DNA from: a virus | IMG/VR virus record: IMGVR_UViG_3300042301_003774 | Coordinates: 1 to 64,000 of that record | DNA: 64,000 nt | Direction: 5' to 3' (one strand) | Shown: piece by piece, positions 1 through 64,000 of the stretch | Position numbering within the stretch: the stretch's first letter is position 1 | Layout: each line of letters starts with the position of its first letter | The notes under the pieces: model-generated | Told to the model about the DNA's origin: nothing | Database searches by the model: none | The model's input: only the letters and a program-made list of their open reading frames with translations | Program-made: the position numbers and the translations under genes

Positions 1-1119
1 ATCACTATCTGGATATAAACCAGAATCTCCATCTATATTGTTTTCTGTATATCCTGTACCTCTAGCGTGTGATGTTTCAATTAAGTTTGATGTGTTACCA
101 TTATAACTTATTATTTTATATGGTGTTTCTACGTTATTAACATCCCATAGTAATATGGTATATTTGTTTGTTCCGTGAAATTGGTCATTATAATTGCTAT
201 ATGTGGCACCAGTTAATGAAACCGTCTCTAAAATGGTTCCACTTGTGTTATATATTTCAAAATTTGTGAATGTACCTGAGGTACCTTGAGCTTCAGTTAA
301 AACAGCAATAAAATCAGATGAATTTGTCATTTTATGTCTAATGTATGTTCCATCTGTCCAAGTTTTAAATAAAGTTGTTGTACCGTCAGTTGGATTAACT
401 ATGTGTGATGTACCTGGTCCATTGTATGTCCATCCACTTAAAGGTGGAACTTCCCATTTTTCGATAATCATTGTACCATCAGACGTGGTTGCATCATAAT
501 TCCACTCAATATCGATACTATATAATGCTGGGTCCCAAGTGTATGTGAATACTTCCACACCGTTTGAGTAAGTTAACACACCATTATCTACATCTTCAAA
601 TGTAACCCACTTACCATCTAAATCGTCTCTACTATTACCATCAGTTGTACCACTATATCTTCCTATTTCTTCGTGAATGGCATTTGTGAATATTACTAAT
701 CTATCATCATTATTGTCAACACCATCAAAATAGTGCATATAACCTGAATTATCTAACACATATATATCCTGATTATTCCATACAGTAGAATCAACACCTA
801 AGTCAATAATTTCTGCGGTAAAATCATTAAAATTCAAAAACGCAGCACCATAGTTGTCAGAATTAACTATTCTATTTTGATAAACAAACGATTGAACACT
901 TGTGGCTGGTTGGTCTACAGTTAATGAGTATGTGTAATCATATTCAGCAAAGTATAGATTATAAACACCATACGGGTGTGTATTGATGTTATTGAAAGGG
1001 ATTGTTTTAGTTCCAAGGTTTACCGTGGTACCTGATGTTGCCCCTGTATATGGTATAAACGTTACTGTTGCCGTCTTACCACTTAAGTTTGTACTTGTTA
1101 TTCTTGCTCCTACTGCCAT
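1..1119 (-). CDS. Virion surface/tail protein, C-terminus beyond window
   Basis: An open frame of 373 codons runs off the left edge; the ATG is at 1117-1119 and the protein begins MAVGARITSTNLSGKTATV. The visible part is rich in Thr, Ser, Asn and Gly with many short beta-type stretches and aromatic residues, as in phage tail-fibre or surface proteins. I do not recognise a domain. It is the first-listed of four leftward genes (up to 5630) of similar composition, and its N-terminus resembles the GATRI start of the next gene upstream. A late-type motif lies 20 nt before the ATG. Tail or fibre function is inferred from composition and neighbours only. Confidence 0.6.
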   Translation of the reverse strand, partial: MAVGARITSTNLSGKTATVTFIPYTGATSGTTVNLGTKTIPFNNINTHPYGVYNLYFAEYDYTYSLTVDQPATSVQSFVYQNRIVNSDNYGAAFLNFNDFTAEIIDLGVDSTVWNNQDIYVLDNSGYMHYFDGVDNNDDRLVIFTNAIHEEIGRYSGTTDGNSRDDLDGKWVTFEDVDNGVLTYSNGVEVFTYTWDPALYSIDIEWNYDATTSDGTMIIEKWEVPPLSGWTYNGPGTSHIVNPTDGTTTLFKTWTDGTYIRHKMTNSSDFIAVLTEAQGTSGTFTNFEIYNTSGTILETVSLTGATYSNYNDQFHGTNKYTILLWDVNNVETPYKIISYNGNTSNLIETSHARGTGYTENNIDGDSGLYPDSD

Positions 1120-1139
1120 AGTTTGTTATTTTTGTCTAT

Positions 1140-1148
1140 TATAAATAC
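1140..1148 (-). promoter_or_regulatory. Late-type promoter motif GTATTTATA
   Basis: The coding strand reads GTATTTATA 20 nt before the ATG of the leftward gene ending at 1119. It matches the recurrent motif found before many virion genes here. Confidence 0.5.
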
Positions 1149-1189
1149 TTTATTCTGTTGTATCTTTTATTATTTGTTATTTTTTATTT

Positions 1190-3106
1190 TTAAGAACCGA
1201 TTTGTAATGTTATCGAATCACTTCCCCAATCATACAGATAAGTACCAGGTGTTAATCCCATACTTGATATTGTTTTGTTTGCAAATGTTGCGGTTCCACT
1301 TAACGGACTACCTGAAGTGTAACCAATTGGTAAAATAATATCTTTACCTAATGACCCATCCTGAATACCAAATGTTTGTCCTGAGTATGATGTTGGTGCT
1401 GTATATCCTGAACCGAAACTATTTGGGTAAACATTTAGGTTATTTCCAAAAAATTTCCTAGCAAAAAATAGATTAGATTGACCAATTACCCAATAACCCA
1501 ACGTACCGTTAATACCTCCGGCTGTTTGTACCGAACCCTCAATTAATCCTGTAAGATTAAGTGAACCTGAACCTGACATTATAACATCAGAACCAACCTC
1601 TGAAATTGTCACTATAAGACCTGAAGGTTGTGCCGTAGATGTAGGTGTAGGTGTACTCGTAGGTGTTGAAGTAGGTGTAGGTGTGTTCGTAGGGGTTGGA
1701 GTGTTCGTTGATGTTGGGGTAGGGGTTGCTGTTGGTTGAGCAAACACCGCTTGTAATGTTCCTGTACTACCTGTAACATATACTACCGTGAAAGGCGTTG
1801 ATGCCGCTGGTAAATTAATACCGGTTCCTGACCAATATAAGAAATTACCACTACTATTATTTACACTAATTGTGTATTGTTGATTTTTAACTAACCCATA
1901 AGAGATATTTGAAGTGAATGTTTCACCATCAAAAACAATTGCCGGGGTTCCATCTGGTACTATAATATTTAATACAGCACCTTCAGGTGGGGTTGTTGGA
2001 GTATTCGTTGGCGTTGGTGTTTCAGTTGATGTAGGTGTTGAGGTAGGGGTCAGTGTTGGACACGACGCAATCTCACCAACTATATTACCACTTAACAATC
2101 TAAATGTTTTGTTTTCTAAAGGATAATAATAATAATATTCCATATAAGTTACAATATCATTAATAACACCAACATTGATGTCCGAATAAAAATTCATACC
2201 ATCAACAAATGTCGATGAATTGGAATAGATTGTAACATTAAATTCACCCCCTTCACATGCATCTTGTTGAATTACCCACCCATATTTGTTATTGGAACCA
2301 TCTATTGCTCTAGCTTGAATGGTATAACTATATGGTGATGAAGTGATTGGTGTGTTCGTAGGTGTAGGGGTTGGTGTTTCCGTAGGTGTAGGGGTTGGTG
2401 TTTCCGTAGGTGTAGGGGTTGGTGTTTCAGTTGGTGTAGGTGTTGGAACAGATGGACAAGATCCACAATCGGTTCTATATGTTGCAACATTACTACCATC
2501 CATATTAACGGTTTTATAATAACCATTATGGACAATTGTTCCCCAACCACTAAAACCAAATCCATCTCCATTTGTTACAAAAATATTTGATTCACAGAAC
2601 GTTGGTCCATCACCAGTCACATAAAATCTTGGACACTCCCATACAGCACAATTACAAGTTCCTTCAATATCAGATTCCCCTAATTTTATTTCACCAAAAA
2701 ATACTGTTGGTGGTTTTAATATCGAATATTCCAAATCGGAATTTGGAATTAATGTATATGTTAAATCGGTATTTGGTATTAATGTATAATTAAGATCATT
2801 TAATGGGAGAACTAAATATTCTAAATCATTGCTAGGTATTATTGTCGCTGTTAAATCGTTAGTTGGTATTAGTGTATAAGTAAAATCATTATTTGGAATA
2901 ATGACATAAGCTATATCATTACCAGGAATAATTGCATATGTTAAATCATTTTCTGGTATAGATGGTGTTACCGTTATTGTAGGTGTTACGGTTGGTGTGG
3001 GTGTGATAGTAAAAGTAGGCGTGGGAGTCGGTATGACTTGACCATCATTGGGTCTAACCACAAAAATTCTTGTTGCACCAACTCTTGACGATATTTTACT
3101 AATCAT
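1190..3106 (-). CDS. Repeat-rich tail fibre or adhesin-like protein
   Basis: A 638-residue protein built from low-complexity linkers and small domains. Residues about 26-50 are Pro-Thr rich. Residues 51-130 hold eight exact 10-residue repeats of the form P-x-N-D-L-x-Y-x-x-I. A cysteine-containing domain follows (about 130-225), then Thr-Pro linkers made of TPTPTPTE units, further globular segments, and a region near residue 400 resembling a surface beta-repeat. The C-terminal part is Gly-Ser rich. Pro-Thr linkers joining beta domains suit an extended fibre. No catalytic motif is seen. It is separated by six bases from the next leftward gene, so they are likely co-transcribed. Host-receptor binding is inferred. 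Confidence 0.6.
   Translation of the reverse strand: MISKISSRVGATRIFVVRPNDGQVIPTPTPTFTITPTPTVTPTITVTPSIPENDLTYAIIPGNDIAYVIIPNNDFTYTLIPTNDLTATIIPSNDLEYLVLPLNDLNYTLIPNTDLTYTLIPNSDLEYSILKPPTVFFGEIKLGESDIEGTCNCAVWECPRFYVTGDGPTFCESNIFVTNGDGFGFSGWGTIVHNGYYKTVNMDGSNVATYRTDCGSCPSVPTPTPTETPTPTPTETPTPTPTETPTPTPTNTPITSSPYSYTIQARAIDGSNNKYGWVIQQDACEGGEFNVTIYSNSSTFVDGMNFYSDINVGVINDIVTYMEYYYYYPLENKTFRLLSGNIVGEIASCPTLTPTSTPTSTETPTPTNTPTTPPEGAVLNIIVPDGTPAIVFDGETFTSNISYGLVKNQQYTISVNNSSGNFLYWSGTGINLPAASTPFTVVYVTGSTGTLQAVFAQPTATPTPTSTNTPTPTNTPTPTSTPTSTPTPTSTAQPSGLIVTISEVGSDVIMSGSGSLNLTGLIEGSVQTAGGINGTLGYWVIGQSNLFFARKFFGNNLNVYPNSFGSGYTAPTSYSGQTFGIQDGSLGKDIILPIGYTSGSPLSGTATFANKTISSMGLTPGTYLYDWGSDSITLQIGS
2348..2448 (-). 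repeat. Tandem 30-bp repeats encoding TPTPTPTE linkers
   Basis: Three nearly identical 30-bp units encode consecutive Pro-Thr-Glu linkers inside the tail-fibre-like gene. They are coding repeats, not a CRISPR. Confidence 0.75.
2716..2957 (-). repeat. Eight decapeptide-coding repeats (NDLxYxxIPx)
   Basis: About 240 bp encode eight consecutive 10-residue units with invariant Asp and near-invariant Asn, Leu and Pro. The periodicity is exact at 30 bp, with divergent third bases, so the protein repeat appears selected. Confidence 0.8.
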
Positions 3107-3112
3107 AATATA

Positions 3113-4171
3113 TTATCCAAATGTTGTAAATGTTCCTAAGATATTCCAAGATGATCCAACTCTAAGTGCTGTTAATCCTATTACATCAGTTTTATTTGAA
3201 TTACCCACTGGTTGTTCATTATTTGCCCATCTAACTGTTACATTTTCATTATTAAGTTTATATGATGAAGCAATATATGGTGTTGATTCCTGTTTTACTA
3301 TAAACGTTAATGAAACTGCATTTAAGTCTTCGGTTGGGATATTTGACACATTATATATATTATTACCTAATGAGCTAGATATATAAAATACAGAACCACT
3401 AACATAATTAAACTCATGTGACGATGTCCCACCACTAACTTCAAGTACTATTTTTTCATTTACACTACCAATGGTTAGTTCACCATTAATAGATAAGTCA
3501 TTTTGCATTTTAGCACTACCACTAAACTCATACATGTACCCTTCACTAAATGATGGGGTATTAAAAGTTACTTGACTTCCAGTATGTACGGTTACTTGTG
3601 GATTTTCCCAATTATTTTCTGCAAATAAATATAATTTAGCTGGATGATTGGAACCACCAACAGTTCCAATATATAAGTCTTTGCCGACATTTAAAAGGTA
3701 TGCATCGTTTTCCCTACCTACAAGACCTCCAGTGTATGTTGACGAATTTATACCCAAATTAACAAAATGAACACCTTCGGTACCGTTATCAGCTGTTATT
3801 ACTATATCACCACTAGCATTACTTCCAGAATTTGTATTTCGTAAATTAATTTGCGTGTAATATTGGTTGTTACCTTCAAAGTGAGTGATATTATAACTTC
3901 CACTATTTTGTACATGTAATATCTCTGGGTTATCTATATGAAACGACCCAGTACCAACAATTAATGATTTTACTGAACCTGTTATTGTTAAATCTCCATT
4001 AATATGTTGACTGCCTGTAAAATAGTGTGAACCACTATCTACAAGTATTTGCCTTAAATGCCTCGAATTATGTTGAAAAGTTGTTCCTGAGTACGTAAGT
4101 GGCAATACTGAATCTAATGTTAGATTCGAGAGTGATCCGCTTGTTAATTGTGTTATTTTTTTACCTGCCAT
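3113..4171 (-). CDS. Virion structural protein, tail-fibre type
   Basis: A 352-residue protein starting MAGKKITQLTSGSLSNLT, a beginning typical of phage fibre proteins that carry short Thr/Ser/Gly beta strands. The middle contains GSQHINGDLTITGSV, a turn-rich repeat style common in tail fibres and tail spikes. The C-terminal 120 residues look like a separate beta-rich domain. No enzymatic motif is visible. It lies between two other leftward tail-like genes with gaps of 6 and 13 bases. A late-type motif sits directly before the ATG. Function is inferred from composition and position. Confidence 0.6.
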   Translation of the reverse strand: MAGKKITQLTSGSLSNLTLDSVLPLTYSGTTFQHNSRHLRQILVDSGSHYFTGSQHINGDLTITGSVKSLIVGTGSFHIDNPEILHVQNSGSYNITHFEGNNQYYTQINLRNTNSGSNASGDIVITADNGTEGVHFVNLGINSSTYTGGLVGRENDAYLLNVGKDLYIGTVGGSNHPAKLYLFAENNWENPQVTVHTGSQVTFNTPSFSEGYMYEFSGSAKMQNDLSINGELTIGSVNEKIVLEVSGGTSSHEFNYVSGSVFYISSSLGNNIYNVSNIPTEDLNAVSLTFIVKQESTPYIASSYKLNNENVTVRWANNEQPVGNSNKTDVIGLTALRVGSSWNILGTFTTFG

Positions 4172-4174
4172 TTA

Positions 4175-4183
4175 AATAAATAT
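4175..4183 (-). promoter_or_regulatory. Late-type promoter motif ATATTTATT
   Basis: Coding-strand ATATTTATT lies three bases before the ATG of the 352-residue tail protein. It is a variant of the recurrent TATTTATA motif. Confidence 0.4.
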
Positions 4184-4184
4184 T

Positions 4185-5630
4185 TTAATATAGAATTACG
4201 TCGTTATTATCTGTTATTATGTAATTTTCATCCTCGTCTGTCAAAGCATTGGAAAAATATGCCGAAAGGTTATCTTCACAATCTGGCCCACAAATAAAGA
4301 AATCATATTGATTTAACCTGGTTATAAAATTATGTCTAACATGTACATAATCTAGTGGTTCTTCGTAATAACCGATTGATTTCATGTTAAAACAACATAT
4401 TCCGGTGTGATCTGGGTTTAAATTTAAATCGCCACCCCACGACTGTATAAATGGTTGTGAACCTCTAGACGATGGAACCACCTCTTCCCAATTTTCTTTT
4501 TTATATATTGGCCTACCGTTTAGATATATTTTCAATGTCCCCAATCTTCTTTCTTTCTCGTCAGCCCATTTTTTACTCAACATTTCATTTGTTGAATCGT
4601 ATGTGCTTATTTGTGTACTTGTAACCGCAGTTACCTCTAGATCTGAATAGTCATTAACCCTCCAACCTAATAAATCATTCCACCCACCATGATTTTCTGT
4701 GTCACAATCGGTAAATCTTTTATAACGATCAAAAACTATTGTTATATTAAAATCTTTAGTTTCGTCTATTGTACATAATTGTGGTGTAACATCACCATCA
4801 ACATAAAATGATTCAGTATACCCGGAAATAGTGTCACAATACCCAGAATATCTTGTTGCTGTCCACTCTATTCTTCTATCTGATGTAAACCCAAATGATA
4901 ATATACTATCAGCGCTTGTCGCATAAGAATTAGGTCCCCTGGTTCCAAAAAAATAAAATTTACCACCAGATGACCATGGTAATGATTCCCTGTTAAATAT
5001 AAAATCTAATGACCAACCCTTTTCAACCCGTCTATCAATGATTGGTAATGTACATTCATTAGGTTCTGGTTGTATAAATTGGTATGCCCAAGGTTTTACC
5101 CCATATTTAGGTGTAATTCCACAACATGCTGTTGGTGTGTCTAGTTTACCTTGACATTTATAATAACCATCTGTTTTAAATCTCTCAATAACACTTACTT
5201 CGGTATCACCCATTTGTTCATCTAATAACAATGGTGCGTTATAACCAGATATTTTCATAAAGTGCTCTTCACCGTTATCTAGTAAAAAAACATATACATC
5301 GTTATTTAATATCAAATATTTGTGGTATAAACCAACCCACTCTACAAATAAATCGTATGTAAGTGTACTAGAAAATCCAGAGTATGGATACGCGGCGTCA
5401 TTAACCCTATTATCATATTCGGTAAGAGTAATTGTTGTTCTAACACAATCAAATCCATCCAAACTATCATTTATCTTTAGGGTGTTATATACTATTGGTT
5501 GAGTTAAATCAATAACATCAGTATTGTAATCACCATCAATTTTAGATATTTCATAGTCATAAAACTCTGAAGAATCCAGTCTAAGGTCCATTTTTGTTCC
5601 GAAATACTTTAAAATATTCTGTGTATTCAT
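4185..5630 (-). CDS. Unassigned virion protein with possible lectin-like domain
   Basis: A 481-residue protein that I do not recognise. Residues about 205-420 (beginning with GWSLDFIFNRESLPW) have the pattern of a concanavalin-like beta sandwich: strands ending in FYFFGTRG, then FGFTSDRRIEWTATRYSG and LGTLKIYLNGRPIYKKENW. That last phrase is typical of LamG/concanavalin folds, where a strand describes an axis or label. Eleven or so cysteines are present, including a CC pair. It is the first gene of the leftward tail set, next to the divergent start at 5684. Glycan binding is a plausible but unproven role. Confidence 0.55.
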   Translation of the reverse strand: MNTQNILKYFGTKMDLRLDSSEFYDYEISKIDGDYNTDVIDLTQPIVYNTLKINDSLDGFDCVRTTITLTEYDNRVNDAAYPYSGFSSTLTYDLFVEWVGLYHKYLILNNDVYVFLLDNGEEHFMKISGYNAPLLLDEQMGDTEVSVIERFKTDGYYKCQGKLDTPTACCGITPKYGVKPWAYQFIQPEPNECTLPIIDRRVEKGWSLDFIFNRESLPWSSGGKFYFFGTRGPNSYATSADSILSFGFTSDRRIEWTATRYSGYCDTISGYTESFYVDGDVTPQLCTIDETKDFNITIVFDRYKRFTDCDTENHGGWNDLLGWRVNDYSDLEVTAVTSTQISTYDSTNEMLSKKWADEKERRLGTLKIYLNGRPIYKKENWEEVVPSSRGSQPFIQSWGGDLNLNPDHTGICCFNMKSIGYYEEPLDYVHVRHNFITRLNQYDFFICGPDCEDNLSAYFSNALTDEDENYIITDNNDVILY

Positions 5631-5635
5631 ATTTC

Positions 5636-5645
5636 TATAAATATC
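5636..5645 (-). promoter_or_regulatory. Late-type promoter motif GATATTTATA (leftward)
   Basis: Coding-strand GATATTTATA lies five bases before the ATG at 5630. The mirror motif for the rightward gene lies at 5659-5668, giving a compact divergent pair. Confidence 0.5.
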
Positions 5646-5658
5646 TTTCGTATGGTTT

Positions 5659-5668
5659 GATATTTATA
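5659..5668 (+). promoter_or_regulatory. Late-type promoter motif GATATTTATA (rightward)
   Basis: The same ten bases GATATTTATA as in the opposing motif at 5636-5645, here 15 nt before the ATG at 5684. Confidence 0.55.
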
Positions 5669-5683
5669 TAAAAATACGTTTAG

Positions 5684-6472
5684 ATGAATAATTTTATTAA
5701 ACAGGTAATCGAAGAGAAATTTGCGTCAAAAGCGCAGCAAAGGTATTTCTATGCACAAGCATCAAAAGGTGGTAAAAAAGGTAAAAAATGGGCTAAACTA
5801 GCTGATGAATTTTCCAGTGAAACTAATTTCAAAAAGATACCAGATAAGGTCGAAAAGAAAGAAGAAGTAAATATTGATGTTGAAAAAGATGTTGATGAGA
5901 TAGTTGATAATAAAGGTAATATAAGTAGAAGTAATATTTCTGTTGGTGCTAAAAAAGTAACAATAACATCTAAAGAAAGAACAGATAAGGTGGCAAACAC
6001 GGCACATGGTACAATGGGGATACCTGCTGGTGGATATGGCCCACAAACACAATTAAGACAATGGGGTACGCTTTGGGAAGACACCAAAAACATTAAAGAA
6101 ATTGAAATGGATTCTGCTTTGGGTTATGAAGACACTCTGGGTGCCGACGCAAGTTATGATGAGGCGTTGAACCATTTTACAAAAAAACTTGGCATTCCGG
6201 AAGATGAAGCAAAGGAAAGGTTAGAAGCAATGGGCTATATTCCTGACCAAAAAGATCTTGTTAGATTGGTTGAAAATCCAAAAACATTTATAAAAGATTA
6301 CATTGAAAGTGTTTTGGTTAATAAAAGTAAGAATTCTGAAATTATTGATAACGAAACAGACGACGCGGAAATAAACCCGTTAGTCTTAAAACAATTGCAA
6401 TCATTAAAAAAGACGTTATCAAAAAATAACATCCCTTTAGAAAAAATTATAAATCATTTGAAAAGTGAATAA
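5684..6472 (+). CDS. Unassigned basic/acidic virion-associated protein
   Basis: A 262-residue protein. The first 50 residues (FASKAQQRYFYAQASKGGKK) are a Lys/Gln-rich motif often seen at the ends of phage proteins of unknown function. A charged linker follows, then a Gly-rich stretch, then an all-helical C-terminus ending in a Lys-rich helix. No catalytic motif is seen. It overlaps the next gene by eight bases, so they are probably translationally coupled. Promoter motif GATATTTATA precedes it. I cannot assign a function. Confidence 0.6.
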   Translation: MNNFIKQVIEEKFASKAQQRYFYAQASKGGKKGKKWAKLADEFSSETNFKKIPDKVEKKEEVNIDVEKDVDEIVDNKGNISRSNISVGAKKVTITSKERTDKVANTAHGTMGIPAGGYGPQTQLRQWGTLWEDTKNIKEIEMDSALGYEDTLGADASYDEALNHFTKKLGIPEDEAKERLEAMGYIPDQKDLVRLVENPKTFIKDYIESVLVNKSKNSEIIDNETDDAEINPLVLKQLQSLKKTLSKNNIPLEKIINHLKSE

Positions 6473-6962
6473 AGATTTAAATGGTAAGGTATACGATATA
6501 CCTGAAGATATTATTAAAAGAATTAATGAAACTCTAGCTACGTTAGGCACGCAATGGGCAGACGGTAGACAAAGAGCAGAAAACTTGTTGTCAACAAAAA
6601 AAGTTAACTACGGTCAACTTAAAAGAATTATACACGATTTAAAAGGTGTTAACAAGGTTGATGAAAAAACCAAATATAATTTATGTGGTGGTGAATTAAT
6701 GGAAAAATGGGCTAAAACATTTTTAGACGGTGAAAGACAATTAGTTAAGAACAATAAAATGGGTAGTAAAAAAATAAATAATAATACTGCTATAACTGGT
6801 CTAAGAAAAAACCCATTTTTAAAAACACACGAAAAAAAGGAAACTACAAAGATTTCACCCAACATGTTTAAAAGCAATTCAGATAAAACGTCTATTAGCC
6901 CAATAACATCCCTTGGATTGTTTGAAGAGGTACAAAGAATAAAAAAAATAATAAATTATTAA
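6465..6962 (+). CDS. Unassigned protein, GTG start
   Basis: A 165-residue basic protein. The start is a GTG at 6465 that overlaps the previous stop by eight bases; the nearby ATG is out of frame, so GTG is chosen. The N-terminal 90 residues look helical (DIPEDIIKRINETLATLG, then GQLKRIIHDLKGV), with a Lys/Asn-rich tail. The end LFEEVQRIKKIINY resembles the C-terminal tail SYIQRIKKLISYI of the gene at 7622, so these neighbouring proteins may share a short terminal signal. Function unknown. Confidence 0.6.
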   Translation: MNKDLNGKVYDIPEDIIKRINETLATLGTQWADGRQRAENLLSTKKVNYGQLKRIIHDLKGVNKVDEKTKYNLCGGELMEKWAKTFLDGERQLVKNNKMGSKKINNNTAITGLRKNPFLKTHEKKETTKISPNMFKSNSDKTSISPITSLGLFEEVQRIKKIINY

Positions 6963-6963
6963 T

Positions 6964-7620
6964 ATGGCAACACAGATAGAAATAATCGCTGAACAACAAA
7001 GACAGATACATTTATCAAAAAATGCCTATGCCACAAATTCTGGTTACGGCATTAATCACCAAAATGCTATGTCAGATGGTGATGAGAAGGGTAAAGGTGA
7101 GAATAGTGGTATGATTGGTTCAGCAACTGACATTCAAACCAGAATCAACAATACAGTTAAAAATTCATATTCTGATAAAAATGAATATAACTCAAAAAAC
7201 ATTAACGCATTATCAGATGGTGATGAAAAGGGTAAGGGAGATAACAATGGATCAATAGGATCAATTTCAGATATTAATACTAGACAAGAGTTATTAGCTA
7301 AGAACCTATATCGTAGTAATAATCAATATAATAGTAATCACCCTAACGCACTATCTAATGGTGATGAAAGAGGTAAAGGTGAAGACAAAGGTATTGGCTC
7401 TTTAACAGATATTAATAGTAGAGTTGAAAATATGAATAAAAATCAATACAATGATAAAAATGCTTATTCATATCAACACCCTAATGCATTATCAGATGGT
7501 GATGAAAAAGGTAAGGGTGAAAGCAATAATTTAATTGGATCGTCGCTTGATATTAATACAAGAACAGAATCCGTTGCAAGAAACAAATATGGTAGCAATA
7601 AAAACTACCCAGACTTTTAA
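6964..7620 (+). CDS. Four-repeat hydrophilic protein (DGDEKGKG repeats)
   Basis: A 218-residue protein consisting almost entirely of four tandem repeats of about 47 residues. Each contains N-A-(L/M)-S-(D/N)-G-D-E-(K/R)-G-K-G, then IGS, then a D-I-(N/Q)-(T/S)-R motif and a Tyr/Asn-rich spacer. There is no hydrophobic core apart from short Ile/Leu positions. The start ATG follows the previous stop by one base (TAATATG). I do not recognise the family. Its place among virion-like genes suggests a structural or packaged protein; the regular Asp/Gly-rich loops could bind metal ions, but this is inference. Confidence 0.7.
   Translation: MATQIEIIAEQQRQIHLSKNAYATNSGYGINHQNAMSDGDEKGKGENSGMIGSATDIQTRINNTVKNSYSDKNEYNSKNINALSDGDEKGKGDNNGSIGSISDINTRQELLAKNLYRSNNQYNSNHPNALSNGDERGKGEDKGIGSLTDINSRVENMNKNQYNDKNAYSYQHPNALSDGDEKGKGESNNLIGSSLDINTRTESVARNKYGSNKNYPDF
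7060..7540 (+). repeat. Four coding repeats, period about 140 bp
   Basis: The DNA encoding the DGDEKGKG motif recurs near 7061, 7207, 7350 and 7486. Copies differ mainly at third codon positions, which indicates old duplication under protein-level selection. Confidence 0.75.
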
Positions 7621-7621
7621 T

Positions 7622-8629
7622 ATGAAATTAGAAAATTTTCTAGAAGATATTATTGAAGAACAGAATTATCCAATATTAAAGATAAGTCGTAATAGACCTT
7701 TGGTTGACGCAATTGTTAATAGACACCCAATTACTTTTTATTATACTGGCCCAAGAAAACCAAAAAAGAAAAGTGTAAAAGCTGGGTACAGAGTTAAAGC
7801 TGAACCAGTTGCAATGGGGTCACACAAAACTACCGGTAATTTATTAGTTAGGGCTTATATTGACGATCCATCCGCATCAAAAAGAGGTACTCCTGGTAGA
7901 GTTGGTAAAGAAAAATCTAATTACGGTTGGAGAACATTTTTAGCATCTAGAATGTCTAGAGTTGAAGTGTTAAAAGACGAAACATTCGATACTCCTAGAG
8001 AAAAGTTTAATGGGGGTGGTGATGATAAAACGATGGGTGTAACGTATGTTAGCACAGATTTTTCGACAACACCACCAAAACCAAGAATAGGCGACACGAA
8101 AAAACCAGAATCAAAAGCTGGGGTAGAACCAAAGCCAATTGAACCTAAAAAACCGACAATCACTAAGCAAGCTAGAAATGTTGATGCTGAATTAAAACAA
8201 TTTGATAAAGAATTAGAACAAATTGAAAAAGATATAAAGACTAGTTTAGAAAATTATAAAAAATCAAAAAATAGTCCAAAAGAAATTGAATATGTTAATC
8301 AGTTAAAAGATTTTAACAAAAAGAAAAACGAATTATTAAATAGAATTTCTGATACAATTACCAATATTGGTACAGATGTTAGCTCAGACGATAAATCTAA
8401 AATAAATAGGTTTACCAGTAGGGTATCTAGTAAAAAACCTAGTCTTGATGTAATTGTACCGGAACCAACTAAAAAACCAACTAAGGAGCCAAATAAACCC
8501 GATGAGCCCGATGAAAAGGGAGACTTACCTAAAATTCCAACTAAAGAAAAACCAAAGACGGATATGAATTCATATGATTTAAATGAATCATATATTCAAA
8601 GAATAAAAAAATTAATATCCTACATTTAG
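7622..8629 (+). CDS. WYL-like domain protein with long charged tail
   Basis: The ATG at 7622 is preferred because it follows the previous stop by one base, as in several neighbours; an earlier in-frame start would lie inside the upstream gene. The protein has 335 residues. Residues about 20-125 follow the pattern of a WYL-type SH3-like fold: RHPITFYYTG, then RVKAEPVAMGSHKTTGNLLV, then YGWRTFLASRMSRVEVL. The remainder is a Pro/Lys-rich linker and a coiled-coil stretch (about 175-245), ending in a basic tail IQRIKKLISYI. WYL domains usually sense ligands or nucleic acid in regulators; here there is no helix-turn-helix, so the role is unclear. Confidence 0.6.
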   Translation: MKLENFLEDIIEEQNYPILKISRNRPLVDAIVNRHPITFYYTGPRKPKKKSVKAGYRVKAEPVAMGSHKTTGNLLVRAYIDDPSASKRGTPGRVGKEKSNYGWRTFLASRMSRVEVLKDETFDTPREKFNGGGDDKTMGVTYVSTDFSTTPPKPRIGDTKKPESKAGVEPKPIEPKKPTITKQARNVDAELKQFDKELEQIEKDIKTSLENYKKSKNSPKEIEYVNQLKDFNKKKNELLNRISDTITNIGTDVSSDDKSKINRFTSRVSSKKPSLDVIVPEPTKKPTKEPNKPDEPDEKGDLPKIPTKEKPKTDMNSYDLNESYIQRIKKLISYI

Positions 8630-8653
8630 TTTATTATTTAATATTAAAATAAT

Positions 8654-8662
8654 ATATTTATC
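8654..8662 (+). promoter_or_regulatory. Late-type promoter motif ATATTTATC
   Basis: A TATTTAT core lies six bases before the ATG at 8668, after a short gap with no gene. Confidence 0.4.
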
Positions 8663-8667
8663 ATATT

Positions 8668-9234
8668 ATGGCAAACGGATCAATATCAGAAAACGACTTA
8701 ATGCGTAAATTAGTAAACGCTAAAAAGGTAATGAATAAAGTAGACGGCGGTGATTACCAAAAAGGTAACATTGACCAAGAAACACTTTTTTCAGACCCAT
8801 CACAATTAATGGAATCAAATTTACCTAAACAACCTAACACAAGACCTGTGGGTGGTAATGTTAATGTAGATAAAATACAAAACTCTAAACTACCAGACGC
8901 TATTAAACAAGCGATGATTAATCATCCTATTGAACAAATGCAATCAATTTCATTAAATGAGACACTTGACATGGATTTTGTTAAAGGTGCTAAGAAATTA
9001 ATGGAAAAAGAAGGTTTAGCTAAAAAACCAGAAACTAAATCATTTTCATCACACTCTATGGATATGAATACTATTGCGGTATTGATTGAAAATACTGTTA
9101 GAAAGGTTATGGATGAAAAGTTAAATCAAATCTTAACAGCACAACAAACTTCAACAATAAATGAAAATTTAGTATTGAAAGTTGGTGATTCAATTTTTAA
9201 AGGAAAAATTACTGGGGTAAATAAAGCTAAATAA
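8668..9234 (+). CDS. Unassigned virion-type protein
   Basis: A 188-residue hydrophilic protein, largely helical by composition. Residues about 125-155 (MDMNTIAVLIENTVRKVMDE) form a predicted amphipathic helix, and the last 25 residues (LVLKVGDSIFKGKITGVNK) look like a small beta hairpin module. No known motif is visible. It ends a run of structural-type genes before a glycosyltransferase. A late-type motif precedes it. Function unknown. Confidence 0.6.
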   Translation: MANGSISENDLMRKLVNAKKVMNKVDGGDYQKGNIDQETLFSDPSQLMESNLPKQPNTRPVGGNVNVDKIQNSKLPDAIKQAMINHPIEQMQSISLNETLDMDFVKGAKKLMEKEGLAKKPETKSFSSHSMDMNTIAVLIENTVRKVMDEKLNQILTAQQTSTINENLVLKVGDSIFKGKITGVNKAK

Positions 9235-9285
9235 GCTTTCCATTTAAATATTTTTTTCTTATTATTTTGACATAATATATTATAT

Positions 9286-10512
9286 ATGTCAAAAATCAAA
9301 CTATTAGCAATTCCTTCCGATAACCATGGTGTTGGTAAGTACAGAATCCTAGATCCCTATAAATTTATCGGTAATCACTTTTCTGATGATGTACACGTAG
9401 ACATTTCATTTAATGTTGAAGATAACGATTCAGTTTTTCTTGACTACGACGTTGTTGTTTTCCACAGCTTTATACATAAACTAAGCGCAGAAAAAAATCT
9501 AGAAAGAATTAGTTGGTTACGAAGTAAGGGAATAAAGGTCATTATGGATATTGATGACTTTTGGAATGTAGATCAACGACACCCAATGTTTGGTCAATTA
9601 AAAGCGAATAAAGTTCCAGAAACAAAAGTTAGCTTCATGCGATCAGTTGACTACATCACATGTACAACAGAATTATTCGCAACAGAAATCAAGAATAAAT
9701 TAGGTGTTAAAAATGTGATTGTTTTCCCAAATGCTATTGATGAAAATGAACCACAATTTAAACCAGAAAAAACTAAATCAGATAGAGTTCGATTTGGTTG
9801 GTTAGGCGGTTCTAGTCACTTACATGACCTTGAATTACTAAAACAAGGTATTGATGGGGTTTTAAATCAATTTAAAGATAAAACACAATTTGTTTTATGC
9901 GGGTTTGATCTTAGGGGTACGGTTAATGAAATTAACAAACAAACAAATGAGGTTAGACAACGACCAGTTAGACCAGAAGAAACTGTTTGGAGTAAATACG
10001 AACAATTTTTTACCTCAAACTACAAGTATATTGATGAGGAATATAAACAATACTTACTAACATATAATCAAACTGATTATCCAAATAGCGATGTGTCATA
10101 TCGTAGAAGATGGACTCAAGAGATAAATAAATACGCGTTTAACTACAATCACTTTGACGTGTCATTGGCCCCATTATATGAATCATATTTTAACGCTTGT
10201 AAATCTGAATTAAAAGTTATTGAGGCTGGATTTCATAAAAAAGCAATCATTTCTAGTGATGTTAAGCCATATAGCACAATCCTAACAACATCGATTAATC
10301 AAGGGGTGTATAACAATAGTGGAAACGCATTATTGGTCGAGCCTAGAAAAAACCATAAGGATTGGACAAAACATATGAAGAGACTTATTGAGTCCCCTAG
10401 TATGATTGAAGATTTGGGTAATAAATTGTACGAAACGGTTAAAGACAAATATTCATTAAAAAATGTTTGTAAGGACAGGGTAGACTTCTTAAAAATATTT
10501 GTTGGTAAATAA
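9286..10512 (+). CDS. GT-B glycosyltransferase (family 4-like)
   Basis: A 408-residue protein with two Rossmann-type halves. The N-terminus LLAIPSDNHGVGKYRILDPY is typical of a sugar-acceptor domain with an early Gly-rich loop. The second half starts near RFGWLGGSSHLHDLELL (about 170), and FDVSLAPLYESYFNACKSELKVIEAGFHKKAIISSD (about 290-325) carries the conserved E-x7-E type nucleotide-sugar site of group 1 glycosyltransferases. It probably transfers a sugar to phage DNA, a virion protein or a host glycan; the substrate cannot be read from sequence. Two further glycosyltransferases follow at 13679 and 14743. Confidence 0.8.
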   Translation: MSKIKLLAIPSDNHGVGKYRILDPYKFIGNHFSDDVHVDISFNVEDNDSVFLDYDVVVFHSFIHKLSAEKNLERISWLRSKGIKVIMDIDDFWNVDQRHPMFGQLKANKVPETKVSFMRSVDYITCTTELFATEIKNKLGVKNVIVFPNAIDENEPQFKPEKTKSDRVRFGWLGGSSHLHDLELLKQGIDGVLNQFKDKTQFVLCGFDLRGTVNEINKQTNEVRQRPVRPEETVWSKYEQFFTSNYKYIDEEYKQYLLTYNQTDYPNSDVSYRRRWTQEINKYAFNYNHFDVSLAPLYESYFNACKSELKVIEAGFHKKAIISSDVKPYSTILTTSINQGVYNNSGNALLVEPRKNHKDWTKHMKRLIESPSMIEDLGNKLYETVKDKYSLKNVCKDRVDFLKIFVGK

Positions 10513-10568
10513 TTTTTGGTTTTTCGAATTTATTTGCGTATATTAGTTTAAACTTAAAACAATTAGAT

Positions 10569-10799
10569 ATGCATTACTTAGTAACAATTGGTTATGAAAC
10601 CGAACAAATGGACAGAAATGGAAGTCCAAGATTGCAAAAATTAAAATACATCCTTGAGGCTGAGACAGTTGAGGAAGCAACTATCGTTGCGGCTAAATAC
10701 CGTTCTGGCGATGTACGAGGGAGTGAAAGTATTTCTGTCGCTAAAATGCAGATTGAGTGCATTATAGATAGAAAAAACACTCCGGAATATTATAAATAA
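10569..10799 (+). CDS. Small unassigned protein
   Basis: A 76-residue protein with a beta-alpha-beta appearance: MHYLVTIGYETEQ, then LKYILEAETVEEATIVAAKY, then a C-terminal strand. The middle resembles small phage proteins that act on or mimic partners, but no family can be named with confidence. It stands between the glycosyltransferase and the HD-like gene with gaps of 56 and three bases. The upstream sequence shares TTATTTGCGTATATTA with the region before the lipoprotein gene at 40345. Confidence 0.55.
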   Translation: MHYLVTIGYETEQMDRNGSPRLQKLKYILEAETVEEATIVAAKYRSGDVRGSESISVAKMQIECIIDRKNTPEYYK

Positions 10800-10802
10800 C
10801 AA

Positions 10803-11369
10803 ATGATATCATTAGATAAGTTAGAAAAAAATAAAAAAAAGTTCCTTGAAACGAACGAACAATATAAAGTTTTTTCTATTGAACTTGGGGATTTTTTGGG
10901 GGATAATTTCTACATTTCCCCCGCGTCCCCAAGTACTGACTTATATGGATGCTATCCGGGTGGACTACTAGATCATTTAATTAAGGTCTGTAAGTACACG
11001 TTATTATTAAATGATATCCTACCAGATAAAATTAGGATACCCAAGGAAAAATTAATTAAAACAGTTTTTTTATCACAAATAGGTAAGGTTTTCATGTTTA
11101 AAGAAAACCCTAGTGAATGGCACAGATTAAATCAAGGCAAACATTATGTTTACGCTCAAGATAATAAGGTGGCATTAAGAGTTGGTGAAAGAAGTGTTTT
11201 TTACGCAGTAACACATGGTGTTTCATTGGATGAAGATGAATACCAGGCAATAATAAATTTAGACAAAGATTCTGAAGACAAAATGGCTAAATGGCATTCG
11301 TCTATCATGGGTCAAATTTTAAAACAAGGTTTTGAATTAGCATTAATCGAAGAAAAATATGGAAAATAA
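10803..11369 (+). CDS. Degenerate HD-domain-like protein
   Basis: A 188-residue helical protein. YGCYPGGLLDHLIKVCKYTL (about 49-68) matches the first helix of HD phosphohydrolases, which carry a metal-binding His in GGLLDH. Where the family usually has the HD pair followed by IGK, this protein has LSQIGKVF (about 90-97), so the HD dyad is replaced by Ser-Gln. A later WHSSIMGQIL segment resembles another HD helix. Loss of the dyad suggests it is not a metal phosphohydrolase or is a divergent one. It overlaps dUTPase by 11 bases, hinting at a nucleotide-related role. Confidence 0.55.
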   Translation: MISLDKLEKNKKKFLETNEQYKVFSIELGDFLGDNFYISPASPSTDLYGCYPGGLLDHLIKVCKYTLLLNDILPDKIRIPKEKLIKTVFLSQIGKVFMFKENPSEWHRLNQGKHYVYAQDNKVALRVGERSVFYAVTHGVSLDEDEYQAIINLDKDSEDKMAKWHSSIMGQILKQGFELALIEEKYGK

Positions 11370-11973
11370 TTTTAACGAAATTTTGAACCAATTAAAACAA
11401 TATGAAAGTCTATTATCTTCCGGTGATGAAAATGAAGATATTGACGAATCGTTAGCAATGGACATAAATAAAACTTTAGAAAGTTTAAATACGGAAATTA
11501 TGTCCGCTCAAGAAAAGGAGTATTCACACATCCCAATTAAATTCATAAATAAATCAACGAACGAAGACCCTAAATTTGCCTATGAAGGTGATAGTGGATT
11601 TGATTTAAGGGCTGATATTGAAGGACCTATAACACTAAAGCCAGGTGAAAGAACACTTATCCCAACAGGATTGTATTTTGAATTAGTTAAAGGTTTAGAA
11701 TTACAGGTTAGACCAAGAAGTGGTTTAGCAATAAAAAACGGCATAACTGTTTTAAATAGTCCTGGTACAGTTGATAGTCATTATCGCGGTGAAGTTAAAA
11801 TACCATTAATTAATTTAGGTCAAGAACCCTTCAACATATCGAAAGGTGATAGGATTGCTCAGGCAGTTATTGCACCAGTTTATGGCGAAGGTAAAATAAA
11901 ATTAAACAAAACTGATAGTATAAACAGTACCGATAGAGGTGAAGGTGGATTTAATTCAAGCGGAATTAAGTAA
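11359..11973 (+). CDS. dut: dUTP diphosphatase with N-terminal extension
   Basis: Hydrolyses dUTP to dUMP and pyrophosphate, keeping uracil out of DNA and feeding dTMP synthesis. All five motifs of trimeric dUTPases are visible: GDSGFDLRAD (motif 1), RPRSGLAIKNGI (2), NSPGTVDSHYRGE with the catalytic Asp (3), GDRIAQAVIAPV (4) and the C-terminal RGEGGFNSSG (5). The 204-residue length exceeds the usual 140-150 because of an acidic, helical extension of about 50 residues at the N-terminus. The gene overlaps the HD-like gene by 11 bases, so the two are probably co-translated. Confidence is high. Confidence 0.93.
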   Translation: MENNFNEILNQLKQYESLLSSGDENEDIDESLAMDINKTLESLNTEIMSAQEKEYSHIPIKFINKSTNEDPKFAYEGDSGFDLRADIEGPITLKPGERTLIPTGLYFELVKGLELQVRPRSGLAIKNGITVLNSPGTVDSHYRGEVKIPLINLGQEPFNISKGDRIAQAVIAPVYGEGKIKLNKTDSINSTDRGEGGFNSSGIK

Positions 11974-12013
11974 TATTTACAATAAATAAACTATTAAATA
12001 AAAATTAAAAATT

Positions 12014-12727
12014 TTGATTAAATCTAAAAGTAAAGCTCCGGTCATCGAAGATAGGAAAACTCCCCATAAACAAAGAATTAGGGAGATTATTAAAAAACCA
12101 AAAGAAAAATTTTTAACAGCTAACCAGGAAAAATATTGGGATATTTTAGGTAATAATCAAATCACTTTATGTTTTGGCCCCGCTGGAGTTGGTAAGTCTT
12201 ATATAGCAATGAAAAGAGCTATTGATTTATTATGGGATGAAGAAAATAAATATGAAAAAATTATCATAGTTAGACCCGCGGTAGAAGCTGAAGAGAAATT
12301 GGGGTCACTACCTGGTGGATTAGAAGAAAAATTGGACCCATATATCTACCCTTCTTATTATTTGTTAAATAAAATAATTGGTAAAGAGGCTAGAGAGCGT
12401 TTAAAAGACGAAGGTTATATTGAAGTAGCCGCTTTAGCTTATATGAGAGGTTGGAATGTTGACAATACAATACTTGTTTTTGAAGAAGCACAAAACGCGT
12501 CTCCAGCTCAAATAAAATTATTATTAACTAGAATTGGATTTAGTTCAAAATTCTTTTTATCTGGAGACTTAGAACAATCTGACAAATTTAAAGATAAAAC
12601 CAAAACAGGTCTTTATGATGCTAAGAAAAGATTAGATGGTGTTAAAGGTATTGGTGTTTTTGAATTTGGTATGGAAGATATTGTAAGAAACCCAATCATC
12701 ACCGAAATTTTGCAGAGATACGAATAA
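12014..12727 (+). CDS. phoH: PhoH-like P-loop ATPase
   Basis: A 237-residue PhoH family ATPase. Walker A is FGPAGVGKSY (about 54-63). VRPAVEAEEKLGSLPG and the EVAALAYMRGW block are family signatures, and ILVFEEAQNASPAQIK is Walker B with the following sensor region; LSGDLEQSDK is the conserved C-terminal loop. PhoH-like proteins are common in large phages; a role in RNA metabolism or phosphate stress has been proposed for the family. A TTG start at 12014 is chosen because the next in-frame Met lies after Walker A. The first 30 residues are basic. Confidence 0.88.
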   Translation: MIKSKSKAPVIEDRKTPHKQRIREIIKKPKEKFLTANQEKYWDILGNNQITLCFGPAGVGKSYIAMKRAIDLLWDEENKYEKIIIVRPAVEAEEKLGSLPGGLEEKLDPYIYPSYYLLNKIIGKEARERLKDEGYIEVAALAYMRGWNVDNTILVFEEAQNASPAQIKLLLTRIGFSSKFFLSGDLEQSDKFKDKTKTGLYDAKKRLDGVKGIGVFEFGMEDIVRNPIITEILQRYE

Positions 12728-12770
12728 TTAGGTATTTACTTTTTTTATTAAAAACCCTATCTTTTGGAAT

Positions 12771-13397
12771 ATGAATATATATATTTCAATCGATGGGGTT
12801 TTACGTAATATTATAAATCGTTTTCATTATCATTATGAAAATGCATATATAGATGTTGACGAAACGGAAGAGGGAGACTCTTTTGAATATAAAGTTATTG
12901 AACCAATAACTAACAATAATTTATCAGACCATTTTATCTTTCAATCGAAAGAACAGCAAGATCACTTTCAATATATTGAATATCCAATGGAGCTTTATGG
13001 ACATTCTCCAGTGAGTTACATTAATGTCAATAATGATCTAAACAAAATTGTTTATCATCATAAAGATCATAAAATTTTTCTAGTAGGTTTGGATGAGTTA
13101 GGTAAATCTAGACCAGCAACACTTTTCTTTTTATCGCGCAATGGTATCATGGTAGATAATATAAAATTTATTAAAAGTGAAGATATTGCTAAAGAATGGG
13201 AAACCGTTGATTTATGGATAAGTGACTCCGAAAAAATCTTACAACTAAAACCTGAAAATAAAGAATTTATATTATTTAGTACAAAGTATAACGAGCACTT
13301 TACTTATGAAAAAATAATAAATAAATTAAGTGATATTGATATTGAAAATAGTCAAATAATAATAAACAACGAAAACAAAAACCTACTAGATGCCTGA
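12771..13397 (+). CDS. HAD-like protein lacking the nucleophile
   Basis: A 208-residue protein with the outline of a small HAD-superfamily phosphatase (5'-nucleotidase type). NIYISIDGVLRN at the N-terminus matches motif I (DxDG[TV]L), but the first Asp, the catalytic nucleophile, is Ser. FFLSRNGIMVDNIKF resembles motif II and following region, and VDLWISDSEKIL resembles motif IV. With the nucleophile missing it is probably not a phosphatase. The last 45 residues are Asn/Ile-rich. It overlaps the next gene by eight bases. The family assignment is inference from spaced motifs. Confidence 0.5.
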   Translation: MNIYISIDGVLRNIINRFHYHYENAYIDVDETEEGDSFEYKVIEPITNNNLSDHFIFQSKEQQDHFQYIEYPMELYGHSPVSYINVNNDLNKIVYHHKDHKIFLVGLDELGKSRPATLFFLSRNGIMVDNIKFIKSEDIAKEWETVDLWISDSEKILQLKPENKEFILFSTKYNEHFTYEKIINKLSDIDIENSQIIINNENKNLLDA

Positions 13398-13677
13398 TTT
13401 TAAAAACAACGAGTATTATATAGATATTGATGGTTATATTGAAAAATGTAGAACCGGAAATACATTAAAGGATGAAGATGATAAAGATGTTATGGAGATT
13501 AACATTTTTAAATATGAATTAATAAAAATGATGATTGAACGTATATTAGATGAATATGATGAAGAGGGTGAAGATGATGTATTGTCTTCATTAAAAGGTA
13601 AAAAAACCTCAACATCATTTAATTTAGCGTTTAATACGTTATATCAGTACGGAATAATAAAAGAAGAAAACGATTAA
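13390..13677 (+). CDS. Small acidic protein of unknown function
   Basis: A 95-residue acidic protein. IDIDGYIEKCRTGN near the start echoes the DxDG-like beginning of the upstream HAD-like protein. A helical stretch follows (YELIKMMIERILDEYDEEGEDD) and a C-terminal helix. It overlaps the previous gene by eight bases and precedes the glycosyltransferase by one base (TAATATG), so it is part of an operon. No family recognised. Confidence 0.55.
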   Translation: MPDFKNNEYYIDIDGYIEKCRTGNTLKDEDDKDVMEINIFKYELIKMMIERILDEYDEEGEDDVLSSLKGKKTSTSFNLAFNTLYQYGIIKEEND

Positions 13678-13678
13678 T

Positions 13679-14746
13679 ATGAGTGAAAAACTAACAACTA
13701 TCGAAAAGTTACAAGACGCGTTATCTAGAATTGAATCAAAAGAAAATGGAATCTATTTTCTTTGTTATGATACTAGAGGTAATGCTAGAGCCGCAGTGAA
13801 ACATATCTATGATATGGCGCTATTTCTAAAACAAGAAGGGTACAACGCAAAAATTCTTGCAGAAGAAAAAACATACCAAGGTGTAACATCTTGGTTAGGT
13901 GATAAATATGATTCAATCCCAGTGGTATCGATTAAAGAAGATCGGGTAGAAATGGGTATTGATGATGTGCTTGTTATCCCAGAACAATATTCTAATGTTT
14001 TAGAACAACTAGCTAACGTTAAATGTACTAAAGTAATGTTAATTCAACAAAAAGAATATATGTATGAAACATTACCAATCGGTAGCAAATTCTTAGACTA
14101 TGGTATTGAAAAAATTATCACAACAACTAACGCAACTAAAAAATATCTTCAAGAGTATTTTCCAGATGCTTTAACTTTTGTTATTCCACCTGTAATCGAA
14201 GATTATTTTTCACCAACTGAAAAGATGGCTAAACCATATATTGCGATTAGCTGTAGAGATAGAATGACGCATAGAAAATTAATCTCAGAATTTTATTTAA
14301 AATATCCACAATTAAGATGGGTAACATTTAGAGATATGGTTCAAATGTCTAATGAAGAATTTTCAGAAGGATTGAAAGAATGTTTTGTTTCGGTTTGGGT
14401 TGATGATGATAGTACATTTGGTACATTCCCATTAGAATCAATGAAATCAGGTGTTCCAGTTATTGGTAAAATTCCTATGACTGAGCCAGATTGGTTAAGT
14501 GAAAATGGTTTCTGGACATATGATGAAAGTAAACTTGTTGAATTACTGGGCACGTATTGTGTTGCTTGGTTAGAGGGGGTTGAAATCAATGAAGACGTTA
14601 AAAATAAAATGAAAGAGACGTTACAACCATATGAAAAAGAAATCACAAAAAATAATGTATTAAATATCTTTGACTCTTTTAATTCAAAAAGAAAAGATTT
14701 AATCAATAAGGGATTAGAAAAATTAAAAACAGAAGAAGCCGTATGA
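13679..14746 (+). CDS. GT-B glycosyltransferase-like protein
   Basis: A 355-residue protein with GT-B layout. GIYFLCYDTRGNARAAVKHIYDMALFL is the N-terminal Rossmann start with an acceptor-site loop. VIPPVIEDYFSP introduces the second domain, and VSVWVDDDSTFGTFPLESMKSGVPVIG (about 240-266) is the conserved nucleotide-sugar site of group 1 enzymes, with Glu in PLESM. It overlaps the next gene by four bases (ATGA), so the two glycosyltransferases are translationally coupled and may act in one pathway. Substrate unknown. Confidence 0.75.
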   Translation: MSEKLTTIEKLQDALSRIESKENGIYFLCYDTRGNARAAVKHIYDMALFLKQEGYNAKILAEEKTYQGVTSWLGDKYDSIPVVSIKEDRVEMGIDDVLVIPEQYSNVLEQLANVKCTKVMLIQQKEYMYETLPIGSKFLDYGIEKIITTTNATKKYLQEYFPDALTFVIPPVIEDYFSPTEKMAKPYIAISCRDRMTHRKLISEFYLKYPQLRWVTFRDMVQMSNEEFSEGLKECFVSVWVDDDSTFGTFPLESMKSGVPVIGKIPMTEPDWLSENGFWTYDESKLVELLGTYCVAWLEGVEINEDVKNKMKETLQPYEKEITKNNVLNIFDSFNSKRKDLINKGLEKLKTEEAV

Positions 14747-15528
14747 AAAAAATAACTGTATTATTGCCGATTCACAAACTTAATGACAATTATGATGATA
14801 TGTTATTAAATGCTGTTGAATCTGTTAAAGAGTTTTATAACGATGTAAAATTACTAATCGTTGCACCAGAAAAATTAAAAAAAGAGTTAACTAAAATTGA
14901 TTTAGGTCAGAAACTAGAAATAAATTATGAGTTTCATAATTCAGAATCTGATTTTTGTTCACAAATTAATGTTGGCGCAAAATCTTGTGACACGGAATGG
15001 TTTTCAATTTTAGAAGTTGATGATGAATATCAAAAAATTTGGTTAAAATCAATTACGCAATACATGAGCGAACAACCAGATGCTGAGGTATTTTTACCAA
15101 TTGTTAAAGATATTAACCCTATGGGTGAATTAACAAATTACACAAACGAATCTGTATGGGCTTATGGATTTTCAGAAAAACAAGGTATCATTGATAATGA
15201 AGTTTTAATGGAATATCAAAACTATCAAATTTCTGGCGGTGTTTATAAAACAAAAACATTTTTAGATAATGGTGGATTAAAAAGTAATATCAAATTAACT
15301 TTTGGTTATGAGTTACTACTTAGGTTAACACATAATGGCGTTAAAGTTGTTGTTGTTCCTAGGATTGGATATAAACACGTTAATTTAAGGGAAGACTCAC
15401 TTTTTTGGGCATATAAGAATGATGAAACAATTAAGCTAAAAGGTAATGAAGCTAAGTTTTGGATTGAAACAGCAAAAAAAGAATTCTTTTTTAACAATAA
15501 ACGCGATGTAATTTATAATGAAGCTTAA
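14743..15528 (+). CDS. GT-A glycosyltransferase (family 2-like)
   Basis: A 261-residue protein starting ITVLLPIHKLNDNYDDML, the usual GT2 nucleotide-binding strand and loop. SQINVGAKSCDTEWFSILEVDDEYQ (about 75-99) carries the acidic motif (VDDE) of GT-A enzymes that binds metal and sugar nucleotide. A later YQISGGVYKTKTFLDNGGL segment and the ELLLRLTHNG segment match acceptor-side helices of the family. It overlaps both neighbours by one to four bases. Likely a partner of the GT-B enzyme at 13679; the acceptor is not evident. Confidence 0.72.
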   Translation: MKKITVLLPIHKLNDNYDDMLLNAVESVKEFYNDVKLLIVAPEKLKKELTKIDLGQKLEINYEFHNSESDFCSQINVGAKSCDTEWFSILEVDDEYQKIWLKSITQYMSEQPDAEVFLPIVKDINPMGELTNYTNESVWAYGFSEKQGIIDNEVLMEYQNYQISGGVYKTKTFLDNGGLKSNIKLTFGYELLLRLTHNGVKVVVVPRIGYKHVNLREDSLFWAYKNDETIKLKGNEAKFWIETAKKEFFFNNKRDVIYNEA

Positions 15529-16226
15529 TGCCAAGACCAAGAACCCAAAAAGTATATTTTGGGGAGGATCAAGAAAAGGCGGTAGTCAACTACTTAGAAA
15601 GTAATGATGAAGCAGAAAGAAATAAGATATTCAACGAATATTTACGTGAACCCCTAGTTATAATGGTCGAATCAATTATTCGACGTTATAAATTATATAG
15701 AAAAGATTTAGAATTTGAAGAAATTCATAACGATACTATGTCTTTTCTAATTACCAAAATTAATAAGTTTGACCACACTAAAAACTACAAAGCCTACTCA
15801 TATTTTGGTACCATTTGTAAAAACTACCTTATGGGGGCCATTCAAAAGGATACTAAGGAACAAAACCGTAGTATTTCATATGAAGACATCTCAGAAGATA
15901 TTGAGAGTAGGGTAGATTTTTCCTATACAATTGATGAAAGTTTCGTTGACTATAGTAATGTTATTATTAAGTTATCCAATAAGTTAGAAGAATTTGTTGA
16001 AAATGAAGATTTAACGGACAATGAAAAAAAATTAGGTTACGCACTTCTAGAGATTTTTAGCAATTTTGAAATGATTTTTCAAATTGGTGATGGTAACAAA
16101 TTCAACAAAAATTTAATTTTACTATCCCTTAGAGAGATGACCTCATTATCAACTAAAGAGATTAGAATCTCATTAAAAAAGTATAAAAATTTATATAATG
16201 GTGTTTTAGTTGGGTTTTTAGATTAA
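15528..16226 (+). CDS. Late-transcription sigma factor, T4 gp55-like
   Basis: A 232-residue sigma-like protein. LEFEEIHNDTMSFLITKINKFD (about 63-84) followed by KAYSYFGTICKNYLMGAIQKD (about 90-110) matches conserved region 2 of T4 gp55, the factor that directs host RNA polymerase to late promoters. A region 4 is not evident, which is normal for gp55. The C-terminus is helical and Lys-rich. It overlaps the glycosyltransferase stop by one base. The recurrent TATTTATA motif before virion genes in this window is the likely target. The assignment relies on motif pattern and phage type. Confidence 0.72.
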   Translation: MPRPRTQKVYFGEDQEKAVVNYLESNDEAERNKIFNEYLREPLVIMVESIIRRYKLYRKDLEFEEIHNDTMSFLITKINKFDHTKNYKAYSYFGTICKNYLMGAIQKDTKEQNRSISYEDISEDIESRVDFSYTIDESFVDYSNVIIKLSNKLEEFVENEDLTDNEKKLGYALLEIFSNFEMIFQIGDGNKFNKNLILLSLREMTSLSTKEIRISLKKYKNLYNGVLVGFLD

Positions 16227-16229
16227 AAA

Positions 16230-16236
16230 TATTTAT
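16230..16236 (+). promoter_or_regulatory. Late-type promoter motif TATTTAT
   Basis: TATTTAT lies four bases before the ATG at 16241. Confidence 0.4.
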
Positions 16237-16240
16237 TAAC

Positions 16241-16621
16241 ATGAGAACACCTAGAAAAAATATAGGATTAGACACCGACTCGGCGTTGGCGCTAATGCAG
16301 GAGATTTATAACGATATCGTTGAACAGAAAAGTACTGCAACGCTTATTATGAAAAAGATGCTTTCATTTATGAAAGAATCTGAAGATATGTCCGTAATAG
16401 GGCCAGTTATTAAAGAACAACAAAAAATACTTAATGAGTGTACTGAGAAAAAACTATCCTTAGTTAAAATTCAAAATACACTTATACAAAAAGGTGCTGG
16501 ATCTGGTGATAAATTCGCGCCAGGAAAAATGTCGTTAACTGATGAAGACAGAGATCTATTAGAAAAATTAATGAATGACGGTGATACACAAGAACCAGAA
16601 GGTGGAAAATACAAATTATAA
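16241..16621 (+). CDS. Small helical protein of unknown function
   Basis: A 126-residue protein, mostly helical: SALALMQEIYNDIVEQK, then ATLIMKKMLSFMKESEDM, then VIKEQQKILNECTEKKLSLV. This could be a small coiled-coil virion or terminase-associated protein; T4 gp16 and gp33 are similarly small, but no specific match is visible. The C-terminus (LTDEDRDLLEKLMNDG) is acidic. Its stop overlaps the start of the next gene by one base. A late-type motif precedes it. Confidence 0.55.
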   Translation: MRTPRKNIGLDTDSALALMQEIYNDIVEQKSTATLIMKKMLSFMKESEDMSVIGPVIKEQQKILNECTEKKLSLVKIQNTLIQKGAGSGDKFAPGKMSLTDEDRDLLEKLMNDGDTQEPEGGKYKL

Positions 16622-18501
16622 TGACAGATTTAAAAACCAAACAAAAAGAGGTTACATCTAAATTCAAAATAATTCAGCAAGCCAATGAGTTAAAAACTGG
16701 TGTGCTTAGTTCTATTGATAAAGCCGATGGCTCAATTGAAAATTTCCAAGACCAAATAGGTTCAACACTAACATCGTACGCATCTTCTTTCAAAAAAAAA
16801 ATACCCAATACCGACAATATTTTTGATAAAATAACTAGAGATTTAGATAAAATATTACCAAAAAATTCACAAAATGGTGAAAGTATGGTAAGAAAAATAA
16901 CTAGGGAATCAGTCAAAGAAACATCTGAATCAATCAAACCAATATTTCTAAGTAATGTTAGAAAACTTTTTTTTGCAAGTGATAGTGAATTGTCTTGTGG
17001 TATTGGTACTAAAATGTCAATCGATGATCTGACAATTTCACCAAAAGAGTTTGATTTATTAGACACATTACAAACAGACCCACAATCTGGTTTAGGTAAA
17101 ATTATATATGAAAATTCTGCATCGACAGATAAGGTTAAAATGAATAAAGTTTTTTATGAAAATTTTAACGGGTCACCATATAATTTTACAGCTTTAGATG
17201 AGACAAATTTATTTGGTATAAAGTGGGATAGTGGTAATCAGGTATATAATTTAAGTGGTTTAACAGCAAATAATATAACTGTAGATAGTTTTATTACAAA
17301 ATATTATGAGTCTATTGAGTTTCCTAAAATATCTGACATATTAAAGAATACATTATCTTTAGTTGTTCCGGTTGGAGGTGTGAATACTGAAAATTCAAAT
17401 TATGATCTTAACTTAAATAAGTTAATGAGGGTTATAAATAAAATATGCGCAGCATGTCCAGCTCCTAGCAATGAAACATTAAAACAAAATGCTGTAGATC
17501 AGTTTAACGAAGGTGATGTTGAAATAGGTGCATTTTTTGATTTTGATGACGTTGAAGGTATTGATATTGATGATGAAAATTTAAGGTATAATAAAGTATT
17601 AAGGTTTGTTGATTGTAATAATTATAATTTACCAGTCAATCAAAACATTGTTGAAGAATTTGCATATTTTTCTAGTACAAAAAATGACATAACTAAAGAG
17701 TATAATGACGCAATGTCAAAAATTGCAAAAGATGCTGCAAACAATAGCTTGTCAATACCATTTCCACAATTCTTAGCTAATTTAGATTTTCAGACAATGA
17801 AGAATTTACCTAAAGCTTTATTGTCTAGTATATTTTCGCCTAAAATGTTTTTCCCTATTGTTGTATTATGGAAAATGTTAAAATCAGCGGTTTCTTCTGC
17901 TTTTATTTCCATTAAAACCTTAATAAAAAATTTAGGTAAATTTGTATTCAATCTTTTAAAAGATATTTTTAATAAATTCTTAACTGTTTTTTGGATTAAA
18001 GTTAAACCACAGTTAGCACTTATACTTAAAGGATTAGTAACAAGATTATTAAAGAAATCTAAAAAACGCTACCTAGTGATTATTAGAGGTTTAATTGATA
18101 TCTTAACCGCATTACTACCATTTGTTGGTATTAAATCTTGTGAAGATTTTTATAGCGCAATTTTAGCATTATTGAATACTTTGAAAGTCGGTGTATCTCA
18201 AGCAATTCCTGGTTTATTATTACAATTATCTAAAAGACTACCAGGTTATAATGAAGATAGAGCGATCATGAATGCCGCGGAATTCCTGGAGGCTAACAAC
18301 ATACCAACAGGAGATATTTTCGGTCAAGAAAATAATATTGTTCAATTTGTTTCATCAGTTATAAAGGGTCACCAACAAGAAATGGATCAAAACTCATTTG
18401 TTCAGGTAAGTTTAGACGCGGCAACGATTCCCGTGGCACCATTAGGTGGGGCTGCAGTAATTTTACCAGGACTATTAAAAGCACATGGAAAACTAACGTA
18501 A
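16621..18501 (+). CDS. Large virion protein with hydrophobic C-terminal region
   Basis: A 626-residue protein. The first 110 residues are helical and charged; residues about 110-330 are soluble with Asp/Asn-rich loops and a CAACPAP cysteine cluster; residues about 390-540 are a long hydrophobic, Lys-interrupted helical region (LPKALLSSIFSPKMFFPIVV and onward), and a C-terminal Gly/Ala/Pro-rich segment follows. Such a membrane-like stretch in a baseplate neighbourhood suggests a tail-tip or DNA-ejection protein, but no homologue is recognised. The next two genes follow with one-base gap and four-base overlap. Confidence 0.55.
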   Translation: MTDLKTKQKEVTSKFKIIQQANELKTGVLSSIDKADGSIENFQDQIGSTLTSYASSFKKKIPNTDNIFDKITRDLDKILPKNSQNGESMVRKITRESVKETSESIKPIFLSNVRKLFFASDSELSCGIGTKMSIDDLTISPKEFDLLDTLQTDPQSGLGKIIYENSASTDKVKMNKVFYENFNGSPYNFTALDETNLFGIKWDSGNQVYNLSGLTANNITVDSFITKYYESIEFPKISDILKNTLSLVVPVGGVNTENSNYDLNLNKLMRVINKICAACPAPSNETLKQNAVDQFNEGDVEIGAFFDFDDVEGIDIDDENLRYNKVLRFVDCNNYNLPVNQNIVEEFAYFSSTKNDITKEYNDAMSKIAKDAANNSLSIPFPQFLANLDFQTMKNLPKALLSSIFSPKMFFPIVVLWKMLKSAVSSAFISIKTLIKNLGKFVFNLLKDIFNKFLTVFWIKVKPQLALILKGLVTRLLKKSKKRYLVIIRGLIDILTALLPFVGIKSCEDFYSAILALLNTLKVGVSQAIPGLLLQLSKRLPGYNEDRAIMNAAEFLEANNIPTGDIFGQENNIVQFVSSVIKGHQQEMDQNSFVQVSLDAATIPVAPLGGAAVILPGLLKAHGKLT

Positions 18502-18502
18502 T

Positions 18503-18700
18503 ATGAATAAAAATGAAGTCATCGAAATCGCAAACGACGTTGAAAATAGGAGTAATAACGTTCTTGTAAGCTCAAGAGATTTTTTAATTGAAGAGTTTCA
18601 AAAAACGAAAGAAGTTATTATTGACTTAACTAGACACTTAGAGTCTGTTGAAGTTTTATATGATAAGATTAATAAAGAATTAGAAAAAAGAACTAAATGA
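18503..18700 (+). CDS. Small coiled-coil protein
   Basis: A 65-residue charged helical protein, with a heptad-like stretch LIEEFQKTKEVIIDLTRHLE. It starts one base after the large virion gene and overlaps the baseplate gene by four bases. Its size and place suggest a chaperone or connector for the neighbouring baseplate proteins; this is inference. Confidence 0.55.
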   Translation: MNKNEVIEIANDVENRSNNVLVSSRDFLIEEFQKTKEVIIDLTRHLESVEVLYDKINKELEKRTK

Positions 18701-20175
18701 AAATAATAGAAATTGGTGTTTGTTTAGACAATCAAGATCCTAGGGGATTTGGTAGAATTAGGGCTAAAAATATTGACGAACAAGATAGCGCTAGGGAAAA
18801 CGCCGTACCCAATTGGGACAATTGGTCTAAAGACGATCCATTTATTTATACACCGTTTCTACCAAATCACATCAATATAATTCCTAAAATAGGTCAATCA
18901 GTAAAAATTATTAGATATGACAATGAGAAAGATTTACAAAATCAGGAATATGTTGCCGGTCCATTTACAACACCACATGACTATGGTGGACAATTAAGTG
19001 AGGTACAATTAACCGAAACCACATTTGGCCAGAGAAGTGAAAAAACTCCAGATATTAAATCTTTTATAAGTAATAAAAAAACATTTAGTGAGGGGTTTAT
19101 TAGAGCTGAGTCTGTTGGTGCTATCCCAAGAATTGAAGATATAGCTATTAGTGGTAACTATGGTTCAGACGTAATACTTACTGAACATGGTGTACAATTA
19201 AGAGCTGGTAAACTTATTGATAAATTTACCGCTAATGCGAAACAAAAGGAAGACCTATCAAAATACCCATTTTATTCTAAAAAACATTCAAAGATTTCCT
19301 TAAAAAAATTCTCAGAAACAGTTGTTTTAGACCAAAAACTTGTAGAAAATTCTATTCTTACCAGAGCGGATATCAAACATCTTTTTGAATATAAATTGGA
19401 CAACGTCGAAACGCCAACAGAATTAACATATTATATCTATTCAATAAAACAAAGTTTTGGTGAAAAATATAAAACTGATGTTTTCGGTGCTGACACACAA
19501 TTAGACGCTAACACATCTGAACTAATATATCAAGAAACCGTTACCCTTGAGGGTGATGATAAGTTTCAGGAAGCATACATTTTAGTTAGAGATTTTATTT
19601 CAAGGTTAGATAGGGAAAAATTAAAAAGTATTGAACCATCACTTAAAGACATTTATTGCCACCCATTCTATTTTAGACCAACAAGTGATTTTAGGTCTTC
19701 TAGCAATTCTGGTGAGTTTTTAAAAAAAATAACTTATTATGATAGAATATCTTATGGGTTAGTTTTCAGTGATTCGTTGATAGACGTACCAAGAAAAACC
19801 GAGATTAAAACTATACCGTATCTTAAAAAGATAAGTGATGTTGATCAAACTTTTGCGGCAATTACCGCTGACAATGTTTTATATTTATCAACAAATAATC
19901 CGGGGGTAGATGGTAAACAAATCGATTTTTCTTCTTTAAATAGATATGAGTATACTCAAGAAGATTATTTACAGAGAATTGTGCCTAATACGTTTGCCAC
20001 CGTTAGAGGTGAAAAACTAGTAGAAATATTAGAATTAATAACCGTAATTCTATTAAATCACAAACATGGTATCTTAACCGAACCAAAATACTTTCAATCC
20101 GCAATGGACTCGTTAAAAAGGCTTATTGAGCGATCAAAGCAAGACATGTTAAATAATTCGATTAGAATAAATTAA
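18697..20175 (+). CDS. Baseplate protein with gp5-like OB-fold N-terminus
   Basis: A 492-residue protein. The first 100 residues match the OB-fold of baseplate hub/spike proteins such as T4 gp5: IEIGVCLDNQDPRGFGRIRA, then DPFIYTPFLPNHINIIPKIGQSVKII, then YVAGPFTTPHDYGGQL. The rest (about 130-490) has no lysozyme motif, so it is a structural hub or wedge component rather than a lytic one. It overlaps the small coiled-coil gene by four bases. The C-terminal SPAMDSL-like helix region is charged. Role in the tail tip is inferred from this fold. Confidence 0.65.
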   Translation: MKIIEIGVCLDNQDPRGFGRIRAKNIDEQDSARENAVPNWDNWSKDDPFIYTPFLPNHINIIPKIGQSVKIIRYDNEKDLQNQEYVAGPFTTPHDYGGQLSEVQLTETTFGQRSEKTPDIKSFISNKKTFSEGFIRAESVGAIPRIEDIAISGNYGSDVILTEHGVQLRAGKLIDKFTANAKQKEDLSKYPFYSKKHSKISLKKFSETVVLDQKLVENSILTRADIKHLFEYKLDNVETPTELTYYIYSIKQSFGEKYKTDVFGADTQLDANTSELIYQETVTLEGDDKFQEAYILVRDFISRLDREKLKSIEPSLKDIYCHPFYFRPTSDFRSSSNSGEFLKKITYYDRISYGLVFSDSLIDVPRKTEIKTIPYLKKISDVDQTFAAITADNVLYLSTNNPGVDGKQIDFSSLNRYEYTQEDYLQRIVPNTFATVRGEKLVEILELITVILLNHKHGILTEPKYFQSAMDSLKRLIERSKQDMLNNSIRIN

Positions 20176-20180
20176 TGTGA

Positions 20181-20187
20181 TATTTAT
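20181..20187 (+). promoter_or_regulatory. Late-type promoter motif TATTTAT
   Basis: TATTTAT preceded by GTGA lies 11 bases before the ATG at 20199. Confidence 0.45.
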
Positions 20188-20198
20188 TAAATAAAAAG

Positions 20199-21569
20199 AT
20201 GTCATATTTTCGTTCATATTTTGAAAAAAATAACACAATTCTAAAGGATTCACAGGTAAACACAGCCAAGAACCCAAATACGGAGTTAATATATGGTTCA
20301 ACCTTTTCTAAATTTATTTTTAAGGTTGATTTCACCGATTTGATAGAAAAAGTCAACAACGGTGATTATGTCTTAGATGAAAATACCAGACACTACTTAA
20401 AACTAACAAACACCATTTTTGGCGACGAAACCTTACTTAAACAAAAAAATGGTAAAGGTAGAGACAGAACTAGTTCATTTGATTTAATTGTATTTAAAAT
20501 AAATGAATTCTGGGACGAGGGTGTTGGTTTTGATTATGAAGATGGGGTATTTGATTTCACAAGTGGAAATAACACTTTTGACGAAAGAGCTTCCAATTGG
20601 TTCAATAGAACAACTTTAAATACGTGGTCTAGTGATGGTATATATGCCAATACACCTGAAATTATTGAAACAATTCATTTTGATAATGGTAATGAAGACC
20701 TTGTTGCCAATATAACTGATTATGTTAATGGTATTATAAACGGAAGCCCTAACCACGGGTTAGGTGTTGCCTTTGCTGTTTTGTATCAAGATATTGAGAG
20801 TGAAGTTGATCAATCAGTTGCATTTTTCACAAAATATACCCAAACCTTTTTTGAACCATACGTTGAAACAGTTTTTGACGATAAGATTGAAGATAATAGA
20901 CAGAACTTCATCGAAAAAACTGATCAAAACTTATTTTTGTATGTAACAAAGGGTACAAATTTCTATGATTTAGATACGTTACCTACTGTTGACATAAAAG
21001 ACGCTTCAGGGAATGTGTTATTTGGCTTAGGAGACCTTTTAACGACCAAAATTAGAAAAGGGGTATATCGTGTCACCTTTGGATTAGACGGCGTCCTATG
21101 CGACGGAAAACGCTTCTATTACGATGTTTGGAAAGGGTTATCCTTAGATGGTGTTGAAATATCAAATGTTACACAAAAATTCGTACCAAAACCATATTCA
21201 TCTAAGTTCACAGTAGGTGAAAATCAAAAAGAATTAGAAAGATATTCCATTCAATTTTACGGGATAAAATTAAACGAAAAAATAAAAAGAGGTGAAGTAA
21301 GAAAAGTTGTTATTTCGTTTAGATCAATTGATGTACCCAAAACAGAATTATTTGAAGAGGTTTTTTATAGAATATACATTAAAGAAGGTAGAACGAATGT
21401 AAATATATTTGATTGGACTCAGCTAGATGTTACAAATGAAAATTCATTTATGTTTGATACATCTATATTAATTCCTAGGGAATATTTCCTTGAAATCAAG
21501 GGGAAAACACATAATGAGTTTATTTATTATAATAACGAAATAAAATTCGAATTAGTATCTGAAAAATAA
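20199..21569 (+). CDS. Tail/baseplate structural protein
   Basis: A 456-residue protein rich in beta-forming residues. Residues about 45-215 (from FSKFIFKVDFTDLIEK through GLGVAFAVLYQD) look like a DNRLRE-type or related beta sandwich, with the phrase NRTTLNTWSSDGIY. The remainder reads like repeated Ig-like domains (TVDIKDASGNVLFGLGD and so on). No enzyme motif. It follows the OB-fold baseplate gene and has its own late-type motif. A virion role is likely; the exact part is unknown. Confidence 0.6.
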   Translation: MSYFRSYFEKNNTILKDSQVNTAKNPNTELIYGSTFSKFIFKVDFTDLIEKVNNGDYVLDENTRHYLKLTNTIFGDETLLKQKNGKGRDRTSSFDLIVFKINEFWDEGVGFDYEDGVFDFTSGNNTFDERASNWFNRTTLNTWSSDGIYANTPEIIETIHFDNGNEDLVANITDYVNGIINGSPNHGLGVAFAVLYQDIESEVDQSVAFFTKYTQTFFEPYVETVFDDKIEDNRQNFIEKTDQNLFLYVTKGTNFYDLDTLPTVDIKDASGNVLFGLGDLLTTKIRKGVYRVTFGLDGVLCDGKRFYYDVWKGLSLDGVEISNVTQKFVPKPYSSKFTVGENQKELERYSIQFYGIKLNEKIKRGEVRKVVISFRSIDVPKTELFEEVFYRIYIKEGRTNVNIFDWTQLDVTNENSFMFDTSILIPREYFLEIKGKTHNEFIYYNNEIKFELVSEK

Positions 21570-21574
21570 TTAAA

Positions 21575-22024
21575 ATGAAAACTTTAACTGAAATCATCAA
21601 AAAGCACATAAACACCCTAAAAGAAGAAAGTGAAAATAGTATTACCGATAACGGTACATACATGGTGTTACAAAATCTAACGCAAATTAAGGATGATATT
21701 GAAACAATCCTTTCATTTAAATTCCATCCAGAATTTCCAAAGTTAGTAACTGGAGATCATGCTTGGGCCGGAGATCATATTTCCACATCTAAAGACGATG
21801 TTGAGGAAGTGGCTAATTTCATAAAAGGTATTATGGAAAAAGACCATATAAATGAAGCTAGCACAACATTATGTGCTAGAGGTAAATCTGCCGCAAAATC
21901 TAAATTCAAAGTCTATCCAAGCGCTTATGCTAATGGATATGCCGTACAGGTATGTAAAGGTAAAATAAAAGGGCTTGATGGTAAAAAACATTGCTCAGGG
22001 ACTTATTGTAAAGGTAAAAAGTAA
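21575..22024 (+). CDS. Small protein with Cys/Lys-rich C-terminal module
   Basis: A 149-residue protein. The N-terminal half is helical and acidic (HINTLKEESENS, then a helix DIETILSFKFHP). The C-terminal 50 residues, LCARGKSAAKSKFKVYPSAY and CKGKIKGLDGKKHCSGTYCKGKK, form a basic cysteine module that I have seen recur in proteins of large aquatic phages. Four or five cysteines could bind zinc. It starts six bases after the previous stop and abuts the next gene, which has a comparable basic domain. Nucleic-acid binding is plausible but not shown. Confidence 0.55.
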   Translation: MKTLTEIIKKHINTLKEESENSITDNGTYMVLQNLTQIKDDIETILSFKFHPEFPKLVTGDHAWAGDHISTSKDDVEEVANFIKGIMEKDHINEASTTLCARGKSAAKSKFKVYPSAYANGYAVQVCKGKIKGLDGKKHCSGTYCKGKK

Positions 22025-22798
22025 ATGAAAATCATAGTAAACGAAGAAGATTTAAATTATATTGAAGAATCGATCATCAATGGTGATGTTCTTAAAGAAG
22101 ATTTAGGTAGATGGTTTAAAGAAAAATGGGTTGACGTTAGTAAAAAAGTTGATGGTAAACACCCACCTTGTGGTAGATCATCAGCTAATGGGGAAAAAGG
22201 TAGAAAGTCATATCCAAAATGTAGACCAACTAAAAAAGTCTCTAAAGACACACCTAAGATTGCGTCATCATATGATAAGAAAGAAAAGAAAAATATGACA
22301 GCACAAAAAAGACGTGCTGAAAAAAAGGACCCAAAAATTGGTAAAGGTAATAAACCCACTATGGTAAAATTTGATGAACATCATATTAATTTAAATCAGA
22401 AAAAAACTATTATATCAATTACTGAAGAACAATTTAAAAGATTGTTTGAATTTAATGAAGATACTACTGTGTTGATATATGAAGATGAATTTGGATCTGT
22501 TGAAAATACGGAATTTGAATATTGTGATATACTACAAGAAGCTGAATATCAAGGACGTAAGGTTCAACTTGGAAAAATCATGCAAGGTGATATTAAAAAG
22601 TTTAAAGTGTACGTCAAGAATGAAAAGGGTAAAGTAGTTAAAGTAAATTTCGGTTTCGGAGGTAAATCTGCGAAGGGGAAAAGAATGGTTATTAAGAAAA
22701 ATAATCCTAAGAGACGTAAATCGTTTAGAGCTAGACATAATTGTGCAAATCCAGGCCCACGTTGGAAACCAAGATATTGGGCTTGTAAAACTTGGTAA
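22025..22798 (+). CDS. Basic multi-domain protein, possible DNA-binding virion protein
   Basis: A 257-residue, strongly basic protein beginning on the base after the previous stop. Residues about 35-110 (WFKEKWVDVSKKVDGKHPPC, then YPKCRPTKKVSKDTPK) form a Cys/Pro/Lys domain; residues about 170-257 (GKVVKVNFGFGGKSAKGKRM and the final HNCANPGPRWKPRYWACKTW) form a second conserved-looking module also common at the ends of phage proteins, in some phages near capsid-assembly genes. It may bind DNA or be packaged in the head. Function is not established. Confidence 0.5.
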   Translation: MKIIVNEEDLNYIEESIINGDVLKEDLGRWFKEKWVDVSKKVDGKHPPCGRSSANGEKGRKSYPKCRPTKKVSKDTPKIASSYDKKEKKNMTAQKRRAEKKDPKIGKGNKPTMVKFDEHHINLNQKKTIISITEEQFKRLFEFNEDTTVLIYEDEFGSVENTEFEYCDILQEAEYQGRKVQLGKIMQGDIKKFKVYVKNEKGKVVKVNFGFGGKSAKGKRMVIKKNNPKRRKSFRARHNCANPGPRWKPRYWACKTW

Positions 22799-22801
22799 TT
22801 A

Positions 22802-23299
22802 ATGAAATTATTAGATATTATTGAAGGGTGGGACGACGCACCAGATTATGATAGTGGTGAGTACGGGTTTAGAGATTCTTCTTTTGACAAGCAAAAAATC
22901 TATATGGATTTATTGGTTAGTGCCGATGATTTTGCATTACTAAGAAATAAAGAAACCAATGGTTTGTATATAACCTATACTGAAGATATTGATACAGACT
23001 ATCATCAAGGATATTATACATACGAAGTTGATTCGGATGAAGATGGTCAATATCAATATGCCGAATTTTCTGATGATATTGAAATAACTGATGAAAGTAT
23101 TGAATTATTTACACAACATCAAATACAATCAAATTCAGTTACTGATGATATAGATAAATTTACAGGATTCAATACAAATATTGCGGTTTTATTAATTACA
23201 AAAGAAAACAAGAAAGGTGTATACGAAGAATTTATTGATTTATTTAGAGCTTATTTTGAAGAACCTAAAAAATCAAGTACTTACACAGGGAAAAAATAG
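22802..23299 (+). CDS. Acidic protein of unknown function
   Basis: A 165-residue acidic protein with Tyr- and Asp-rich stretches (YTEDIDTDYHQGYYTYEVDSDEDG). Two short hydrophobic strands (NIAVLLITKENKKGVYEEF) suggest a small alpha/beta core near the C-terminus. It starts three bases after the preceding basic gene; an acidic partner next to a basic protein could be a chaperone or mimic, but this is speculation. It is the last gene of the rightward block before the capsid genes. Confidence 0.55.
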   Translation: MKLLDIIEGWDDAPDYDSGEYGFRDSSFDKQKIYMDLLVSADDFALLRNKETNGLYITYTEDIDTDYHQGYYTYEVDSDEDGQYQYAEFSDDIEITDESIELFTQHQIQSNSVTDDIDKFTGFNTNIAVLLITKENKKGVYEEFIDLFRAYFEEPKKSSTYTGKK

Positions 23300-23334
23300 A
23301 TCTATTTATTTTAAAATAATCTAACATTAAAAAG

Positions 23335-23649
23335 TTATATCAATTTTTGGGGTGCCCAATACCATATACGGTTATCGGAAAATCTATGTAAACTTTTACC
23401 TTCTTTCTTTTCAATAAGTTTACTCATTTGCATAATATGATCTCTATTACGCATATCAATACCAATCACAAACCCAGAATCTTCCTTTATATGTAATGTT
23501 TCCCTAAGAGGCTCAACATACTTCCCCTCATCATATAATTTCAACATCCGTATCATTTCGTCCTTCTTCATTTTACATTCAATACTTCTTGAATATATCA
23601 TTTTCTCAAGGACATCTAATCTTAACTTACTGTAATCTACTTCAGACAT
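23335..23649 (-). CDS. Small SAP-like domain protein
   Basis: A 104-residue protein. The N-terminal 35 residues (YSKLRLDVLEKMIYSRSIEC, then KKDEMIRMLKLY) match the helix-turn-helix outline of SAP domains, which bind AT-rich DNA or RNA. The C-terminal part is short and basic with tryptophans (IWYWAPQKLI). It is the only gene between the rightward block and the capsid terminator. The minus-7-type element TATATTTG lies seven bases before the ATG, so the transcript may have almost no leader. Confidence 0.55.
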   Translation of the reverse strand: MSEVDYSKLRLDVLEKMIYSRSIECKMKKDEMIRMLKLYDEGKYVEPLRETLHIKEDSGFVIGIDMRNRDHIMQMSKLIEKKEGKSLHRFSDNRIWYWAPQKLI

Positions 23650-23655
23650 ATTTTA

Positions 23656-23663
23656 CAAATATA
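23656..23663 (-). promoter_or_regulatory. Host-type minus-7 element TATATTTG
   Basis: TATATTTG matches TAnnTTTG, but no TTG stands at the expected distance upstream. It would drive the SAP-like gene with a near-zero leader. Confidence 0.35.
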
Positions 23664-23680
23664 ACAAAAATTAATTAAAT

Positions 23681-23712
23681 AAAAAAAGCCCCCGAAAATC
23701 GGAGGCTTTTTA
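23681..23712 (-). terminator. Terminator after the major capsid gene
   Basis: An inverted repeat (GCCcCCGA / TCGGaGGC, one mismatch, flanked by A and T runs) lies 20 bases past the capsid stop in the leftward direction. The T run on both strands allows bidirectional use. Confidence 0.8.
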
Positions 23713-23729
23713 TTATTGATAATTTACTA

Positions 23730-25463
23730 TTATCTTAAAGTATTCATATCGAACGTTTGTAAACCACTTACGTTGATCAAACCAAAGTAACGGTTGTTAA
23801 CCATTTTCTTTGCGTATCTCGTCATGATACCTTTGATAGGTGTCATGTTAAATGGATTGTACATTGTTGGAGTTAATTGTAACGGCACGTAAGGTGCGTA
23901 GATATAACCAGCATCCAATAATGATTTACCTTTGTGACCGATCAAAATCTTACCAGCTGGTAAATATGGATCACGGAATACTTGGTAACGTCCAGCAAGT
24001 GTACCGATTTTTTCGATACCCATGTTGTATTGATCTTGCTCTGGATTAGCGTTTGATACGTGGAAGTACTCTAAATCATCGAATACAGCAGAAACTTCTG
24101 AAGAAACTACGATCCAGTTAGCACCACCTCTCAAAGTAGATTTGTGGATTTGAGCAGAAACCTGGTTGATCTTAGTGATCAATGTTTGGTTCCAGTCTTT
24201 TTGAGTGTAACCCATGTATGGAGTGTTTCCAGTAGCACCGTATTTCCACTCGTTGTAATCCCACTTAGCAGTCCAAGCAGCACCTTTTCTAAGGTCACGT
24301 AAAATTTCACGGTCAACCTCAGCAGCGATTTGCTCAGATAATAAAGCTGTTAATTCAGCTTCAGCATCGATATTATGGAAAGCAGAAACGTCTTGTGCCA
24401 ATTCTGGAGACCAAGAAGCTCTTAATTTTCTTTCAGTCACAGAAACTGTTACAGAAGCTAAATCAAATGATACTTCACCGATATTATCTTCAAATTCTAA
24501 AGTTTCGTATGCTCTATAAGTTACTTTGAAGTTAGCTAAAGCTAAGTCGTTAGCGCTAAAGTCAGAACCAGCAAAACCGCTTGTTGTGCTATAGCTTTCT
24601 AAATCTACGTTAAGGTAGATTAAACCTTCTTCATCACAAATATCATGATATCTACTTAAACCACTACCAGATTTTCCACCGTACTCAACAATACCTTTAC
24701 CATATTTTTGAGTTACAACGTTAAAGTTTTTAACACCGTTGTTTGCTGTAGTGTTACCAGTTACTTCAATTTGAAGTGAAGCTAAGAACTCTTCAGTATC
24801 CATCATGTTACCGTTAGCACCAACCATTTTACCTTGTCCGTCTTTTGTGAATCCAGAAAGTACAACGATAACACTAGAAAGTGATGAACCACTTAGTGCT
24901 GCTGTTGTAGCTGTTGTTGCTCCGTTATCAAATGTGATAAAAGCGTGTGGATTAACTTCTTCAGTTGTGTAAGCACCTTTTGAGTAGTCAAATAAACCTT
25001 GGTCGTTTGCGTCAGACGCTTCGTAAAAACGATCATAAAGGTTCTTTGAACTATCACTGTAACCGTCAGTAGCAGCGGCGCTGTTACCTGGCATACCAAA
25101 TGGCTGATAGTGTGCACCAGCATTTCTGTCTTGAATTTTAGGTACGAAGTAGAACAATTTACCGATTGGTAAGTTCATTGCTTGTACTGAAACGATATCG
25201 TTTGCTAATAATTTAGAAAACACACGACGAATGATAGGGAATACCACTGTCTCAAATGAACCACTAGCATCAGAAACTGCTGCTTCGTTGATTAAGTGTG
25301 ACGCTTGGTTTTCATACAATTGCGCGATGTTATCTCTTTGGTGACCGTCTAGGCCTTCTAGGAATCCTAAGTCATCCCATTTTTTGATGGTATCTTCTTT
25401 GATAACTCTAAGGTGTTTTAACCCGATGTTACCTACCATACCTGATTCTAATAATGCTCCCAT
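23730..25463 (-). CDS. Major capsid protein, T4 gp23-like
   Basis: The 577-residue main head subunit. The N-terminus MGALLESGMVGNIGLKHLRVI and the block QLYENQASHLINEAAVSDASG match T4 gp23, whose N-terminal portion is removed by the prohead protease. TVVFPIIRRVFSKLLANDIVSVQAM is the conserved HK97-fold core, and the segment RKLRASWSPELAQDVSAFHNIDAE matches the gp23 family further on. It lies downstream of protease and scaffold genes as in T4. A terminator follows it. No late-type motif is obvious directly upstream; an A-rich run precedes the ATG. Confidence 0.93.
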   Translation of the reverse strand: MGALLESGMVGNIGLKHLRVIKEDTIKKWDDLGFLEGLDGHQRDNIAQLYENQASHLINEAAVSDASGSFETVVFPIIRRVFSKLLANDIVSVQAMNLPIGKLFYFVPKIQDRNAGAHYQPFGMPGNSAAATDGYSDSSKNLYDRFYEASDANDQGLFDYSKGAYTTEEVNPHAFITFDNGATTATTAALSGSSLSSVIVVLSGFTKDGQGKMVGANGNMMDTEEFLASLQIEVTGNTTANNGVKNFNVVTQKYGKGIVEYGGKSGSGLSRYHDICDEEGLIYLNVDLESYSTTSGFAGSDFSANDLALANFKVTYRAYETLEFEDNIGEVSFDLASVTVSVTERKLRASWSPELAQDVSAFHNIDAEAELTALLSEQIAAEVDREILRDLRKGAAWTAKWDYNEWKYGATGNTPYMGYTQKDWNQTLITKINQVSAQIHKSTLRGGANWIVVSSEVSAVFDDLEYFHVSNANPEQDQYNMGIEKIGTLAGRYQVFRDPYLPAGKILIGHKGKSLLDAGYIYAPYVPLQLTPTMYNPFNMTPIKGIMTRYAKKMVNNRYFGLINVSGLQTFDMNTLR

Positions 25464-25498
25464 TTTTTAGTATTTGTTTTTTTGGTTTTTTTTATTTA

Positions 25499-26683
25499 TT
25501 ATTTTAATTTACTCATTAAATCTCTCATTCTTCTAAACTGAGGTGCTTCATATGCTTTTGACTCAGATAACATCTCTTGTGAAGATGATGTAGAAGGTGA
25601 TGATGAAATTTTACCCGCCATAGATTCAGTAACTGGTTTTTTAGTTTCTAATTCTGCGCGAATTGATGTAAAAAGATTTTTTGATTCATTTATAGTAGAA
25701 ACGGTATCAAATCTTTTCAAAATTTCCAATTTCTCTGTTTTTGTTGTTGAATGCTCTGTGAACAATCTTGTAGCGTGAGCTAAATTAGCGTTGAATACAG
25801 CGACTTCATTTAACTTATCTTTAAACAACACTAAAGCTTTTTTATACTCTTGGTTTTGTTTTTTCAAAGTTTCAACTTGTTCATTAATTGCACTTGATGA
25901 TTTTGATTCATTTTTAGCGCCGGCAGCAAAAAGTTTTTTACTTTTTAAACCAGTTCTTACACCACCGTGTGCGTTCCATTTTGTACGAGCAGCTTCACCC
26001 ATTTCTTCTTCAGGTGCTTCTTCTTCGTCATCATCATCGCCTAGGTCAATTTCGTAAACAGTTTCATCTTCTTCAGCCATTTCCTCTTCTTCATACTCTT
26101 CAGAAACCTCTTCATCATCGGTTTCATCATAAGCATCTTCAGATTCGTCTAGCTTAATGATGTACTCGTCCCCATCATCTGATAGTTCAATGTTGTTACC
26201 GTCTTTTTTAACAACGATACCATCTTCATCTGACATTGCTTTAAACACTTTAAGAACTTCCTCATCAGAAGCACCTGTCATGTCTAACATGTCGTCGTCA
26301 CCGGTTGGCATATCCATGCCATCCATTGATGGTAAATCATCATCCATTTCTGGTTCTTCCATTTCAGCGTCTTCATCGTCTTCCATTTCTGCAGACTCAT
26401 CTTCGCCGTCAATATCTTTTGATGGTTCATCATTTATCGAGGACATTTCATCTTCATCTTCAGCCTCTTCGTCATCCAATTCTGGCTGTTCTGACATATC
26501 TTCTTCCTCTTCTGTAGGATCTACAGCATCAGCTGCTTCTTCCTCTTCTTCTGATTCTTTAAGCAAATCGTTTAGTTCTTTCTTCATTACTGATGAAAGT
26601 ATACCTTTTGCATTTTGCTTCACTGCTTCTTCAAGTGTATTAACTTGAAGTAACGCTTGTTCTAAAATTGATTTTTCACTCAT
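25499..26683 (-). CDS. Prohead scaffold protein, gp22 position
   Basis: A 394-residue, extremely acidic protein located between the protease and capsid genes, where T4 keeps scaffold gp22. Residues about 45-240 are dominated by Glu and Asp with Met/Ser; residues about 255-340 are a charged coiled coil (EQVETLKKQNQEYKKALVLFKD, LNEVAVFNANLAHATRLF), and the C-terminal end (FRRMRDLMSKLK) is basic and helical, as in other scaffold proteins that bind the capsid subunit. Function follows from composition, length and position. Confidence 0.75.
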   Translation of the reverse strand: MSEKSILEQALLQVNTLEEAVKQNAKGILSSVMKKELNDLLKESEEEEEAADAVDPTEEEEDMSEQPELDDEEAEDEDEMSSINDEPSKDIDGEDESAEMEDDEDAEMEEPEMDDDLPSMDGMDMPTGDDDMLDMTGASDEEVLKVFKAMSDEDGIVVKKDGNNIELSDDGDEYIIKLDESEDAYDETDDEEVSEEYEEEEMAEEDETVYEIDLGDDDDEEEAPEEEMGEAARTKWNAHGGVRTGLKSKKLFAAGAKNESKSSSAINEQVETLKKQNQEYKKALVLFKDKLNEVAVFNANLAHATRLFTEHSTTKTEKLEILKRFDTVSTINESKNLFTSIRAELETKKPVTESMAGKISSSPSTSSSQEMLSESKAYEAPQFRRMRDLMSKLK

Positions 26684-26702
26684 TTGTGTTATTTTATTTC
26701 TA

Positions 26703-26712
26703 TATAAATATA
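26703..26712 (-). promoter_or_regulatory. Late-type promoter motif GTATATTTATA
   Basis: Coding-strand TATTTATA about 20 bases before the scaffold ATG, between the scaffold gene and the terminator at 26728-26757. Confidence 0.5.
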
Positions 26713-26727
26713 CGTATAATTAAAAAA

Positions 26728-26757
26728 ATCTCATTTATCATATACTGAAATGAGATA
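26728..26757 (-). terminator. Terminator after the prohead protease gene
   Basis: A perfect 9-bp stem ATCTCATTT / AAATGAGAT with an 11-base loop, followed on the leftward strand by seven T. It ends 18 bases after the protease stop. Confidence 0.8.
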
Positions 26758-26774
26758 TTTTTAATATTTTTATT

Positions 26775-27464
26775 TTATTTGTTTAAAAATTTGTCTAGTC
26801 CACCCATCAATTTCTTCATCCTATCGTCAACAAGAGGTTTTTCTTCAATAGTTTCGTTAAATTTATCTTTATCGCCAATGTCTTGAAAAACATACGCACC
26901 AGGTGTTGATGGTGAAGAAACTAAGTCAAAACAAACTAATTCAAAATCATCTTGTACGATGTTTTGACCTTTAACTTGTTTTAACGATCCAACACCTCTA
27001 GATGAAATACCTAGAGTAACTCCGTTAATAAGTAACATAGCTGCTTGGTCTCCCTTACAACTAACGATACCCATTTTTCTAAATCCTGGTGATGTTAATA
27101 GTTTGATTTTACCCATTAAGGTTTTACCATCCCACCATGTTTCTTCAATGGTGTGAGATACCCTATCTAAGTCAATAAGTGATGACGATGGGTGATTCAG
27201 CTCGTTTAGCGCTGAACCTTTTTTCATTATTTCTTGATACTTCTGGTCTTCCCTTTTTAATAAACTCTGAGGATAGATTCTACCGTTTTTATTTGGGGTA
27301 TCATATTTCTGTAAAACAGCGTACAAAATAAAGTCCTGATCGGTATCTTTATTTTGTATTTCTGTTATTACATTTTTGTTATTTAAATCACCGGGAGAAA
27401 TATGACCAGCATCATATTCAATTAAAATTCCCTTCCCGGTTTCATTAGGTCCTAATACTTTCAT
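26775..27464 (-). CDS. Prohead core protease, T4 gp21-like
   Basis: A 229-residue serine protease of the prohead maturation type, which cleaves scaffold and capsid precursors in the assembling head. ILYAVLQKYDTPNKNGRIYP (about 47-65) is the family start, ELNHPSSS (about 88-95) holds the catalytic His91, and LGISSRGVGS (about 151-160) holds the catalytic Ser. Its position between portal-side genes and scaffold/capsid genes matches T4 order 20-21-22-23. The first 40 residues form a short beta segment. Confidence is high. Confidence 0.88.
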   Translation of the reverse strand: MKVLGPNETGKGILIEYDAGHISPGDLNNKNVITEIQNKDTDQDFILYAVLQKYDTPNKNGRIYPQSLLKREDQKYQEIMKKGSALNELNHPSSSLIDLDRVSHTIEETWWDGKTLMGKIKLLTSPGFRKMGIVSCKGDQAAMLLINGVTLGISSRGVGSLKQVKGQNIVQDDFELVCFDLVSSPSTPGAYVFQDIGDKDKFNETIEEKPLVDDRMKKLMGGLDKFLNK

Positions 27465-27484
27465 TTAGATATATTAATATATTG

Positions 27485-27493
27485 TATAAATAC
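27485..27493 (-). promoter_or_regulatory. Late-type promoter motif GTATTTATA
   Basis: Coding-strand GTATTTATA 20 bases before the protease ATG. Confidence 0.5.
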
Positions 27494-27507
27494 ATCTAAA
27501 ATTCAAA

Positions 27508-27936
27508 TTATAACTTAGTTTTATTGAAATTAAATAAACTTTCGTTTTTTAAACACGAATCAACCATACTATTAGTTAAGGTTTTCATCATATTTTTGGT
27601 TTCAATAGATTTAACATCAAAATGTTTTGCAACAAAAAGAGTTATTTCCAAATTCATAAATGATCTTTTATTTAACTTGATTCCTTTAGTTCTTATATCT
27701 AAATCAACAATAGATTCTTTTTTGAATAAATCATTTAGATCTGATATTCTTATTAATTCCTTTATTTCACGCCTAGACTTTGATATGATCTTATCAAAGT
27801 TACTTTCTTCTGAATCTGGTTTAACCCAAGCGTTTAATTTAATATAAACAGTTTTTAGATTTTTAAAATCTACGGTACCATAACCCACTTTAATTTCCTT
27901 GTAATCACCCAAAGGAATAAATTTTCCAATTTTCAT
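27508..27936 (-). CDS. Unassigned head-region protein
   Basis: A 142-residue basic protein between the protease and the region of the portal. It has mixed alpha/beta character, with IKVGYGTVDFKNLKTVYIKLNAW at the start and a helix (AKHFDVKSIETKNMMKTL) near the end. In T4 two small head-core genes (67 and 68) fill this interval, so this and the next leftward gene may be counterparts. No sequence similarity is evident to me. It faces the bS21 gene across about 95 bases. Confidence 0.55.
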   Translation of the reverse strand: MKIGKFIPLGDYKEIKVGYGTVDFKNLKTVYIKLNAWVKPDSEESNFDKIISKSRREIKELIRISDLNDLFKKESIVDLDIRTKGIKLNKRSFMNLEITLFVAKHFDVKSIETKNMMKTLTNSMVDSCLKNESLFNFNKTKL

Positions 27937-28030
27937 TAACTTTTTACATAATTTTATATATATTATGGTGTAAGTATAATATACTTGTTTTTTCTTAAAA
28001 AAACAAATAATCTAAAATAAATTTTTAATT

Positions 28031-28216
28031 ATGTTAATGATTGATGTGAATAAAGGGATCGAAATCGCTTTAAAACAATATAAGAATAAAGTACGTGATG
28101 TAAAACAAATTCAGGAGTTAAGAAAAAGACAGGAATTTGTGAAACCGTCTGTGATAAAAAGAGCGGAAATATTAAAAGCTAAGTATATTCAGGGGATAAA
28201 AGATAGTCTTGATTAA
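28031..28216 (+). CDS. rpsU: Phage-encoded ribosomal protein bS21
   Basis: A 61-residue basic protein with the bS21 pattern: MLMIDVNKGIEIALKQYKNK, then ELRKRQEFVKPSVIKRAEIL, and a C-terminus KYIQGIKDSL. This matches the Bacteroidota type, where MLIIPIKDGEN and AAYIQGLRDA are usual; there is a two-residue deletion near position 10. In Bacteroidota ribosomes bS21 helps to cover the anti-Shine-Dalgarno sequence, with a Tyr (Tyr54 in Flavobacterium) taking part; Tyr52 here aligns with it. It is a lone rightward gene inside the capsid block. No Shine-Dalgarno sequence precedes it. The family call is from recall of the pattern, not a search. Confidence 0.85.
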   Translation: MLMIDVNKGIEIALKQYKNKVRDVKQIQELRKRQEFVKPSVIKRAEILKAKYIQGIKDSLD

Positions 28217-28223
28217 TCAAGAC
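28206..28223. repeat. Perfect palindrome spanning two convergent stop codons
   Basis: GTCTTGATTAATCAAGAC is an 18-base perfect palindrome. Both convergent genes end inside it with codons for Leu-Asp-stop. It may fold on either transcript and act as a weak end signal. Confidence 0.6.
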
Positions 28224-28950
28224 CATCCTTTAACTGCTTTAATCTATAATAGTTGTATTTTGATGTTTCCATAGAGTTAACCTCTAGAACAACGTTGTTT
28301 AACTTACCGGATAAGTCACTATCAGTTTCTTCACTAAGAATATTATTAACCTTAGATAAAACTGTTTCTTTTAAATCAGAAATACTACCATTTAAGTCGT
28401 CATCAGACATAGATAAAATGGTTTTCAATTCTTCTTTTTGTTCTTCATTTAGATTCTGTGAATAAAGGGCGTTAAAATTATTTGCTAAAACGGAATACAA
28501 TAAATTTTCGTTATTTGTATAATCAACACCTTCTTCTAATTTAACATCTTTCTTTTTTGTTAAATGTTCAACTAATTTTTTCTTAGCAATAACTTTTTTA
28601 TCTAAATTACTTAAATTATCATCTTCAGATAATTGGTCTAGATATGAGTATAATTCGTGCGTGTCAACATCTATTGTTTTTAGACTTTCGTTTAACTCCT
28701 TACAAAACTCGCTAATACTTTTAGCTTTATTCTTTAAAATTAAATTCAATTCTTCAACATACAACTTCGCTGTATCCATGTTATCGAAATATTTGTTTTC
28801 AATTTCTTCATAAAACAAATACATTTCTTTAAAATCTTTATTTGAAACTATCTTACTTAGGATAGTTTTCATTTCAGATTTATCGTTTGTACTAAACGAT
28901 TCTGTTAATTTTTTTAAAATCTTACTTTTTACAACCCCAATTTTATTCAT
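28213..28950 (-). CDS. Helical head-core-region protein
   Basis: A 245-residue Lys/Glu/Asp-rich, highly helical protein, adjacent to the portal gene with a two-base gap. Repeated Leu/Ser/Asp stretches (SISDLKETVLSKVNNILSEE) point to a coiled-coil bundle, as expected for a prohead core protein. It occupies the place of T4 genes 67/68. Its stop codon overlaps that of the bS21 gene inside an 18-base palindrome. No specific family recognised. Confidence 0.55.
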   Translation of the reverse strand: MNKIGVVKSKILKKLTESFSTNDKSEMKTILSKIVSNKDFKEMYLFYEEIENKYFDNMDTAKLYVEELNLILKNKAKSISEFCKELNESLKTIDVDTHELYSYLDQLSEDDNLSNLDKKVIAKKKLVEHLTKKKDVKLEEGVDYTNNENLLYSVLANNFNALYSQNLNEEQKEELKTILSMSDDDLNGSISDLKETVLSKVNNILSEETDSDLSGKLNNVVLEVNSMETSKYNYYRLKQLKDGLD

Positions 28951-28952
28951 TT

Positions 28953-30761
28953 TTAGTCATTTAATATATCTTTCAATTTATTTTCTATTTCATAAATATT
29001 CTTTTGTGCCTTTTCCATATTAAAAAGGTCCCCAATATTTTCCGTTTCACCTAAATAAGATTTAATCTTTCTAATCTTACTTTCACTTAACGGCTCACCA
29101 TCAGATCCACCAGCCGAAGGTGGTGATGGTGGTGACGGTGATGACGGTGGCATTCCTCCACCTTCTGCGTCACCCTCAGCTCCCTGATCTTCAATTTTCT
29201 GTCTTTCGTCTTCTGGTATACCATATTTACTATCAACTTCATCAAACACACCAGAACGCTTAATAATTGTCTGTGTATTCAATAACTCAAAGCCCATAGC
29301 TCTTTCAATTCGTTGTTGTTGTAAATCGAGTAATACTTCATTATCACTCATACCAAGAATGTTCTTCTTAGCCCAAGTATGTGAAACAGGAAGAATACCC
29401 ACTTGAGATTGATCTGAAGTGGCATCTTTATAAAGTGTCACCTTTTCTTTCCATTGTTCAATCTTTAATAAATCTGATTGTGCTGATGGGTTTGTTAAAC
29501 CTAGTGTAAAATTTTCTAATTCGTCTTCTAAACCTAATAGGTATAAATGAATTAAAGCTACTTTATTTAACTCTTGTATTAATGATTTTTGTATTCTATT
29601 AATTGTTCTAGCAAAACGCATATCCATTAAAGCTAGATTCTTACCATCACCAACAACTTCTTCAAATCCTAAAAATGCTTTAGGAATACGCAATGCTGCT
29701 AATAATTTTTTCTGGATGTATTCAATATCCGCGATCTCTCCTAAATTTTGCGCACCAGCTAAAGTTTCAATTGGACTAGGCGCTGCCGGATCTCTAACAG
29801 GTATGAAAAAGTCTTGATCGACCGCCATTTGATTGTAACGCATATCAACGTTACCATTTCTTTGGTCAACCACAGTATCTCTTTTAAATTTGTTAGCAAC
29901 ACGTTGTACATATGGTTCAATATCTTTATCATCCATATTACCAACGAATATTTTAAATACACGTCTTTCTGGTGCTCTTGATGTTCTATAAATTAACATC
30001 GCATCTTCAGCAAGTAGAAGTTGTTTCCAAATTCTTCTAATCTTATCTAACATAGAAGTTCCATAAGGTAATTTTCTATCGTCACCCAATAATCTGAAGT
30101 GAGCAATTTCCCATGATTGGAATTCCATGTCTTTATTTTTCCAACTAAAACGTAACTCACGGGTAGACATTTTAATGTCTGATTGGTTTGGGTTTCTATT
30201 TTGTGCTCCTTCCCATCTCTCCAATTCAATATTTGGTAATTGTTGACACCCAATAATACCTTGTTCAGGATCACTTTTTAAATAGACAAAATTATCACCA
30301 TATTTACATAAATTTCTAGCCCACATTTGTAGGTTAGTATTTATGTCTAATTTGTTTTCAAAAAGATCGGTTAAGATATTTTTTACTCTATTTGATTCAG
30401 AATAAACTGTTAATATTTGTCCTTTTTCGGATAATGTTGTTGATTCTTCCGAATATATGTCCAATGCTGCCGAAATCTCTGGAGTAAACTCCATTGACTC
30501 ATAGTCATAATAAGCTGACAATCTAGTTGGTTCATAATAAACAGATTGGTTATATAATGAATTATCTAATTTAGCCCATTTATCAAAAAGATAATGGGAT
30601 TGTTGTGCTTGTAACTTAGCTTTTTCAAATTCAACTGGATCGCCAGTTTTCAACAACTCATCTCTTGAAAATTTAAAAGATGGTTGTGTGTCAGCTGGTG
30701 AATTTTCAAACCCAAAAACCTTAGTTAACTTCTGAAAAATTGTTAAATCTTTGTTTGCCAT
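28953..30761 (-). CDS. Portal protein, T4 gp20-like
   Basis: The 602-residue portal, a dodecameric channel at the special head vertex through which DNA is packaged and ejected. Recognisable T4 gp20 features: RLSAYYDYESMEFTPEISAALDIYSEE (about 78-105), KYGDNFVYLKSDPEQGIIG (about 150-168), GTSMLDKIRRIWKQLLLAEDAMLIYRTSRAPERRVF (about 230-265) and YIQKKLLAALRIPKAFLGFEE (about 340-360). The C-terminal 60 residues contain a Pro/Ser/Gly-rich segment, then a helix. It is flanked by terminase and head-core genes as in T4. Confidence 0.92.
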   Translation of the reverse strand: MANKDLTIFQKLTKVFGFENSPADTQPSFKFSRDELLKTGDPVEFEKAKLQAQQSHYLFDKWAKLDNSLYNQSVYYEPTRLSAYYDYESMEFTPEISAALDIYSEESTTLSEKGQILTVYSESNRVKNILTDLFENKLDINTNLQMWARNLCKYGDNFVYLKSDPEQGIIGCQQLPNIELERWEGAQNRNPNQSDIKMSTRELRFSWKNKDMEFQSWEIAHFRLLGDDRKLPYGTSMLDKIRRIWKQLLLAEDAMLIYRTSRAPERRVFKIFVGNMDDKDIEPYVQRVANKFKRDTVVDQRNGNVDMRYNQMAVDQDFFIPVRDPAAPSPIETLAGAQNLGEIADIEYIQKKLLAALRIPKAFLGFEEVVGDGKNLALMDMRFARTINRIQKSLIQELNKVALIHLYLLGLEDELENFTLGLTNPSAQSDLLKIEQWKEKVTLYKDATSDQSQVGILPVSHTWAKKNILGMSDNEVLLDLQQQRIERAMGFELLNTQTIIKRSGVFDEVDSKYGIPEDERQKIEDQGAEGDAEGGGMPPSSPSPPSPPSAGGSDGEPLSESKIRKIKSYLGETENIGDLFNMEKAQKNIYEIENKLKDILND

Positions 30762-30765
30762 ATTG

Positions 30766-30774
30766 TATAAATAG
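30766..30774 (-). promoter_or_regulatory. Late-type promoter motif CTATTTATA
   Basis: Coding-strand CTATTTATA four bases before the portal ATG. Confidence 0.5.
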
Positions 30775-30809
30775 TATTCTACTTAAACTAAGTAAATTTT
30801 ATTACATTA

Positions 30810-32585
30810 TCAACCCTTTTTATTTGTACCAAATAACCAAGAATATTGGTTATACTGTGATTTACTCGGTGTACTCCCAAACATGTTATTTGATGACCCG
30901 TCAATTGACATAGATCCTATTTGGTCCAGAGTACCCCCATATGAGTAATGTGTTGTGTCGGCTTCATATGTCCTTTCTGACATAACCCAAGATTCCAACA
31001 TCGCTTTATTCTGTTGTTCGTTTCTTTTTAATTGTGTGAAAGATATGTCACCAGCATACATTGCAATAGCAATCGCCATAATAGCGTCATCATGAGCACC
31101 TTTCATATGGTTTGGCTTACCATTTATATACACAAAAGTATTCAACTCATTTAATAATCTATTAGATCTAACAATAAAACTATGTCTAAGCTGTTCTTCA
31201 AAACAAGCAACAATTTGTGTTCTTTTATTGTTAAAATTTATTCCAGGAATCTTTTCTAATGCTTTTGAATTATACTCCCAAACGTTTTTAGTGTTAAACC
31301 CGTCAATAAATAAATCTTTATAATTCATTTCCTGTAGTTTTCTTGATGTTGCAACACCCATACCACCGGTAATATCAATAACAATAAATGCGTTATATAA
31401 AATACCCCATTTATAAGCTATTGATGCTAAGTCATCTGGTGGTATTTTACCAACATATTCAAGAACCTGTTCTCTGTCATCAAAATCTATAATACTAATA
31501 GAAGAAAAGTCATCACTATCACCCCTACTAACATCCACTCCCATAATATATCTATGTCCCTCCTGTGGGTCTTTCCATTGCCAAAGAGTTCCCTGCATAT
31601 ATTTTTCTTTAGGGGTTTTAATCATAGTTTTCGCAATCCTTTCCATAGTTTCAGTTGGGATTACACTATCTCCAGATCCAAGAAAGTCGCATTCAAGTTC
31701 TTGCGCTATTTTTCTTTTATCATATTTAAATTTCTTAGACATGGACTCAAACCAAGTAGAATATGGTTGATATCCTTCGTTAAGAAGTTCTTCATAGTTT
31801 TCTAAATCAAAATCTTTTAGAATAACCTCGTCGTCATTATACTGTTCCCTATTGAGCATATAATGTACAATATCAGGGACCTTAATAAACACAAGGTCTT
31901 TTGTATAACGCGGGTCCTTAAACCATCTTAAATCTGTTATATGAAAATCATTGATACCTCTAATAGCTTGTTCGTAAACACCATAATATATTGGGTCAAA
32001 ACCATTTGGTGTTGAGATAAGTATAATCTTACCCCCGGTTGACAATGACGCCATAGACGCCGCCCAAAAGTCGTCTCCAGCCTCAATATACGCGGCCTCA
32101 TCAAATACTAATATGGTTGGTGTATAACCACGTAGTGCATCCGCAGATGTTGCAACAGCTTTAACCTCACAACCATTATTTAATCGATATCTACTTTCAG
32201 AATTTTTATCTGCAGAAAACCCCACATTAATCCAGTCAGGCCATTGATCTAAAAACGTTCTAACTTTGTTAGCCATTTCAATTGCGGTATCTCGCTTGTT
32301 AGCGATGATCAAAACTCTCTCAGGATTTTCTGGTTTCGCTAATTGTAATTTTTTAGATAACCAAGCGGCTGTTACTGTTGTAACACCAGCCTGTCGATAT
32401 TTTCTAGTAATATTTTCATTATAAGATTCGTAATCTTTTAACAATTGTATTTGATCTGGAAATAACTCTAATGGTACGAATCTTTTTTGTGTGTTGTCAA
32501 ACGTCTGAAGATATGTCTTAAGCGCATATGGAGTATCTTTTATGATACGTGCGTACTCTTTTAATTGTTCTATTTTTTGACTCAT
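30810..32585 (-). CDS. Terminase large subunit, T4 gp17-like
   Basis: The DNA-packaging motor and nuclease, 591 residues from the ATG at 32583-32585 (chosen because the late-type motif and a terminator lie upstream of it). ATPase domain: the Walker A position reads KYRQAGVTTVTA, without the usual Lys; Walker B is TILVFDEAAY; ILISTPNGFDPIYYG is the coupling motif. Nuclease domain: GVDVSRGDSDDFSS and FIVIDITGGMG supply acidic residues, with HDDAIMAIAIA near the end. Its context beside the portal gene is typical. Confidence is high despite the altered Walker A. Confidence 0.92.
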   Translation of the reverse strand: MSQKIEQLKEYARIIKDTPYALKTYLQTFDNTQKRFVPLELFPDQIQLLKDYESYNENITRKYRQAGVTTVTAAWLSKKLQLAKPENPERVLIIANKRDTAIEMANKVRTFLDQWPDWINVGFSADKNSESRYRLNNGCEVKAVATSADALRGYTPTILVFDEAAYIEAGDDFWAASMASLSTGGKIILISTPNGFDPIYYGVYEQAIRGINDFHITDLRWFKDPRYTKDLVFIKVPDIVHYMLNREQYNDDEVILKDFDLENYEELLNEGYQPYSTWFESMSKKFKYDKRKIAQELECDFLGSGDSVIPTETMERIAKTMIKTPKEKYMQGTLWQWKDPQEGHRYIMGVDVSRGDSDDFSSISIIDFDDREQVLEYVGKIPPDDLASIAYKWGILYNAFIVIDITGGMGVATSRKLQEMNYKDLFIDGFNTKNVWEYNSKALEKIPGINFNNKRTQIVACFEEQLRHSFIVRSNRLLNELNTFVYINGKPNHMKGAHDDAIMAIAIAMYAGDISFTQLKRNEQQNKAMLESWVMSERTYEADTTHYSYGGTLDQIGSMSIDGSSNNMFGSTPSKSQYNQYSWLFGTNKKG

Positions 32586-32588
32586 ATA

Positions 32589-32597
32589 TATAAATAT
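32589..32597 (-). promoter_or_regulatory. Late-type promoter motif ATATTTATA
   Basis: Coding-strand ATATTTATA three bases before the terminase ATG and directly after a terminator. Confidence 0.55.
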
Positions 32598-32600
32598 TAA

Positions 32601-32625
32601 AAAAGTGGTCTTTGGGACCACTTTT
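32601..32625 (-). terminator. Terminator between virion gene and terminase
   Basis: A perfect 10-bp stem AAAAGTGGTC / GACCACTTTT with a five-base loop, followed leftward by T-rich sequence. It separates the 432-residue gene from terminase. Confidence 0.85.
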
Positions 32626-32648
32626 ACTATTTTTTAAAAGATGAAAAA

Positions 32649-33947
32649 TTAGTTATCAGATAACCCTATTCCTAAACCACCCAAAAAGTCGTTAAACTCA
32701 TCTGGATCTATTTCATCAGATTTTTTATTTAATTCTTCGTCAAATTCCTGCATTGCTACCTTATAATCATAATCATTAATTTCACTATTAATAATATCAT
32801 ATAACATCTTCATTAATCTTTTACCAGATTGTGTATTCGATAAAACTTCTTTCATGAATACTAAAAATTGTTTAGCTGGTTTAGAAACAATTGTTTGGAA
32901 AAATATTAATTGCATTCCAGACTTATCTTCATCTGTAGTAACTTCTTCAGGAAACGAATCTCTTAAAATATCCCAAATAGCTGGGCCTAATCTTAGATCC
33001 CAAATTTCTTTTTGTAAAGTATCTTCTAATTCGATAACCTTGCTAGCCATTTCTTTATCTCTCGGTTGTCCATGTAATGCTGCGACAACTTCTAAAGTAC
33101 CTTTCATTAGTTCATGAACAAGTATTGGAAAAACAATTGCTGTGGCAACAACTCTAGGTGGGTTTTCGTTTGGAAAAACCGTTTCTTTACCACCAGCTTC
33201 TGGCGCACCGCCACCGCCACCCATTCCTAAATCTTGATTACCCATTTGCCATAACACTGCTTCTGCAGATGACATTAAGGTGCCATATAAACCAATAATA
33301 TTTCTATCTCCAGTTATTTCAATAAGTTTATCTGTGGCATAATGATACATGTAGTGACCTTTAGATGATGATCCCGCCATCATAGCGTTAATCAACCTTC
33401 TTTTAGCTCTTTCTAGAGTTAGATCTTCCAACTCATCATATAATTCTTTTTCAAGTTCAATTTCTTCTGGCTCCATATCTTCAGGTGGAGTTTCCTTAAA
33501 TCCTTCAGAGTTTGGTTTTTGTAATGTTGCTTCATAAACAATATCACCCTCTTCAACACCCATCTCTTTCATAACTAATTCAATAGCTAGTTGTTCTAAG
33601 CGTCTTTTGTGTCTAGATTCGATTTGCGCTACTCTACCATATGCCGAACCCATTGTATTCTTTAAAGTATCTATTGTCCCTTGATCTGGTGTCAATCTAG
33701 GTAGACCAGTGTAGTGTCTTATGTTGTTTACAATTTCTTGATAACGTTTTGACGCTAATAATTCCTCAAAGTTTGAGTTTGGGTTTTCAACATCTTTAGG
33801 TAAGTTAACTTTTTTAAATGGAGTTTCCCTGGTTGATAAATCTCGTTCAATATCTGGACTTGGTCTATCTTCTGAATCATATTTTATAGGCATTTCATTA
33901 AGATTTTCTTGTAATCTCAATAATAGCTCTTTTTTAGTTATTTTCAT
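32649..33947 (-). CDS. Unassigned virion protein
   Basis: A 432-residue protein. It has a charged N-terminus, a helical middle (SAYGRVAQIESRHKRRLEQLAIELVMKEMG), a Gly-rich loop (DLGMGGGGGAPEAGG) near residue 245, and long helices toward the C-terminus (PAKQFLVFMKEVLSNTQSGKRLM). No catalytic motif. It is flanked by other unassigned leftward genes and ends before a strong terminator upstream of terminase. A structural or morphogenesis role is inferred from the neighbourhood. Confidence 0.55.
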   Translation of the reverse strand: MKITKKELLLRLQENLNEMPIKYDSEDRPSPDIERDLSTRETPFKKVNLPKDVENPNSNFEELLASKRYQEIVNNIRHYTGLPRLTPDQGTIDTLKNTMGSAYGRVAQIESRHKRRLEQLAIELVMKEMGVEEGDIVYEATLQKPNSEGFKETPPEDMEPEEIELEKELYDELEDLTLERAKRRLINAMMAGSSSKGHYMYHYATDKLIEITGDRNIIGLYGTLMSSAEAVLWQMGNQDLGMGGGGGAPEAGGKETVFPNENPPRVVATAIVFPILVHELMKGTLEVVAALHGQPRDKEMASKVIELEDTLQKEIWDLRLGPAIWDILRDSFPEEVTTDEDKSGMQLIFFQTIVSKPAKQFLVFMKEVLSNTQSGKRLMKMLYDIINSEINDYDYKVAMQEFDEELNKKSDEIDPDEFNDFLGGLGIGLSDN

Positions 33948-33954
33948 AGTCTAA

Positions 33955-34713
33955 TTATTCTGCAGCCATTGGCATTGACGCCGGATTATTAATTTTTCTC
34001 ACCTTAGCTTTTGGCTTTGGTTGAACAGCTGGCTCTTCATTTGGGTTTCTGAACGGTCTTTTTCTAGGATTTTGATCCGGAGAAATTTTAGGTTCACTAG
34101 GTCTTGAAGGTATTGTATCGGGGCTTTTTGGATCAGGTTTGGTCTGTGGCTCCGCAGCAGAAACAATATTGTCAAACGACATAAACTCTGGTAATCTACC
34201 TTGTAATTTTTCTGTAATATTATTTTTTGGTGCACTTACTCTTTCTTTAATTAAAGAAACAATTTCCCCCTTTGTTGCTAATGAATGATATTTTTTGTCC
34301 ACAACATTTTCAACAAACTCGTTTAAATTTTTTACATTTACAGATGTGGATGCTTTATGTTTAACGGGTTTTTTATTTCCAACATAACAATAACCAGGTG
34401 TCTTAATTCCCATTTTTGCGCATGAATCAACTGGTTCCTTTGTATTTTTTTCACACATACCAGCAAATTTTACACCAATAGATGAACAGCTCACAAATTT
34501 AGGTTCTTCCGCTTCGGGAACAATTGTAACATCTTTGTCTTTTAATTTATCGGCCAAAGCTGGGTCTGATTTAATATCATCTGCCTTAACTTTTAATCCT
34601 TCACCCAATAATTTGGTTGAAAGTTTGTGTAATTGATTGTCATTAAATTTAACTAAGGTATTTACAGAAAATCCCTCAGCAACTAATTTTTCAATAATAT
34701 CTATTCTTTTCAT
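33955..34713 (-). CDS. Unassigned protein with Cys cluster and basic tail
   Basis: A 252-residue protein. The N-terminal 60 residues are a small helical domain (IDIIEKLVAEGFSVNTLVKF). Residues about 70-115 contain six cysteines in two similar units (CSSIGVKFAGMCEKN and CAKMGIKTPGYCYVGN), perhaps a small metal or disulfide module. A helical segment FVENVVDKKYHSLATKGEIVSLIKERVS follows, then a Pro/Lys-rich tail. It overlaps the upstream gene by four bases. Function unknown. Confidence 0.55.
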   Translation of the reverse strand: MKRIDIIEKLVAEGFSVNTLVKFNDNQLHKLSTKLLGEGLKVKADDIKSDPALADKLKDKDVTIVPEAEEPKFVSCSSIGVKFAGMCEKNTKEPVDSCAKMGIKTPGYCYVGNKKPVKHKASTSVNVKNLNEFVENVVDKKYHSLATKGEIVSLIKERVSAPKNNITEKLQGRLPEFMSFDNIVSAAEPQTKPDPKSPDTIPSRPSEPKISPDQNPRKRPFRNPNEEPAVQPKPKAKVRKINNPASMPMAAE

Positions 34714-35111
34714 TTTAATTTGAATTTAATTTCTTCGTTAATTAATCTAAGCCCTTTCTTCGCCAATTTTTCGGTCACACTATCTAGTTCTTCCCCAAAA
34801 TGAAAAGAGACCCTCACAGGTCTTTCTTCAGCATTTATGTCGAAAGCTTCCCAACCTAATGCAACAATACCGTCAACCGAATCTATAACACCAAAATAAT
34901 CAGAATTTTGAACCAATTCGAGTTTTAAATCTGAGTTTTTTAATAACGCAACTAAATCAATATCTTCAATTTCTGGTGGTATTGATCTACCTGCTGACGG
35001 TATTATAAACCATTCTTCAACTAATGCGTCAGGATTCTTACCAAAGATAAATTCATATTGTCTCTGAGCTTTATAATCCTGTCCTAATTCGTTGATATAA
35101 AGAAGGTACAT
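34710..35111 (-). CDS. Unassigned small virion-type protein
   Basis: A 133-residue protein with mixed alpha/beta character (MYLLYINELGQDYKAQRQYEFIFG and DYFGVIDSVDGIVALGWEAF). It abuts the acidic gene upstream and overlaps the downstream gene by four bases, so all three are co-translated. T4-like phages keep small tail completion proteins near here, but no match is visible. Function unknown. Confidence 0.55.
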   Translation of the reverse strand: MYLLYINELGQDYKAQRQYEFIFGKNPDALVEEWFIIPSAGRSIPPEIEDIDLVALLKNSDLKLELVQNSDYFGVIDSVDGIVALGWEAFDINAEERPVRVSFHFGEELDSVTEKLAKKGLRLINEEIKFKLK

Positions 35112-36425
35112 TTATTCAAAATATTTACTTAGAGTATTGTTAATACTTTCATTTATATCATCTAATTCCGGTGTGATATCTGAATCATTATTTTTTCTTA
35201 ACGTTTTTACTTTAAGAGGTGTGTAGTTACCAAAAAACTTTTTATCACGTAGATCTAAAGAAGTGTCACCGTGTTTTGCCATGAAATTATCATAATCATC
35301 AAAATCTTCTTCATCATAATCATCTAGATTAAATTGATCTTCACTGTGTTGTTTTTCATTATCATCAAACCAAGCAGAATTAGTTTTCATACTTTTCATT
35401 AATCTAGATGGTCTTTCAACTTGTTTTGACGCGTGGAAATTAGATCTTAAAGATCCTTCATCTGACATATCGTTTGATGAATTTTCTTCATCTTTGTATT
35501 CGTCGTTGTAAAAGAAATATTCTTCAATATCTTCATATTCGTCTAAATCTTTATATTCGCCCAAATCTTGTTCTTTAGGTTCTTCAAATTTTGAATTAAT
35601 CAATTCTTCTAGCTTAGCAATTCTTTCAGCTAAATCATCTTCTGGTGCAGTTTCATCATCCGATGGTGCCTCAACATCTTCGTCTGGTGTAGGCTCCCCC
35701 ATTTCTGGCTCAGCCATAGATTCCTCATCTCTTTCAAATTTCTTAGCAATATCTTCAATATCATCTTCGTCTAATATATCTAAATCAACAGCAGAAATAA
35801 TCATATTAAGAACATACTTAATATCATCACTTTCCATTTTTGGTTGTTGATCTCTCAATTCTTGGCCTAACTTCCCAGCAAACTTTTGCACTTCAGCCAT
35901 ATAATCAGAACGTTTGCTAGCATCAGACTGACCAGCTGACACATCGTCTACAGAAGGTTCATTCATATCTGGCGCTGGTTCACTCATTTCTGGTGAATCG
36001 GAACCCATCTCTGGAGCTGGCGCTGGAAGTTCTTCCGGCATAGCTGGCATAGATAAAGGCTCTTCAGATTTTGGTTTATTTTGTTTTAACACATATTTTG
36101 TAACGTCTTCATTTAATTCTTGAGAGTTAATCAACTCAAGTCTCTTTAAAGCTTCCGCATATGATGAAAATTTATTTTTATTTTTCATAAAAAGACCACC
36201 AATATAATCAAGACTGCTTTCATTCAAGCCTCTTTTTACATAGTATCCATCTTTCTCTCTAACAATACCATAAACACCGTTTACGGTTTCTTTAATCAAT
36301 TCCGCGTGGACTGATCTAGTGTTTTCATTTATTGTATTTTGTTTGTAGTAGGTTAATTCAAGGATTCTTTTGATTTTATCATCACCTTGAAGTTTTTCGC
36401 TACCGATAGGTTTTAAATCTCCCAT
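35112..36425 (-). CDS. Acidic virion-associated protein
   Basis: A 437-residue, acidic, Met/Pro/Asp-rich protein. The first 120 residues form a compact charged domain; residues about 125-260 have long acidic and Pro-rich linkers, and about 265-345 alternate Glu/Asp and Tyr. The composition resembles the scaffold protein at 25499, so a second scaffold or chaperone function is possible. It heads a co-translated set (35112-33955). A late-type motif lies 34 bases before the ATG. Function unknown. Confidence 0.55.
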   Translation of the reverse strand: MGDLKPIGSEKLQGDDKIKRILELTYYKQNTINENTRSVHAELIKETVNGVYGIVREKDGYYVKRGLNESSLDYIGGLFMKNKNKFSSYAEALKRLELINSQELNEDVTKYVLKQNKPKSEEPLSMPAMPEELPAPAPEMGSDSPEMSEPAPDMNEPSVDDVSAGQSDASKRSDYMAEVQKFAGKLGQELRDQQPKMESDDIKYVLNMIISAVDLDILDEDDIEDIAKKFERDEESMAEPEMGEPTPDEDVEAPSDDETAPEDDLAERIAKLEELINSKFEEPKEQDLGEYKDLDEYEDIEEYFFYNDEYKDEENSSNDMSDEGSLRSNFHASKQVERPSRLMKSMKTNSAWFDDNEKQHSEDQFNLDDYDEEDFDDYDNFMAKHGDTSLDLRDKKFFGNYTPLKVKTLRKNNDSDITPELDDINESINNTLSKYFE

Positions 36426-36459
36426 TGTTTTTTAATTAAAGATAAGCTTATTCTTATTG

Positions 36460-36468
36460 TATAAATAC
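36460..36468 (-). promoter_or_regulatory. Late-type promoter motif GTATTTATA
   Basis: Coding-strand GTATTTATA 34 bases before the ATG at 36425; the spacing is larger than for most sites. Confidence 0.45.
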
Positions 36469-36498
36469 TACATAAAAGGAAAAAAATAGAGATATCGA

Positions 36499-37275
36499 TT
36501 ATGATACAGATAATTTTTTGTCGATCATATTGTTTTTAAGATTCATTAATTTTTCGATATACCCATTTCTCCTAAGTAATTTGAATGTTAAGTTTTCATA
36601 AGAGTACTCACCGCCACTATCCAAACCACTTTTTCTAAATTTTTTAAGTTTATCTCTTAAATCAGTTTCAGCAGCGGTTACGTCTTTATTATTTTTATAA
36701 TCGTCTAGTAATGAATCAATTTGTTTTGCAAAATACTCCCCTTTATCTAGTATTTTCTGGGTATCAATACTTTCTGGGTTCTGTGAAGGTTCTGCTACCC
36801 ACTCATTATTTAATATTGAATATACCCCAGATGAAACGTATTCATCATCAACATCTTGAACATATAGCTCAACATCAAAATTCTTTATTTTAACATCATG
36901 AAATTCGTTCCACACACGTTTTTTAGCATCAAAAAACTCTTTAACTATTTTTGTCAAAGCCTCACTATCTCCTAACTCACTCATATCAACAATAATATGT
37001 AAATCAACATCAGAGTACTCTGACCAATTATAGTTCGCTAATGAACCAATTAAAATGATATCATGAATAAAGAAATCTACCCCCCAAAAAGTAATGAAGT
37101 CATCTGATATCTCAATCAATTTATCTCTAATTTCTTTTTTGATTTCATAACTACCATTTTCATTTTTATCAAAAATTGATAGGCATAGAGTATCCTTCAT
37201 CTTAAAAGACTTAATAATTCTTTGATCGACCTCTGGGTCCGATAACTCTAAAAGCTCATCAATTAATCCCATCAT
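36499..37275 (-). CDS. Nucleotidyltransferase of the pol-beta superfamily
   Basis: A 258-residue protein with the nucleotidyltransferase signature GSLANYNWSEYSDVDLHII (about 77-95): Gly-Ser followed by the two catalytic Asp residues (Asp89 and Asp91), and a further acidic strand NFDVELYV (about 135). Such enzymes transfer nucleotides to protein, tRNA or small molecules. The C-terminal half is helical and charged. Homologues are common in large phages, usually with no known target. Its ATG overlaps the stop of the KTSC gene (TAATG), so the two are coupled. Confidence 0.72.
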   Translation of the reverse strand: MMGLIDELLELSDPEVDQRIIKSFKMKDTLCLSIFDKNENGSYEIKKEIRDKLIEISDDFITFWGVDFFIHDIILIGSLANYNWSEYSDVDLHIIVDMSELGDSEALTKIVKEFFDAKKRVWNEFHDVKIKNFDVELYVQDVDDEYVSSGVYSILNNEWVAEPSQNPESIDTQKILDKGEYFAKQIDSLLDDYKNNKDVTAAETDLRDKLKKFRKSGLDSGGEYSYENLTFKLLRRNGYIEKLMNLKNNMIDKKLSVS

Positions 37276-37520
37276 TATGATATTTTTTGATATTGGTAGT
37301 TTTTCTTTATTGTTGAATTTAAATAAGCTCCTTGTGAATCACTAAGTCTAAACTTTGTAAATATTTCCCACGGAACCTTTTCATATCCATAAATAGTCCC
37401 ATTATTAAATGTGACAGTTAGCAACTCTGATTCGGTATCGTATAAAGCCGATTTTATATTACTAGATTTAATGTCGACGGATATTTTTTTACCTTCAATC
37501 CTTTCCGATGTTATAGCCAT
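37275..37520 (-). CDS. KTSC-domain protein
   Basis: An 81-residue protein matching the KTSC domain: VDIKSSNIKSALYDTESELL, then VTFNNGTIYGYEKVPWEIFTKF, and SDSQGAYLNSTIKKNYQY. KTSC is a small domain found alone or fused to lysyl-tRNA synthetases; its role is not firmly known, though RNA binding has been proposed. It is translationally coupled to the nucleotidyltransferase and has its own late-type motif. Function here unknown. Confidence 0.75.
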   Translation of the reverse strand: MAITSERIEGKKISVDIKSSNIKSALYDTESELLTVTFNNGTIYGYEKVPWEIFTKFRLSDSQGAYLNSTIKKNYQYQKIS

Positions 37521-37536
37521 ATTTTTTTTTATATAA

Positions 37537-37545
37537 TATAAATAA
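37537..37545 (-). promoter_or_regulatory. Late-type promoter motif TTATTTATA
   Basis: Coding-strand TTATTTATA 16 bases before the KTSC gene ATG. Confidence 0.45.
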
Positions 37546-37560
37546 TTCGTATTAAAAAAT

Positions 37561-37582
37561 AAAGCCCCAATTAAGGGGCTTT
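37561..37582 (-). terminator. Terminator after the Hsp20 gene
   Basis: Inverted repeat AAAGCCCC / GGGGCTTT (8 bp, six-base loop), followed leftward by a T run; it ends five bases past the Hsp20 stop. Confidence 0.85.
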
Positions 37583-37586
37583 AATA

Positions 37587-37955
37587 CTAATTTAAACTAA
37601 TAAATCTTTCGACGGGTTTCTTTTTACCTATTGGTAAGGTTATTTCCAATAAACCATTTTCCACTTTACCAACAATCTCTTTTTCATTCACATTGTCTGG
37701 AATGGTATATGATTTATTGAATTTAGTAACAAAATGGTTGGTATCAGTTTTAGTTTCATTGTCATAAGATATTTTTAAAATACCTTCTTTTAATGTGATT
37801 TTTAAATCATCTTTTGTTAATCCTGGCACCGATACAAAAACCTTGTATCCATCTTCAGTTTTATTAATTTTTGTTTTGGGCTCAAATATATTATGACTTG
37901 AGCTAGATAGTTCATCAAGAACATCGAAAAATGGGTCTTTAAATAATCTAATCAT
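37587..37955 (-). CDS. Small heat-shock protein (Hsp20/alpha-crystallin)
   Basis: A 122-residue ATP-independent chaperone that binds unfolding proteins. The alpha-crystallin domain spans about residues 29-115: INKTEDGYKVFVSVPGLTKDDLKI is the usual first strands, GILKISYDNE the next, and VENGLLEITLPIGKK includes the conserved family ending. The N-terminus IRLFKDPFFDVLDEL is typical of Hsp20. It is divergently oriented to a ClpC-like gene with an array of TTAGACATT repeats in between, suggesting joint control. Confidence 0.9.
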   Translation of the reverse strand: MIRLFKDPFFDVLDELSSSSHNIFEPKTKINKTEDGYKVFVSVPGLTKDDLKITLKEGILKISYDNETKTDTNHFVTKFNKSYTIPDNVNEKEIVGKVENGLLEITLPIGKKKPVERFISLN

Positions 37956-38009
37956 AATTTTATGTTTTTATTTTTTATTATTAATCAATATTATACAAAT
38001 CATTTACCA

Positions 38010-38069
38010 AATGTCTAAAAATGACATTTAGACATTCGTTAGACATTTTTTTAGACATTTTGACACATT
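38010..38069. promoter_or_regulatory. Operator-like array of TTAGACATT repeats
   Basis: Three direct copies of TTAGACATT begin at 38028, 38039 and 38051 (spacing 11 and 12, about one helical turn), with a weaker fourth TGACACATT at 38061 and an inverted AATGTCTAA at 38010-38018. It lies in the divergent gap between hsp20 and the ClpC-like gene, just upstream of the minus-33 of the latter, fitting a regulator-binding array. Confidence 0.7.
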
Positions 38070-38075
38070 CTTAAT

Positions 38076-38106
38076 TTGTTTTTATCGAAAATATTATTTA
38101 TGTTTG
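38076..38106 (+). promoter_or_regulatory. Host-type promoter of the ClpC-like gene
   Basis: TTG at 38076-38078, a 20-base spacer, and TATGTTTG at 38099-38106 match the Bacteroidota minus-33/minus-7 pattern. The ATG follows 17 bases later, giving a short leader. Confidence 0.7.
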
Positions 38107-38122
38107 TAAAAAAAACAAAGAT

Positions 38123-40141
38123 ATGTCTGTAGATTTTAGTTACGAAGATTCCCCAAAACCAAACACAAAAGCTAGAAAAAATCTTTCTAATACACCAATA
38201 TTAGATAACTTTTCTAGAGATTTAAATAAATTGGCTAAGGAAGGTAGGATAGACCCTATTATTGGTAGGGACAAAGAGGTTAAAAGAATCGCACAAATTT
38301 TATCAAGAAAAAAGAAAAATAATGCGGTTATTGTCGGTGAAGCTGGTGTTGGTAAATCAGCGCTTGTTGAAAAATTGGCATTAATGATAGTTAACGGGGA
38401 ATGCCCGCCTAGTTTAGTGGATAAACGAATTGTCTCGTTAGATTTAACATCGCTCGTTGCTGGAACAAAATATCGTGGTCAATTTGAAGAAAGAATCAAA
38501 GCTATTCTACATGAATTGCAAGAAAATACTGATGTTGTTATTTTTATAGACGAATTGCATACGATGGTTGGAGCTGGTAATGCTAGTGGATCTATGGACG
38601 CGGCTAATATCTTAAAGCCAGCGTTAGCTAGAGGTGAAATACAATGTATTGGCGCAACAACTTTTGATGAATTTAAAAAACATATCGAAAAAGATGGGGC
38701 ACTAGTTAGAAGGTTTCAAAAAATTATCCTAACTGAACCTACGGAAGAAGAAACAGTTGAAATTTTAAATAATTTAAAAGATTCATATCAAAACTTCCAT
38801 AAGGTTAGTTATGAACAAGATGTGGTTGAAACTATTGTTAAATTATCTGGTAGATATATGAGTGATAAACAATTTCCAGATAAAGCAATTGATGTCCTAG
38901 ATGAATTAGGGTCCGAGAAAAGGGTCGCGGTAAAAATACCGGAATCAATAGAAAGGTTAAACACTGAAATTGAGATTTTGAAAACTAAAAAAATTGAAGT
39001 TGTTAAATCTCAAGACTACGAACATGCCGCAAAACTAAGAGATGAAGAAAAGAAGTTACAAACCAAGTTAGAAGATGAAAAAGATAAATGGTTAAACAAA
39101 CAAAAAAATAATTTAATAAGTGTTTCAACAGAAGATGTTTACGCCATAGTATCATCAATGACCGGAGTCCCAATTTTTAAAATAGATGGTAAAGAAACTA
39201 AAGACTTATTAAATCTTGAAACCAACTTATCTACTAGAGTTATTGGGCAAGAAGATGCTATTGCGTCCATTTCTAAAGCCATTCGTAGAAATCGAGTTGG
39301 CATTAAAGATGGTGCCAAACCAATTGGATCATTTATATTTCTAGGATCAACCGGTGTTGGTAAAACTTATTTAGCCAAGACATTAGCGGAACAAATTTTT
39401 GGTTCACAAGACAAAGTAATCAGGGTTGATATGAGTGAATTTATGGAAAAACATTCAGTATCAAGACTTATTGGTTCGCCTCCTGGTTATGTTGGTTATG
39501 ATGAAGGTGGTCAGTTAACCGAAAAAGTTAAAAACAACCCATTTAGTGTTATTTTATTTGATGAAATTGAAAAAGCACATAAAGATGTATTCAATTTATT
39601 ATTACAAATTTTAGACGAAGGTCATCTAACAGATTCTTTTGGTAGAAAAGTTGATTTTGCTAATACCTTAATCATTATGACTTCAAACGTTGGCGCTAAG
39701 AAAGTTTCCGAATTTGGTGGAGGCGTTGGCTTTTCAACTAATAGTAGTAATGAACAAAAAGAATTTGTTAAAAAAACAATGATTCAAAAAGCTTTAAAAC
39801 AGCAATTTAATCCGGAATTTTTAAATAGAATTGATGATATTATTTTATTTAATCCATTAAATGAAGAATCGCTAAAAAGGATTATAAAATTAGAGTTAGA
39901 CAAGTTGGTTAAAAGATTAAAAGATAAAAAGTATCTTATTTCATTTGATCAAAGCGTTACCAATGAAATCCTTTCTAAGAATAAAGAGATTGAATTTGGC
40001 GCCAGACCAATAAAACGAATTATACAATCACTATGTGAAGATTTTATTAGTGATGAGATACTAAAAGATGTCATAAAAGAAAATGAGTCAATAAAATTGG
40101 TATATAAAGATAAATTACTGATTAAAAGTAAAATTATTTAG
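38123..40141 (+). CDS. ClpC-like AAA+ protein unfoldase without N-domain
   Basis: A 672-residue double-AAA+ protein. D1 has Walker A GEAGVGKSALV (about 72-82) and Walker B VVIFIDELHTMVGAG; D2 has Walker A GSTGVGKTYLAK and ILFDEIEKAHKDVFN. A UVR-like helical motif (QDYEHAAKLRDEEKKLQTKLEDE) lies between them, as in ClpC. GGGVGFSTN after the D2 sensor region resembles the VGF/IGF loop by which ClpC and ClpA dock ClpP. The usual N-terminal Clp repeat pair is missing: D1 begins after only about 40 residues. It probably acts with host ClpP. It has its own host-type promoter. Confidence 0.85.
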   Translation: MSVDFSYEDSPKPNTKARKNLSNTPILDNFSRDLNKLAKEGRIDPIIGRDKEVKRIAQILSRKKKNNAVIVGEAGVGKSALVEKLALMIVNGECPPSLVDKRIVSLDLTSLVAGTKYRGQFEERIKAILHELQENTDVVIFIDELHTMVGAGNASGSMDAANILKPALARGEIQCIGATTFDEFKKHIEKDGALVRRFQKIILTEPTEEETVEILNNLKDSYQNFHKVSYEQDVVETIVKLSGRYMSDKQFPDKAIDVLDELGSEKRVAVKIPESIERLNTEIEILKTKKIEVVKSQDYEHAAKLRDEEKKLQTKLEDEKDKWLNKQKNNLISVSTEDVYAIVSSMTGVPIFKIDGKETKDLLNLETNLSTRVIGQEDAIASISKAIRRNRVGIKDGAKPIGSFIFLGSTGVGKTYLAKTLAEQIFGSQDKVIRVDMSEFMEKHSVSRLIGSPPGYVGYDEGGQLTEKVKNNPFSVILFDEIEKAHKDVFNLLLQILDEGHLTDSFGRKVDFANTLIIMTSNVGAKKVSEFGGGVGFSTNSSNEQKEFVKKTMIQKALKQQFNPEFLNRIDDIILFNPLNEESLKRIIKLELDKLVKRLKDKKYLISFDQSVTNEILSKNKEIEFGARPIKRIIQSLCEDFISDEILKDVIKENESIKLVYKDKLLIKSKII

Positions 40142-40201
40142 TTTTTTTTGCTAAATACTTGACTTTTCATCAAAAGTGTATATATTTATATCTCTGAAGG
40201 T

Positions 40202-40209
40202 TATCTTTG
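40202..40209 (+). promoter_or_regulatory. Host-type minus-7 element TATCTTTG
   Basis: A perfect TAnnTTTG match in the gap after the ClpC-like gene; no TTG at the ideal upstream distance. It could start the small transcript ending at the terminator 40266-40297. Confidence 0.5.
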
Positions 40210-40211
40210 CC

Positions 40212-40297
40212 GACTACCTTTTCGTTTTTTATCATAAGTAAGTGAGGTTGAACTCACTGAAAGACCTTAAACCCCAACATCTAGTTGGGGTTTTTTA
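40212..40297 (+). ncRNA. Candidate small RNA between promoter and terminator
   Basis: About 85 bases follow the TATCTTTG element and end in a terminator. There is no plausible ORF. The RNA can form a hairpin AGTGAG / CTCACT (loop GTTGAA) and then the terminator stem. Similar AGGTT and ACCTT stretches flank the hairpin. Only sequence-level support. Confidence 0.4.
40266..40297 (+). terminator. Terminator AACCCCAAC / GTTGGGGTT
   Basis: A 9-bp perfect stem with a five-base loop and a T run, about 60 bases after the candidate start region. Confidence 0.85.
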
Positions 40298-40344
40298 TTA
40301 CATTATTTTTTTATTTCAAATTATTTGTGTATATTTAATGTAGT

Positions 40345-40518
40345 ATGAAAAAATATAGCTTTATTTTGTTTGTTAGTGTAATGTTTACATTGACAGCATG
40401 TGGTTCGAAATCTACCACAAATGAAACAACAGATTCTACAGCTACACAGGTTGATACAGCAAGTGTACAATTAAGTGACACAACCAATGTGGTTGATTCG
40501 GTTACTGCGGTACAATAG
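40345..40518 (+). CDS. Small lipoprotein
   Basis: A 57-residue protein, shorter than most annotation cutoffs. The N-terminus MKKYSFILFVSVMFTLTACG is a lipoprotein signal with lipobox LTAC. The rest is Thr/Ser/Val-rich, hydrophilic and probably unstructured (STTNETTDSTATQVDTA). It would sit in the periplasmic leaflet or surface. It has a terminator just after it. The region before the ATG shares TTATTTGTGTATATT with the sequence before 10569. Function unknown. Confidence 0.7.
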   Translation: MKKYSFILFVSVMFTLTACGSKSTTNETTDSTATQVDTASVQLSDTTNVVDSVTAVQ

Positions 40519-40542
40519 AACGCAACTATTCGTAAATAAATT

Positions 40543-40566
40543 TGGGGGATAATACCCCCATTTTTG
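40543..40566 (+). terminator. Terminator after the lipoprotein gene
   Basis: Stem TGGGGG / CCCCCA with a six-base loop and a T run. Confidence 0.85.
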
Positions 40567-40611
40567 TTTTTTAGAAAAAAAATCTTTATCTTTAATTATA
40601 ATCATTATAAA

Positions 40612-40761
40612 ATGAAAAAAGACACATATACATTATCATTATTGGTTATAACCATAATAATGATTTCTTTTGTTTTTTTAATCGCTAAACATTATAAAAC
40701 CGAGGTAAAAAAACTAGACGAAAGGGTAAAAAAACTAGAAATATTTATAAAAAAAGAATAA
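40612..40761 (+). CDS. Small single-pass membrane protein
   Basis: A 49-residue protein from the ATG at 40612 (the longer upstream reading would need a weak start). It has one transmembrane segment, SLLVITIIMISFVFLIA (about 9-25), then a Lys/Glu-rich coiled coil (VKKLDERVKKLEIFIKKE). Its stop overlaps the start of the kinase gene by one base, so they are co-translated. It could anchor partners to the inner membrane; function unknown. Confidence 0.6.
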   Translation: MKKDTYTLSLLVITIIMISFVFLIAKHYKTEVKKLDERVKKLEIFIKKE

Positions 40762-41183
40762 TGGAAAAAGATTTTATTGGTGACCTAATACTATTAAGAG
40801 GTATTCCTGGATCAGGTAAAAGTACGCTAGGTGATGCTATTTTAAATAGTCCACAATTAACAACTAACACAGTTTTATCTGCGGATGATTTATTTGTTGA
40901 TTCAAATGGTGTGTATAATTTTGAACCAGATAGAATTAAAGAAGCGCATAATATGTGTCAACAGAAATGCGCGGAAAAAATGAAACTAGGAATTTATAAA
41001 ATAGTTGTTGCAAACACATTTACCCAAGAATGGGAAATGAAACCATATTACGAAATGGCTGAAAGATATAACTATAGAATCCATTCAGTTATAGTTGAAA
41101 ATAGACACGATGGGGTTAATGTACACAACGTACCAGAAGAAAAAATCCATCAAATGAAAGATAGATTTGAAGTATCATTATAA
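40761..41183 (+). CDS. P-loop polynucleotide-kinase-like protein
   Basis: A 140-residue P-loop kinase of the AAA_33/polynucleotide-kinase type. Walker A is LRGIPGSGKST (about 12-22). LSADDLFVDSNGVYNFEPDRIKEAH and IVVANTFTQEWEMKPYYEMA are the usual lid and substrate positions of this family, which includes T4 polynucleotide kinase. There is no C-terminal phosphatase domain, so it would add, not remove, a phosphate. The RNA ligase gene follows after nine bases; the pair looks like an RNA-end repair set. The substrate is inferred. Confidence 0.72.
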   Translation: MEKDFIGDLILLRGIPGSGKSTLGDAILNSPQLTTNTVLSADDLFVDSNGVYNFEPDRIKEAHNMCQQKCAEKMKLGIYKIVVANTFTQEWEMKPYYEMAERYNYRIHSVIVENRHDGVNVHNVPEEKIHQMKDRFEVSL

Positions 41184-41192
41184 ACACAACAA

Positions 41193-42383
41193 ATGTTAAA
41201 CATATTAGAAAAATATTTTCAAGATGGTTTATTACATAAACAAACTCACCCAACTTTAGATTTAACTATTTGGAATTATACACCAAAGGTTCAATACGAA
41301 AAATTATGGGATGAAATTACAATACAGTGCCGTGGTTTAGTGACTAATTCAAATGGTGATATTGTTGCAAGACCATTTAATAAATTTTTTAATTACGAAG
41401 AACATAAACCAGAAGATTTACCAAATGAATTTTTTGAGGTATATGAAAAAATGGATGGATCGCTAGGTATTCTTTTTTATTATGAAGAAGAGTTAAGTGA
41501 TGAACGAAGATATAACATATGGTTTAATAATAATTACGAAACCGGTATGGAAAGATTTTTTGATCCAAACAATCTCCCTGACTTTGATAATTCATACTAC
41601 GAACCAACACCAAAAACTAAGGGTGAGTGGATTTTAGCTACTCGTGGATCATTCACATCACCACAGTCTATAAAAGGTCGTGAGATCCTTGAAAAGTATG
41701 ATTACAAGCGTTTACCAAAGGAATACACATATTTGTTTGAGATAATTTATCCAGAAAATAGAATTGTCTGTGAATATGATTATGAAGATTTGATCTTACT
41801 TGGAGTAATTAATATTAAAAATGGTTCCGAGGTCAATATTCATAATGATTCAAATGAAGATATTCGATTAAATAATTTATTTAAAAATTTAGGATTTAAA
41901 CTTGTTGTCACATATAAAACCTGGGGTGAAGGTTTTGATTTACTAAAAGAAGAAATTAGTAAGCATAAAGAAGGTTATGTAATTCGTTTTAAAAACGGAT
42001 TTAGAATGAAGATTAAAGGTGATGAATATGTTCGATTACATCGAATATTAACTAATATATCAAATAGAGACATATGGGAATATTTGAAAGATAATAAACC
42101 ATTTGATGAATTACTTGAAAAAGTTCCAGACGAATTTAATGATTGGGTTAAGAAAACAGTAAGAGATTTAACGATTAGATTTGATAATATCAATAAGGAT
42201 TATATTGAGATTTATGAAAATTTAAAATTACAAAATTTAGATAGAAAAGAGTTTGCTTTTAAAGCAAAACATTATAGGCACTCTAACATTTTATTTAACA
42301 TGTTAGACGGAAAAGATCATAAACAAAATATTTGGAAAATCATATATCCAAATTATTCAAAACCATTTAAAAAAGATGAATAA
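41193..42383 (+). CDS. RNA ligase, T4 Rnl1-like
   Basis: A 396-residue nucleotidyltransferase ligase that joins 5'-phosphate and 3'-hydroxyl RNA ends. Motif I is YEKMDGSLGIL with the AMP-accepting Lys86. QCRGLVTNSNGDIVARPFNKFFN is the family's Rnl1-like N-terminal section; motif III is around TYLFEIIYPENRIVCEYD, motif IV at EGYVIRFKNG and motif V at RMKIKGDEYVRLHRI. T4 Rnl1 with polynucleotide kinase repairs tRNA cleaved by anticodon nucleases. Here the gene is close to a tRNA array, so the same role is plausible. Stop overlaps the next gene by eight bases. Confidence 0.88.
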   Translation: MLNILEKYFQDGLLHKQTHPTLDLTIWNYTPKVQYEKLWDEITIQCRGLVTNSNGDIVARPFNKFFNYEEHKPEDLPNEFFEVYEKMDGSLGILFYYEEELSDERRYNIWFNNNYETGMERFFDPNNLPDFDNSYYEPTPKTKGEWILATRGSFTSPQSIKGREILEKYDYKRLPKEYTYLFEIIYPENRIVCEYDYEDLILLGVINIKNGSEVNIHNDSNEDIRLNNLFKNLGFKLVVTYKTWGEGFDLLKEEISKHKEGYVIRFKNGFRMKIKGDEYVRLHRILTNISNRDIWEYLKDNKPFDELLEKVPDEFNDWVKKTVRDLTIRFDNINKDYIEIYENLKLQNLDRKEFAFKAKHYRHSNILFNMLDGKDHKQNIWKIIYPNYSKPFKKDE

Positions 42384-42747
42384 TAAAATACCTAAAGTTA
42401 TTGAAGTAGTTATAACCGGAAAATATAATGGTTATACCGATTTTTTTGAAAAGAATAAAACAAGAATTTACCAAGGTATTTTTGATTGTTTTAATTTGCT
42501 TAGCAATAGTAATAGAAAAACAATTAAATATCTTGTTCAGTCAACAACCGTTTCAGAATTAGTTGGGCCCGTTGATTTTAGCACAGAATTTGTTTTTAGA
42601 AAAAATGAGGCGGACATTCTTATTGATTTCATTTTAACTCATTTTGAAGAAATTGAAGAATATGAAAAATGTCAAGATATTTTAAATTTACATAAAAAGT
42701 TGACAAATTCAGAAAACATGTCTATATTAGAATTAACAAACGCATAA
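42376..42747 (+). CDS. Small protein coupled to RNA ligase
   Basis: A 123-residue protein starting eight bases before the ligase stop. It has an alpha/beta look: VIEVVITGKYNGYTDFF, then helical stretch ADILIDFILTHFEEIEEYEKCQ. No known motif. Co-translation with the RNA ligase suggests a link with RNA repair, but nothing in the sequence proves it. Confidence 0.55.
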   Translation: MNNKIPKVIEVVITGKYNGYTDFFEKNKTRIYQGIFDCFNLLSNSNRKTIKYLVQSTTVSELVGPVDFSTEFVFRKNEADILIDFILTHFEEIEEYEKCQDILNLHKKLTNSENMSILELTNA

Positions 42748-42775
42748 AAATACGTTTAGTTATTTCTTGCCAAAC

Positions 42776-42807
42776 TAACCCCTCGTTTCTACGTGGGGTT
42801 TTTTTAT
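42776..42807 (+). terminator. Terminator between convergent blocks
   Basis: Stem AACCCC / GGGGTT with a T run, shared by the rightward repair block and the end of the leftward island. Confidence 0.65.
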
Positions 42808-44222
42808 AAAATCATTCTTGATCCAATCAAGACATTACTTAATAATGGTGACCCATCTGCAGTATTACCACTTAGTTTATAATTGATACTAAGCCCAAAT
42901 CTTTTACTTAGTTTGTAATCAAATGATGAACCAATAAGATATCCCATATTTTTGTTTATTGTGGACGTGCCCGCCACACTATTCCAAGATATTGGAGCAA
43001 ACATTGTGAATATCTGTGGCGATATGGTTAATTTTTTACTGTATTGATATGGTTTGGTCCAAAACGCCACAACTGATGTTGAAGTGTTGTAGTCATACCC
43101 ACTTTTTGAATTTTTTAATAATAGATTTATTAATCCCAAATTATATCCAAACACACCTTTCTTCTGTGTTGGTTTTATCCAGGTATAACCTAATAAATTC
43201 ATGTAATTACCATTCAAATAAGCAAAAGATGATGAATATGAATGTATTGCGTTTAATTTACCATTCGAAAAATCCATTTTAGTGAATCCACCAGTAACAA
43301 TAAAAGTTTTCAGATCGCTCATTATAACAGTATTTGCGGAATAACTCTTATCACCCATTAATGATGATTTGGATACACCAATAGTTGCGGATTGTAACCA
43401 CCTACCCTCTGGTGTCTCAATTGTTGACAAATCAGACGATAACAACATAGGATTCGACACCGCAGCTTTTTCTTTTTTCTTTTCTTCCTTTTTTTCTTCC
43501 TTTTTTTCTTCTTTAGATTCTTCCTTTTTTTCCTCTGTTTTTGATTCTTCCTTTTTTTCTTCGCTTTTACTTTCGGTTTTTGATTCTTCTTTTGTCTCTG
43601 ATTTACTTTCTGTTTTACTTTCTGTTTTACTTTCTGTTTTACTTTCTGTTTTAGCTTCAGTTTTTGTGCTTGACGATGATGAACTACTAGAACCGCCAGA
43701 ACCACTTGAACTCGATGACGCCGGCGGTGGTGAGCTAGCGGCGCCACTTGCTGATGAACCCGCTGCACTACCTGCCGATGAACTAGCCGCGCTACTTGCG
43801 GATGAACTAGCAGCACTACTTGCTGACGAGCTTGCCGCTGTTGCAGCAGAACTTGAGGCAGCACTAGATGCAGCAGAACTAGCCGCTTGAGCTGCGGCAT
43901 TACTAGCTGCTTGTGCGGCCGCGTTTGTTACCGCTTGCTGTACTATTGGATTATTGATTACAGGACACGTAATAGCCTCGTAGGTAGCTTTAGTTGTAAG
44001 TAACCAACTCTGAACTACACCGGTTTGAACTTCGATAGGGCTAAACGTTCTAACTTGATTATAGAAAGATACGGTAGCATTCCCATTAATCATTGTGGTT
44101 GTCGCAACTTTACGTTCTCCGGTACACCTATCTACAAATGTTTGGGTATAAGTTTGGCCTATCGCTTTATTAACGAATAACGACAGAAGAATTATTGATA
44201 AACTTATTAACCATTTTTTCAT
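42804..44222 (-). CDS. Exported protein with low-complexity linkers and barrel-like C-terminus
   Basis: A 472-residue protein. A Sec signal (WLISLSIILLSLFVNKAIGQ) is followed by a small domain, then an Ala/Ser-rich stretch (about 105-180), a Ser/Gly run, and a long Lys/Glu run (KTESKTESKTESKTE, about 185-250). The last 200 residues have alternating beta strands ending in LSNVLIGSRMIL, like an outer-membrane barrel. ISPQIFTM and SFDYKLSKRFGLS resemble phrases in the barrel-like protein at 48257, so the two are probably paralogues. It is the distal gene of the exported-protein island. Confidence 0.6.
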   Translation of the reverse strand: MKKWLISLSIILLSLFVNKAIGQTYTQTFVDRCTGERKVATTTMINGNATVSFYNQVRTFSPIEVQTGVVQSWLLTTKATYEAITCPVINNPIVQQAVTNAAAQAASNAAAQAASSAASSAASSSAATAASSSASSAASSSASSAASSSAGSAAGSSASGAASSPPPASSSSSGSGGSSSSSSSSTKTEAKTESKTESKTESKTESKSETKEESKTESKSEEKKEESKTEEKKEESKEEKKEEKKEEKKKEKAAVSNPMLLSSDLSTIETPEGRWLQSATIGVSKSSLMGDKSYSANTVIMSDLKTFIVTGGFTKMDFSNGKLNAIHSYSSSFAYLNGNYMNLLGYTWIKPTQKKGVFGYNLGLINLLLKNSKSGYDYNTSTSVVAFWTKPYQYSKKLTISPQIFTMFAPISWNSVAGTSTINKNMGYLIGSSFDYKLSKRFGLSINYKLSGNTADGSPLLSNVLIGSRMIL

Positions 44223-44524
44223 TATCTATTTTTCGGCACTCTTGGCGGAATCGGTCTACTTAGTCTTGGTTGTGATCTACTTGGTCTATTAGGGGTAACA
44301 ACGGGTGCTTGCCTTAAGACAGGTCTTTGTCTTTGTATTATTATTGGTGTATAAAACGGTGGCCCCCAATTATAATTAAAAAAAAATGGTGATGGAACAT
44401 ACATGTTATCATACACCACTCTTTGTTTTCTTATCACTGAATCTTTTTGATCAACATAAACATACCTAACCGGTGCACAACCAAACGTCAGCAATAGTAG
44501 TGTAGTTAAAATTACGTTTTTCAT
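44222..44524 (-). CDS. Small lipoprotein
   Basis: A 100-residue protein with a lipoprotein signal MKNVILTTLLLLTFGCAPV (lipobox LTFGC). The mature part is Pro/Arg-rich with aromatic residues (YVPSPFFFNYNWGPPFYTP and PNRPSRSQPRLSRPIPPR). It overlaps both neighbours by one base, so translation is coupled. Unknown function; envelope location is supported by the signal. Confidence 0.7.
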   Translation of the reverse strand: MKNVILTTLLLLTFGCAPVRYVYVDQKDSVIRKQRVVYDNMYVPSPFFFNYNWGPPFYTPIIIQRQRPVLRQAPVVTPNRPSRSQPRLSRPIPPRVPKNR

Positions 44525-45243
44525 TATTTTTCAAAAATTCCTTTTTTAATCATTCTGTCTAATATTCTAGCACACGCAATGTCTAAAGCTTTTTTTGTTG
44601 CTATTGAAATAGTTGATTGGTTAAACTTAACTTCATCAACGGTTGCGTCTGATAATAATGTTAACTCTCTAGTTGTTTTTGCTTCACCAAGACCAGATCC
44701 TGAAAAAACAACACCAGTCTCAGCGTTAGTAAATCTAACTTGTAAACCGATACGAGTCACCATTAGATTTTTAACACCGTCTTTTAAGTTTACAGTCTCA
44801 TCTTCTGATACAGAATAATCATAACATTCAATTGTCACAAAATATTCAGCTAAGTTGATCTTACCTCTACCATCTAATTTATTTTCAGAAATACCAGCTT
44901 GAGATGCTTGGAATTGTTTAACCATTCGGTTTTTAATTTCCGTTTTATCTTCTGTAAACTTAAAACGATTTAAGTTTTCTAAATATTCCATTGAAATATT
45001 TGCAACGCCTAAACCTACTCTTTTTTCTTTAAGTTCGGGATACATCTCGTACATTTCATCACTAATTCCAGCTTTTAAGATCTGAATTGGAATTTGTTTA
45101 CCGTCATAATCTAAGAAACGCGAAATATCAATTGCAGTCTCAAACGATGCTTTATATTGTTCTGTTTGCGTTTTACCAATAGTTTGGGCAAATAACGATG
45201 TGCTAAAAAGTGTGATGAATAATAATAAAAATATTTTTTTCAT
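44524..45243 (-). CDS. CsgG/LPP20-like exported protein
   Basis: A 239-residue protein from the ATG at 45241-45243 (an upstream reading would start inside the neighbour). The signal is MKKIFLLLFITLFSTSLFAQ. The C-terminal region VTRIGLQVRFTNAETGVVFSG followed by STISIATKKALDIACARILDRM matches the CsgG pattern of the curli secretion channel, in which a beta-strand segment precedes an ISxAxxxA helix. The lipobox Cys of CsgG itself is missing. It is a candidate pore or periplasmic factor of the exported-protein island; the role is inferred. Confidence 0.6.
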   Translation of the reverse strand: MKKIFLLLFITLFSTSLFAQTIGKTQTEQYKASFETAIDISRFLDYDGKQIPIQILKAGISDEMYEMYPELKEKRVGLGVANISMEYLENLNRFKFTEDKTEIKNRMVKQFQASQAGISENKLDGRGKINLAEYFVTIECYDYSVSEDETVNLKDGVKNLMVTRIGLQVRFTNAETGVVFSGSGLGEAKTTRELTLLSDATVDEVKFNQSTISIATKKALDIACARILDRMIKKGIFEK

Positions 45244-45244
45244 A

Positions 45245-45466
45245 TTACTTTCCATTATAGAACACATTTTTAGGATTGTCTACAAATCGGCCATCTATTC
45301 TGATCGTCAACTCATTGGTGATTCTACTTATCTCTTCGTTATTATCTGTTACGTGTAAGAAAAGAAAGTATACTTGAAATGATAACGCAAATATTACCCA
45401 AGCCATCGCCATCATTAACATGGTTGAAGCCATTGCTTCTTTTATTTTTTCTAAATTAATAGTCAT
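45245..45466 (-). CDS. Small membrane protein
   Basis: A 73-residue protein from the ATG at 45464-45466 (a longer reading would overlap the neighbour). It has one strong hydrophobic segment, TMLMMAMAWVIFALSFQVYF (about 14-33), then LHVTDNNEEISRITNELTIRIDGRF, a short charged tail. Likely a single-pass inner-membrane protein. Its stop lies one base before the start of the CsgG-like gene, so the two may be coupled. Unknown function. Confidence 0.55.
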   Translation of the reverse strand: MTINLEKIKEAMASTMLMMAMAWVIFALSFQVYFLFLHVTDNNEEISRITNELTIRIDGRFVDNPKNVFYNGK

Positions 45467-45476
45467 ATATTTAATT

Positions 45477-45746
45477 TTAACCTTCGATAACATCTTGGCT
45501 ATCGTCTTTTTTATTTGAATTTTTGTTATTTATCCATTTATCAACGGATGCAATACCAAATGAACCAAGAGTAATAACTAAAAACCCATCGAAAATAAAT
45601 TCATTGATAAGTAACTCTTTCCCCAACCAACCTGTCACCAAGTCTACAACCAATGATATTACCATCATAATGAATGACGCGAATCCAACAACTGATTTTT
45701 CATTAATTGTGTTGTTGTCGTTAAATAAATCTTTTAAAAATCCCAT
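45477..45746 (-). CDS. Holin-like two-segment membrane protein
   Basis: An 89-residue protein from the ATG at 45744-45746. Two hydrophobic segments (VVGFASFIMMVISLVVDLV and FIFDGFLVITLGSFGIASV) and a charged C-terminus (NNKNSNKKDDSQDVIEG) match the general form of small phage holins. There is no endolysin gene beside it that I can recognise, so a lytic role is uncertain. It belongs to the group of inner-membrane proteins 45477-47522. Confidence 0.5.
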   Translation of the reverse strand: MGFLKDLFNDNNTINEKSVVGFASFIMMVISLVVDLVTGWLGKELLINEFIFDGFLVITLGSFGIASVDKWINNKNSNKKDDSQDVIEG

Positions 45747-45777
45747 AATTTTTGTTTTTTGTTTTTTTTTGTGTTTA

Positions 45778-46386
45778 TTATCCTTCCATATGCATCTCAG
45801 CATATTCGTCTTTAACTTTACCACACTTTAGACATTCTTCAGTTCCATCACCGTCTAAGTCACCCCAAACGTGTTCACATTGCCTGTGTGCAAAATATTC
45901 ATCGATTTTACCGTCACCATCGAAATCTAAACCATCCATTACACCGTCACCATCTTCATCCACTTCAACACCTACTTTAGGTTGGACAGTTGCTTGGACA
46001 GTTTGTCCAACTTCCCCACTAACTTCCTCACTTGTTGGTAAAACTAATGGAAATACATTGGTTGGAACTATTGGATTATTTGGTAAATCGGCAGTATTAC
46101 TTAATGATGTGCCATCTTCCTCATCCATTTTCTGAACTAACATTTTATCCTTATCGGTATCACTAAACCAATAGTCAATGATTTTACCATAAGAACCAAT
46201 GAAAGCACCCAATAACAATAGTAGAAGTTCTTTCCATTCTCCTTCAATTGCGGATTTATTTAGGATTGCCCCAAATATCCCCATAATGATTATCATAAAT
46301 CCACCTAATACGATGGCAGTGATGAACCATCTACGTTTCATCATATTACCTAATAGCTCCTTAAAACCACCTGCTTCTTCTTTCAT
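45778..46386 (-). CDS. Membrane protein with calcium-binding-like loops
   Basis: A 202-residue protein. Two hydrophobic segments lie near the start (WFITAIVLGGFMIIIMGIFGA and a second around LLLLLGAFIGSYG). After a Pro/Val-rich linker comes a loop cluster DEDGDGVMDGLDFDGDGKIDEYF, typical of thrombospondin-type or EF-hand-like calcium sites, then a Cys-His set (CEHVW ... CLKCGK) that resembles a zinc ribbon. Calcium and zinc binding are inferred. Unknown partner; it lies between two other membrane proteins. Confidence 0.6.
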   Translation of the reverse strand: MKEEAGGFKELLGNMMKRRWFITAIVLGGFMIIIMGIFGAILNKSAIEGEWKELLLLLLGAFIGSYGKIIDYWFSDTDKDKMLVQKMDEEDGTSLSNTADLPNNPIVPTNVFPLVLPTSEEVSGEVGQTVQATVQPKVGVEVDEDGDGVMDGLDFDGDGKIDEYFAHRQCEHVWGDLDGDGTEECLKCGKVKDEYAEMHMEG

Positions 46387-46414
46387 TTTAATATTCTAGT
46401 TTAACTTTAAATTA

Positions 46415-46741
46415 TTACCACTTTGGTGCTTCTTCTTTAAACTCATCACCTTCTTTTTTCTTAGGCTTAGCGGCTGGTTGAGCTGCTGGTTGGGCTGACC
46501 CGGCCTTTTCTTTAATAATCACCGTTTTACCCCCTCCAGCTGATTGTTGTTGCTGATTAGAGTTAGTGATATTAATTACTGGTGCGGCTTGCTGTACTGG
46601 TGCTGGATCATCACCACCACCTGTTATTTGAGTTATACCCCAGGTACCTAATCCCATTACAGCTGTTGTTATTACACCGATAATAGTCTTTTTTAATCCG
46701 GATAAAGTTCCGTCATTTGCATTTTCTACTTCTTCTGACAT
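46415..46741 (-). CDS. Single-pass membrane protein with Gln/Ala-rich tail
   Basis: A 108-residue protein. A hydrophobic segment (KTIIGVITTAVMGLGTWGITQI, about 18-39) is followed by Gly, Gln and Ala-rich low complexity and a Lys-rich end (AAKPKKKEGDEFKEEAPKW). This is the general form of a spanin or scaffold subunit, but no specific family is visible. Function unknown. Confidence 0.55.
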   Translation of the reverse strand: MSEEVENANDGTLSGLKKTIIGVITTAVMGLGTWGITQITGGGDDPAPVQQAAPVINITNSNQQQQSAGGGKTVIIKEKAGSAQPAAQPAAKPKKKEGDEFKEEAPKW

Positions 46742-46802
46742 TTTATTTGTTTTTAATTTTTAGTTTATTTAATTACCACCCAAATACCTCAAATGTTTAA
46801 TA

Positions 46803-47522
46803 TTATACACCAAACGCTTTAGTAAATCCTTCAGGACAAGTTTTTGTACATATCAAATCTGCAATAACTGGTGCAAATGCCGCTCCAATTGCAATACCAA
46901 CTCCAGCCGGTGTTGCCCATAACTCTGCAGAATCTAAACTTTTACCTAAACAATTTGAAATTATATTTTTTAATAGTGTATGGTCAATACTATCACTAAC
47001 GTATGGTATTGCTAAAAATCCTTCTGTTATAATTTCAGTCATTGCCATTACTACAACCACTTTAGCTGCTTTATCTGCAGTATAAAGAATTGGTTGTGCC
47101 ATAAATGATAATGTGGTTGATGCTACTGCACCTTCAGGTTGTTCTGGTGCAAATGCTGCTGCACAACCCAATCCAATAGCTGCGGTTACCGCTATATTAC
47201 AAGCATTTTTATCTGCCCATTGGTATGCATCTATTACACCTTCTTTTACTTCTTCATACCCTTCTTTAATTTCAGATACTATTTGTTTTTCAACCAAATC
47301 AATTATTGGCGCAACTTCTTCATTCCACTCTCTACCAGTTACATCTTCAATTCTATGATTTATTTCAGGATGAGCGTGAATATATGCTATTGCTCTAGAA
47401 CTAAGTCCCCATGTTTCACATATTGAACCATCCCAATCTCCACCATTACCATACATTCTTACATAATTGTCACCGCAATCTGAGCGATGATATACTATTC
47501 CGTCTCCGTTTTTGTCTGCCAT
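46803..47522 (-). CDS. Unassigned protein with hydrophobic helices
   Basis: A 239-residue protein. The first 70 residues are soluble, with an NGDGIVYHRSDCGDNYVRMYG segment. Residues about 110-230 contain three hydrophobic helices (VTAAIGLGCAAAF, KVVVVMAMTEIITEGFLAI, GVGIAIGAAFAPVIADL). This could be a pore or toxin-like effector or a lysis protein, but no motif supports that. Two TATAAATA motifs, rather than TATTTATA, precede the ATG. Function unknown. Confidence 0.5.
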   Translation of the reverse strand: MADKNGDGIVYHRSDCGDNYVRMYGNGGDWDGSICETWGLSSRAIAYIHAHPEINHRIEDVTGREWNEEVAPIIDLVEKQIVSEIKEGYEEVKEGVIDAYQWADKNACNIAVTAAIGLGCAAAFAPEQPEGAVASTTLSFMAQPILYTADKAAKVVVVMAMTEIITEGFLAIPYVSDSIDHTLLKNIISNCLGKSLDSAELWATPAGVGIAIGAAFAPVIADLICTKTCPEGFTKAFGV

Positions 47523-47545
47523 AATATTTATATTTTTATTTATAG
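47523..47545 (-). promoter_or_regulatory. Two coding-strand TATAAATA motifs
   Basis: Coding-strand TATAAATA occurs twice in the 25 bases before the ATG at 47522. TATAAATA is the classic T4 late element, opposite in orientation to the motif seen at most other starts here. Confidence 0.35.
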
Positions 47546-47911
47546 TTTATTAAAATCTGTAATTCCTAATTGGTTGTTTTTAGAATCAAATAATCCGATT
47601 CTATATGCTGATGATGGTAATGCTGAAGTATATACTTTTAGTATATTATCACCAGCTTTAACCGTTACAACCTCCTTAGAGACAACTTTATTGGAAATAT
47701 CAAAAATCTTTATTGTTACTGGTTGCTCAACATCAATCTTTACGTTCATTGCAACCTCATTAGTTACAAAGGCAGTTTCTAGCTTAATACCAACCGAATT
47801 TTTTATTTGTAGGGCTGGAGTAACTTGCTGAGTTGGTAGTTCAAAAATATCATCCTTTGAACAACCTACTAACCCAACCACAATTAACGCGAATATTACC
47901 GTTTTTTTCAT
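47540..47911 (-). CDS. Lipoprotein with beta-rich domain
   Basis: A 123-residue lipoprotein: MKKTVIFALIVVGLVGCSKDD with lipobox GLVGC. The mature part has six or more beta strands, including VTIKIFDISNKVVSKEVVTVKAGDN and a closing SAYRIGLFDSKNN phrase. That order is typical of C-terminal sorting or Por-secretion-like beta domains, but no clear sorting signal is visible. It pairs with the similar lipoprotein at 47913 (gap of one base), so they are likely paralogues. Confidence 0.65.
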   Translation of the reverse strand: MKKTVIFALIVVGLVGCSKDDIFELPTQQVTPALQIKNSVGIKLETAFVTNEVAMNVKIDVEQPVTIKIFDISNKVVSKEVVTVKAGDNILKVYTSALPSSAYRIGLFDSKNNQLGITDFNKL

Positions 47912-47912
47912 T

Positions 47913-48257
47913 TTACTTAATTATTAATGTTGTTTTATTTAGTTCTTTTTTATCAATATCTTCTAGTAATAAATATAAATACTTGCCCGAAATACTTTTG
48001 GTATAAATTTTCTTAACATTTTCACCATTTTGGCCCGTAAATCTTTCTCGGCTAATGACTTGCCCGGTTGTTTTATCTATTAATGTCAATGTATATATCC
48101 CGGCAACCGGTAAATTAAAATATATCGATTGGCCATTAATCACAGTACTTTCATTAATGGCAAATATGTCATCCTTTGCTATAACGTCAGGTAACGGTAA
48201 TTCTGGTTTTGTACACCCAACCAATAAAATAAATGATATTAATAATAATTTTTTCAT
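47913..48257 (-). CDS. Second beta-rich lipoprotein
   Basis: A 114-residue lipoprotein: MKKLLLISFILLVGCTKPE with lipobox LLVGC. Like its neighbour it has an Ig-like beta order (IYTLTLIDKTTGQVISRERF, then GKYLYLLLEDIDKKELNKT). It overlaps the barrel gene by one base. The two lipoproteins and the barrel are probably expressed as one unit. Function unknown. Confidence 0.65.
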   Translation of the reverse strand: MKKLLLISFILLVGCTKPELPLPDVIAKDDIFAINESTVINGQSIYFNLPVAGIYTLTLIDKTTGQVISRERFTGQNGENVKKIYTKSISGKYLYLLLEDIDKKELNKTTLIIK

Positions 48258-49150
48258 TAGAATTTAAAGTTTGTTCCTATCATAAATAGGATTGGATTTG
48301 CCTTTTTATATCCTACGGATTCTGATAACTTATCCCAAGTTGTGTTGTATCTAAGATTAGTATTCAATACAAATCTTTTAGTTATTTTCCAGTTCATAGA
48401 TAGCCCATAATACAAGTCCAAATTGAAGTCATCTACATATGCCAAATCTGATTCGGTGCCATCTTTAAATACTTTGTATATATCGCTCATAGCAAATACC
48501 TGTGGCGAAATGTCTACCCTCTTTGTTTTTAGTGTGTACGTATACATCACCATACCTCTATAAGTAAGTTCGGATGATGCTGGCATTTGTGGATATATTA
48601 AATCTAAAAAATCTCCATTCACATCCACCGTGTACCTTCCTTTCCATTCACCTTGGTATGTTCCCCAAAATGATTTTGATGCTGTTAAACTATAACCAAA
48701 TGTCCCCCATTTTTCGGTTCTAAACACATCAATAAATGATAGGTTAATATCTTTTTGAAAGTCAAAGTCCGTAGAATAAAATGTTTGTATTGTGGTAGTT
48801 CTTTTTTCTGTGTTTCTACTTAGGCCATAACCAACACCATAATAGTCCCATATAGGATTTATAGATGCTGCAAATGAGTGTCCCCATTGCCCGTTTTTTG
48901 ATGATTTCTGATACCCTAAATTAAGTGTTGTGGAAACCTGCCTACCAATTATACCAACCGAAAGGTTTGATGATGATAAGACATCCTTTGAAAAATTAAC
49001 ATAGGATTGTAATATACCCACATCATTCCAATCATCACTTTCCCCAAATAATTCTTTTGCGGATAGTTGCAACGTGTCGGGTTTTTGTATCTGTGCATTT
49101 GTAACAAATGTTATCGAAATTAGTGACAGAATTATTAATAGTTTTTTCAT
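48257..49150 (-). CDS. Outer-membrane beta-barrel-like protein
   Basis: A 297-residue protein with a Sec signal (MKKLLIILSLISITFVTNAQ) and then long amphipathic strands with Tyr/Phe/Trp girdles, ending in Phe (ILFMIGTNFKF), as outer-membrane barrels do. DISPQVFAMSDIY and WKITKRFVLNTNLRYN resemble phrases in the 472-residue protein, supporting duplication. It could form a channel or anchor in the host outer membrane. The barrel call is from pattern only. Confidence 0.6.
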   Translation of the reverse strand: MKKLLIILSLISITFVTNAQIQKPDTLQLSAKELFGESDDWNDVGILQSYVNFSKDVLSSSNLSVGIIGRQVSTTLNLGYQKSSKNGQWGHSFAASINPIWDYYGVGYGLSRNTEKRTTTIQTFYSTDFDFQKDINLSFIDVFRTEKWGTFGYSLTASKSFWGTYQGEWKGRYTVDVNGDFLDLIYPQMPASSELTYRGMVMYTYTLKTKRVDISPQVFAMSDIYKVFKDGTESDLAYVDDFNLDLYYGLSMNWKITKRFVLNTNLRYNTTWDKLSESVGYKKANPILFMIGTNFKF

Positions 49151-51447
49151 TAGTTAACTTTTACTTTTAATTGACCACCGGCTTTATTTACCGCATCAGT
49201 AGCAGATAATGACGTCAAACCTAATACCCCCTCAATACCAACCTGAGGAATAAATGTTAATTTATATTCTGTTGTTTTGTCTAATAATGTCGATCCGTCT
49301 GTAATTAATGAACCTAAATTAATATAAGTGCCCCCGTCAACACCAAAATTTGTTGGGTTGCCTTTTGTTTTAAAATCAACTTTTTCAAATTTTAACGCGG
49401 TATTGTCATAATTTATTTGAAATTGTGTTCCAACTAACTCTTGCTGTAATGGATCTATCGATATTGTTATAATGACTTTACCACCAATATTTTCACCCAT
49501 TAGGTAAGCATTTATTTGATTTGAAACTGAGTTAGTTGATAAACTCATAGTTCTCATAGAATTACTAGCAACAGAGCTAACAGTTTGTTGTGCCGAATGG
49601 GATAAATTCACATCCCCAATCCAAGTCACGCTAACGTTATAGGTATTATTAAGTGTACCACTATTCAAGTTAAACGGTAATAAACTTCTTGTTGAATTTA
49701 ATTGTGTTTTCCAATTAGATTTAGTGACCGCATCGTAATCCGATTTATTATAAAGTTTCATCAAATAGGTTAACGCGGAATATTGTGTTAGTGTTGTTAC
49801 CCCTGTTAAATGTTGTAACAATTTATATGTATCAGATTCGTTAAACACACCATTACCGTCCACATCTGCATTCATAAACTGAATACCATTTGTAAATTCA
49901 TTCCCGCTTTGATCGCCAAATATGCCACCATTTGATAATTCCTTAAATGCTATAAACACATCTGAAACAGTTACAATGCTATTATACAACGTGTTTAAAT
50001 CCGTTTGATTTGTGTATGATAAATCAATTCCATGTTGTTTAAAAGATTGAATTAGTGTAAATGCAAATTCAGCTCTTAAACCGTAAAATCCGTTTCCGGC
50101 CCTAATAAACGAAGCAAATGACGAACCAGAAAAATTAAATTGAGTTGATGTGTAAACATAAACTTCAGTCCATCCATTTGGATCATATGAATTAAATGTT
50201 ACAGGGCCATTCCATAAATCAAATAACTGTAAACTAGTGATTGTAGATGGTGTTGAAACTACCCCATTAACCTCTCTACTATCAATACCAATTCTATACC
50301 TTTGGTTAATTGCGTCATAATCATATATCACACACCATTCTACATCCCCAGTGGTTGTTGTTGCTCTAGTACCGCCATTATTAACTTTTACAGCATCCAA
50401 ATCGTTTGTAATATCAACTTTACCCAATCCACTTATTGCTCTAGACGTATTTGTTGTTGTACCCCATGTATTATTTACAAATGTGTTTGCTTTTGCTGAA
50501 AATTTAGTCTCATCAACATTAGGTCCAAAATCAAAATTGAATCTTGCAGTTAAAACATCTCCGTTTGTGTGTGTTACCGAATTTGTGTAAAATTCAGTAA
50601 ATGTTGCATCATCGGGATTAGTCCAAGTTCCATATTCAATTATATAGGGATTATTCCAATTGTTTGATAAATCATTCCACGTTGATTGACCATTCCAATT
50701 TGTTACCGCATAATTCTCACTACCATTATTACCATTTGGTTCACCAGGTGCCCAGTTGTTATACACACCTGGAATATTACCCGCCGTTTGTCCGTTTGAG
50801 GTTTTCATTACCGTCCCCTTTTCAGGTCCAGCATCTATTACCCAAGTTCCATCTCTAACCTCATCGGTTGCCGCAAACCATATATTAGCTTGTGGTACAT
50901 TAGCAAATATAAAAGCATTTTCCGATGCCGATGTTATTGTTACTAAATACCCTGTCTGTCCTTTGAATGTTGTTAATAACGATGCGGCTCTTGCTCCAGT
51001 GTATGTTGTACCTGTTGATATTGGTCTATAAAAGTGTCCATTTACACCATTGTAGAAAAATCCAACAGGATTAACAGTTGCTGCTACCGATATTTGAACA
51101 TTACCGACTACCGAGCCTGTGGTTATTTTTAAAGATGCTAATGCATTATTGATATTAGCCATTGTACCTGTTACCACTAAACGAGTTTTATTACCTGTTA
51201 AAGTAAATCCACTTGCTGCGGTTAAACCCGTTGTTGTATTAAGATAGAACGTAGTATTTGTTGGTGGATTAACTAAACTGATTGACGCTAATAAAGTTGA
51301 TGTTGAGCTAAATCCACTCAATACAAACCCACTTGCATCTTGTCCGTTTGTGGAGGGTATAAATGACTTAGAGTCCGGAGCAGATACACTCTGTCCGAAC
51401 CCTAAAAATGAGATTAGTAAAAAACATATTACTAATAATTTCTTCAT
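49150..51447 (-). CDS. Large secreted protein with C-type lectin, dockerin-like and cohesin-like parts
   Basis: A 765-residue protein with a Sec signal (MKKLLVICFLLISFLGFGQ). Domains in order: a cadherin-like N-terminal segment; a C-type lectin fold (about 125-275: TITSASENAFIFANVPQANIW, WAPGEPNGNN, YIIEYG); a long beta region; a dockerin-like Ca loop (DVDGNGVFNESDTYKLLQHL); and a cohesin-like C-terminus (ISIDPLQQELVGTQFQINYD). No T9SS sorting tail is evident. Its C-terminal half is paralogous to the 546-residue neighbour. A surface or extracellular glycan-binding role is likely, but unproven. Confidence 0.6.
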   Translation of the reverse strand: MKKLLVICFLLISFLGFGQSVSAPDSKSFIPSTNGQDASGFVLSGFSSTSTLLASISLVNPPTNTTFYLNTTTGLTAASGFTLTGNKTRLVVTGTMANINNALASLKITTGSVVGNVQISVAATVNPVGFFYNGVNGHFYRPISTGTTYTGARAASLLTTFKGQTGYLVTITSASENAFIFANVPQANIWFAATDEVRDGTWVIDAGPEKGTVMKTSNGQTAGNIPGVYNNWAPGEPNGNNGSENYAVTNWNGQSTWNDLSNNWNNPYIIEYGTWTNPDDATFTEFYTNSVTHTNGDVLTARFNFDFGPNVDETKFSAKANTFVNNTWGTTTNTSRAISGLGKVDITNDLDAVKVNNGGTRATTTTGDVEWCVIYDYDAINQRYRIGIDSREVNGVVSTPSTITSLQLFDLWNGPVTFNSYDPNGWTEVYVYTSTQFNFSGSSFASFIRAGNGFYGLRAEFAFTLIQSFKQHGIDLSYTNQTDLNTLYNSIVTVSDVFIAFKELSNGGIFGDQSGNEFTNGIQFMNADVDGNGVFNESDTYKLLQHLTGVTTLTQYSALTYLMKLYNKSDYDAVTKSNWKTQLNSTRSLLPFNLNSGTLNNTYNVSVTWIGDVNLSHSAQQTVSSVASNSMRTMSLSTNSVSNQINAYLMGENIGGKVIITISIDPLQQELVGTQFQINYDNTALKFEKVDFKTKGNPTNFGVDGGTYINLGSLITDGSTLLDKTTEYKLTFIPQVGIEGVLGLTSLSATDAVNKAGGQLKVKVN

Positions 51448-51448
51448 A

Positions 51449-53089
51449 TTATTCTATTACTAAGTTTATTTTCTTACCACTAGCATCAACAGCATCGGAT
51501 AAAACAAAATAGAATAAACCTGCAGTATTTGTAAGTGCCACCTTAGGTGTGAATATTAATTTATATGGTGTCCCAGTTTTAATTCTAGATGTTTTTAATT
51601 GATCCATAGAGCCAAATGTTAATCTACCATCTTTATGTGTAGAAAAATTGGTTATAGTTGAACCGCTATCAAAAACAACGTTATCTAATTGTAATTTAGA
51701 TTCATCATACTCCATAATAACTTCTAAACCAGCTAATCCTTCTTTTGTTAGGTTTGTTGTTAATACAACCTTACCATTTTCCAAAGCGGAAACAACCGAT
51801 AATTTCGCGGTCTCTAATGCTGCTGGAACATAAGACATCACCTGCGTTGACATTGATGTTTTATTGTTTATCGAATTTGTATATAATCCACTACTAATTC
51901 TTGTAGCAATTACTGATGGATCAGATGAATGTGACCAGTTTAAATCACCACCCCAAGCAAAAACAGCATGAACTTCTTTTACTGGTGAATCGATAATAAC
52001 TTTATTTTTAACAACACCGTCTAACCAGCTTTGATTTAATAAACCACTATACCATCTTACCGATGTTGAAGTCGATGTAGGTATCATAGCTGGACTATCA
52101 ACATTAATACCCATTACATGCGCGAATAGATAGTAAGAATCCGATTCACTAAATTCAGTTTTGTTTTTTGTAATTAAACCAACTTTCTTTTCTAAATTTG
52201 GATAAGTAAAGAAGTTTGCGGTACCACCAATATCAGTTTGTGAATGACCTAGGAAAGCTTTATATGCGTCAGATACTGTAACAATATTATTCATCCATGA
52301 TTTTTGCATTGCTGGCCCAACAAACACACCAACTGAGTCGCCCACTTTAACTTGCGTTGTAAAAAGAGCCTCCCCACTAGCGTCTAATGGTAATTGTGCA
52401 ATAGGTTGTTTTGACCAATCAATATCACCACTACCATCTGTTTTTAATTTCATTAATTGAACATTGTGGTCAGAAATACCGTAACCTTGTGGGAATAATA
52501 CTTTTACTTTAAATTGCGAGGTATTACCACTAACGCCAGTTAATGATAAATTAGTTGCGTTGCGAGTTATTGGTGAAATGTTTGCCGAAGCGTCATTAAT
52601 AGCGTATGCTAAATCTAATTTATGAATATCATTATATTGATTTTGGTCTTTAATCACATATTTTTGTGTTGCAATATCACCATTAATTGCGGCATCAGTC
52701 CTTTGGATTGTTATTTGTCCAACATTCCAATCATTATTTGCGGTATAAGCCCATGGTGTTGCAAGATATTGCGCGTACAAACTGGTTGCAGCAATATTTG
52801 CTGCTGGGGTGAATATAAAGTTATTCCAACCAGTGAAAAATGTCTGAGTAGAACTACCTTGTGAAAACACAGTACTATTTGATACCATTGTTAACGCTTT
52901 ATTGTTAAATGAATATCTTAACCAGAAATAACGAGGTAATGTGACCCCCCTATCAACAGTATATTTTACGGTTAACGTATCACCAACCATATATGGTCCA
53001 CCTGGGGTTACCGTTTGATTAACGGTTAATTGACTGAATGATGGTAGAGATATTAAAAATACCCCAATAAATAAAATTAAATTTTTCAT
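51449..53089 (-). CDS. Large secreted protein, paralogue of the lectin protein C-terminus
   Basis: A 546-residue protein with signal MKNLILFIGVFLISLPSFSQ. Residues about 20-190 form a separate beta domain. Further on, NIVTVSDAYKAFLGHSQTD and TEFSESDSYYLFAHVMGIN align with the dockerin-like part of the 765-residue neighbour, and FAWGGDLNWSHSSD with its WIGDVNLSHSAQ phrase; the C-terminal 140 residues match its cohesin-like domain (LEVIMEYDESKLQLDNVVF). One-base gap to that neighbour, so the two are co-expressed and arose by duplication. Function unknown; the export signal places it outside the cytoplasm. Confidence 0.6.
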   Translation of the reverse strand: MKNLILFIGVFLISLPSFSQLTVNQTVTPGGPYMVGDTLTVKYTVDRGVTLPRYFWLRYSFNNKALTMVSNSTVFSQGSSTQTFFTGWNNFIFTPAANIAATSLYAQYLATPWAYTANNDWNVGQITIQRTDAAINGDIATQKYVIKDQNQYNDIHKLDLAYAINDASANISPITRNATNLSLTGVSGNTSQFKVKVLFPQGYGISDHNVQLMKLKTDGSGDIDWSKQPIAQLPLDASGEALFTTQVKVGDSVGVFVGPAMQKSWMNNIVTVSDAYKAFLGHSQTDIGGTANFFTYPNLEKKVGLITKNKTEFSESDSYYLFAHVMGINVDSPAMIPTSTSTSVRWYSGLLNQSWLDGVVKNKVIIDSPVKEVHAVFAWGGDLNWSHSSDPSVIATRISSGLYTNSINNKTSMSTQVMSYVPAALETAKLSVVSALENGKVVLTTNLTKEGLAGLEVIMEYDESKLQLDNVVFDSGSTITNFSTHKDGRLTFGSMDQLKTSRIKTGTPYKLIFTPKVALTNTAGLFYFVLSDAVDASGKKINLVIE

Positions 53090-53090
53090 A

Positions 53091-53633
53091 TTATTTTTTA
53101 TTAAAAAATGCTTTATTAATTAAAGACTCGCAGGTCTTCTTTATTGCTGACGATAGTGCTTGTTGATTTACTTTATCACTACCTTCGTCTGTTATTAATG
53201 TCGATGTTGAAATCTCTGAGCTAGATTCTTCGGCAACAACTTCCTTAAGTTTTTTACCAGACTTATCACTCAACTTACCCCTCATTACCACCAACGTTTC
53301 TTCAACATCAGAATGGAATACGGAGATATTTCGTTTAGTTTTATTTACATCAAAGTATAGTATTTCCGCACTAAAGATTAAATCAGCTGATTTTGCGTCT
53401 TCAACAATTATAAAATCTTTATCTTGTAATATTTCCTGGAAAATGTTTTTAGCACCAAAAGCTAAACTTCTATTATTAGTTAGTTTACCAATTTTGATGT
53501 TATTTTCTACCCCAGAAATGTATACCGCCTTTGTTTCCTGTAAAGGATCTACGATGTAAGAATACATCCCAAAAAACCCTAATACCACAAAAATGGGTAT
53601 CAGAGACACATTTAGTCTATTATTATTTGCCAT
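53091..53633 (-). CDS. LpoB/CsgG-like anchored protein
   Basis: A 180-residue protein from the ATG at 53631-53633 (the longer reading lacks a promoter motif). An N-terminal anchor (LNVSLIPIFVVLGFFGMYSYI) is followed by a domain with ADLIFSAEILYFDVNKTKRN, VVMRGKLSDKSGKKLKEVVA and QQALSSAIKKTCESLINKAF. The 'strand then ISTST then AI helix' pattern is like LpoB and CsgG-type lipoproteins. It is the first gene of the leftward island and has its own late-type motif. Function inferred only from fold pattern. Confidence 0.55.
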   Translation of the reverse strand: MANNNRLNVSLIPIFVVLGFFGMYSYIVDPLQETKAVYISGVENNIKIGKLTNNRSLAFGAKNIFQEILQDKDFIIVEDAKSADLIFSAEILYFDVNKTKRNISVFHSDVEETLVVMRGKLSDKSGKKLKEVVAEESSSEISTSTLITDEGSDKVNQQALSSAIKKTCESLINKAFFNKK

Positions 53634-53636
53634 AAC

Positions 53637-53646
53637 AATAAATATC
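53637..53646 (-). promoter_or_regulatory. Late-type promoter motif GATATTTATTG
   Basis: Coding-strand ATATTTATT a few bases before the ATG at 53633, probably driving the whole leftward island. Confidence 0.45.
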
Positions 53647-53735
53647 GTCAAGGCAATTTGAAGGCCAATATTTACTAAAATATAAGGTAAATCATTAATT
53701 TATTAAAAAAAAATAATTTTATTTTTTAAGTTTTC

Positions 53736-53766
53736 TTGATTATATACATATTTATTGGTATCTTTG
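53736..53766 (+). promoter_or_regulatory. Host-type promoter of the tRNA array
   Basis: TTG at 53736-53738, a 20-base spacer, and TATCTTTG at 53759-53766 give a full match to the Bacteroidota pattern. It precedes the leader ORF and the first tRNA. Confidence 0.75.
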
Positions 53767-53794
53767 TAAAAGAAAAAAGATAAAACTAAATTCA

Positions 53795-53893
53795 ATGAGA
53801 CAATTTACACATACAATGTCGTTTACAATCTGTTCAAAATGGGCGGATGAGCGCGCTATGCATAATAGTCTCGGAGATGTTGTATTAAGTTAA
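53795..53893 (+). CDS. Putative leader peptide of the tRNA array
   Basis: A 32-residue ORF (starts MRQFTHTMSFTICSKWADER) begins about 29 bases after the host-type promoter and ends 26 bases before a terminator. The bases AGTCTCGG at 53867-53874, inside the ORF, can pair with eight bases of the terminator's first arm (CTGAGACT at 53924-53931). Near the start, GAGAC at 53797-53801 could in turn pair with GTCTC at 53868-53872. This is the arrangement of a translation-dependent attenuator. Whether the peptide is made is not known. Confidence 0.45.
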   Translation: MRQFTHTMSFTICSKWADERAMHNSLGDVVLS

Positions 53894-53918
53894 AAGTAGA
53901 TTTTAACTAAAAATATTA

Positions 53919-53952
53919 AAACCCTGAGACTTAAAAATCTCGGGGTTTTTTG
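53919..53952 (+). terminator. Leader terminator before the first tRNA
   Basis: Stem AACCCTGAGA / TCTCGGGGTT (one wobble) with an eight-base loop and a run of six T. It lies just before tRNA-Ala. Confidence 0.85.
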
Positions 53953-53957
53953 TTTAT

Positions 53958-54027
53958 GGGCCGGATGTCAATGGCAGACCACCTGATTTGCAATCAGAGT
54001 GAATGGGTTCGATTCCCAACGTGTCCA
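53958..54027 (+). tRNA. tRNA-Ala(UGC)
   Basis: Anticodon loop TTTGCAA gives UGC. G3 and U70, the main Ala identity pair, are present, as is A73. The acceptor stem has mismatches at 5:68 and 6:67 and there is an extra base between D and anticodon stems, so it is degenerate. Confidence 0.65.
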
Positions 54028-54033
54028 CAGAAT

Positions 54034-54107
54034 TGGAATATAGCTCAGTTGGTTAGAGCGTCATCCTGATACGGTGAATGTCGATGGTTCGAGTCCATCT
54101 ATTCCAA
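54034..54107 (+). tRNA. tRNA-Ile(GAU)
   Basis: Full cloverleaf; loop CTGATAC gives GAU. The acceptor begins with a U1-A72 pair. Confidence 0.9.
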
Positions 54108-54112
54108 CATAA

Positions 54113-54185
54113 GGAATTTTTGTATAGCTGGTGCGTACGTCGGACTGAAAATCCGAAGGAACAAGTTCGATTCTTGTAGATTCCA
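54113..54185 (+). tRNA. tRNA-Phe(GAA)
   Basis: Loop CTGAAAA gives GAA; T-arm ACAAG/CTTGT; D-stem is only three base pairs. Confidence 0.88.
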
Positions 54186-54191
54186 CATAAT

Positions 54192-54265
54192 GATCTCGTA
54201 GCTCAGCTGGATAGAGCACCTCACTTTTAATGAGGGAGTCAATGGTTCGAGTCCATTCGGGATCA
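54192..54265 (+). tRNA. tRNA-Lys(UUU)
   Basis: Perfect seven-pair acceptor; loop CTTTTAA gives UUU. Confidence 0.92.
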
Positions 54266-54271
54266 CAACAC

Positions 54272-54342
54272 ACGGGTATGGTGCAACGGTAGCATACGGG
54301 TCTCCAAAACCTTTGATGGAAGTTCGAATCTTTCTATCCGTG
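54272..54342 (+). tRNA. tRNA-Trp(CCA)
   Basis: Loop CTCCAAA gives CCA; G73 fits Trp; acceptor pairs fully (ACGGGTA/TATCCGT). Confidence 0.88.
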
Positions 54343-54363
54343 CAAAATTTTAAAAATAAAAAA

Positions 54364-54789
54364 ATGGAAAATAATGAATTAGGGTATAAGTTAAAAATAG
54401 ATGCTCAACTTATACAAGTCCGAGAGGAAAGAAAAAAAAGGATAAAAGAATATTGGGAAAATTTACCCAAAATCAATACGCCTGTGGATGTACCTGAATT
54501 ACCTCAAGTAGATATTCAAGAATGGAAAGAGTATTATGTCCCAAAACTAATTGAAGCTGGTGCTATTCCTAAAAAAGATTTGGTTGTTGGTCAAATTTAT
54601 ATTGGTGAACATAGGAGAGCTAGGGTTGCTAAATGGAATGGAGAACAATTTGTTTATAACAGGGAAAAATTTGGAAATGTCTTTGAAGATAAATGCAACC
54701 ATTTTGAAGATGATGATGGGTTCGCATTATTTGTTCCAATAAGAATTGGCACCGAAGAAGAGTTTAATAAAAATGGTCTCATAGTTTAA
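54364..54789 (+). CDS. Unassigned protein between tRNAs, ending inside tRNA-Arg
   Basis: A 141-residue protein from the ATG at 54364 (an earlier in-frame reading would run back into tRNA-Trp). It is charged and helical in the first 60 residues, then has a beta-like domain (LVVGQIYIGEHRRARVAKWNGEQFV). The last codons and the TAA stop lie in the first 15 bases of tRNA-Arg(ACG), so stop and tRNA D-arm share bases. No family recognised. Confidence 0.6.
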   Translation: MENNELGYKLKIDAQLIQVREERKKRIKEYWENLPKINTPVDVPELPQVDIQEWKEYYVPKLIEAGAIPKKDLVVGQIYIGEHRRARVAKWNGEQFVYNREKFGNVFEDKCNHFEDDDGFALFVPIRIGTEEEFNKNGLIV

Positions 54790-54845
54790 TGGAAAAACGT
54801 CTCGCTACGGACGAGATGATTGAGGTTCGAATCCTTGTGAGATCT
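54775..54845 (+). tRNA. tRNA-Arg(ACG)
   Basis: Loop CTACGGA gives ACG, as in bacterial tRNA-Arg; perfect acceptor with one wobble. Its first 15 bases overlap the preceding ORF. Confidence 0.88.
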
Positions 54846-54852
54846 CTTATTA

Positions 54853-54922
54853 GGTCAGTTTGGTCGTGGAGGCCAGTTAGTCTGCAAAACTAACGGAGTT
54901 GGTTCGATTCCAACATTGACCT
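54853..54922 (+). tRNA. tRNA-Cys(GCA)
   Basis: Loop CTGCAAA gives GCA; U73 fits Cys. D-stem is short. Confidence 0.82.
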
Positions 54923-54924
54923 CT

Positions 54925-54997
54925 GTGTTTATGGTGTTAATGGTTAGCATGACAGATTGTGGTTCTGTTGGTATGGGTTCAAATCCCATTAAACACC
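54925..54997 (+). tRNA. tRNA-His(GUG)
   Basis: Loop TTGTGGT gives GUG; C73 fits His; perfect seven-pair acceptor. The usual G-1 is not encoded: the base before position 1 is T. Confidence 0.85.
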
Positions 54998-55005
54998 CCA
55001 TATAT

Positions 55006-55080
55006 TGCGGGATGCGTAGAAAATGGTTATCTCATCGGTCTCATAAGCCGAGGTTCTGGGTTCGAGTCCCAGTCCCGCAA
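55006..55080 (+). tRNA. tRNA with CAU anticodon (Met or Ile2), atypical D-arm
   Basis: Loop CTCATAA gives CAU; perfect acceptor TGCGGGA/TCCCGCA and T-arm. The D-arm is atypical, with few D-stem pairs. A lysidine-modified C34 would make it Ile2; sequence alone does not decide. Confidence 0.7.
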
Positions 55081-55143
55081 CAAAAAATATGTCTGAATAA
55101 TTTTTTTATTCGATTTATTTATTTATTTTTGTTGAAGATATAT

Positions 55144-55215
55144 CGCGAGATAGAGCAGCGGTAGCTCGGAAGGCTCATAACCTTTAGGTCGGGGGTTCGA
55201 TTCCCTCTCTCGCAA
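55144..55215 (+). tRNA. Initiator tRNA-fMet(CAU)
   Basis: Loop CTCATAA. Position 1 is C and position 72 is A, so the first pair is the C1-A72 mismatch of bacterial initiators, and A11-U24 also fits. The anticodon stem is not GGG/CCC but GAAGG/CCTTT, a departure from the usual initiator stem. Confidence 0.8.
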
Positions 55216-55217
55216 CA

Positions 55218-55400
55218 ATAGGTGAAGACTGTGGTGGAAGCCCACGGTATATGAGTCCCTAAAAGCTGTCTTGATTCGCGGTATCAAAGCGGTGCGGGTA
55301 GAGTAACATATAAGTCGGGAGTAATTAACCAATTGACGAAAATGTAACCGCCGGTTAGAGATAATCGGTTATGATGTTCAAATGCGAACGAAAAACCTAT
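55218..55400 (+). ncRNA. Structured inter-tRNA RNA 1
   Basis: About 183 bases between tRNA-fMet and tRNA-Asp with no ORF. The ends form a perfect 6-bp stem ATAGGT/ACCTAT three and five bases from the flanking tRNAs. Inside are pairings AAGAC/GTCTT, TTGAT/ATCAA, GCGGT/ACCGC and GTTC/GAAC. It shares GGAGTAATTAACC (55318) and GGGTAGAG (55296) with RNA 3. Not a tRNA by any criterion I can apply. Confidence 0.55.
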
Positions 55401-55404
55401 AAAC

Positions 55405-55476
55405 GGTCCTGTAGTTAATCGGCTATAACGCCGCCCTGTCACGGCGGTATGCCGGGTTCGATTCCCGGTGGGACCG
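55405..55476 (+). tRNA. tRNA-Asp(GUC)
   Basis: Loop CTGTCAC gives GUC; G73 fits Asp; strong stems throughout. Confidence 0.92.
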
Positions 55477-55479
55477 CAA

Positions 55480-55672
55480 TGAGTAAGAGATACTCGGTAG
55501 TCTTTCATCCAAGACTCATTTAACAATGGATGGGGATAAAAAATTTCCACCTACGGAATTTCGATTTGGAATAATGGTAGCAAGGTTCAGCACCACCAAC
55601 GTATTGAACTGACTTTTTAATCGGGGATGCCCAGCAGGTTTTTCAAACAGTAAAAACCGATATAACTACTCA
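55480..55672 (+). ncRNA. Structured inter-tRNA RNA 2
   Basis: About 193 bases between tRNA-Asp and tRNA-Ser(UGA) with no ORF. TGAGTA at the start pairs with TACTCA at 55667-55672. Inside, GGTTTTT/AAAAACC forms a 7-bp hairpin. Another 25 bases separate it from the next tRNA. Structure is less compelling than for the other three. Confidence 0.4.
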
Positions 55673-55697
55673 CAGACAATCTCGCTGTGGGACAATT

Positions 55698-55783
55698 GGA
55701 AGGATGGCAGAGTTGGTCTATCGCGCTGGTCTTGAAAACCAGAGCTCTGAAAGGGGCCGTGGGTTCGAATCCTACTCCTTCCG
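55698..55783 (+). tRNA. tRNA-Ser(UGA)
   Basis: Loop CTTGAAA gives UGA, with the long variable arm of Ser tRNAs; perfect acceptor; G73. Confidence 0.92.
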
Positions 55784-55784
55784 C

Positions 55785-55923
55785 TAATCACAAATAAAAA
55801 TGTGAGTTATAATAAAATAGCCAATTATAAGCCAACATAAAGTTGTTGGGTACAGACGGAGTAATTAACCGGAGTATAACGCAACAATTGTGATATTATA
55901 ACAAATACCCATTTGAGTGATTA
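55785..55923 (+). ncRNA. Structured inter-tRNA RNA 3
   Basis: About 139 bases between tRNA-Ser and tRNA-Glu with no ORF. The ends pair over seven bases TAATCAC/GTGATTA. Inside, TTATAAT/ATTATAA and CCAACA/TGTTGG form hairpins. It shares GGAGTAATTAACC (55858) and GGGTACAG (55848) with RNA 1. Confidence 0.6.
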
Positions 55924-55926
55924 TTT

Positions 55927-55998
55927 GGCCCGTTCGACTATCGGTTAGGTCGTCAGGTTTTCATCCTGGAAAGAGGGGTTCGATTCCCCTACGGGCTA
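55927..55998 (+). tRNA. tRNA-Glu(UUC)
   Basis: Loop TTTTCAT gives UUC; stems good apart from a G1-U72 pair. Confidence 0.88.
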
Positions 55999-56013
55999 CT
56001 AAACATTATTAGT

Positions 56014-56220
56014 ATGAAGAAGATTGTTTTATTATTAATTGTTGCGATCTCAATGTGTGGTTGTATTGTGATGCCAAGTAGGTTATCAATTCATGAAAAA
56101 AGATTATGGATACACCAAAATCAACCAAGACAATATTACTATAAAACACATCCAAGATTTCAAGAAAGAATAAAAAGAGGTAAAATTTACACACCTTATT
56201 TTAGACCTGGTAGATATTAA
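56014..56220 (+). CDS. Small lipoprotein between tRNA genes
   Basis: A 68-residue protein with a lipoprotein signal MKKIVLLLIVAISMCGC (lipobox SMCGC) and a basic, Tyr/Pro-rich mature part (HPRFQERIKRGKIYTPYFR). It starts 15 bases after tRNA-Glu and lies in the tRNA operon, so it may be expressed with it. Envelope location is likely; function unknown. Confidence 0.7.
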   Translation: MKKIVLLLIVAISMCGCIVMPSRLSIHEKRLWIHQNQPRQYYYKTHPRFQERIKRGKIYTPYFRPGRY

Positions 56221-56281
56221 AATAAAAAAATATTTACAATTAAAATAAACTTTTGTAAATTTACGTATACTTATTACAACG

Positions 56282-56392
56282 ATGACGAATATAAATAACA
56301 TATTAACGCTTAGTACTAGACCCCTTAACAATGGTAATGGGTATGGTGTGCAACCGTTATATTGCTTATGTTCGGATCTTATAGAGATGTAA
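56282..56392 (+). CDS. Putative second leader peptide
   Basis: A 36-residue ORF (starts MTNINNILTLSTRPLNNGNG) that ends 22 bases before a strong terminator. TGTTCGG at 56369-56375, inside the ORF, can pair with CCGAACA of the terminator's first arm. The design matches the leader at 53795. No promoter is obvious, so it may be reached by read-through from the upstream tRNAs. Coding status is uncertain. Confidence 0.4.
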   Translation: MTNINNILTLSTRPLNNGNGYGVQPLYCLCSDLIEM

Positions 56393-56414
56393 AAAATTTT
56401 TACGATTATAAATG

Positions 56415-56452
56415 AAGCCCGAACAAATTAAAAAAATGTTCGGGCTTTTTGT
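56415..56452 (+). terminator. Terminator before tRNA-Leu(UAA)
   Basis: Perfect stem AAGCCCGAACA / TGTTCGGGCTT followed by T run, lying inside the tRNA operon, about 60 bases before the next tRNA. Confidence 0.85.
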
Positions 56453-56512
56453 TTTCTAATATTTTATCTCTATATTTGAAACATAGTTCTTTGACATGAT
56501 GAAAAGCCAAAT

Positions 56513-56596
56513 GCCTGGGTGATGGAATGGTAGACATGACAGACTTAAAATCTGTTGGGCAAATCGCTCGTGCGGGTTCGACTCCCGCCCTAGGTA
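56513..56596 (+). tRNA. tRNA-Leu(UAA)
   Basis: Loop CTTAAAA gives UAA, with a class II variable arm; A73 fits Leu. Confidence 0.92.
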
Positions 56597-56600
56597 CAAT

Positions 56601-56674
56601 GGTTCCATAGCTCAATTGGATAGAGCAACACACTTCTAATGTGTAGGTTTCAGGTTCGACTCCTGATGGAATCA
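56601..56674 (+). tRNA. tRNA-Arg(UCU)
   Basis: Loop CTTCTAA gives UCU; complete cloverleaf. Confidence 0.92.
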
Positions 56675-56675
56675 C

Positions 56676-56815
56676 AAAGATAATGGTCTGATGTTATTAT
56701 GATTGTCGACAAATCATGGTAGCTCTTAAACAGACAGCACCCTCTGCCGATGCATCGTAAAACTATTACTAAGCAGTTAAGATTGGAACGAGACGGGTAT
56801 TCCAACATTATCTTT
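56676..56815 (+). ncRNA. Structured inter-tRNA RNA 4
   Basis: About 140 bases between tRNA-Arg(UCU) and tRNA-Pro with no ORF. Its ends pair perfectly over ten bases AAAGATAATG/CATTATCTTT, two and six bases from the flanking tRNAs. Inside are GTCTG/CAGAC, ATGATT/AATCAT, TTGGAA/TTCCAA and a self-complementary CGATGCATCG. Best-supported member of the group. Confidence 0.65.
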
Positions 56816-56820
56816 ATTTT

Positions 56821-56894
56821 CGGGATATAGCGTAGTCCGGTATCGCGCTTGGTTTGGGACCAAGAGGTCGTAGGTTCGAATCCTGCTATCCCGA
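56821..56894 (+). tRNA. tRNA-Pro(UGG)
   Basis: Loop TTTGGGA gives UGG; C1-G72 first pair as in bacterial Pro tRNAs. Confidence 0.92.
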
Positions 56895-56901
56895 CATTAT
56901 T

Positions 56902-56975
56902 GCCTTCTTAGCTCAGTTGGTTAGAGCAACGCACTGTTAATGCGTGGGTTCCTGGTTCGAGTCCAGGAGAGGGCG
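56902..56975 (+). tRNA. tRNA-Asn(GUU)
   Basis: Loop CTGTTAA gives GUU; G73 fits Asn. Confidence 0.92.
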
Positions 56976-56982
56976 CAACAAT

Positions 56983-57063
56983 GCCCTGGTGGTGGAATTG
57001 GTAGACACACTAGATTTAGGATCTAGCGCGAAAGTATTGAGGGTTCGAGTCCCTCCTAGGGTA
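56983..57063 (+). tRNA. tRNA-Leu(UAG)
   Basis: Loop TTTAGGA gives UAG; class II variable arm; A73. Confidence 0.92.
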
Positions 57064-57072
57064 CAATAAATT

Positions 57073-57153
57073 GGGAGTATCGCATAGTGGCAATTGCAGA
57101 AGACTGTAAATCTTCCCTCATCGAGTTCAGTGGTTCGAGTCCACTTACTCCCA
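57073..57153 (+). tRNA. tRNA-Tyr(GUA)
   Basis: Loop CTGTAAA gives GUA; long variable arm as in bacterial Tyr tRNAs; perfect acceptor. Confidence 0.93.
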
Positions 57154-57159
57154 CAATTT

Positions 57160-57236
57160 GGACTTGTAGCTCAGTTGGTTAGAGCACTTCACTCATAATG
57201 AATAGGTCCCTGGTTCGAGCCCAGGCTGGTCCACCA
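57160..57236 (+). tRNA. tRNA with CAU anticodon (elongator Met or Ile2), CCA encoded
   Basis: Loop CTCATAA gives CAU with the regular D-arm GCTC/GAGC. It is the only tRNA here with a complete CCA end in the DNA. Met or lysidine-Ile2 identity cannot be told from sequence. Confidence 0.8.
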
Positions 57237-57239
57237 AAT

Positions 57240-57312
57240 AGAAGATTAGCTCAGTTGGGAGAGCGCTTGTCTTACATGCAAGATGTCACTGGTTCGATTC
57301 CAGTATCTTCTA
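57240..57312 (+). tRNA. tRNA-Val(UAC)
   Basis: Loop CTTACAT gives UAC; perfect acceptor AGAAGAT/ATCTTCT. Confidence 0.92.
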
Positions 57313-57317
57313 CAATT

Positions 57318-57390
57318 GCCTCCATAGCTCAGTTGGTAGAGCAGCTGATTTGTAATCAGCAGGTCGTTGGTTCGAGCCCGACTGGAGGCT
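57318..57390 (+). tRNA. tRNA-Thr(UGU)
   Basis: Loop TTTGTAA gives UGU; strong anticodon stem; U73. Confidence 0.9.
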
Positions 57391-57400
57391 CGATGGGTCT

Positions 57401-57438
57401 GAGGGAGTCCCGAAAAGGTATAAATAACCTGTCCCTCT
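57401..57438 (+). ncRNA. Small inter-tRNA hairpin
   Basis: GAGGGA / TCCCTC (6 bp) encloses AGGT / ACCT, filling the gap between tRNA-Thr and tRNA-Gly(GCC). It could be a processing element. Confidence 0.4.
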
Positions 57439-57442
57439 CCAA

Positions 57443-57515
57443 GCGAAAGTAGCTCAGTCGGTAGAGCATTACCTTGCCAAGGTAAGGGTCGCGAGTTCGA
57501 ATCTCGTCTTTCGCT
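57443..57515 (+). tRNA. tRNA-Gly(GCC)
   Basis: Loop TTGCCAA gives GCC; U73 fits Gly. Confidence 0.92.
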
Positions 57516-57551
57516 CTTAGAGGTACTTCCAAGTTTTTTTAATATTTGGAA

Positions 57552-57560
57552 GTATTTATA
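57552..57560 (+). promoter_or_regulatory. Late-type promoter motif GTATTTATA
   Basis: GTATTTATA three bases before the ATG at 57564. Confidence 0.5.
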
Positions 57561-57563
57561 GAT

Positions 57564-57995
57564 ATGAAAACAAAAATATGCCCTAAATGTGAAATTGAAT
57601 TACCGTTAAATGACGAACATTTCGCATCAAGATATGATAGAAAAGAAAAAATGTTTCAACATATCTGTAGAAAATGTCAGAGTGAATATAGAAAAACTCA
57701 TTATGAAAAAAATAAACAAAAATATATTGATAAAGCTAAAGTCTTTACTAAATCAATGGTTGAATGGTTTATTGAATATAAAAAAACATTAAAATGTGTC
57801 GAATGTGGTGAAGATAGATATTGGGTTTTAGATTTTCACCATAGAGACCCTAAAGAAAAAGATATCGAGGTTTCTACTTTAATTAGAAGGGGTAGTAAAA
57901 GTAAAATATTAAATGAAATTGAAAAATGTGACGTTCTATGTTCTAATTGTCATAGGGATTTACATTTTAAAGAAAATAATGCGGATTTCGCCTAG
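57564..57995 (+). CDS. HNH endonuclease-like protein, ending inside tRNA-Gly
   Basis: A 143-residue protein. Two zinc-ribbon-like Cys pairs (CPKC ... CRKC and CVEC) frame the segment WVLDFHHRDPKEKDIEV, where the HH pair and following Asp match an HNH core; LCSNCHRDLHF supplies the last Cys and His of the motif. Freestanding HNH proteins of this kind act as homing endonucleases in T4-like phages. The last codons and the TAG stop lie in the first 15 bases of tRNA-Gly(UCC). Late-type motif before the start. Confidence 0.75.
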   Translation: MKTKICPKCEIELPLNDEHFASRYDRKEKMFQHICRKCQSEYRKTHYEKNKQKYIDKAKVFTKSMVEWFIEYKKTLKCVECGEDRYWVLDFHHRDPKEKDIEVSTLIRRGSKSKILNEIEKCDVLCSNCHRDLHFKENNADFA

Positions 57996-58054
57996 TTGGT
58001 ATGGCATCACACTTCCAATGTGAAATAGGATCGGTTCGAGCCCGATAATCCGCT
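57981..58054 (+). tRNA. tRNA-Gly(UCC)
   Basis: Loop CTTCCAA gives UCC; U73; first 15 bases overlap the HNH gene. Confidence 0.9.
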
Positions 58055-58059
58055 CATTA

Positions 58060-58130
58060 TGTCCTTTGGTGTAACGGTAGCACAACTGTTTTTGGTGCAG
58101 TTTGTTTAGGTTCGAATCCTAAAGGGACAA
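58060..58130 (+). tRNA. tRNA-Gln(UUG)
   Basis: Loop TTTTGGT gives UUG; U1-A72 first pair as in bacterial Gln tRNAs. Confidence 0.9.
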
Positions 58131-58134
58131 CAAT

Positions 58135-58224
58135 AGAGAGTTACCCAAGTTGGTGAAGGGGTCTGTTTGCTAAACAGATAGGTCGGGTTAAACCGGCGCA
58201 AGGGTTCGAGCCCCTTACTCTCTA
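58135..58224 (+). tRNA. tRNA-Ser(GCU)
   Basis: Loop TTGCTAA gives GCU; long variable arm; perfect acceptor. Confidence 0.9.
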
Positions 58225-58229
58225 CATAC

Positions 58230-58377
58230 TGTAGTGTGACGAAATTGGCAAACGTGCCCTCCTGTCTCGGGGGCGGTGACAAAGAAATAGATTAGTAATA
58301 TGGGGTAGACCACCAGCCGGCCGGCGTAATGTTACTAATTGAATCTCACCTTGGTGGTTCGAATCCATCCGCTACAG
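58230..58377 (+). tRNA. Unusual tRNA-like gene with giant variable arm, anticodon GUC
   Basis: A 148-base tRNA-like gene. Acceptor TGTAGTG/CGCTACA (seven pairs, one wobble), T-arm and D-arm are regular and resemble a Leu/class II body (GACGAAATTGGCAAACG). The anticodon stem encloses CTGTCTC, giving GUC with a pyrimidine at 37, and G73 follows. Between anticodon and T stems lie 79 bases (58274-58352) in place of the usual 4-20; they form GGTGA/TCACC and a long ATTAGTAATAT/ATGTTACTAAT stem. The aminoacid identity is unclear. It is not an intron of a recognisable type. Confidence 0.65.
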
Positions 58378-58411
58378 CATTTATAAAATAAACTAAGTAA
58401 AATGAAATGAA

Positions 58412-58873
58412 ATGAAACAATTTAAAACACTTCACGGAATTGTGATTCCGAACTTGATTGAATATGTTAGGGAATACATATCAACAAGGGAGAACGTAGA
58501 AATTCTTATTGGTTCTGACTCACAATGTTATAGCCATAAAAAAACCGTGTATGGTGTTGTAATTGCTTTATACACTCCTGGAAAGGGGGCACACGTTTTA
58601 TGTAATCGTGAAACATTACCGATGGAATATAATACACCGTCTAGATTATTAAATGAAGTTTGGAGATCGATTGAAATTGCTGAATGGATGAAAGAAAACG
58701 GTTTACCAAAAGCAACATATATTGATATTGATTTAAATCCAGATCCAAAGTACAAATCAAACGCTGTATTAAGACAAGCTGTTGGTTTAGTTGAAGGTAT
58801 GGGGTATAAAGTTAGATATAAACATTTCGGTGCTTTAACAACATACGCAGCTAATCAACTAGTTCGAATTTAA
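58412..58873 (+). CDS. RNase H-fold protein, YkuK/DUF458-like
   Basis: A 153-residue protein. EILIGSDSQCYSHKKTVYGVVIALY (about 30-54) has the first strands and acidic residue of an RNase H-like fold of the YkuK type; YIDIDLNPDPKYKSN supplies further acidic residues, and the C-terminal AANQLVRI helix closes it. Such proteins are of unknown function in bacteria. It starts just after the tRNA array. A nucleic-acid role is plausible. Confidence 0.7.
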   Translation: MKQFKTLHGIVIPNLIEYVREYISTRENVEILIGSDSQCYSHKKTVYGVVIALYTPGKGAHVLCNRETLPMEYNTPSRLLNEVWRSIEIAEWMKENGLPKATYIDIDLNPDPKYKSNAVLRQAVGLVEGMGYKVRYKHFGALTTYAANQLVRI

Positions 58874-58875
58874 AG

Positions 58876-58884
58876 GTATTTATA
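58876..58884 (+). promoter_or_regulatory. Late-type promoter motif GTATTTATA
   Basis: GTATTTATA eight bases before the ATG at 58893. Confidence 0.5.
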
Positions 58885-58892
58885 GTTAACAT

Positions 58893-59747
58893 ATGCATAT
58901 AAACATACCCGAATATAAATTAAGTATTATTGTACCACATAAATCTGGTAATACTATAATATACTCAACTATAGTAGAAATTCTGGAATTAAATTCAATT
59001 GAATTTAATAACACATCTAATAATGATGAGTTAGAAGAAAATTGTTTTTTATTTGTAAGAAACCCTATAGATAGATTTTTCTCATCATATAATTGGTATG
59101 CAAAGGTTAAAAGATTATTTGATGTTGATAGATTGGACAGTCTAACAGCAGATCAATTATCCCTGATGGACGAATCGTTAAAAATATTTGGTGATTTAGA
59201 AATTGATTCATTACAAAAATTTATTGAAAAGTATAGGATTTTTATAAATAATTCAACTGATACCCATTTTTTACCGCAAAGTTCTTTTTTTTTAAAAAGA
59301 AATGGTGATAAAGGAATGAGAGCAAATTTAAATCTTAATATTAGAAAAGAGTACGACGCTAGGTTTGAAAATCGAAACTATAAATTTTTTAGAGTTGAGG
59401 ACATTAGCGATACCATAAAATTAAATAAAAGTTTATTAATGAGTCGGGGTATAACAAACTTTGGTATACATAAAAAAGATAATGTTAGTAAGGTCGACCT
59501 AAAAACATTTCCCTTTCTAAAAGATTTTCCAAAAAACACTGACCATTTATTTATGGTTTTTCATGCTTATTTTAATGATTTTTTATCTGAATATCATCAT
59601 TCAAAAAACCCTAATTACTATTATAATGAAATTACTGTTAATGATTATATAACGGTATGTAACATGTTTAAAAAAGAATGTGTTTTTTTTGGCTATGATG
59701 ACGAGCCGAATTTAAACAATATTGAATTCAAAAGAAACACGATTTAA
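58893..59747 (+). CDS. Sulfotransferase-like protein
   Basis: A 284-residue protein of the carbohydrate sulfotransferase (HNK-1/family 2) type. IIVPHKSGNTIIYSTI (about 12-27) is the 5'-phosphosulfate-binding loop that replaces a P-loop, and FLFVRNPIDRFFSSYNWY (about 52-69) is the 3'-phosphate-binding motif with Arg and Ser. These enzymes move sulfate from PAPS to sugars. Acceptor unknown; phage or host glycans are possible. It stands before the TerD-like gene and after a late-type motif. Confidence 0.72.
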   Translation: MHINIPEYKLSIIVPHKSGNTIIYSTIVEILELNSIEFNNTSNNDELEENCFLFVRNPIDRFFSSYNWYAKVKRLFDVDRLDSLTADQLSLMDESLKIFGDLEIDSLQKFIEKYRIFINNSTDTHFLPQSSFFLKRNGDKGMRANLNLNIRKEYDARFENRNYKFFRVEDISDTIKLNKSLLMSRGITNFGIHKKDNVSKVDLKTFPFLKDFPKNTDHLFMVFHAYFNDFLSEYHHSKNPNYYYNEITVNDYITVCNMFKKECVFFGYDDEPNLNNIEFKRNTI

Positions 59748-59766
59748 TTTTTTTTTCATAAACTCT

Positions 59767-59796
59767 TTGTTTTTTAAAAAAAGTATTGTACATTTG
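59767..59796 (+). promoter_or_regulatory. Host-type promoter of the TerD-like gene
   Basis: TTG at 59767-59769, 19-base spacer, TACATTTG at 59789-59796: full Bacteroidota-type promoter, 35 bases before the ATG. The position also argues for the ATG at 59831 rather than an upstream start. Confidence 0.7.
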
Positions 59797-59830
59797 TCCT
59801 CACAACAATAATAACAACAATTTTTACGAC

Positions 59831-61903
59831 ATGGATTTGAAAAGAAATATCGTCGCACTAAAAAAGGGGTTCATAGCACCATCTAACGACGGGATGGATA
59901 ATAGAATTGCTACAGCAACCGTACAAGCTCATTTAATGAGTTGGGGTTACATGTTAGATCAAGACGCTTTCGAAGCGTTATCAAAATCAGATCTTTCATA
60001 TATTACAAATTTTAATAATGAAGTTCTTTCTTATTTGAAAGACATTACTGGTGGTAATAGGAATTACGAACCATTGTACAAAAACTTCCCACAAGAGGTT
60101 ATGTCAATGTCCGATTTCGAATTATACTTTAATGCTATATGTCATTATTGGTCTAATGGTAATTGGGAACCATCTACTGTTACATACGAAAAACCAATTG
60201 CATTTGAAAATGTCAAATACAATATGATTAAGTTTGCAACGCAAGAAAGATTTTCACAAATTTTTACTGATTTGGTATCAATCAATACATCAATATCTCC
60301 ACAAGACATGGAGATTGTTAAATGGTTTGTTGAAAGCGGTGAAAAACTTATTTTCCCTAATGTCATTCCATTTAAAGAAAATCTTTGCACATTAGCTGCA
60401 ATGGGTATTGAGGGTTTACCAGTTAAAACACCAACAGATGTATTGCGTATTGCTGTACATATGTCAGGTGGTGATATTAGTTTACCTAGAGTACCAGAAA
60501 AAGAAGTTCGCGCTAGTCTTTGGACAACACAACGAATTTTAAATCCTGAAAGAGTTAAATTTAAATTTAAAAAGTTTACTCGTAAGGATCGTAAGTATCT
60601 TTTAGGTTTATTAGAGCAAACTAATTGTGATCCAAAAGAAATGGCGTTGAAAGATCAAAGATGGGTTCGTCTTGGTGAAATTCTTCATCCAATGGAGTAC
60701 AAGAAATTATTTCCAAAAGCGGCTAATAGTTTTAATATTATTCGTAATGAAAAAGTTAAGACTTGGTATGGTGTTTTAAATGAGGCGTTCAATAATGGTT
60801 TAGAAGAAGGATTAAAAGTTCTTTCACAAAAACCTGGTGAATTTTCAAGAAAATTAGATTGGTTAATCCGTTCTAATCCAAAAGATACCAATCTTATTAT
60901 GAGATATTTTAGTGAAGCGGTTAAAACAACATCAAATAAAGTATTGTTTGAGATGTATGGTCACTTTGAAAATCGTTTGGAAGATAATAACGATCGTTCA
61001 ATTATGATCAAAGGTGCTAGGAAAAAAACACTGTTACCGTCATTGAAAGCATTAGATAATAATGTTGTTGAAAATATTCATTCAAAACTTTTTGAAACAC
61101 TTAGAGATAAGTTTTCAACATTGGATAAATTAGGTGATTGTTGGATCGATGAGGAATTGAAAAAAATCCCATTACCAACAAACATGCGAAGCATGAGCTT
61201 TTCATCTAAACCAATTTTAAGAGGCCAAAGAGTACCACTTGATAACCTTGATGCTAAAGTTATTAGACCATTTATACATTGGTATGATAAAGTTGGTCGT
61301 GAAGATTTAGATTTAAGTGTTACCTTTGTTGGAGATAAAACAGATGTTCTTTCTTTCAGTAATATGAAAGTTGGTAATTCGGTTCACTCTGGTGATGTTA
61401 GACATCGTCAAGGCGCTTGTGCTGAGTATATTGACATTGATATTGCTGACGCAAAATCACGTGGGTTTAAGTATGTTGTTATTGATGTTAGAAATTATAA
61501 CGGTCGTGGGTTAAACACACTTGAGAGTTCATTTGGAATAATGGAAAGAGAGTTTCCGGAATCAAATAAAACATGGTTGCCAGAAACGATATCAAGTTGT
61601 TCTAAATTAGAGTCAACATCAGCAAGTACATTGGTCGCTATCATTGATTTATATACCAAAGAATACATTATGTTGGATATAGATTCGGATGGTTGGTTTA
61701 CAGCTAGTGGGGATGTTAAAAACACATTGAAACTTGTTGAACAATATTCTAAGTTACCAAAAGTTAGTGTGTATGATCTGGCTCTATTACATGTAGAGGC
61801 TAGAGGTCGTCAAGTAACTTTGGATTCGAATGTTGACACATATTTCAAAATGGAAGACTTTATGACTTCTTATGAAGAAATTGGAAAACTGATGGGGGTG
61901 TAA
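59831..61903 (+). CDS. Large helical-repeat protein with C-terminal TerD-like domain
   Basis: A 690-residue protein from the ATG at 59831. The first 420 residues are helical (for example KPGEFSRKLDWLIRSNPKD, which resembles proteins of the Ter/stress-response group with a P-G-E-F-x-R-x-L-D motif). Residues about 485-650 match TerD: LDLSVTFVGDKTDVLSFSNM, NSVHSGDVRHRQGACAEYID, then FKYVVIDVRNYNGRG. The HSGD phrase is the typical TerD turn. TerD-type proteins bind calcium and relate to phage and stress responses in bacteria. The RNA-like array follows directly. Function in the phage is unknown. Confidence 0.6.
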   Translation: MDLKRNIVALKKGFIAPSNDGMDNRIATATVQAHLMSWGYMLDQDAFEALSKSDLSYITNFNNEVLSYLKDITGGNRNYEPLYKNFPQEVMSMSDFELYFNAICHYWSNGNWEPSTVTYEKPIAFENVKYNMIKFATQERFSQIFTDLVSINTSISPQDMEIVKWFVESGEKLIFPNVIPFKENLCTLAAMGIEGLPVKTPTDVLRIAVHMSGGDISLPRVPEKEVRASLWTTQRILNPERVKFKFKKFTRKDRKYLLGLLEQTNCDPKEMALKDQRWVRLGEILHPMEYKKLFPKAANSFNIIRNEKVKTWYGVLNEAFNNGLEEGLKVLSQKPGEFSRKLDWLIRSNPKDTNLIMRYFSEAVKTTSNKVLFEMYGHFENRLEDNNDRSIMIKGARKKTLLPSLKALDNNVVENIHSKLFETLRDKFSTLDKLGDCWIDEELKKIPLPTNMRSMSFSSKPILRGQRVPLDNLDAKVIRPFIHWYDKVGREDLDLSVTFVGDKTDVLSFSNMKVGNSVHSGDVRHRQGACAEYIDIDIADAKSRGFKYVVIDVRNYNGRGLNTLESSFGIMEREFPESNKTWLPETISSCSKLESTSASTLVAIIDLYTKEYIMLDIDSDGWFTASGDVKNTLKLVEQYSKLPKVSVYDLALLHVEARGRQVTLDSNVDTYFKMEDFMTSYEEIGKLMGV

Positions 61904-62438
61904 GATCCCTATCTTTTAAAAATATTGTGGCTATGGGTGGAGTTACTTCTAAAACTTCAATTTGGTGAAAACACACTCGCCCGCTTTCCACTAATTTAGT
62001 TCTTTAAAATAATATTATTGCGGCTATGTGAGATTCCAAGAGGATAGTCTACTGCCAATTACCCGAGACATTAGATGGCTCCGCTAGTTGGCCCTAGAAT
62101 AGACAAAAGTATTGGAACAAGGGTCTTACTTCTAACTTACAACTATGATAACACGTTAGACACACTCTTTCCGCAAAACATAATGATGGCTATGTGGGCA
62201 CGAATTGTTATAACATATACATAACAACCGTGATCTGGTTACTTCTAAATCATCGTCAGGGGCTCAGTCCCCTGATATCAACCAAAGCAACCACCAGCAC
62301 AATTTCCATCAAAACTTACTGTTCCTTGAGAACGGCGTTGGCTATGAATTGAGTTACTTCTAACTTTAAACTGTAAATTAAAAACTTACTCATTCAGTTT
62401 CCAACATTATTAATAAACGACATTTTAAACAACAAGAA
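61904..62438 (+). ncRNA. Non-coding region with four bipartite RNA-like units
   Basis: 535 bases without an ORF of note. GGCTATG occurs at 61929, 62022, 62188 and 62340, and each is followed by TTACTTCTAA after 8, 98, 44 and 7 bases (61943, 62126, 62239, 62354). After each second box comes a C-rich stretch ending in TTTCC (61985, 62168, 62303, 62398). In unit B the insert forms a nested hairpin (TTCCAA, GTCTA, GCCAA paired in order with TTGGC, TAGAC, TTGGAA). In unit C it is TTGTTAT/ATAACAA inside CACG/CGTG. Looks like four related RNA modules; no known family recognised. Confidence 0.6.
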
Positions 62439-62885
62439 ATGACAACAAAACAAACAACAGATGAAAAAGTAAAAACGCTTTTTGAATCGGTACAAGAAAA
62501 AAAATTAGCAATTGAAAAAGCAGAAAGACCATGTTGGTTAACCGCGGGTAACTTTGGTTATTCCGCAAATTCAGCACATGATCGCATAAACATTCAGACA
62601 TTAACTGATGTTAGAAAGGTAGTAGAAATGTTCGCATTTCTTATTGATCGAAAAGAAAAATCTGAAAACGCAGCAAAAGAATTGGGTGTTGATTATAAAT
62701 TCACCTGGTTAGGCTTTTCAGTCGATGAGTGGAAAAATGATTTTCAAACAAGAGTTAATCAAATTTCTATTCAGGAAAAACGTAAAGAGTTAGCAGAAAT
62801 TGAATCTCGTTTAAACGCTATCATCTCCCCAGAGTTGAAAGCACAAATGGAACTTGAAGCGATTTCTAAGTTACTCGATGCATAG
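62439..62885 (+). CDS. Unassigned protein following the RNA-like array
   Basis: A 148-residue protein that I do not recognise. It is helical, with a coiled-coil C-terminus (IQEKRKELAEIESRLNAII and PELKAQMELEAISKLL). A Trp/Cys-containing segment ERPCWLTAGNFGYSANSAHDR is distinctive. It starts 37 bases after the last RNA-like unit's TTTCC box, so those units may be its leader. A hairpin and then a terminator follow it. Confidence 0.55.
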   Translation: MTTKQTTDEKVKTLFESVQEKKLAIEKAERPCWLTAGNFGYSANSAHDRINIQTLTDVRKVVEMFAFLIDRKEKSENAAKELGVDYKFTWLGFSVDEWKNDFQTRVNQISIQEKRKELAEIESRLNAIISPELKAQMELEAISKLLDA

Positions 62886-62888
62886 TTT

Positions 62889-62909
62889 TCTTAGTTTCTA
62901 AAAACTAAG
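62889..62909 (+). repeat. Hairpin CTTAGTTT / AAACTAAG after the stop codon
   Basis: Perfect 8-bp stem with a four-base loop, not followed by a T run. It could protect the transcript end or pair with a partner. Confidence 0.5.
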
Positions 62910-62945
62910 TGGTGGATTCGTCGGCATTAACCTGTTGGCCCCAAT

Positions 62946-62976
62946 AAGGGACTAAAGAAATTTAGTCCTTTTTTTG
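62946..62976 (+). terminator. Terminator GGACTAAA / TTTAGTCC
   Basis: Perfect 8-bp stem with a GAAA loop and seven T, about 60 bases after the ORF. Confidence 0.9.
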
Positions 62977-63008
62977 TTTTTTAAAATAATTTTACATATA
63001 TTAATGCT

Positions 63009-63758
63009 ATGAGGATAGTTTGCATATCGGACACACATACATTGCAAGATGGTATGGTTCACAAAATCCCTCCAGGTGATGTTCTGATACACGCTGGAGA
63101 CATATCTAATCGTGGTGGTCAAGGTGATGTTACTGAATTTGTTCATTGGTTTCAAAACATAAAAGGATTTGACACCAAAATATTTATTTCCGGAAATCAC
63201 GATCATTGTTTCGAAGAGGTGAACAAACCACATCATAGTCGTGATTATGATTGGTTACGTCATTTAATGTTTGAAGAAAATTTAGCTCAATCAAATATTG
63301 TTTATTTAGAAGATAGTGAGTTCACAATTGAAGATCCGAAATTTTCTAGACCAATTAAATTCTACGGTACTCCGTGGCAACCATGGTTTTATGATTGGGC
63401 TTTTAATCTACCTAGACAAGGTGATGAATTAGAACAGAAATGGAGTATGATACCTGACGATACGGATGTATTAATTACTCATGGGCCACCTAACGGAATA
63501 TTAGATTTGGTGAATAATTTTAGACAACCAAATAGAAATGTTGGATGTGAATTATTACGGTTCCACATGGAACGTATTAAACCTTCTTTAAATGTTTTTG
63601 GACATATTCATGAGGGGTATGGTTATAAACAGATTGATGAAACATTATATGTTAACGCATCCATTTGTACTGATAGATATCAACCAATAAATAAACCAAT
63701 CATTGTTGACCTAACTGAGGTTGACGGTAAAATAATTGCAACATATGTCGAAAATTAA
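63009..63758 (+). CDS. Calcineurin-like metallophosphoesterase
   Basis: A 249-residue phosphoesterase with a dinuclear metal site. Motifs in order: CISDTHTLQ, HAGDISNRG, SGNHDHCFE, THGPPNGIL and FGHIHEGYG. This matches the class of small cytosolic enzymes related to MPPED2 and the UPF0046 type. A nucleotide or cyclic phosphodiester substrate is possible; phage targets are not known. It overlaps the next gene by 14 bases. Confidence 0.85.
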   Translation: MRIVCISDTHTLQDGMVHKIPPGDVLIHAGDISNRGGQGDVTEFVHWFQNIKGFDTKIFISGNHDHCFEEVNKPHHSRDYDWLRHLMFEENLAQSNIVYLEDSEFTIEDPKFSRPIKFYGTPWQPWFYDWAFNLPRQGDELEQKWSMIPDDTDVLITHGPPNGILDLVNNFRQPNRNVGCELLRFHMERIKPSLNVFGHIHEGYGYKQIDETLYVNASICTDRYQPINKPIIVDLTEVDGKIIATYVEN

Positions 63759-64000
63759 TCAACCAATTAGTGTGGTAATATCAACACGTAAAATAGATGA
63801 CACATATCTAAAGCATGTTGAAAAAATGTTTTCACACCCTAAAACTCAAATACTGGTTTACGAAAATGATGGTGTTTCATCATTACCAGAAATATATAAC
63901 GAAGGATTGAATGAAGCAACGAATGATATTATTGTTTTTATGCATGATGATCTTGTTTTGGAAACAAAGAACATTACCCCCAAAGTAATTAAATTATTTG
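63745..64000 (+). CDS. GT2-like glycosyltransferase, C-terminus beyond window
   Basis: The frame opens with ATG at 63745, overlapping the preceding gene by 14 bases, and runs off the right edge (85 codons visible). QPISVVISTRKIDDTYLKHV is the nucleotide-binding strand and loop of GT2 enzymes, and the IYNEGLNEATNDIIVFMHDD phrase supplies the second acidic strand (HDD as the metal motif). A glycosyltransferase role is likely; acceptor unknown. Confidence 0.7.
   Translation, partial: MSKINQPISVVISTRKIDDTYLKHVEKMFSHPKTQILVYENDGVSSLPEIYNEGLNEATNDIIVFMHDDLVLETKNITPKVIKLF

Follow-up and report, generated by a model that had tools for sequence, protein, structure and literature searches.

The window, by which we mean the whole 64,000-nucleotide stretch of DNA analyzed here, is part of a 71,517-base IMG/VR virus record and carries 24 tRNA genes on the plus strand between positions 54034 and 58225 as called by ARAGORN, to which Rfam adds two further ones. 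A likely promoter for this array, proposed from its sequence, lies at 53759 to 53766 on the same strand, where TATCTTTG presumably corresponds to the -7 consensus of Bacteroidetes. The window probably comes from a large phage with a host in the Bacteroidota, the host being suggested by this -7 box together with the best-ranked isolate terminases, among them that of Flavobacterium phage immuto (29%).

Four plus-strand segments of 139 to 213 nt lie between tRNA genes of the array. Segment 1 (55218 to 55400) is situated between tRNA-Met and tRNA-Asp, and its ends, ATAGGT (55218 to 55223) and ACCTAT (55395 to 55400), form a perfect stem of 6 bp. Segment 2 (55480 to 55692) lies between tRNA-Asp and tRNA-Ser. 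Segment 3 (55785 to 55923), between tRNA-Ser and tRNA-Glu, has perfectly complementary ends of 7 bp (TAATCAC at 55785 to 55791 and GTGATTA at 55917 to 55923), and segment 4 (56676 to 56815), between tRNA-Arg and tRNA-Pro, ends of 10 bp (AAAGATAATG at 56676 to 56685 and CATTATCTTT at 56806 to 56815). An earlier note, written from the DNA letters alone, had read these segments as one family of structured RNAs fitted between tRNAs and closed by stems of 6, 6, 7, and 10 bp. The segments, the adjoining tRNAs, and all four perfect end complementarities are present in the sequence. Segment 2 had been ended at 55672, with TGAGTA and TACTCA as its complementary 6-bp ends, but its true end is near 55692, where its last hairpin finishes. 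Because segment 2 runs this far, the gap to the next tRNA is at most six bases for all four segments in the window, and not for three as first counted. They do start beside a tRNA, at gaps (1, 2, 0, and 0 bases from the ARAGORN ends) that are slightly shorter than the 2 to 4 bases initially given. The description of the segments as free of open reading frames holds for the plus strand, on which no frame of at least 60 amino acids overlaps them, but not for the minus strand, on which a frame of 69 amino acids overlaps segment 1 and another of 88 amino acids overlaps segments 1 and 2.

Compared with shuffled sequence, the folding energies of segments 3 and 4 are low (z = -3.09 and -2.58), but those of segments 1 and 2 are not clearly so (z = -1.74 and -0.78). 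Since segments 1 and 2 fail by energy, conservation had to decide, and we rejected folding energy as a sole test, by which these two conserved RNAs would be missed. We scanned IMG/VR with a pattern built on the exact 13-mer GGAGTAATTAACC, which segments 1 and 3 have in common, and obtained 107 stretches; among 80 distinct sites, 45 have a tRNA on the same strand within 400 bases, 1 has a tRNA on the opposite strand only, and 34 have none. Searching the fetched loci with the segments by blastn recovered homologues of all four. Four segment-specific pattern scans gave, among the matches listed, 11 of 17, 76 of 90, 18 of 104, and 16 of 20 distinct sites near a same-strand tRNA and no site near an opposite-strand tRNA only. 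Most matches to the pattern for segment 1, which is short, look like chance. Profile searches on 525 sequences, all from the fetched loci, found at least 21, 119, 20, and 78 distinct copies of families 1 to 4 (some of them near-duplicates); these numbers are lower bounds because only fetched loci were searched and because the scan counts refer to the matches listed. A same-strand tRNA lies within 300 bases of 20, 106, 15, and 68 copies of the four families (209/238), no tRNA is near 1, 13, 5, and 10 copies, and none of the 238 lies beside an opposite-strand tRNA only. Each family is thus conserved in the tRNA arrays of many other uncultivated phages.

We drew the helices of each family from the alignments and counted covariation against shuffled and slid controls. 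All four families exceed both controls, with the reservation that structures derived from the same sequences are favored over their slid versions and that relatedness among the rows makes the shuffles overstate significance. In family 1 (17 rows), 17 of 34 pairs change on both sides, with 93.7% paired. Family 3 (17 rows) has changes on both sides in 16 of 32 pairs, with 92.1% paired, and includes a long-range helix, CAAUU with AAUUG, in which two of the five pairs covary; its further pair types do not beat the shuffles (202/500). Family 4 (31 rows) shows changes on both sides in 21 of 29 pairs; 86.2% of its cells are paired, and the covariation is 0.421 versus 0.176 in shuffled alignments. The terminal stems of segments 1, 3, and 4 also stand beyond chance, with changes on both sides in 3/6, 5/7, and 8/10 pairs, respectively, and we conclude that these three RNAs are closed by a terminal stem.

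The terminal stem first drawn for segment 2 fares differently, with none of its six pairs changing on both sides; in the copy from locus L193, a local hairpin is compensated and the terminal stem is not. For family 2, RNAalifold returned a poor structure when given the raw MAFFT alignment. In the alignment of 42 rows from which we read the helices by eye, 40 of 51 pairs change on both sides and 82.6% are paired. The molecule is closed by contact between the loop of its first hairpin (GAGAU, 55487 to 55491) and that of its last (AUCUC, 55679 to 55683): 99.0% of cells are paired, three of the five pairs change on both sides, and variants such as GAGAC with GUCUC and GAAGU with ACUUC occur. Segment 2 also holds a pseudoknot between the loop of hairpin 2 (CAUCC, 55506 to 55510) and GGAUG downstream (55528 to 55532), a helix (helix 4) that covaries in all five pairs, and a second drawn pseudoknot is only partly supported in this alignment (56.9% of cells paired, 2/5 pairs). 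The covarying structure in every family bears out the earlier note's reading of structured RNAs between tRNAs and shows that each segment is a conserved RNA with a fold of its own, found in tRNA arrays on the strand of the tRNAs. The idea of a single family had to be given up. The four differ in sequence and structure, and the one piece held in common, the GGAGUAAUUAACC hairpin, is confined to segments 1 and 3.

The phages that carry these RNAs are diverse. Nineteen of 30 member-bearing records, which reach 310 kb, encode a relative of the large terminase of the window at identities from 87% down to ~27% (a near-identical record, L002/L113, has 100%), and because identity among carriers falls this low, we conclude that the RNAs cross distant phage lineages. 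We built covariance models of family 4 (R1) and family 2 (R2), both of which include the window copy. Each finds one strong copy in the window, at 151 bits (R1) and 167 bits (R2); a further R2 match at 43067 (16 bits, E = 0.003) was taken as noise. In 12 other records, R1 matches two and R2 four, with at most one copy per record, and segment 1 likewise occurs at most once in the whole window record. The order segment 1, tRNA-Asp, segment 2, tRNA-Ser, segment 3, tRNA-Glu recurs in L052, and in L194, L196, and others the RNAs adjoin tRNAs other than those of the window. In 50,697 isolate phage records, blastn with segments 1, 3, and 4 and a family 2 copy (L286) found nothing convincing. A single match of 33 bases (E = 0.6) was seen in that search. 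Exact patterns for families 2 and 4 are absent from 84,980 bacterial and archaeal genomes, and R1 and R2 do not match Flavobacterium phage immuto, Cellulophaga phage phi17:2, LR756508, or LR745206. The window copies have no match in Rfam at the gathering score or at E up to 5, at which the matches listed fall on tRNAs or outside the segments.

We then considered how closely the RNAs fit between their tRNAs, counting on each side those copies that have a same-strand tRNA no more than 300 bases away. Of 81 family 2 copies with a tRNA upstream, 53 begin 2 bases past it, and of 84 with one downstream, 68 end 4 to 7 bases short of it. Family 4 ends 1 to 6 bases before a tRNA in 46 of 62 copies; its profile, which starts ~23 bases inside the RNA, has its edge 19 to 25 bases after a tRNA in 32 of 56, as in the window. 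A start 2 bases after a tRNA is also common in family 1 (12/18), in which only 6 of 17 copies end within 13 bases of one, and in family 3 the end lies 5 bases before a tRNA in 6 of 10 copies and the start within 13 bases in 4 of 14. A tight fit is therefore typical in families 2 and 4, and families 1 and 3 show it only in part. Such positions would agree with release of the RNAs by the cuts that free the tRNAs, best for families 2 and 4 and less well for 1 and 3; because only a minority of family 1 ends and family 3 starts are near a tRNA, release by flanking cuts does not suit every copy.

Several loops of these RNAs are self-complementary. Loop A of segment 1 (55276 to 55281, plus strand) reads UCGCGG, which is self-complementary with one G-U pair, and relatives have UCGCGA, UCUAGA, or a CCGG core; the cores of 20 copies are CGCG (13), CTAG (6), and CCGG (1). 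On a tree built without the loop, we count at least four changes, some of them on weak branches. The adjacent alignment columns 64 and 65 hold GC in 11 rows, UA in 5, and CG in 1. The number of cells changed on both sides of this palindrome exceeds that in all 500 shuffles, but the count of pairs affected fails to do so (463/500).

Segment 4 has two palindromic loops. Loop 1 (56705 to 56710) is GUCGAC in 71 of 78 copies; of the other seven, L193 has GUGCAC and six have a different hairpin. Loop 2 (56748 to 56757) contains the 10-nt palindrome CGAUGCAUCG, and a palindrome of 8 to 10 bases is kept across the family: among 75 readable copies, 65 are perfect over 8 nt and 7 more have one G-U pair. 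Three copies missed by the text search show CGAGGCCTCG. In three of 78 copies (L456, L461, and L488), the palindrome has an odd-length variant that could close as an intramolecular hairpin. As in segment 1, cells changed on both sides outnumber those of every shuffle, but pairs with a change do not (185/500). On a tree of 68 perfect-palindrome copies, the central tetramer undergoes at least 11 changes among GGCC, UGCA, AGCU, GAUC, CGCG, and GCGC, and the central dinucleotide only two; because the tree holds palindromic copies by choice, these are counts of letter changes and not of palindrome breaks. A looser count gives 19 changes.

The bases that change together at the center of segment 1 loop A and segment 4 loop 2 are adjacent and cannot pair within one molecule, which argues for an intermolecular contact. 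Self-complementarity is kept through compensation between adjacent bases in segment 1 loop A, more weakly in segment 4, and by a single event in segment 3; no palindromic loop was seen in segment 2. These patterns of substitution support the prediction that at least segments 1 and 4 associate with themselves via kissing loops, as dimers or as larger homo-oligomers.

The hairpin common to segments 1 and 3, GG-AGUAAUUAA-CC, presents the hexamer UAAUUA. In segment 1 (loop B, 55318 to 55330), the hexamer is invariant in all 17 rows. In segment 3 (55858 to 55870), it is present in 18 of 19 readable copies, and the exception, L432, has UGAUCA together with a changed closing pair, a single switch equaled or bettered in 39 of 500 shuffles. 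We rejected a GNRA-tetraloop reading of AGUAAUUAA, since the variants AAUAAUUAA and ACUAAUUAA and the L432 loop break GNRA and keep the palindromic hexamer. The loop resembles the dimerization initiation site of HIV-1, a 9-nt loop in which a self-complementary hexamer is preceded by two purines and followed by an A, a layout matched by AG-UAAUUA-A; the likeness is one of loop layout only, without kinship, and the hexamer here consists entirely of A and U.

The same hairpin recurs in several other RNA types of tRNA arrays. Its stem is extended by a mean of 3.6 pairs at 33 tRNA-near sites outside segment 3, 2.2 pairs at 32 far sites, and 0.1 pairs at 15 segment 3 sites, where we estimate chance pairing at ~0.6. 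One far site lies inside a group I intron of L101 (67.3 bits). A weaker, sub-threshold candidate of this sort is L094. Because it is found both in other array RNAs and in a group I intron, we regard GG-AGUAAUUAA-CC as a recurrent RNA module. The UAAUUA loop would pair by A-U pairs only and, given its presence in the intron, may be a general docking module; self-kissing is only one reading of the hairpin. We also compared palindromic loops in 1,062 distinct spacers with five shuffles, and the result was mixed. When the hexamer sits at offset 2 of a 9-nt loop, the count is 49 versus 15 to 23 (AGUAAUUAA itself accounts for 8), and when it sits at offset 1, the count is 21 versus 11 to 23. Loops of 7 nt gave 57 versus 11 to 25 (including 37 tRNA T-loops and 9 GUCGACA) and 34 versus 15 to 21, those of 8 nt gave 32 versus 12 to 20 and 16 versus 13 to 23, and those of 6 nt gave 29 versus 14 to 24. 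A group of related spacers adds to the real count several times, which does not happen in the shuffled sets, and we therefore claim no general rule for palindromic loops.

Based on these observations, we propose that the segments are four separate noncoding RNA genes that are cotranscribed with the tRNAs, freed by tRNA processing, and self-associating, an account that we consider probable but by no means secure. Transcription would start together with that of the tRNAs at the array promoter, and release would follow from RNase P cleavage at the next tRNA and 3'-end processing of the previous one. The compact, self-associating RNAs would then accumulate during infection, and they might conceivably act as abundant decoys or scaffolds for a host factor that is related to translation or acts on tRNAs. 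The segments could instead be cis-acting spacers, folded linkers that set the tRNAs apart, aid RNase P and 3' processing, and have no function once released. Many copies are indeed closely fitted between tRNAs with their ends closed, as such linkers would be, but the conserved unpaired sequence, pseudoknots, and palindromes exceed what a spacer needs, the same RNA adjoins different tRNAs in different phages, and most tRNA junctions in the window lack such an element; we therefore think this explanation quite unlikely.

Another explanation is that the RNAs work as monomers, serving a host or phage protein as decoy or guide, and that a dimeric protein, rather than a second RNA, binds their palindromic loops. 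The presence of the AGUAAUUAA hairpin in other RNAs, including a group I intron, is what one would expect of a protein site, and equally of a docking module. A protein site would normally keep its sequence, however, whereas segment 1 loop A and segment 4 loop 2 change letters and stay self-complementary, which leaves this explanation a small chance that deserves to be taken seriously. A derivation of the segments from group I introns or exotic tRNAs, as relics left in the array, is highly improbable. The hairpin of segments 1 and 3 does occur in the intron of L101, and some other array RNAs with the hairpin carry tRNA-like domains, as judged by eye. The four segments nevertheless have full covarying folds of their own and no Rfam intron or tRNA match at E up to 5: the group I intron model (RF00028) finds nothing in 53700 to 58500 at that threshold, and ARAGORN and RF00005, with which a tRNA cloverleaf with a T-arm would be found, match only the neighbors. 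Returning to self-associating RNAs, one may speculate further that the tRNA islands of large Bacteroidota phages carry a toolkit of small RNAs processed with the tRNAs, which build mixed, protein-free assemblies with segments 1 and 3 joined through UAAUUA and segments 1 and 4 each joined to themselves through their other loops. We think this extension unlikely; if it were true, it would mean a particle built of several different RNAs.

Small phage RNAs that oligomerize through loop-loop pairing are known from the pRNA of phi29, which differs from the RNAs described here in its neighborhood and, as far as known, in its role; the segments have no Rfam match. Closer in setting are GOLLD and ROOL, large RNAs that assemble into protein-free cages. 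A 2025 report in Nature on GOLLD, ROOL, and OLE describes GOLLD and ROOL as often located near phage tRNA islands and of no known function (PMC12286853). In that report, covariation between adjacent bases of a palindrome was taken as support for intermolecular kissing loops in GOLLD and OLE (PMC12286853). The window RNAs likewise lie near phage tRNA genes, and as phage-encoded structured RNAs of the tRNA-island niche with candidate symmetric kissing loops, backed partly by a similar palindromic covariation, they resemble GOLLD and ROOL (PMC12286853). GOLLD and ROOL are far longer and form single large cages, whereas the segments measure 139 to 213 nt and represent four unrelated kinds side by side. 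The GOLLD model (RF02032) has no match in the window at the gathering score, and ROOL, for which Rfam holds a model, is absent among the matches listed for the window at the gathering score and at E up to 5.

Several small, unrelated RNAs with defined folds and candidate self-contact loops thus occupy the niche of GOLLD and ROOL in many metagenomic phage contigs and point to a further layer of RNA machinery in phage tRNA islands. RNAs of this small size lend themselves readily to mutational tests, cryo-EM, and assembly in vitro, and the presence of several kinds side by side makes the purpose of such phage RNAs testable by deletion and expression. Among the papers listed in literature searches on structured or small RNAs in phage tRNA arrays, we found no description of these RNAs. 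The kind is nevertheless already known, because GOLLD and freshwater-1 RNA sit in two arrays of like kind, and what is new is the four families, their small size, and their arrangement side by side. Freshwater-1 RNA (RF02979), a 62-nt Rfam family that reportedly comes from a 2017 survey, matches none of the four window segments; in L254, it lies directly before a tRNA and segment 4. GOLLD lies at 311 to 775 of L029, among the best 150 of 259 matches in an Rfam scan of fifteen relative loci, and the tRNA array of L029 also bears the AGUAAUUAA hairpin.

Two short ORFs called from the sequence of the window, MRQFTHTMSFTICSKWADERAMHNSLGDVVLS at 53795-53893 and MTNINNILTLSTRPLNNGNGYGVQPLYCLCSDLIEM at 56282-56392, look like attenuation leader peptides, and we consider both candidates for that role. 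By eye, each is followed by a hairpin and T run resembling an intrinsic terminator and then by tRNA genes. Eighteen different amino acids occur in the first ORF, and all 20 are represented across the pair. Such leader peptides could sense a shortage of any aminoacyl-tRNA and thereby allow transcription of the tRNA array. Similar ORFs are present in four related viral loci (L099, L052, L015, and L045).

The window also holds a tRNA-like gene (58226-58380) with a long insertion (stem GATTAGTAA/TTACTAATT). ARAGORN did not pick up this gene in the window; its identity to the counterparts in L052 and L003 is 93% and 84%, respectively.

The AGUAAUUAA hairpin, a UAAUUA-loop element common to two of the structured RNAs between the window's tRNA genes (segments 1 and 3), recurs in other viral RNAs. 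As read by eye, RNAs in L004, L006, L019, L030, and L092 carry this hairpin, next a hairpin resembling a T-arm, and beyond that a tRNA-like domain interrupted by an insert; in loci with a detected tRNA, the RNA begins just downstream of it. The AGUAAUUAA hairpin also occurs inside a group I intron (L101, 3626-3986), in a locus with no detected tRNA, and a weaker, sub-threshold case of such an intron lies at 367-567 of L094.

Two further elements were observed at other viral loci. Variants of CATATAAAAACACA/TGTGTTTCTATATG close inter-tRNA spacers in L026, L029, L057, L072, L081, and L089, and the interiors of these spacers differ, both as judged by eye; L029 additionally contains the large phage RNA GOLLD at 311-775. 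A conserved array hairpin whose loop is palindromic, with the sequence TGTTAGTGGG[TTTGATCAC]CCCATTCACG or a near variant, adjoins tRNAs in L256 (around 5459, minus strand) and likewise in L245, L445, L448, L453, L459, L463, L466, L476, L479, L483, and L494.
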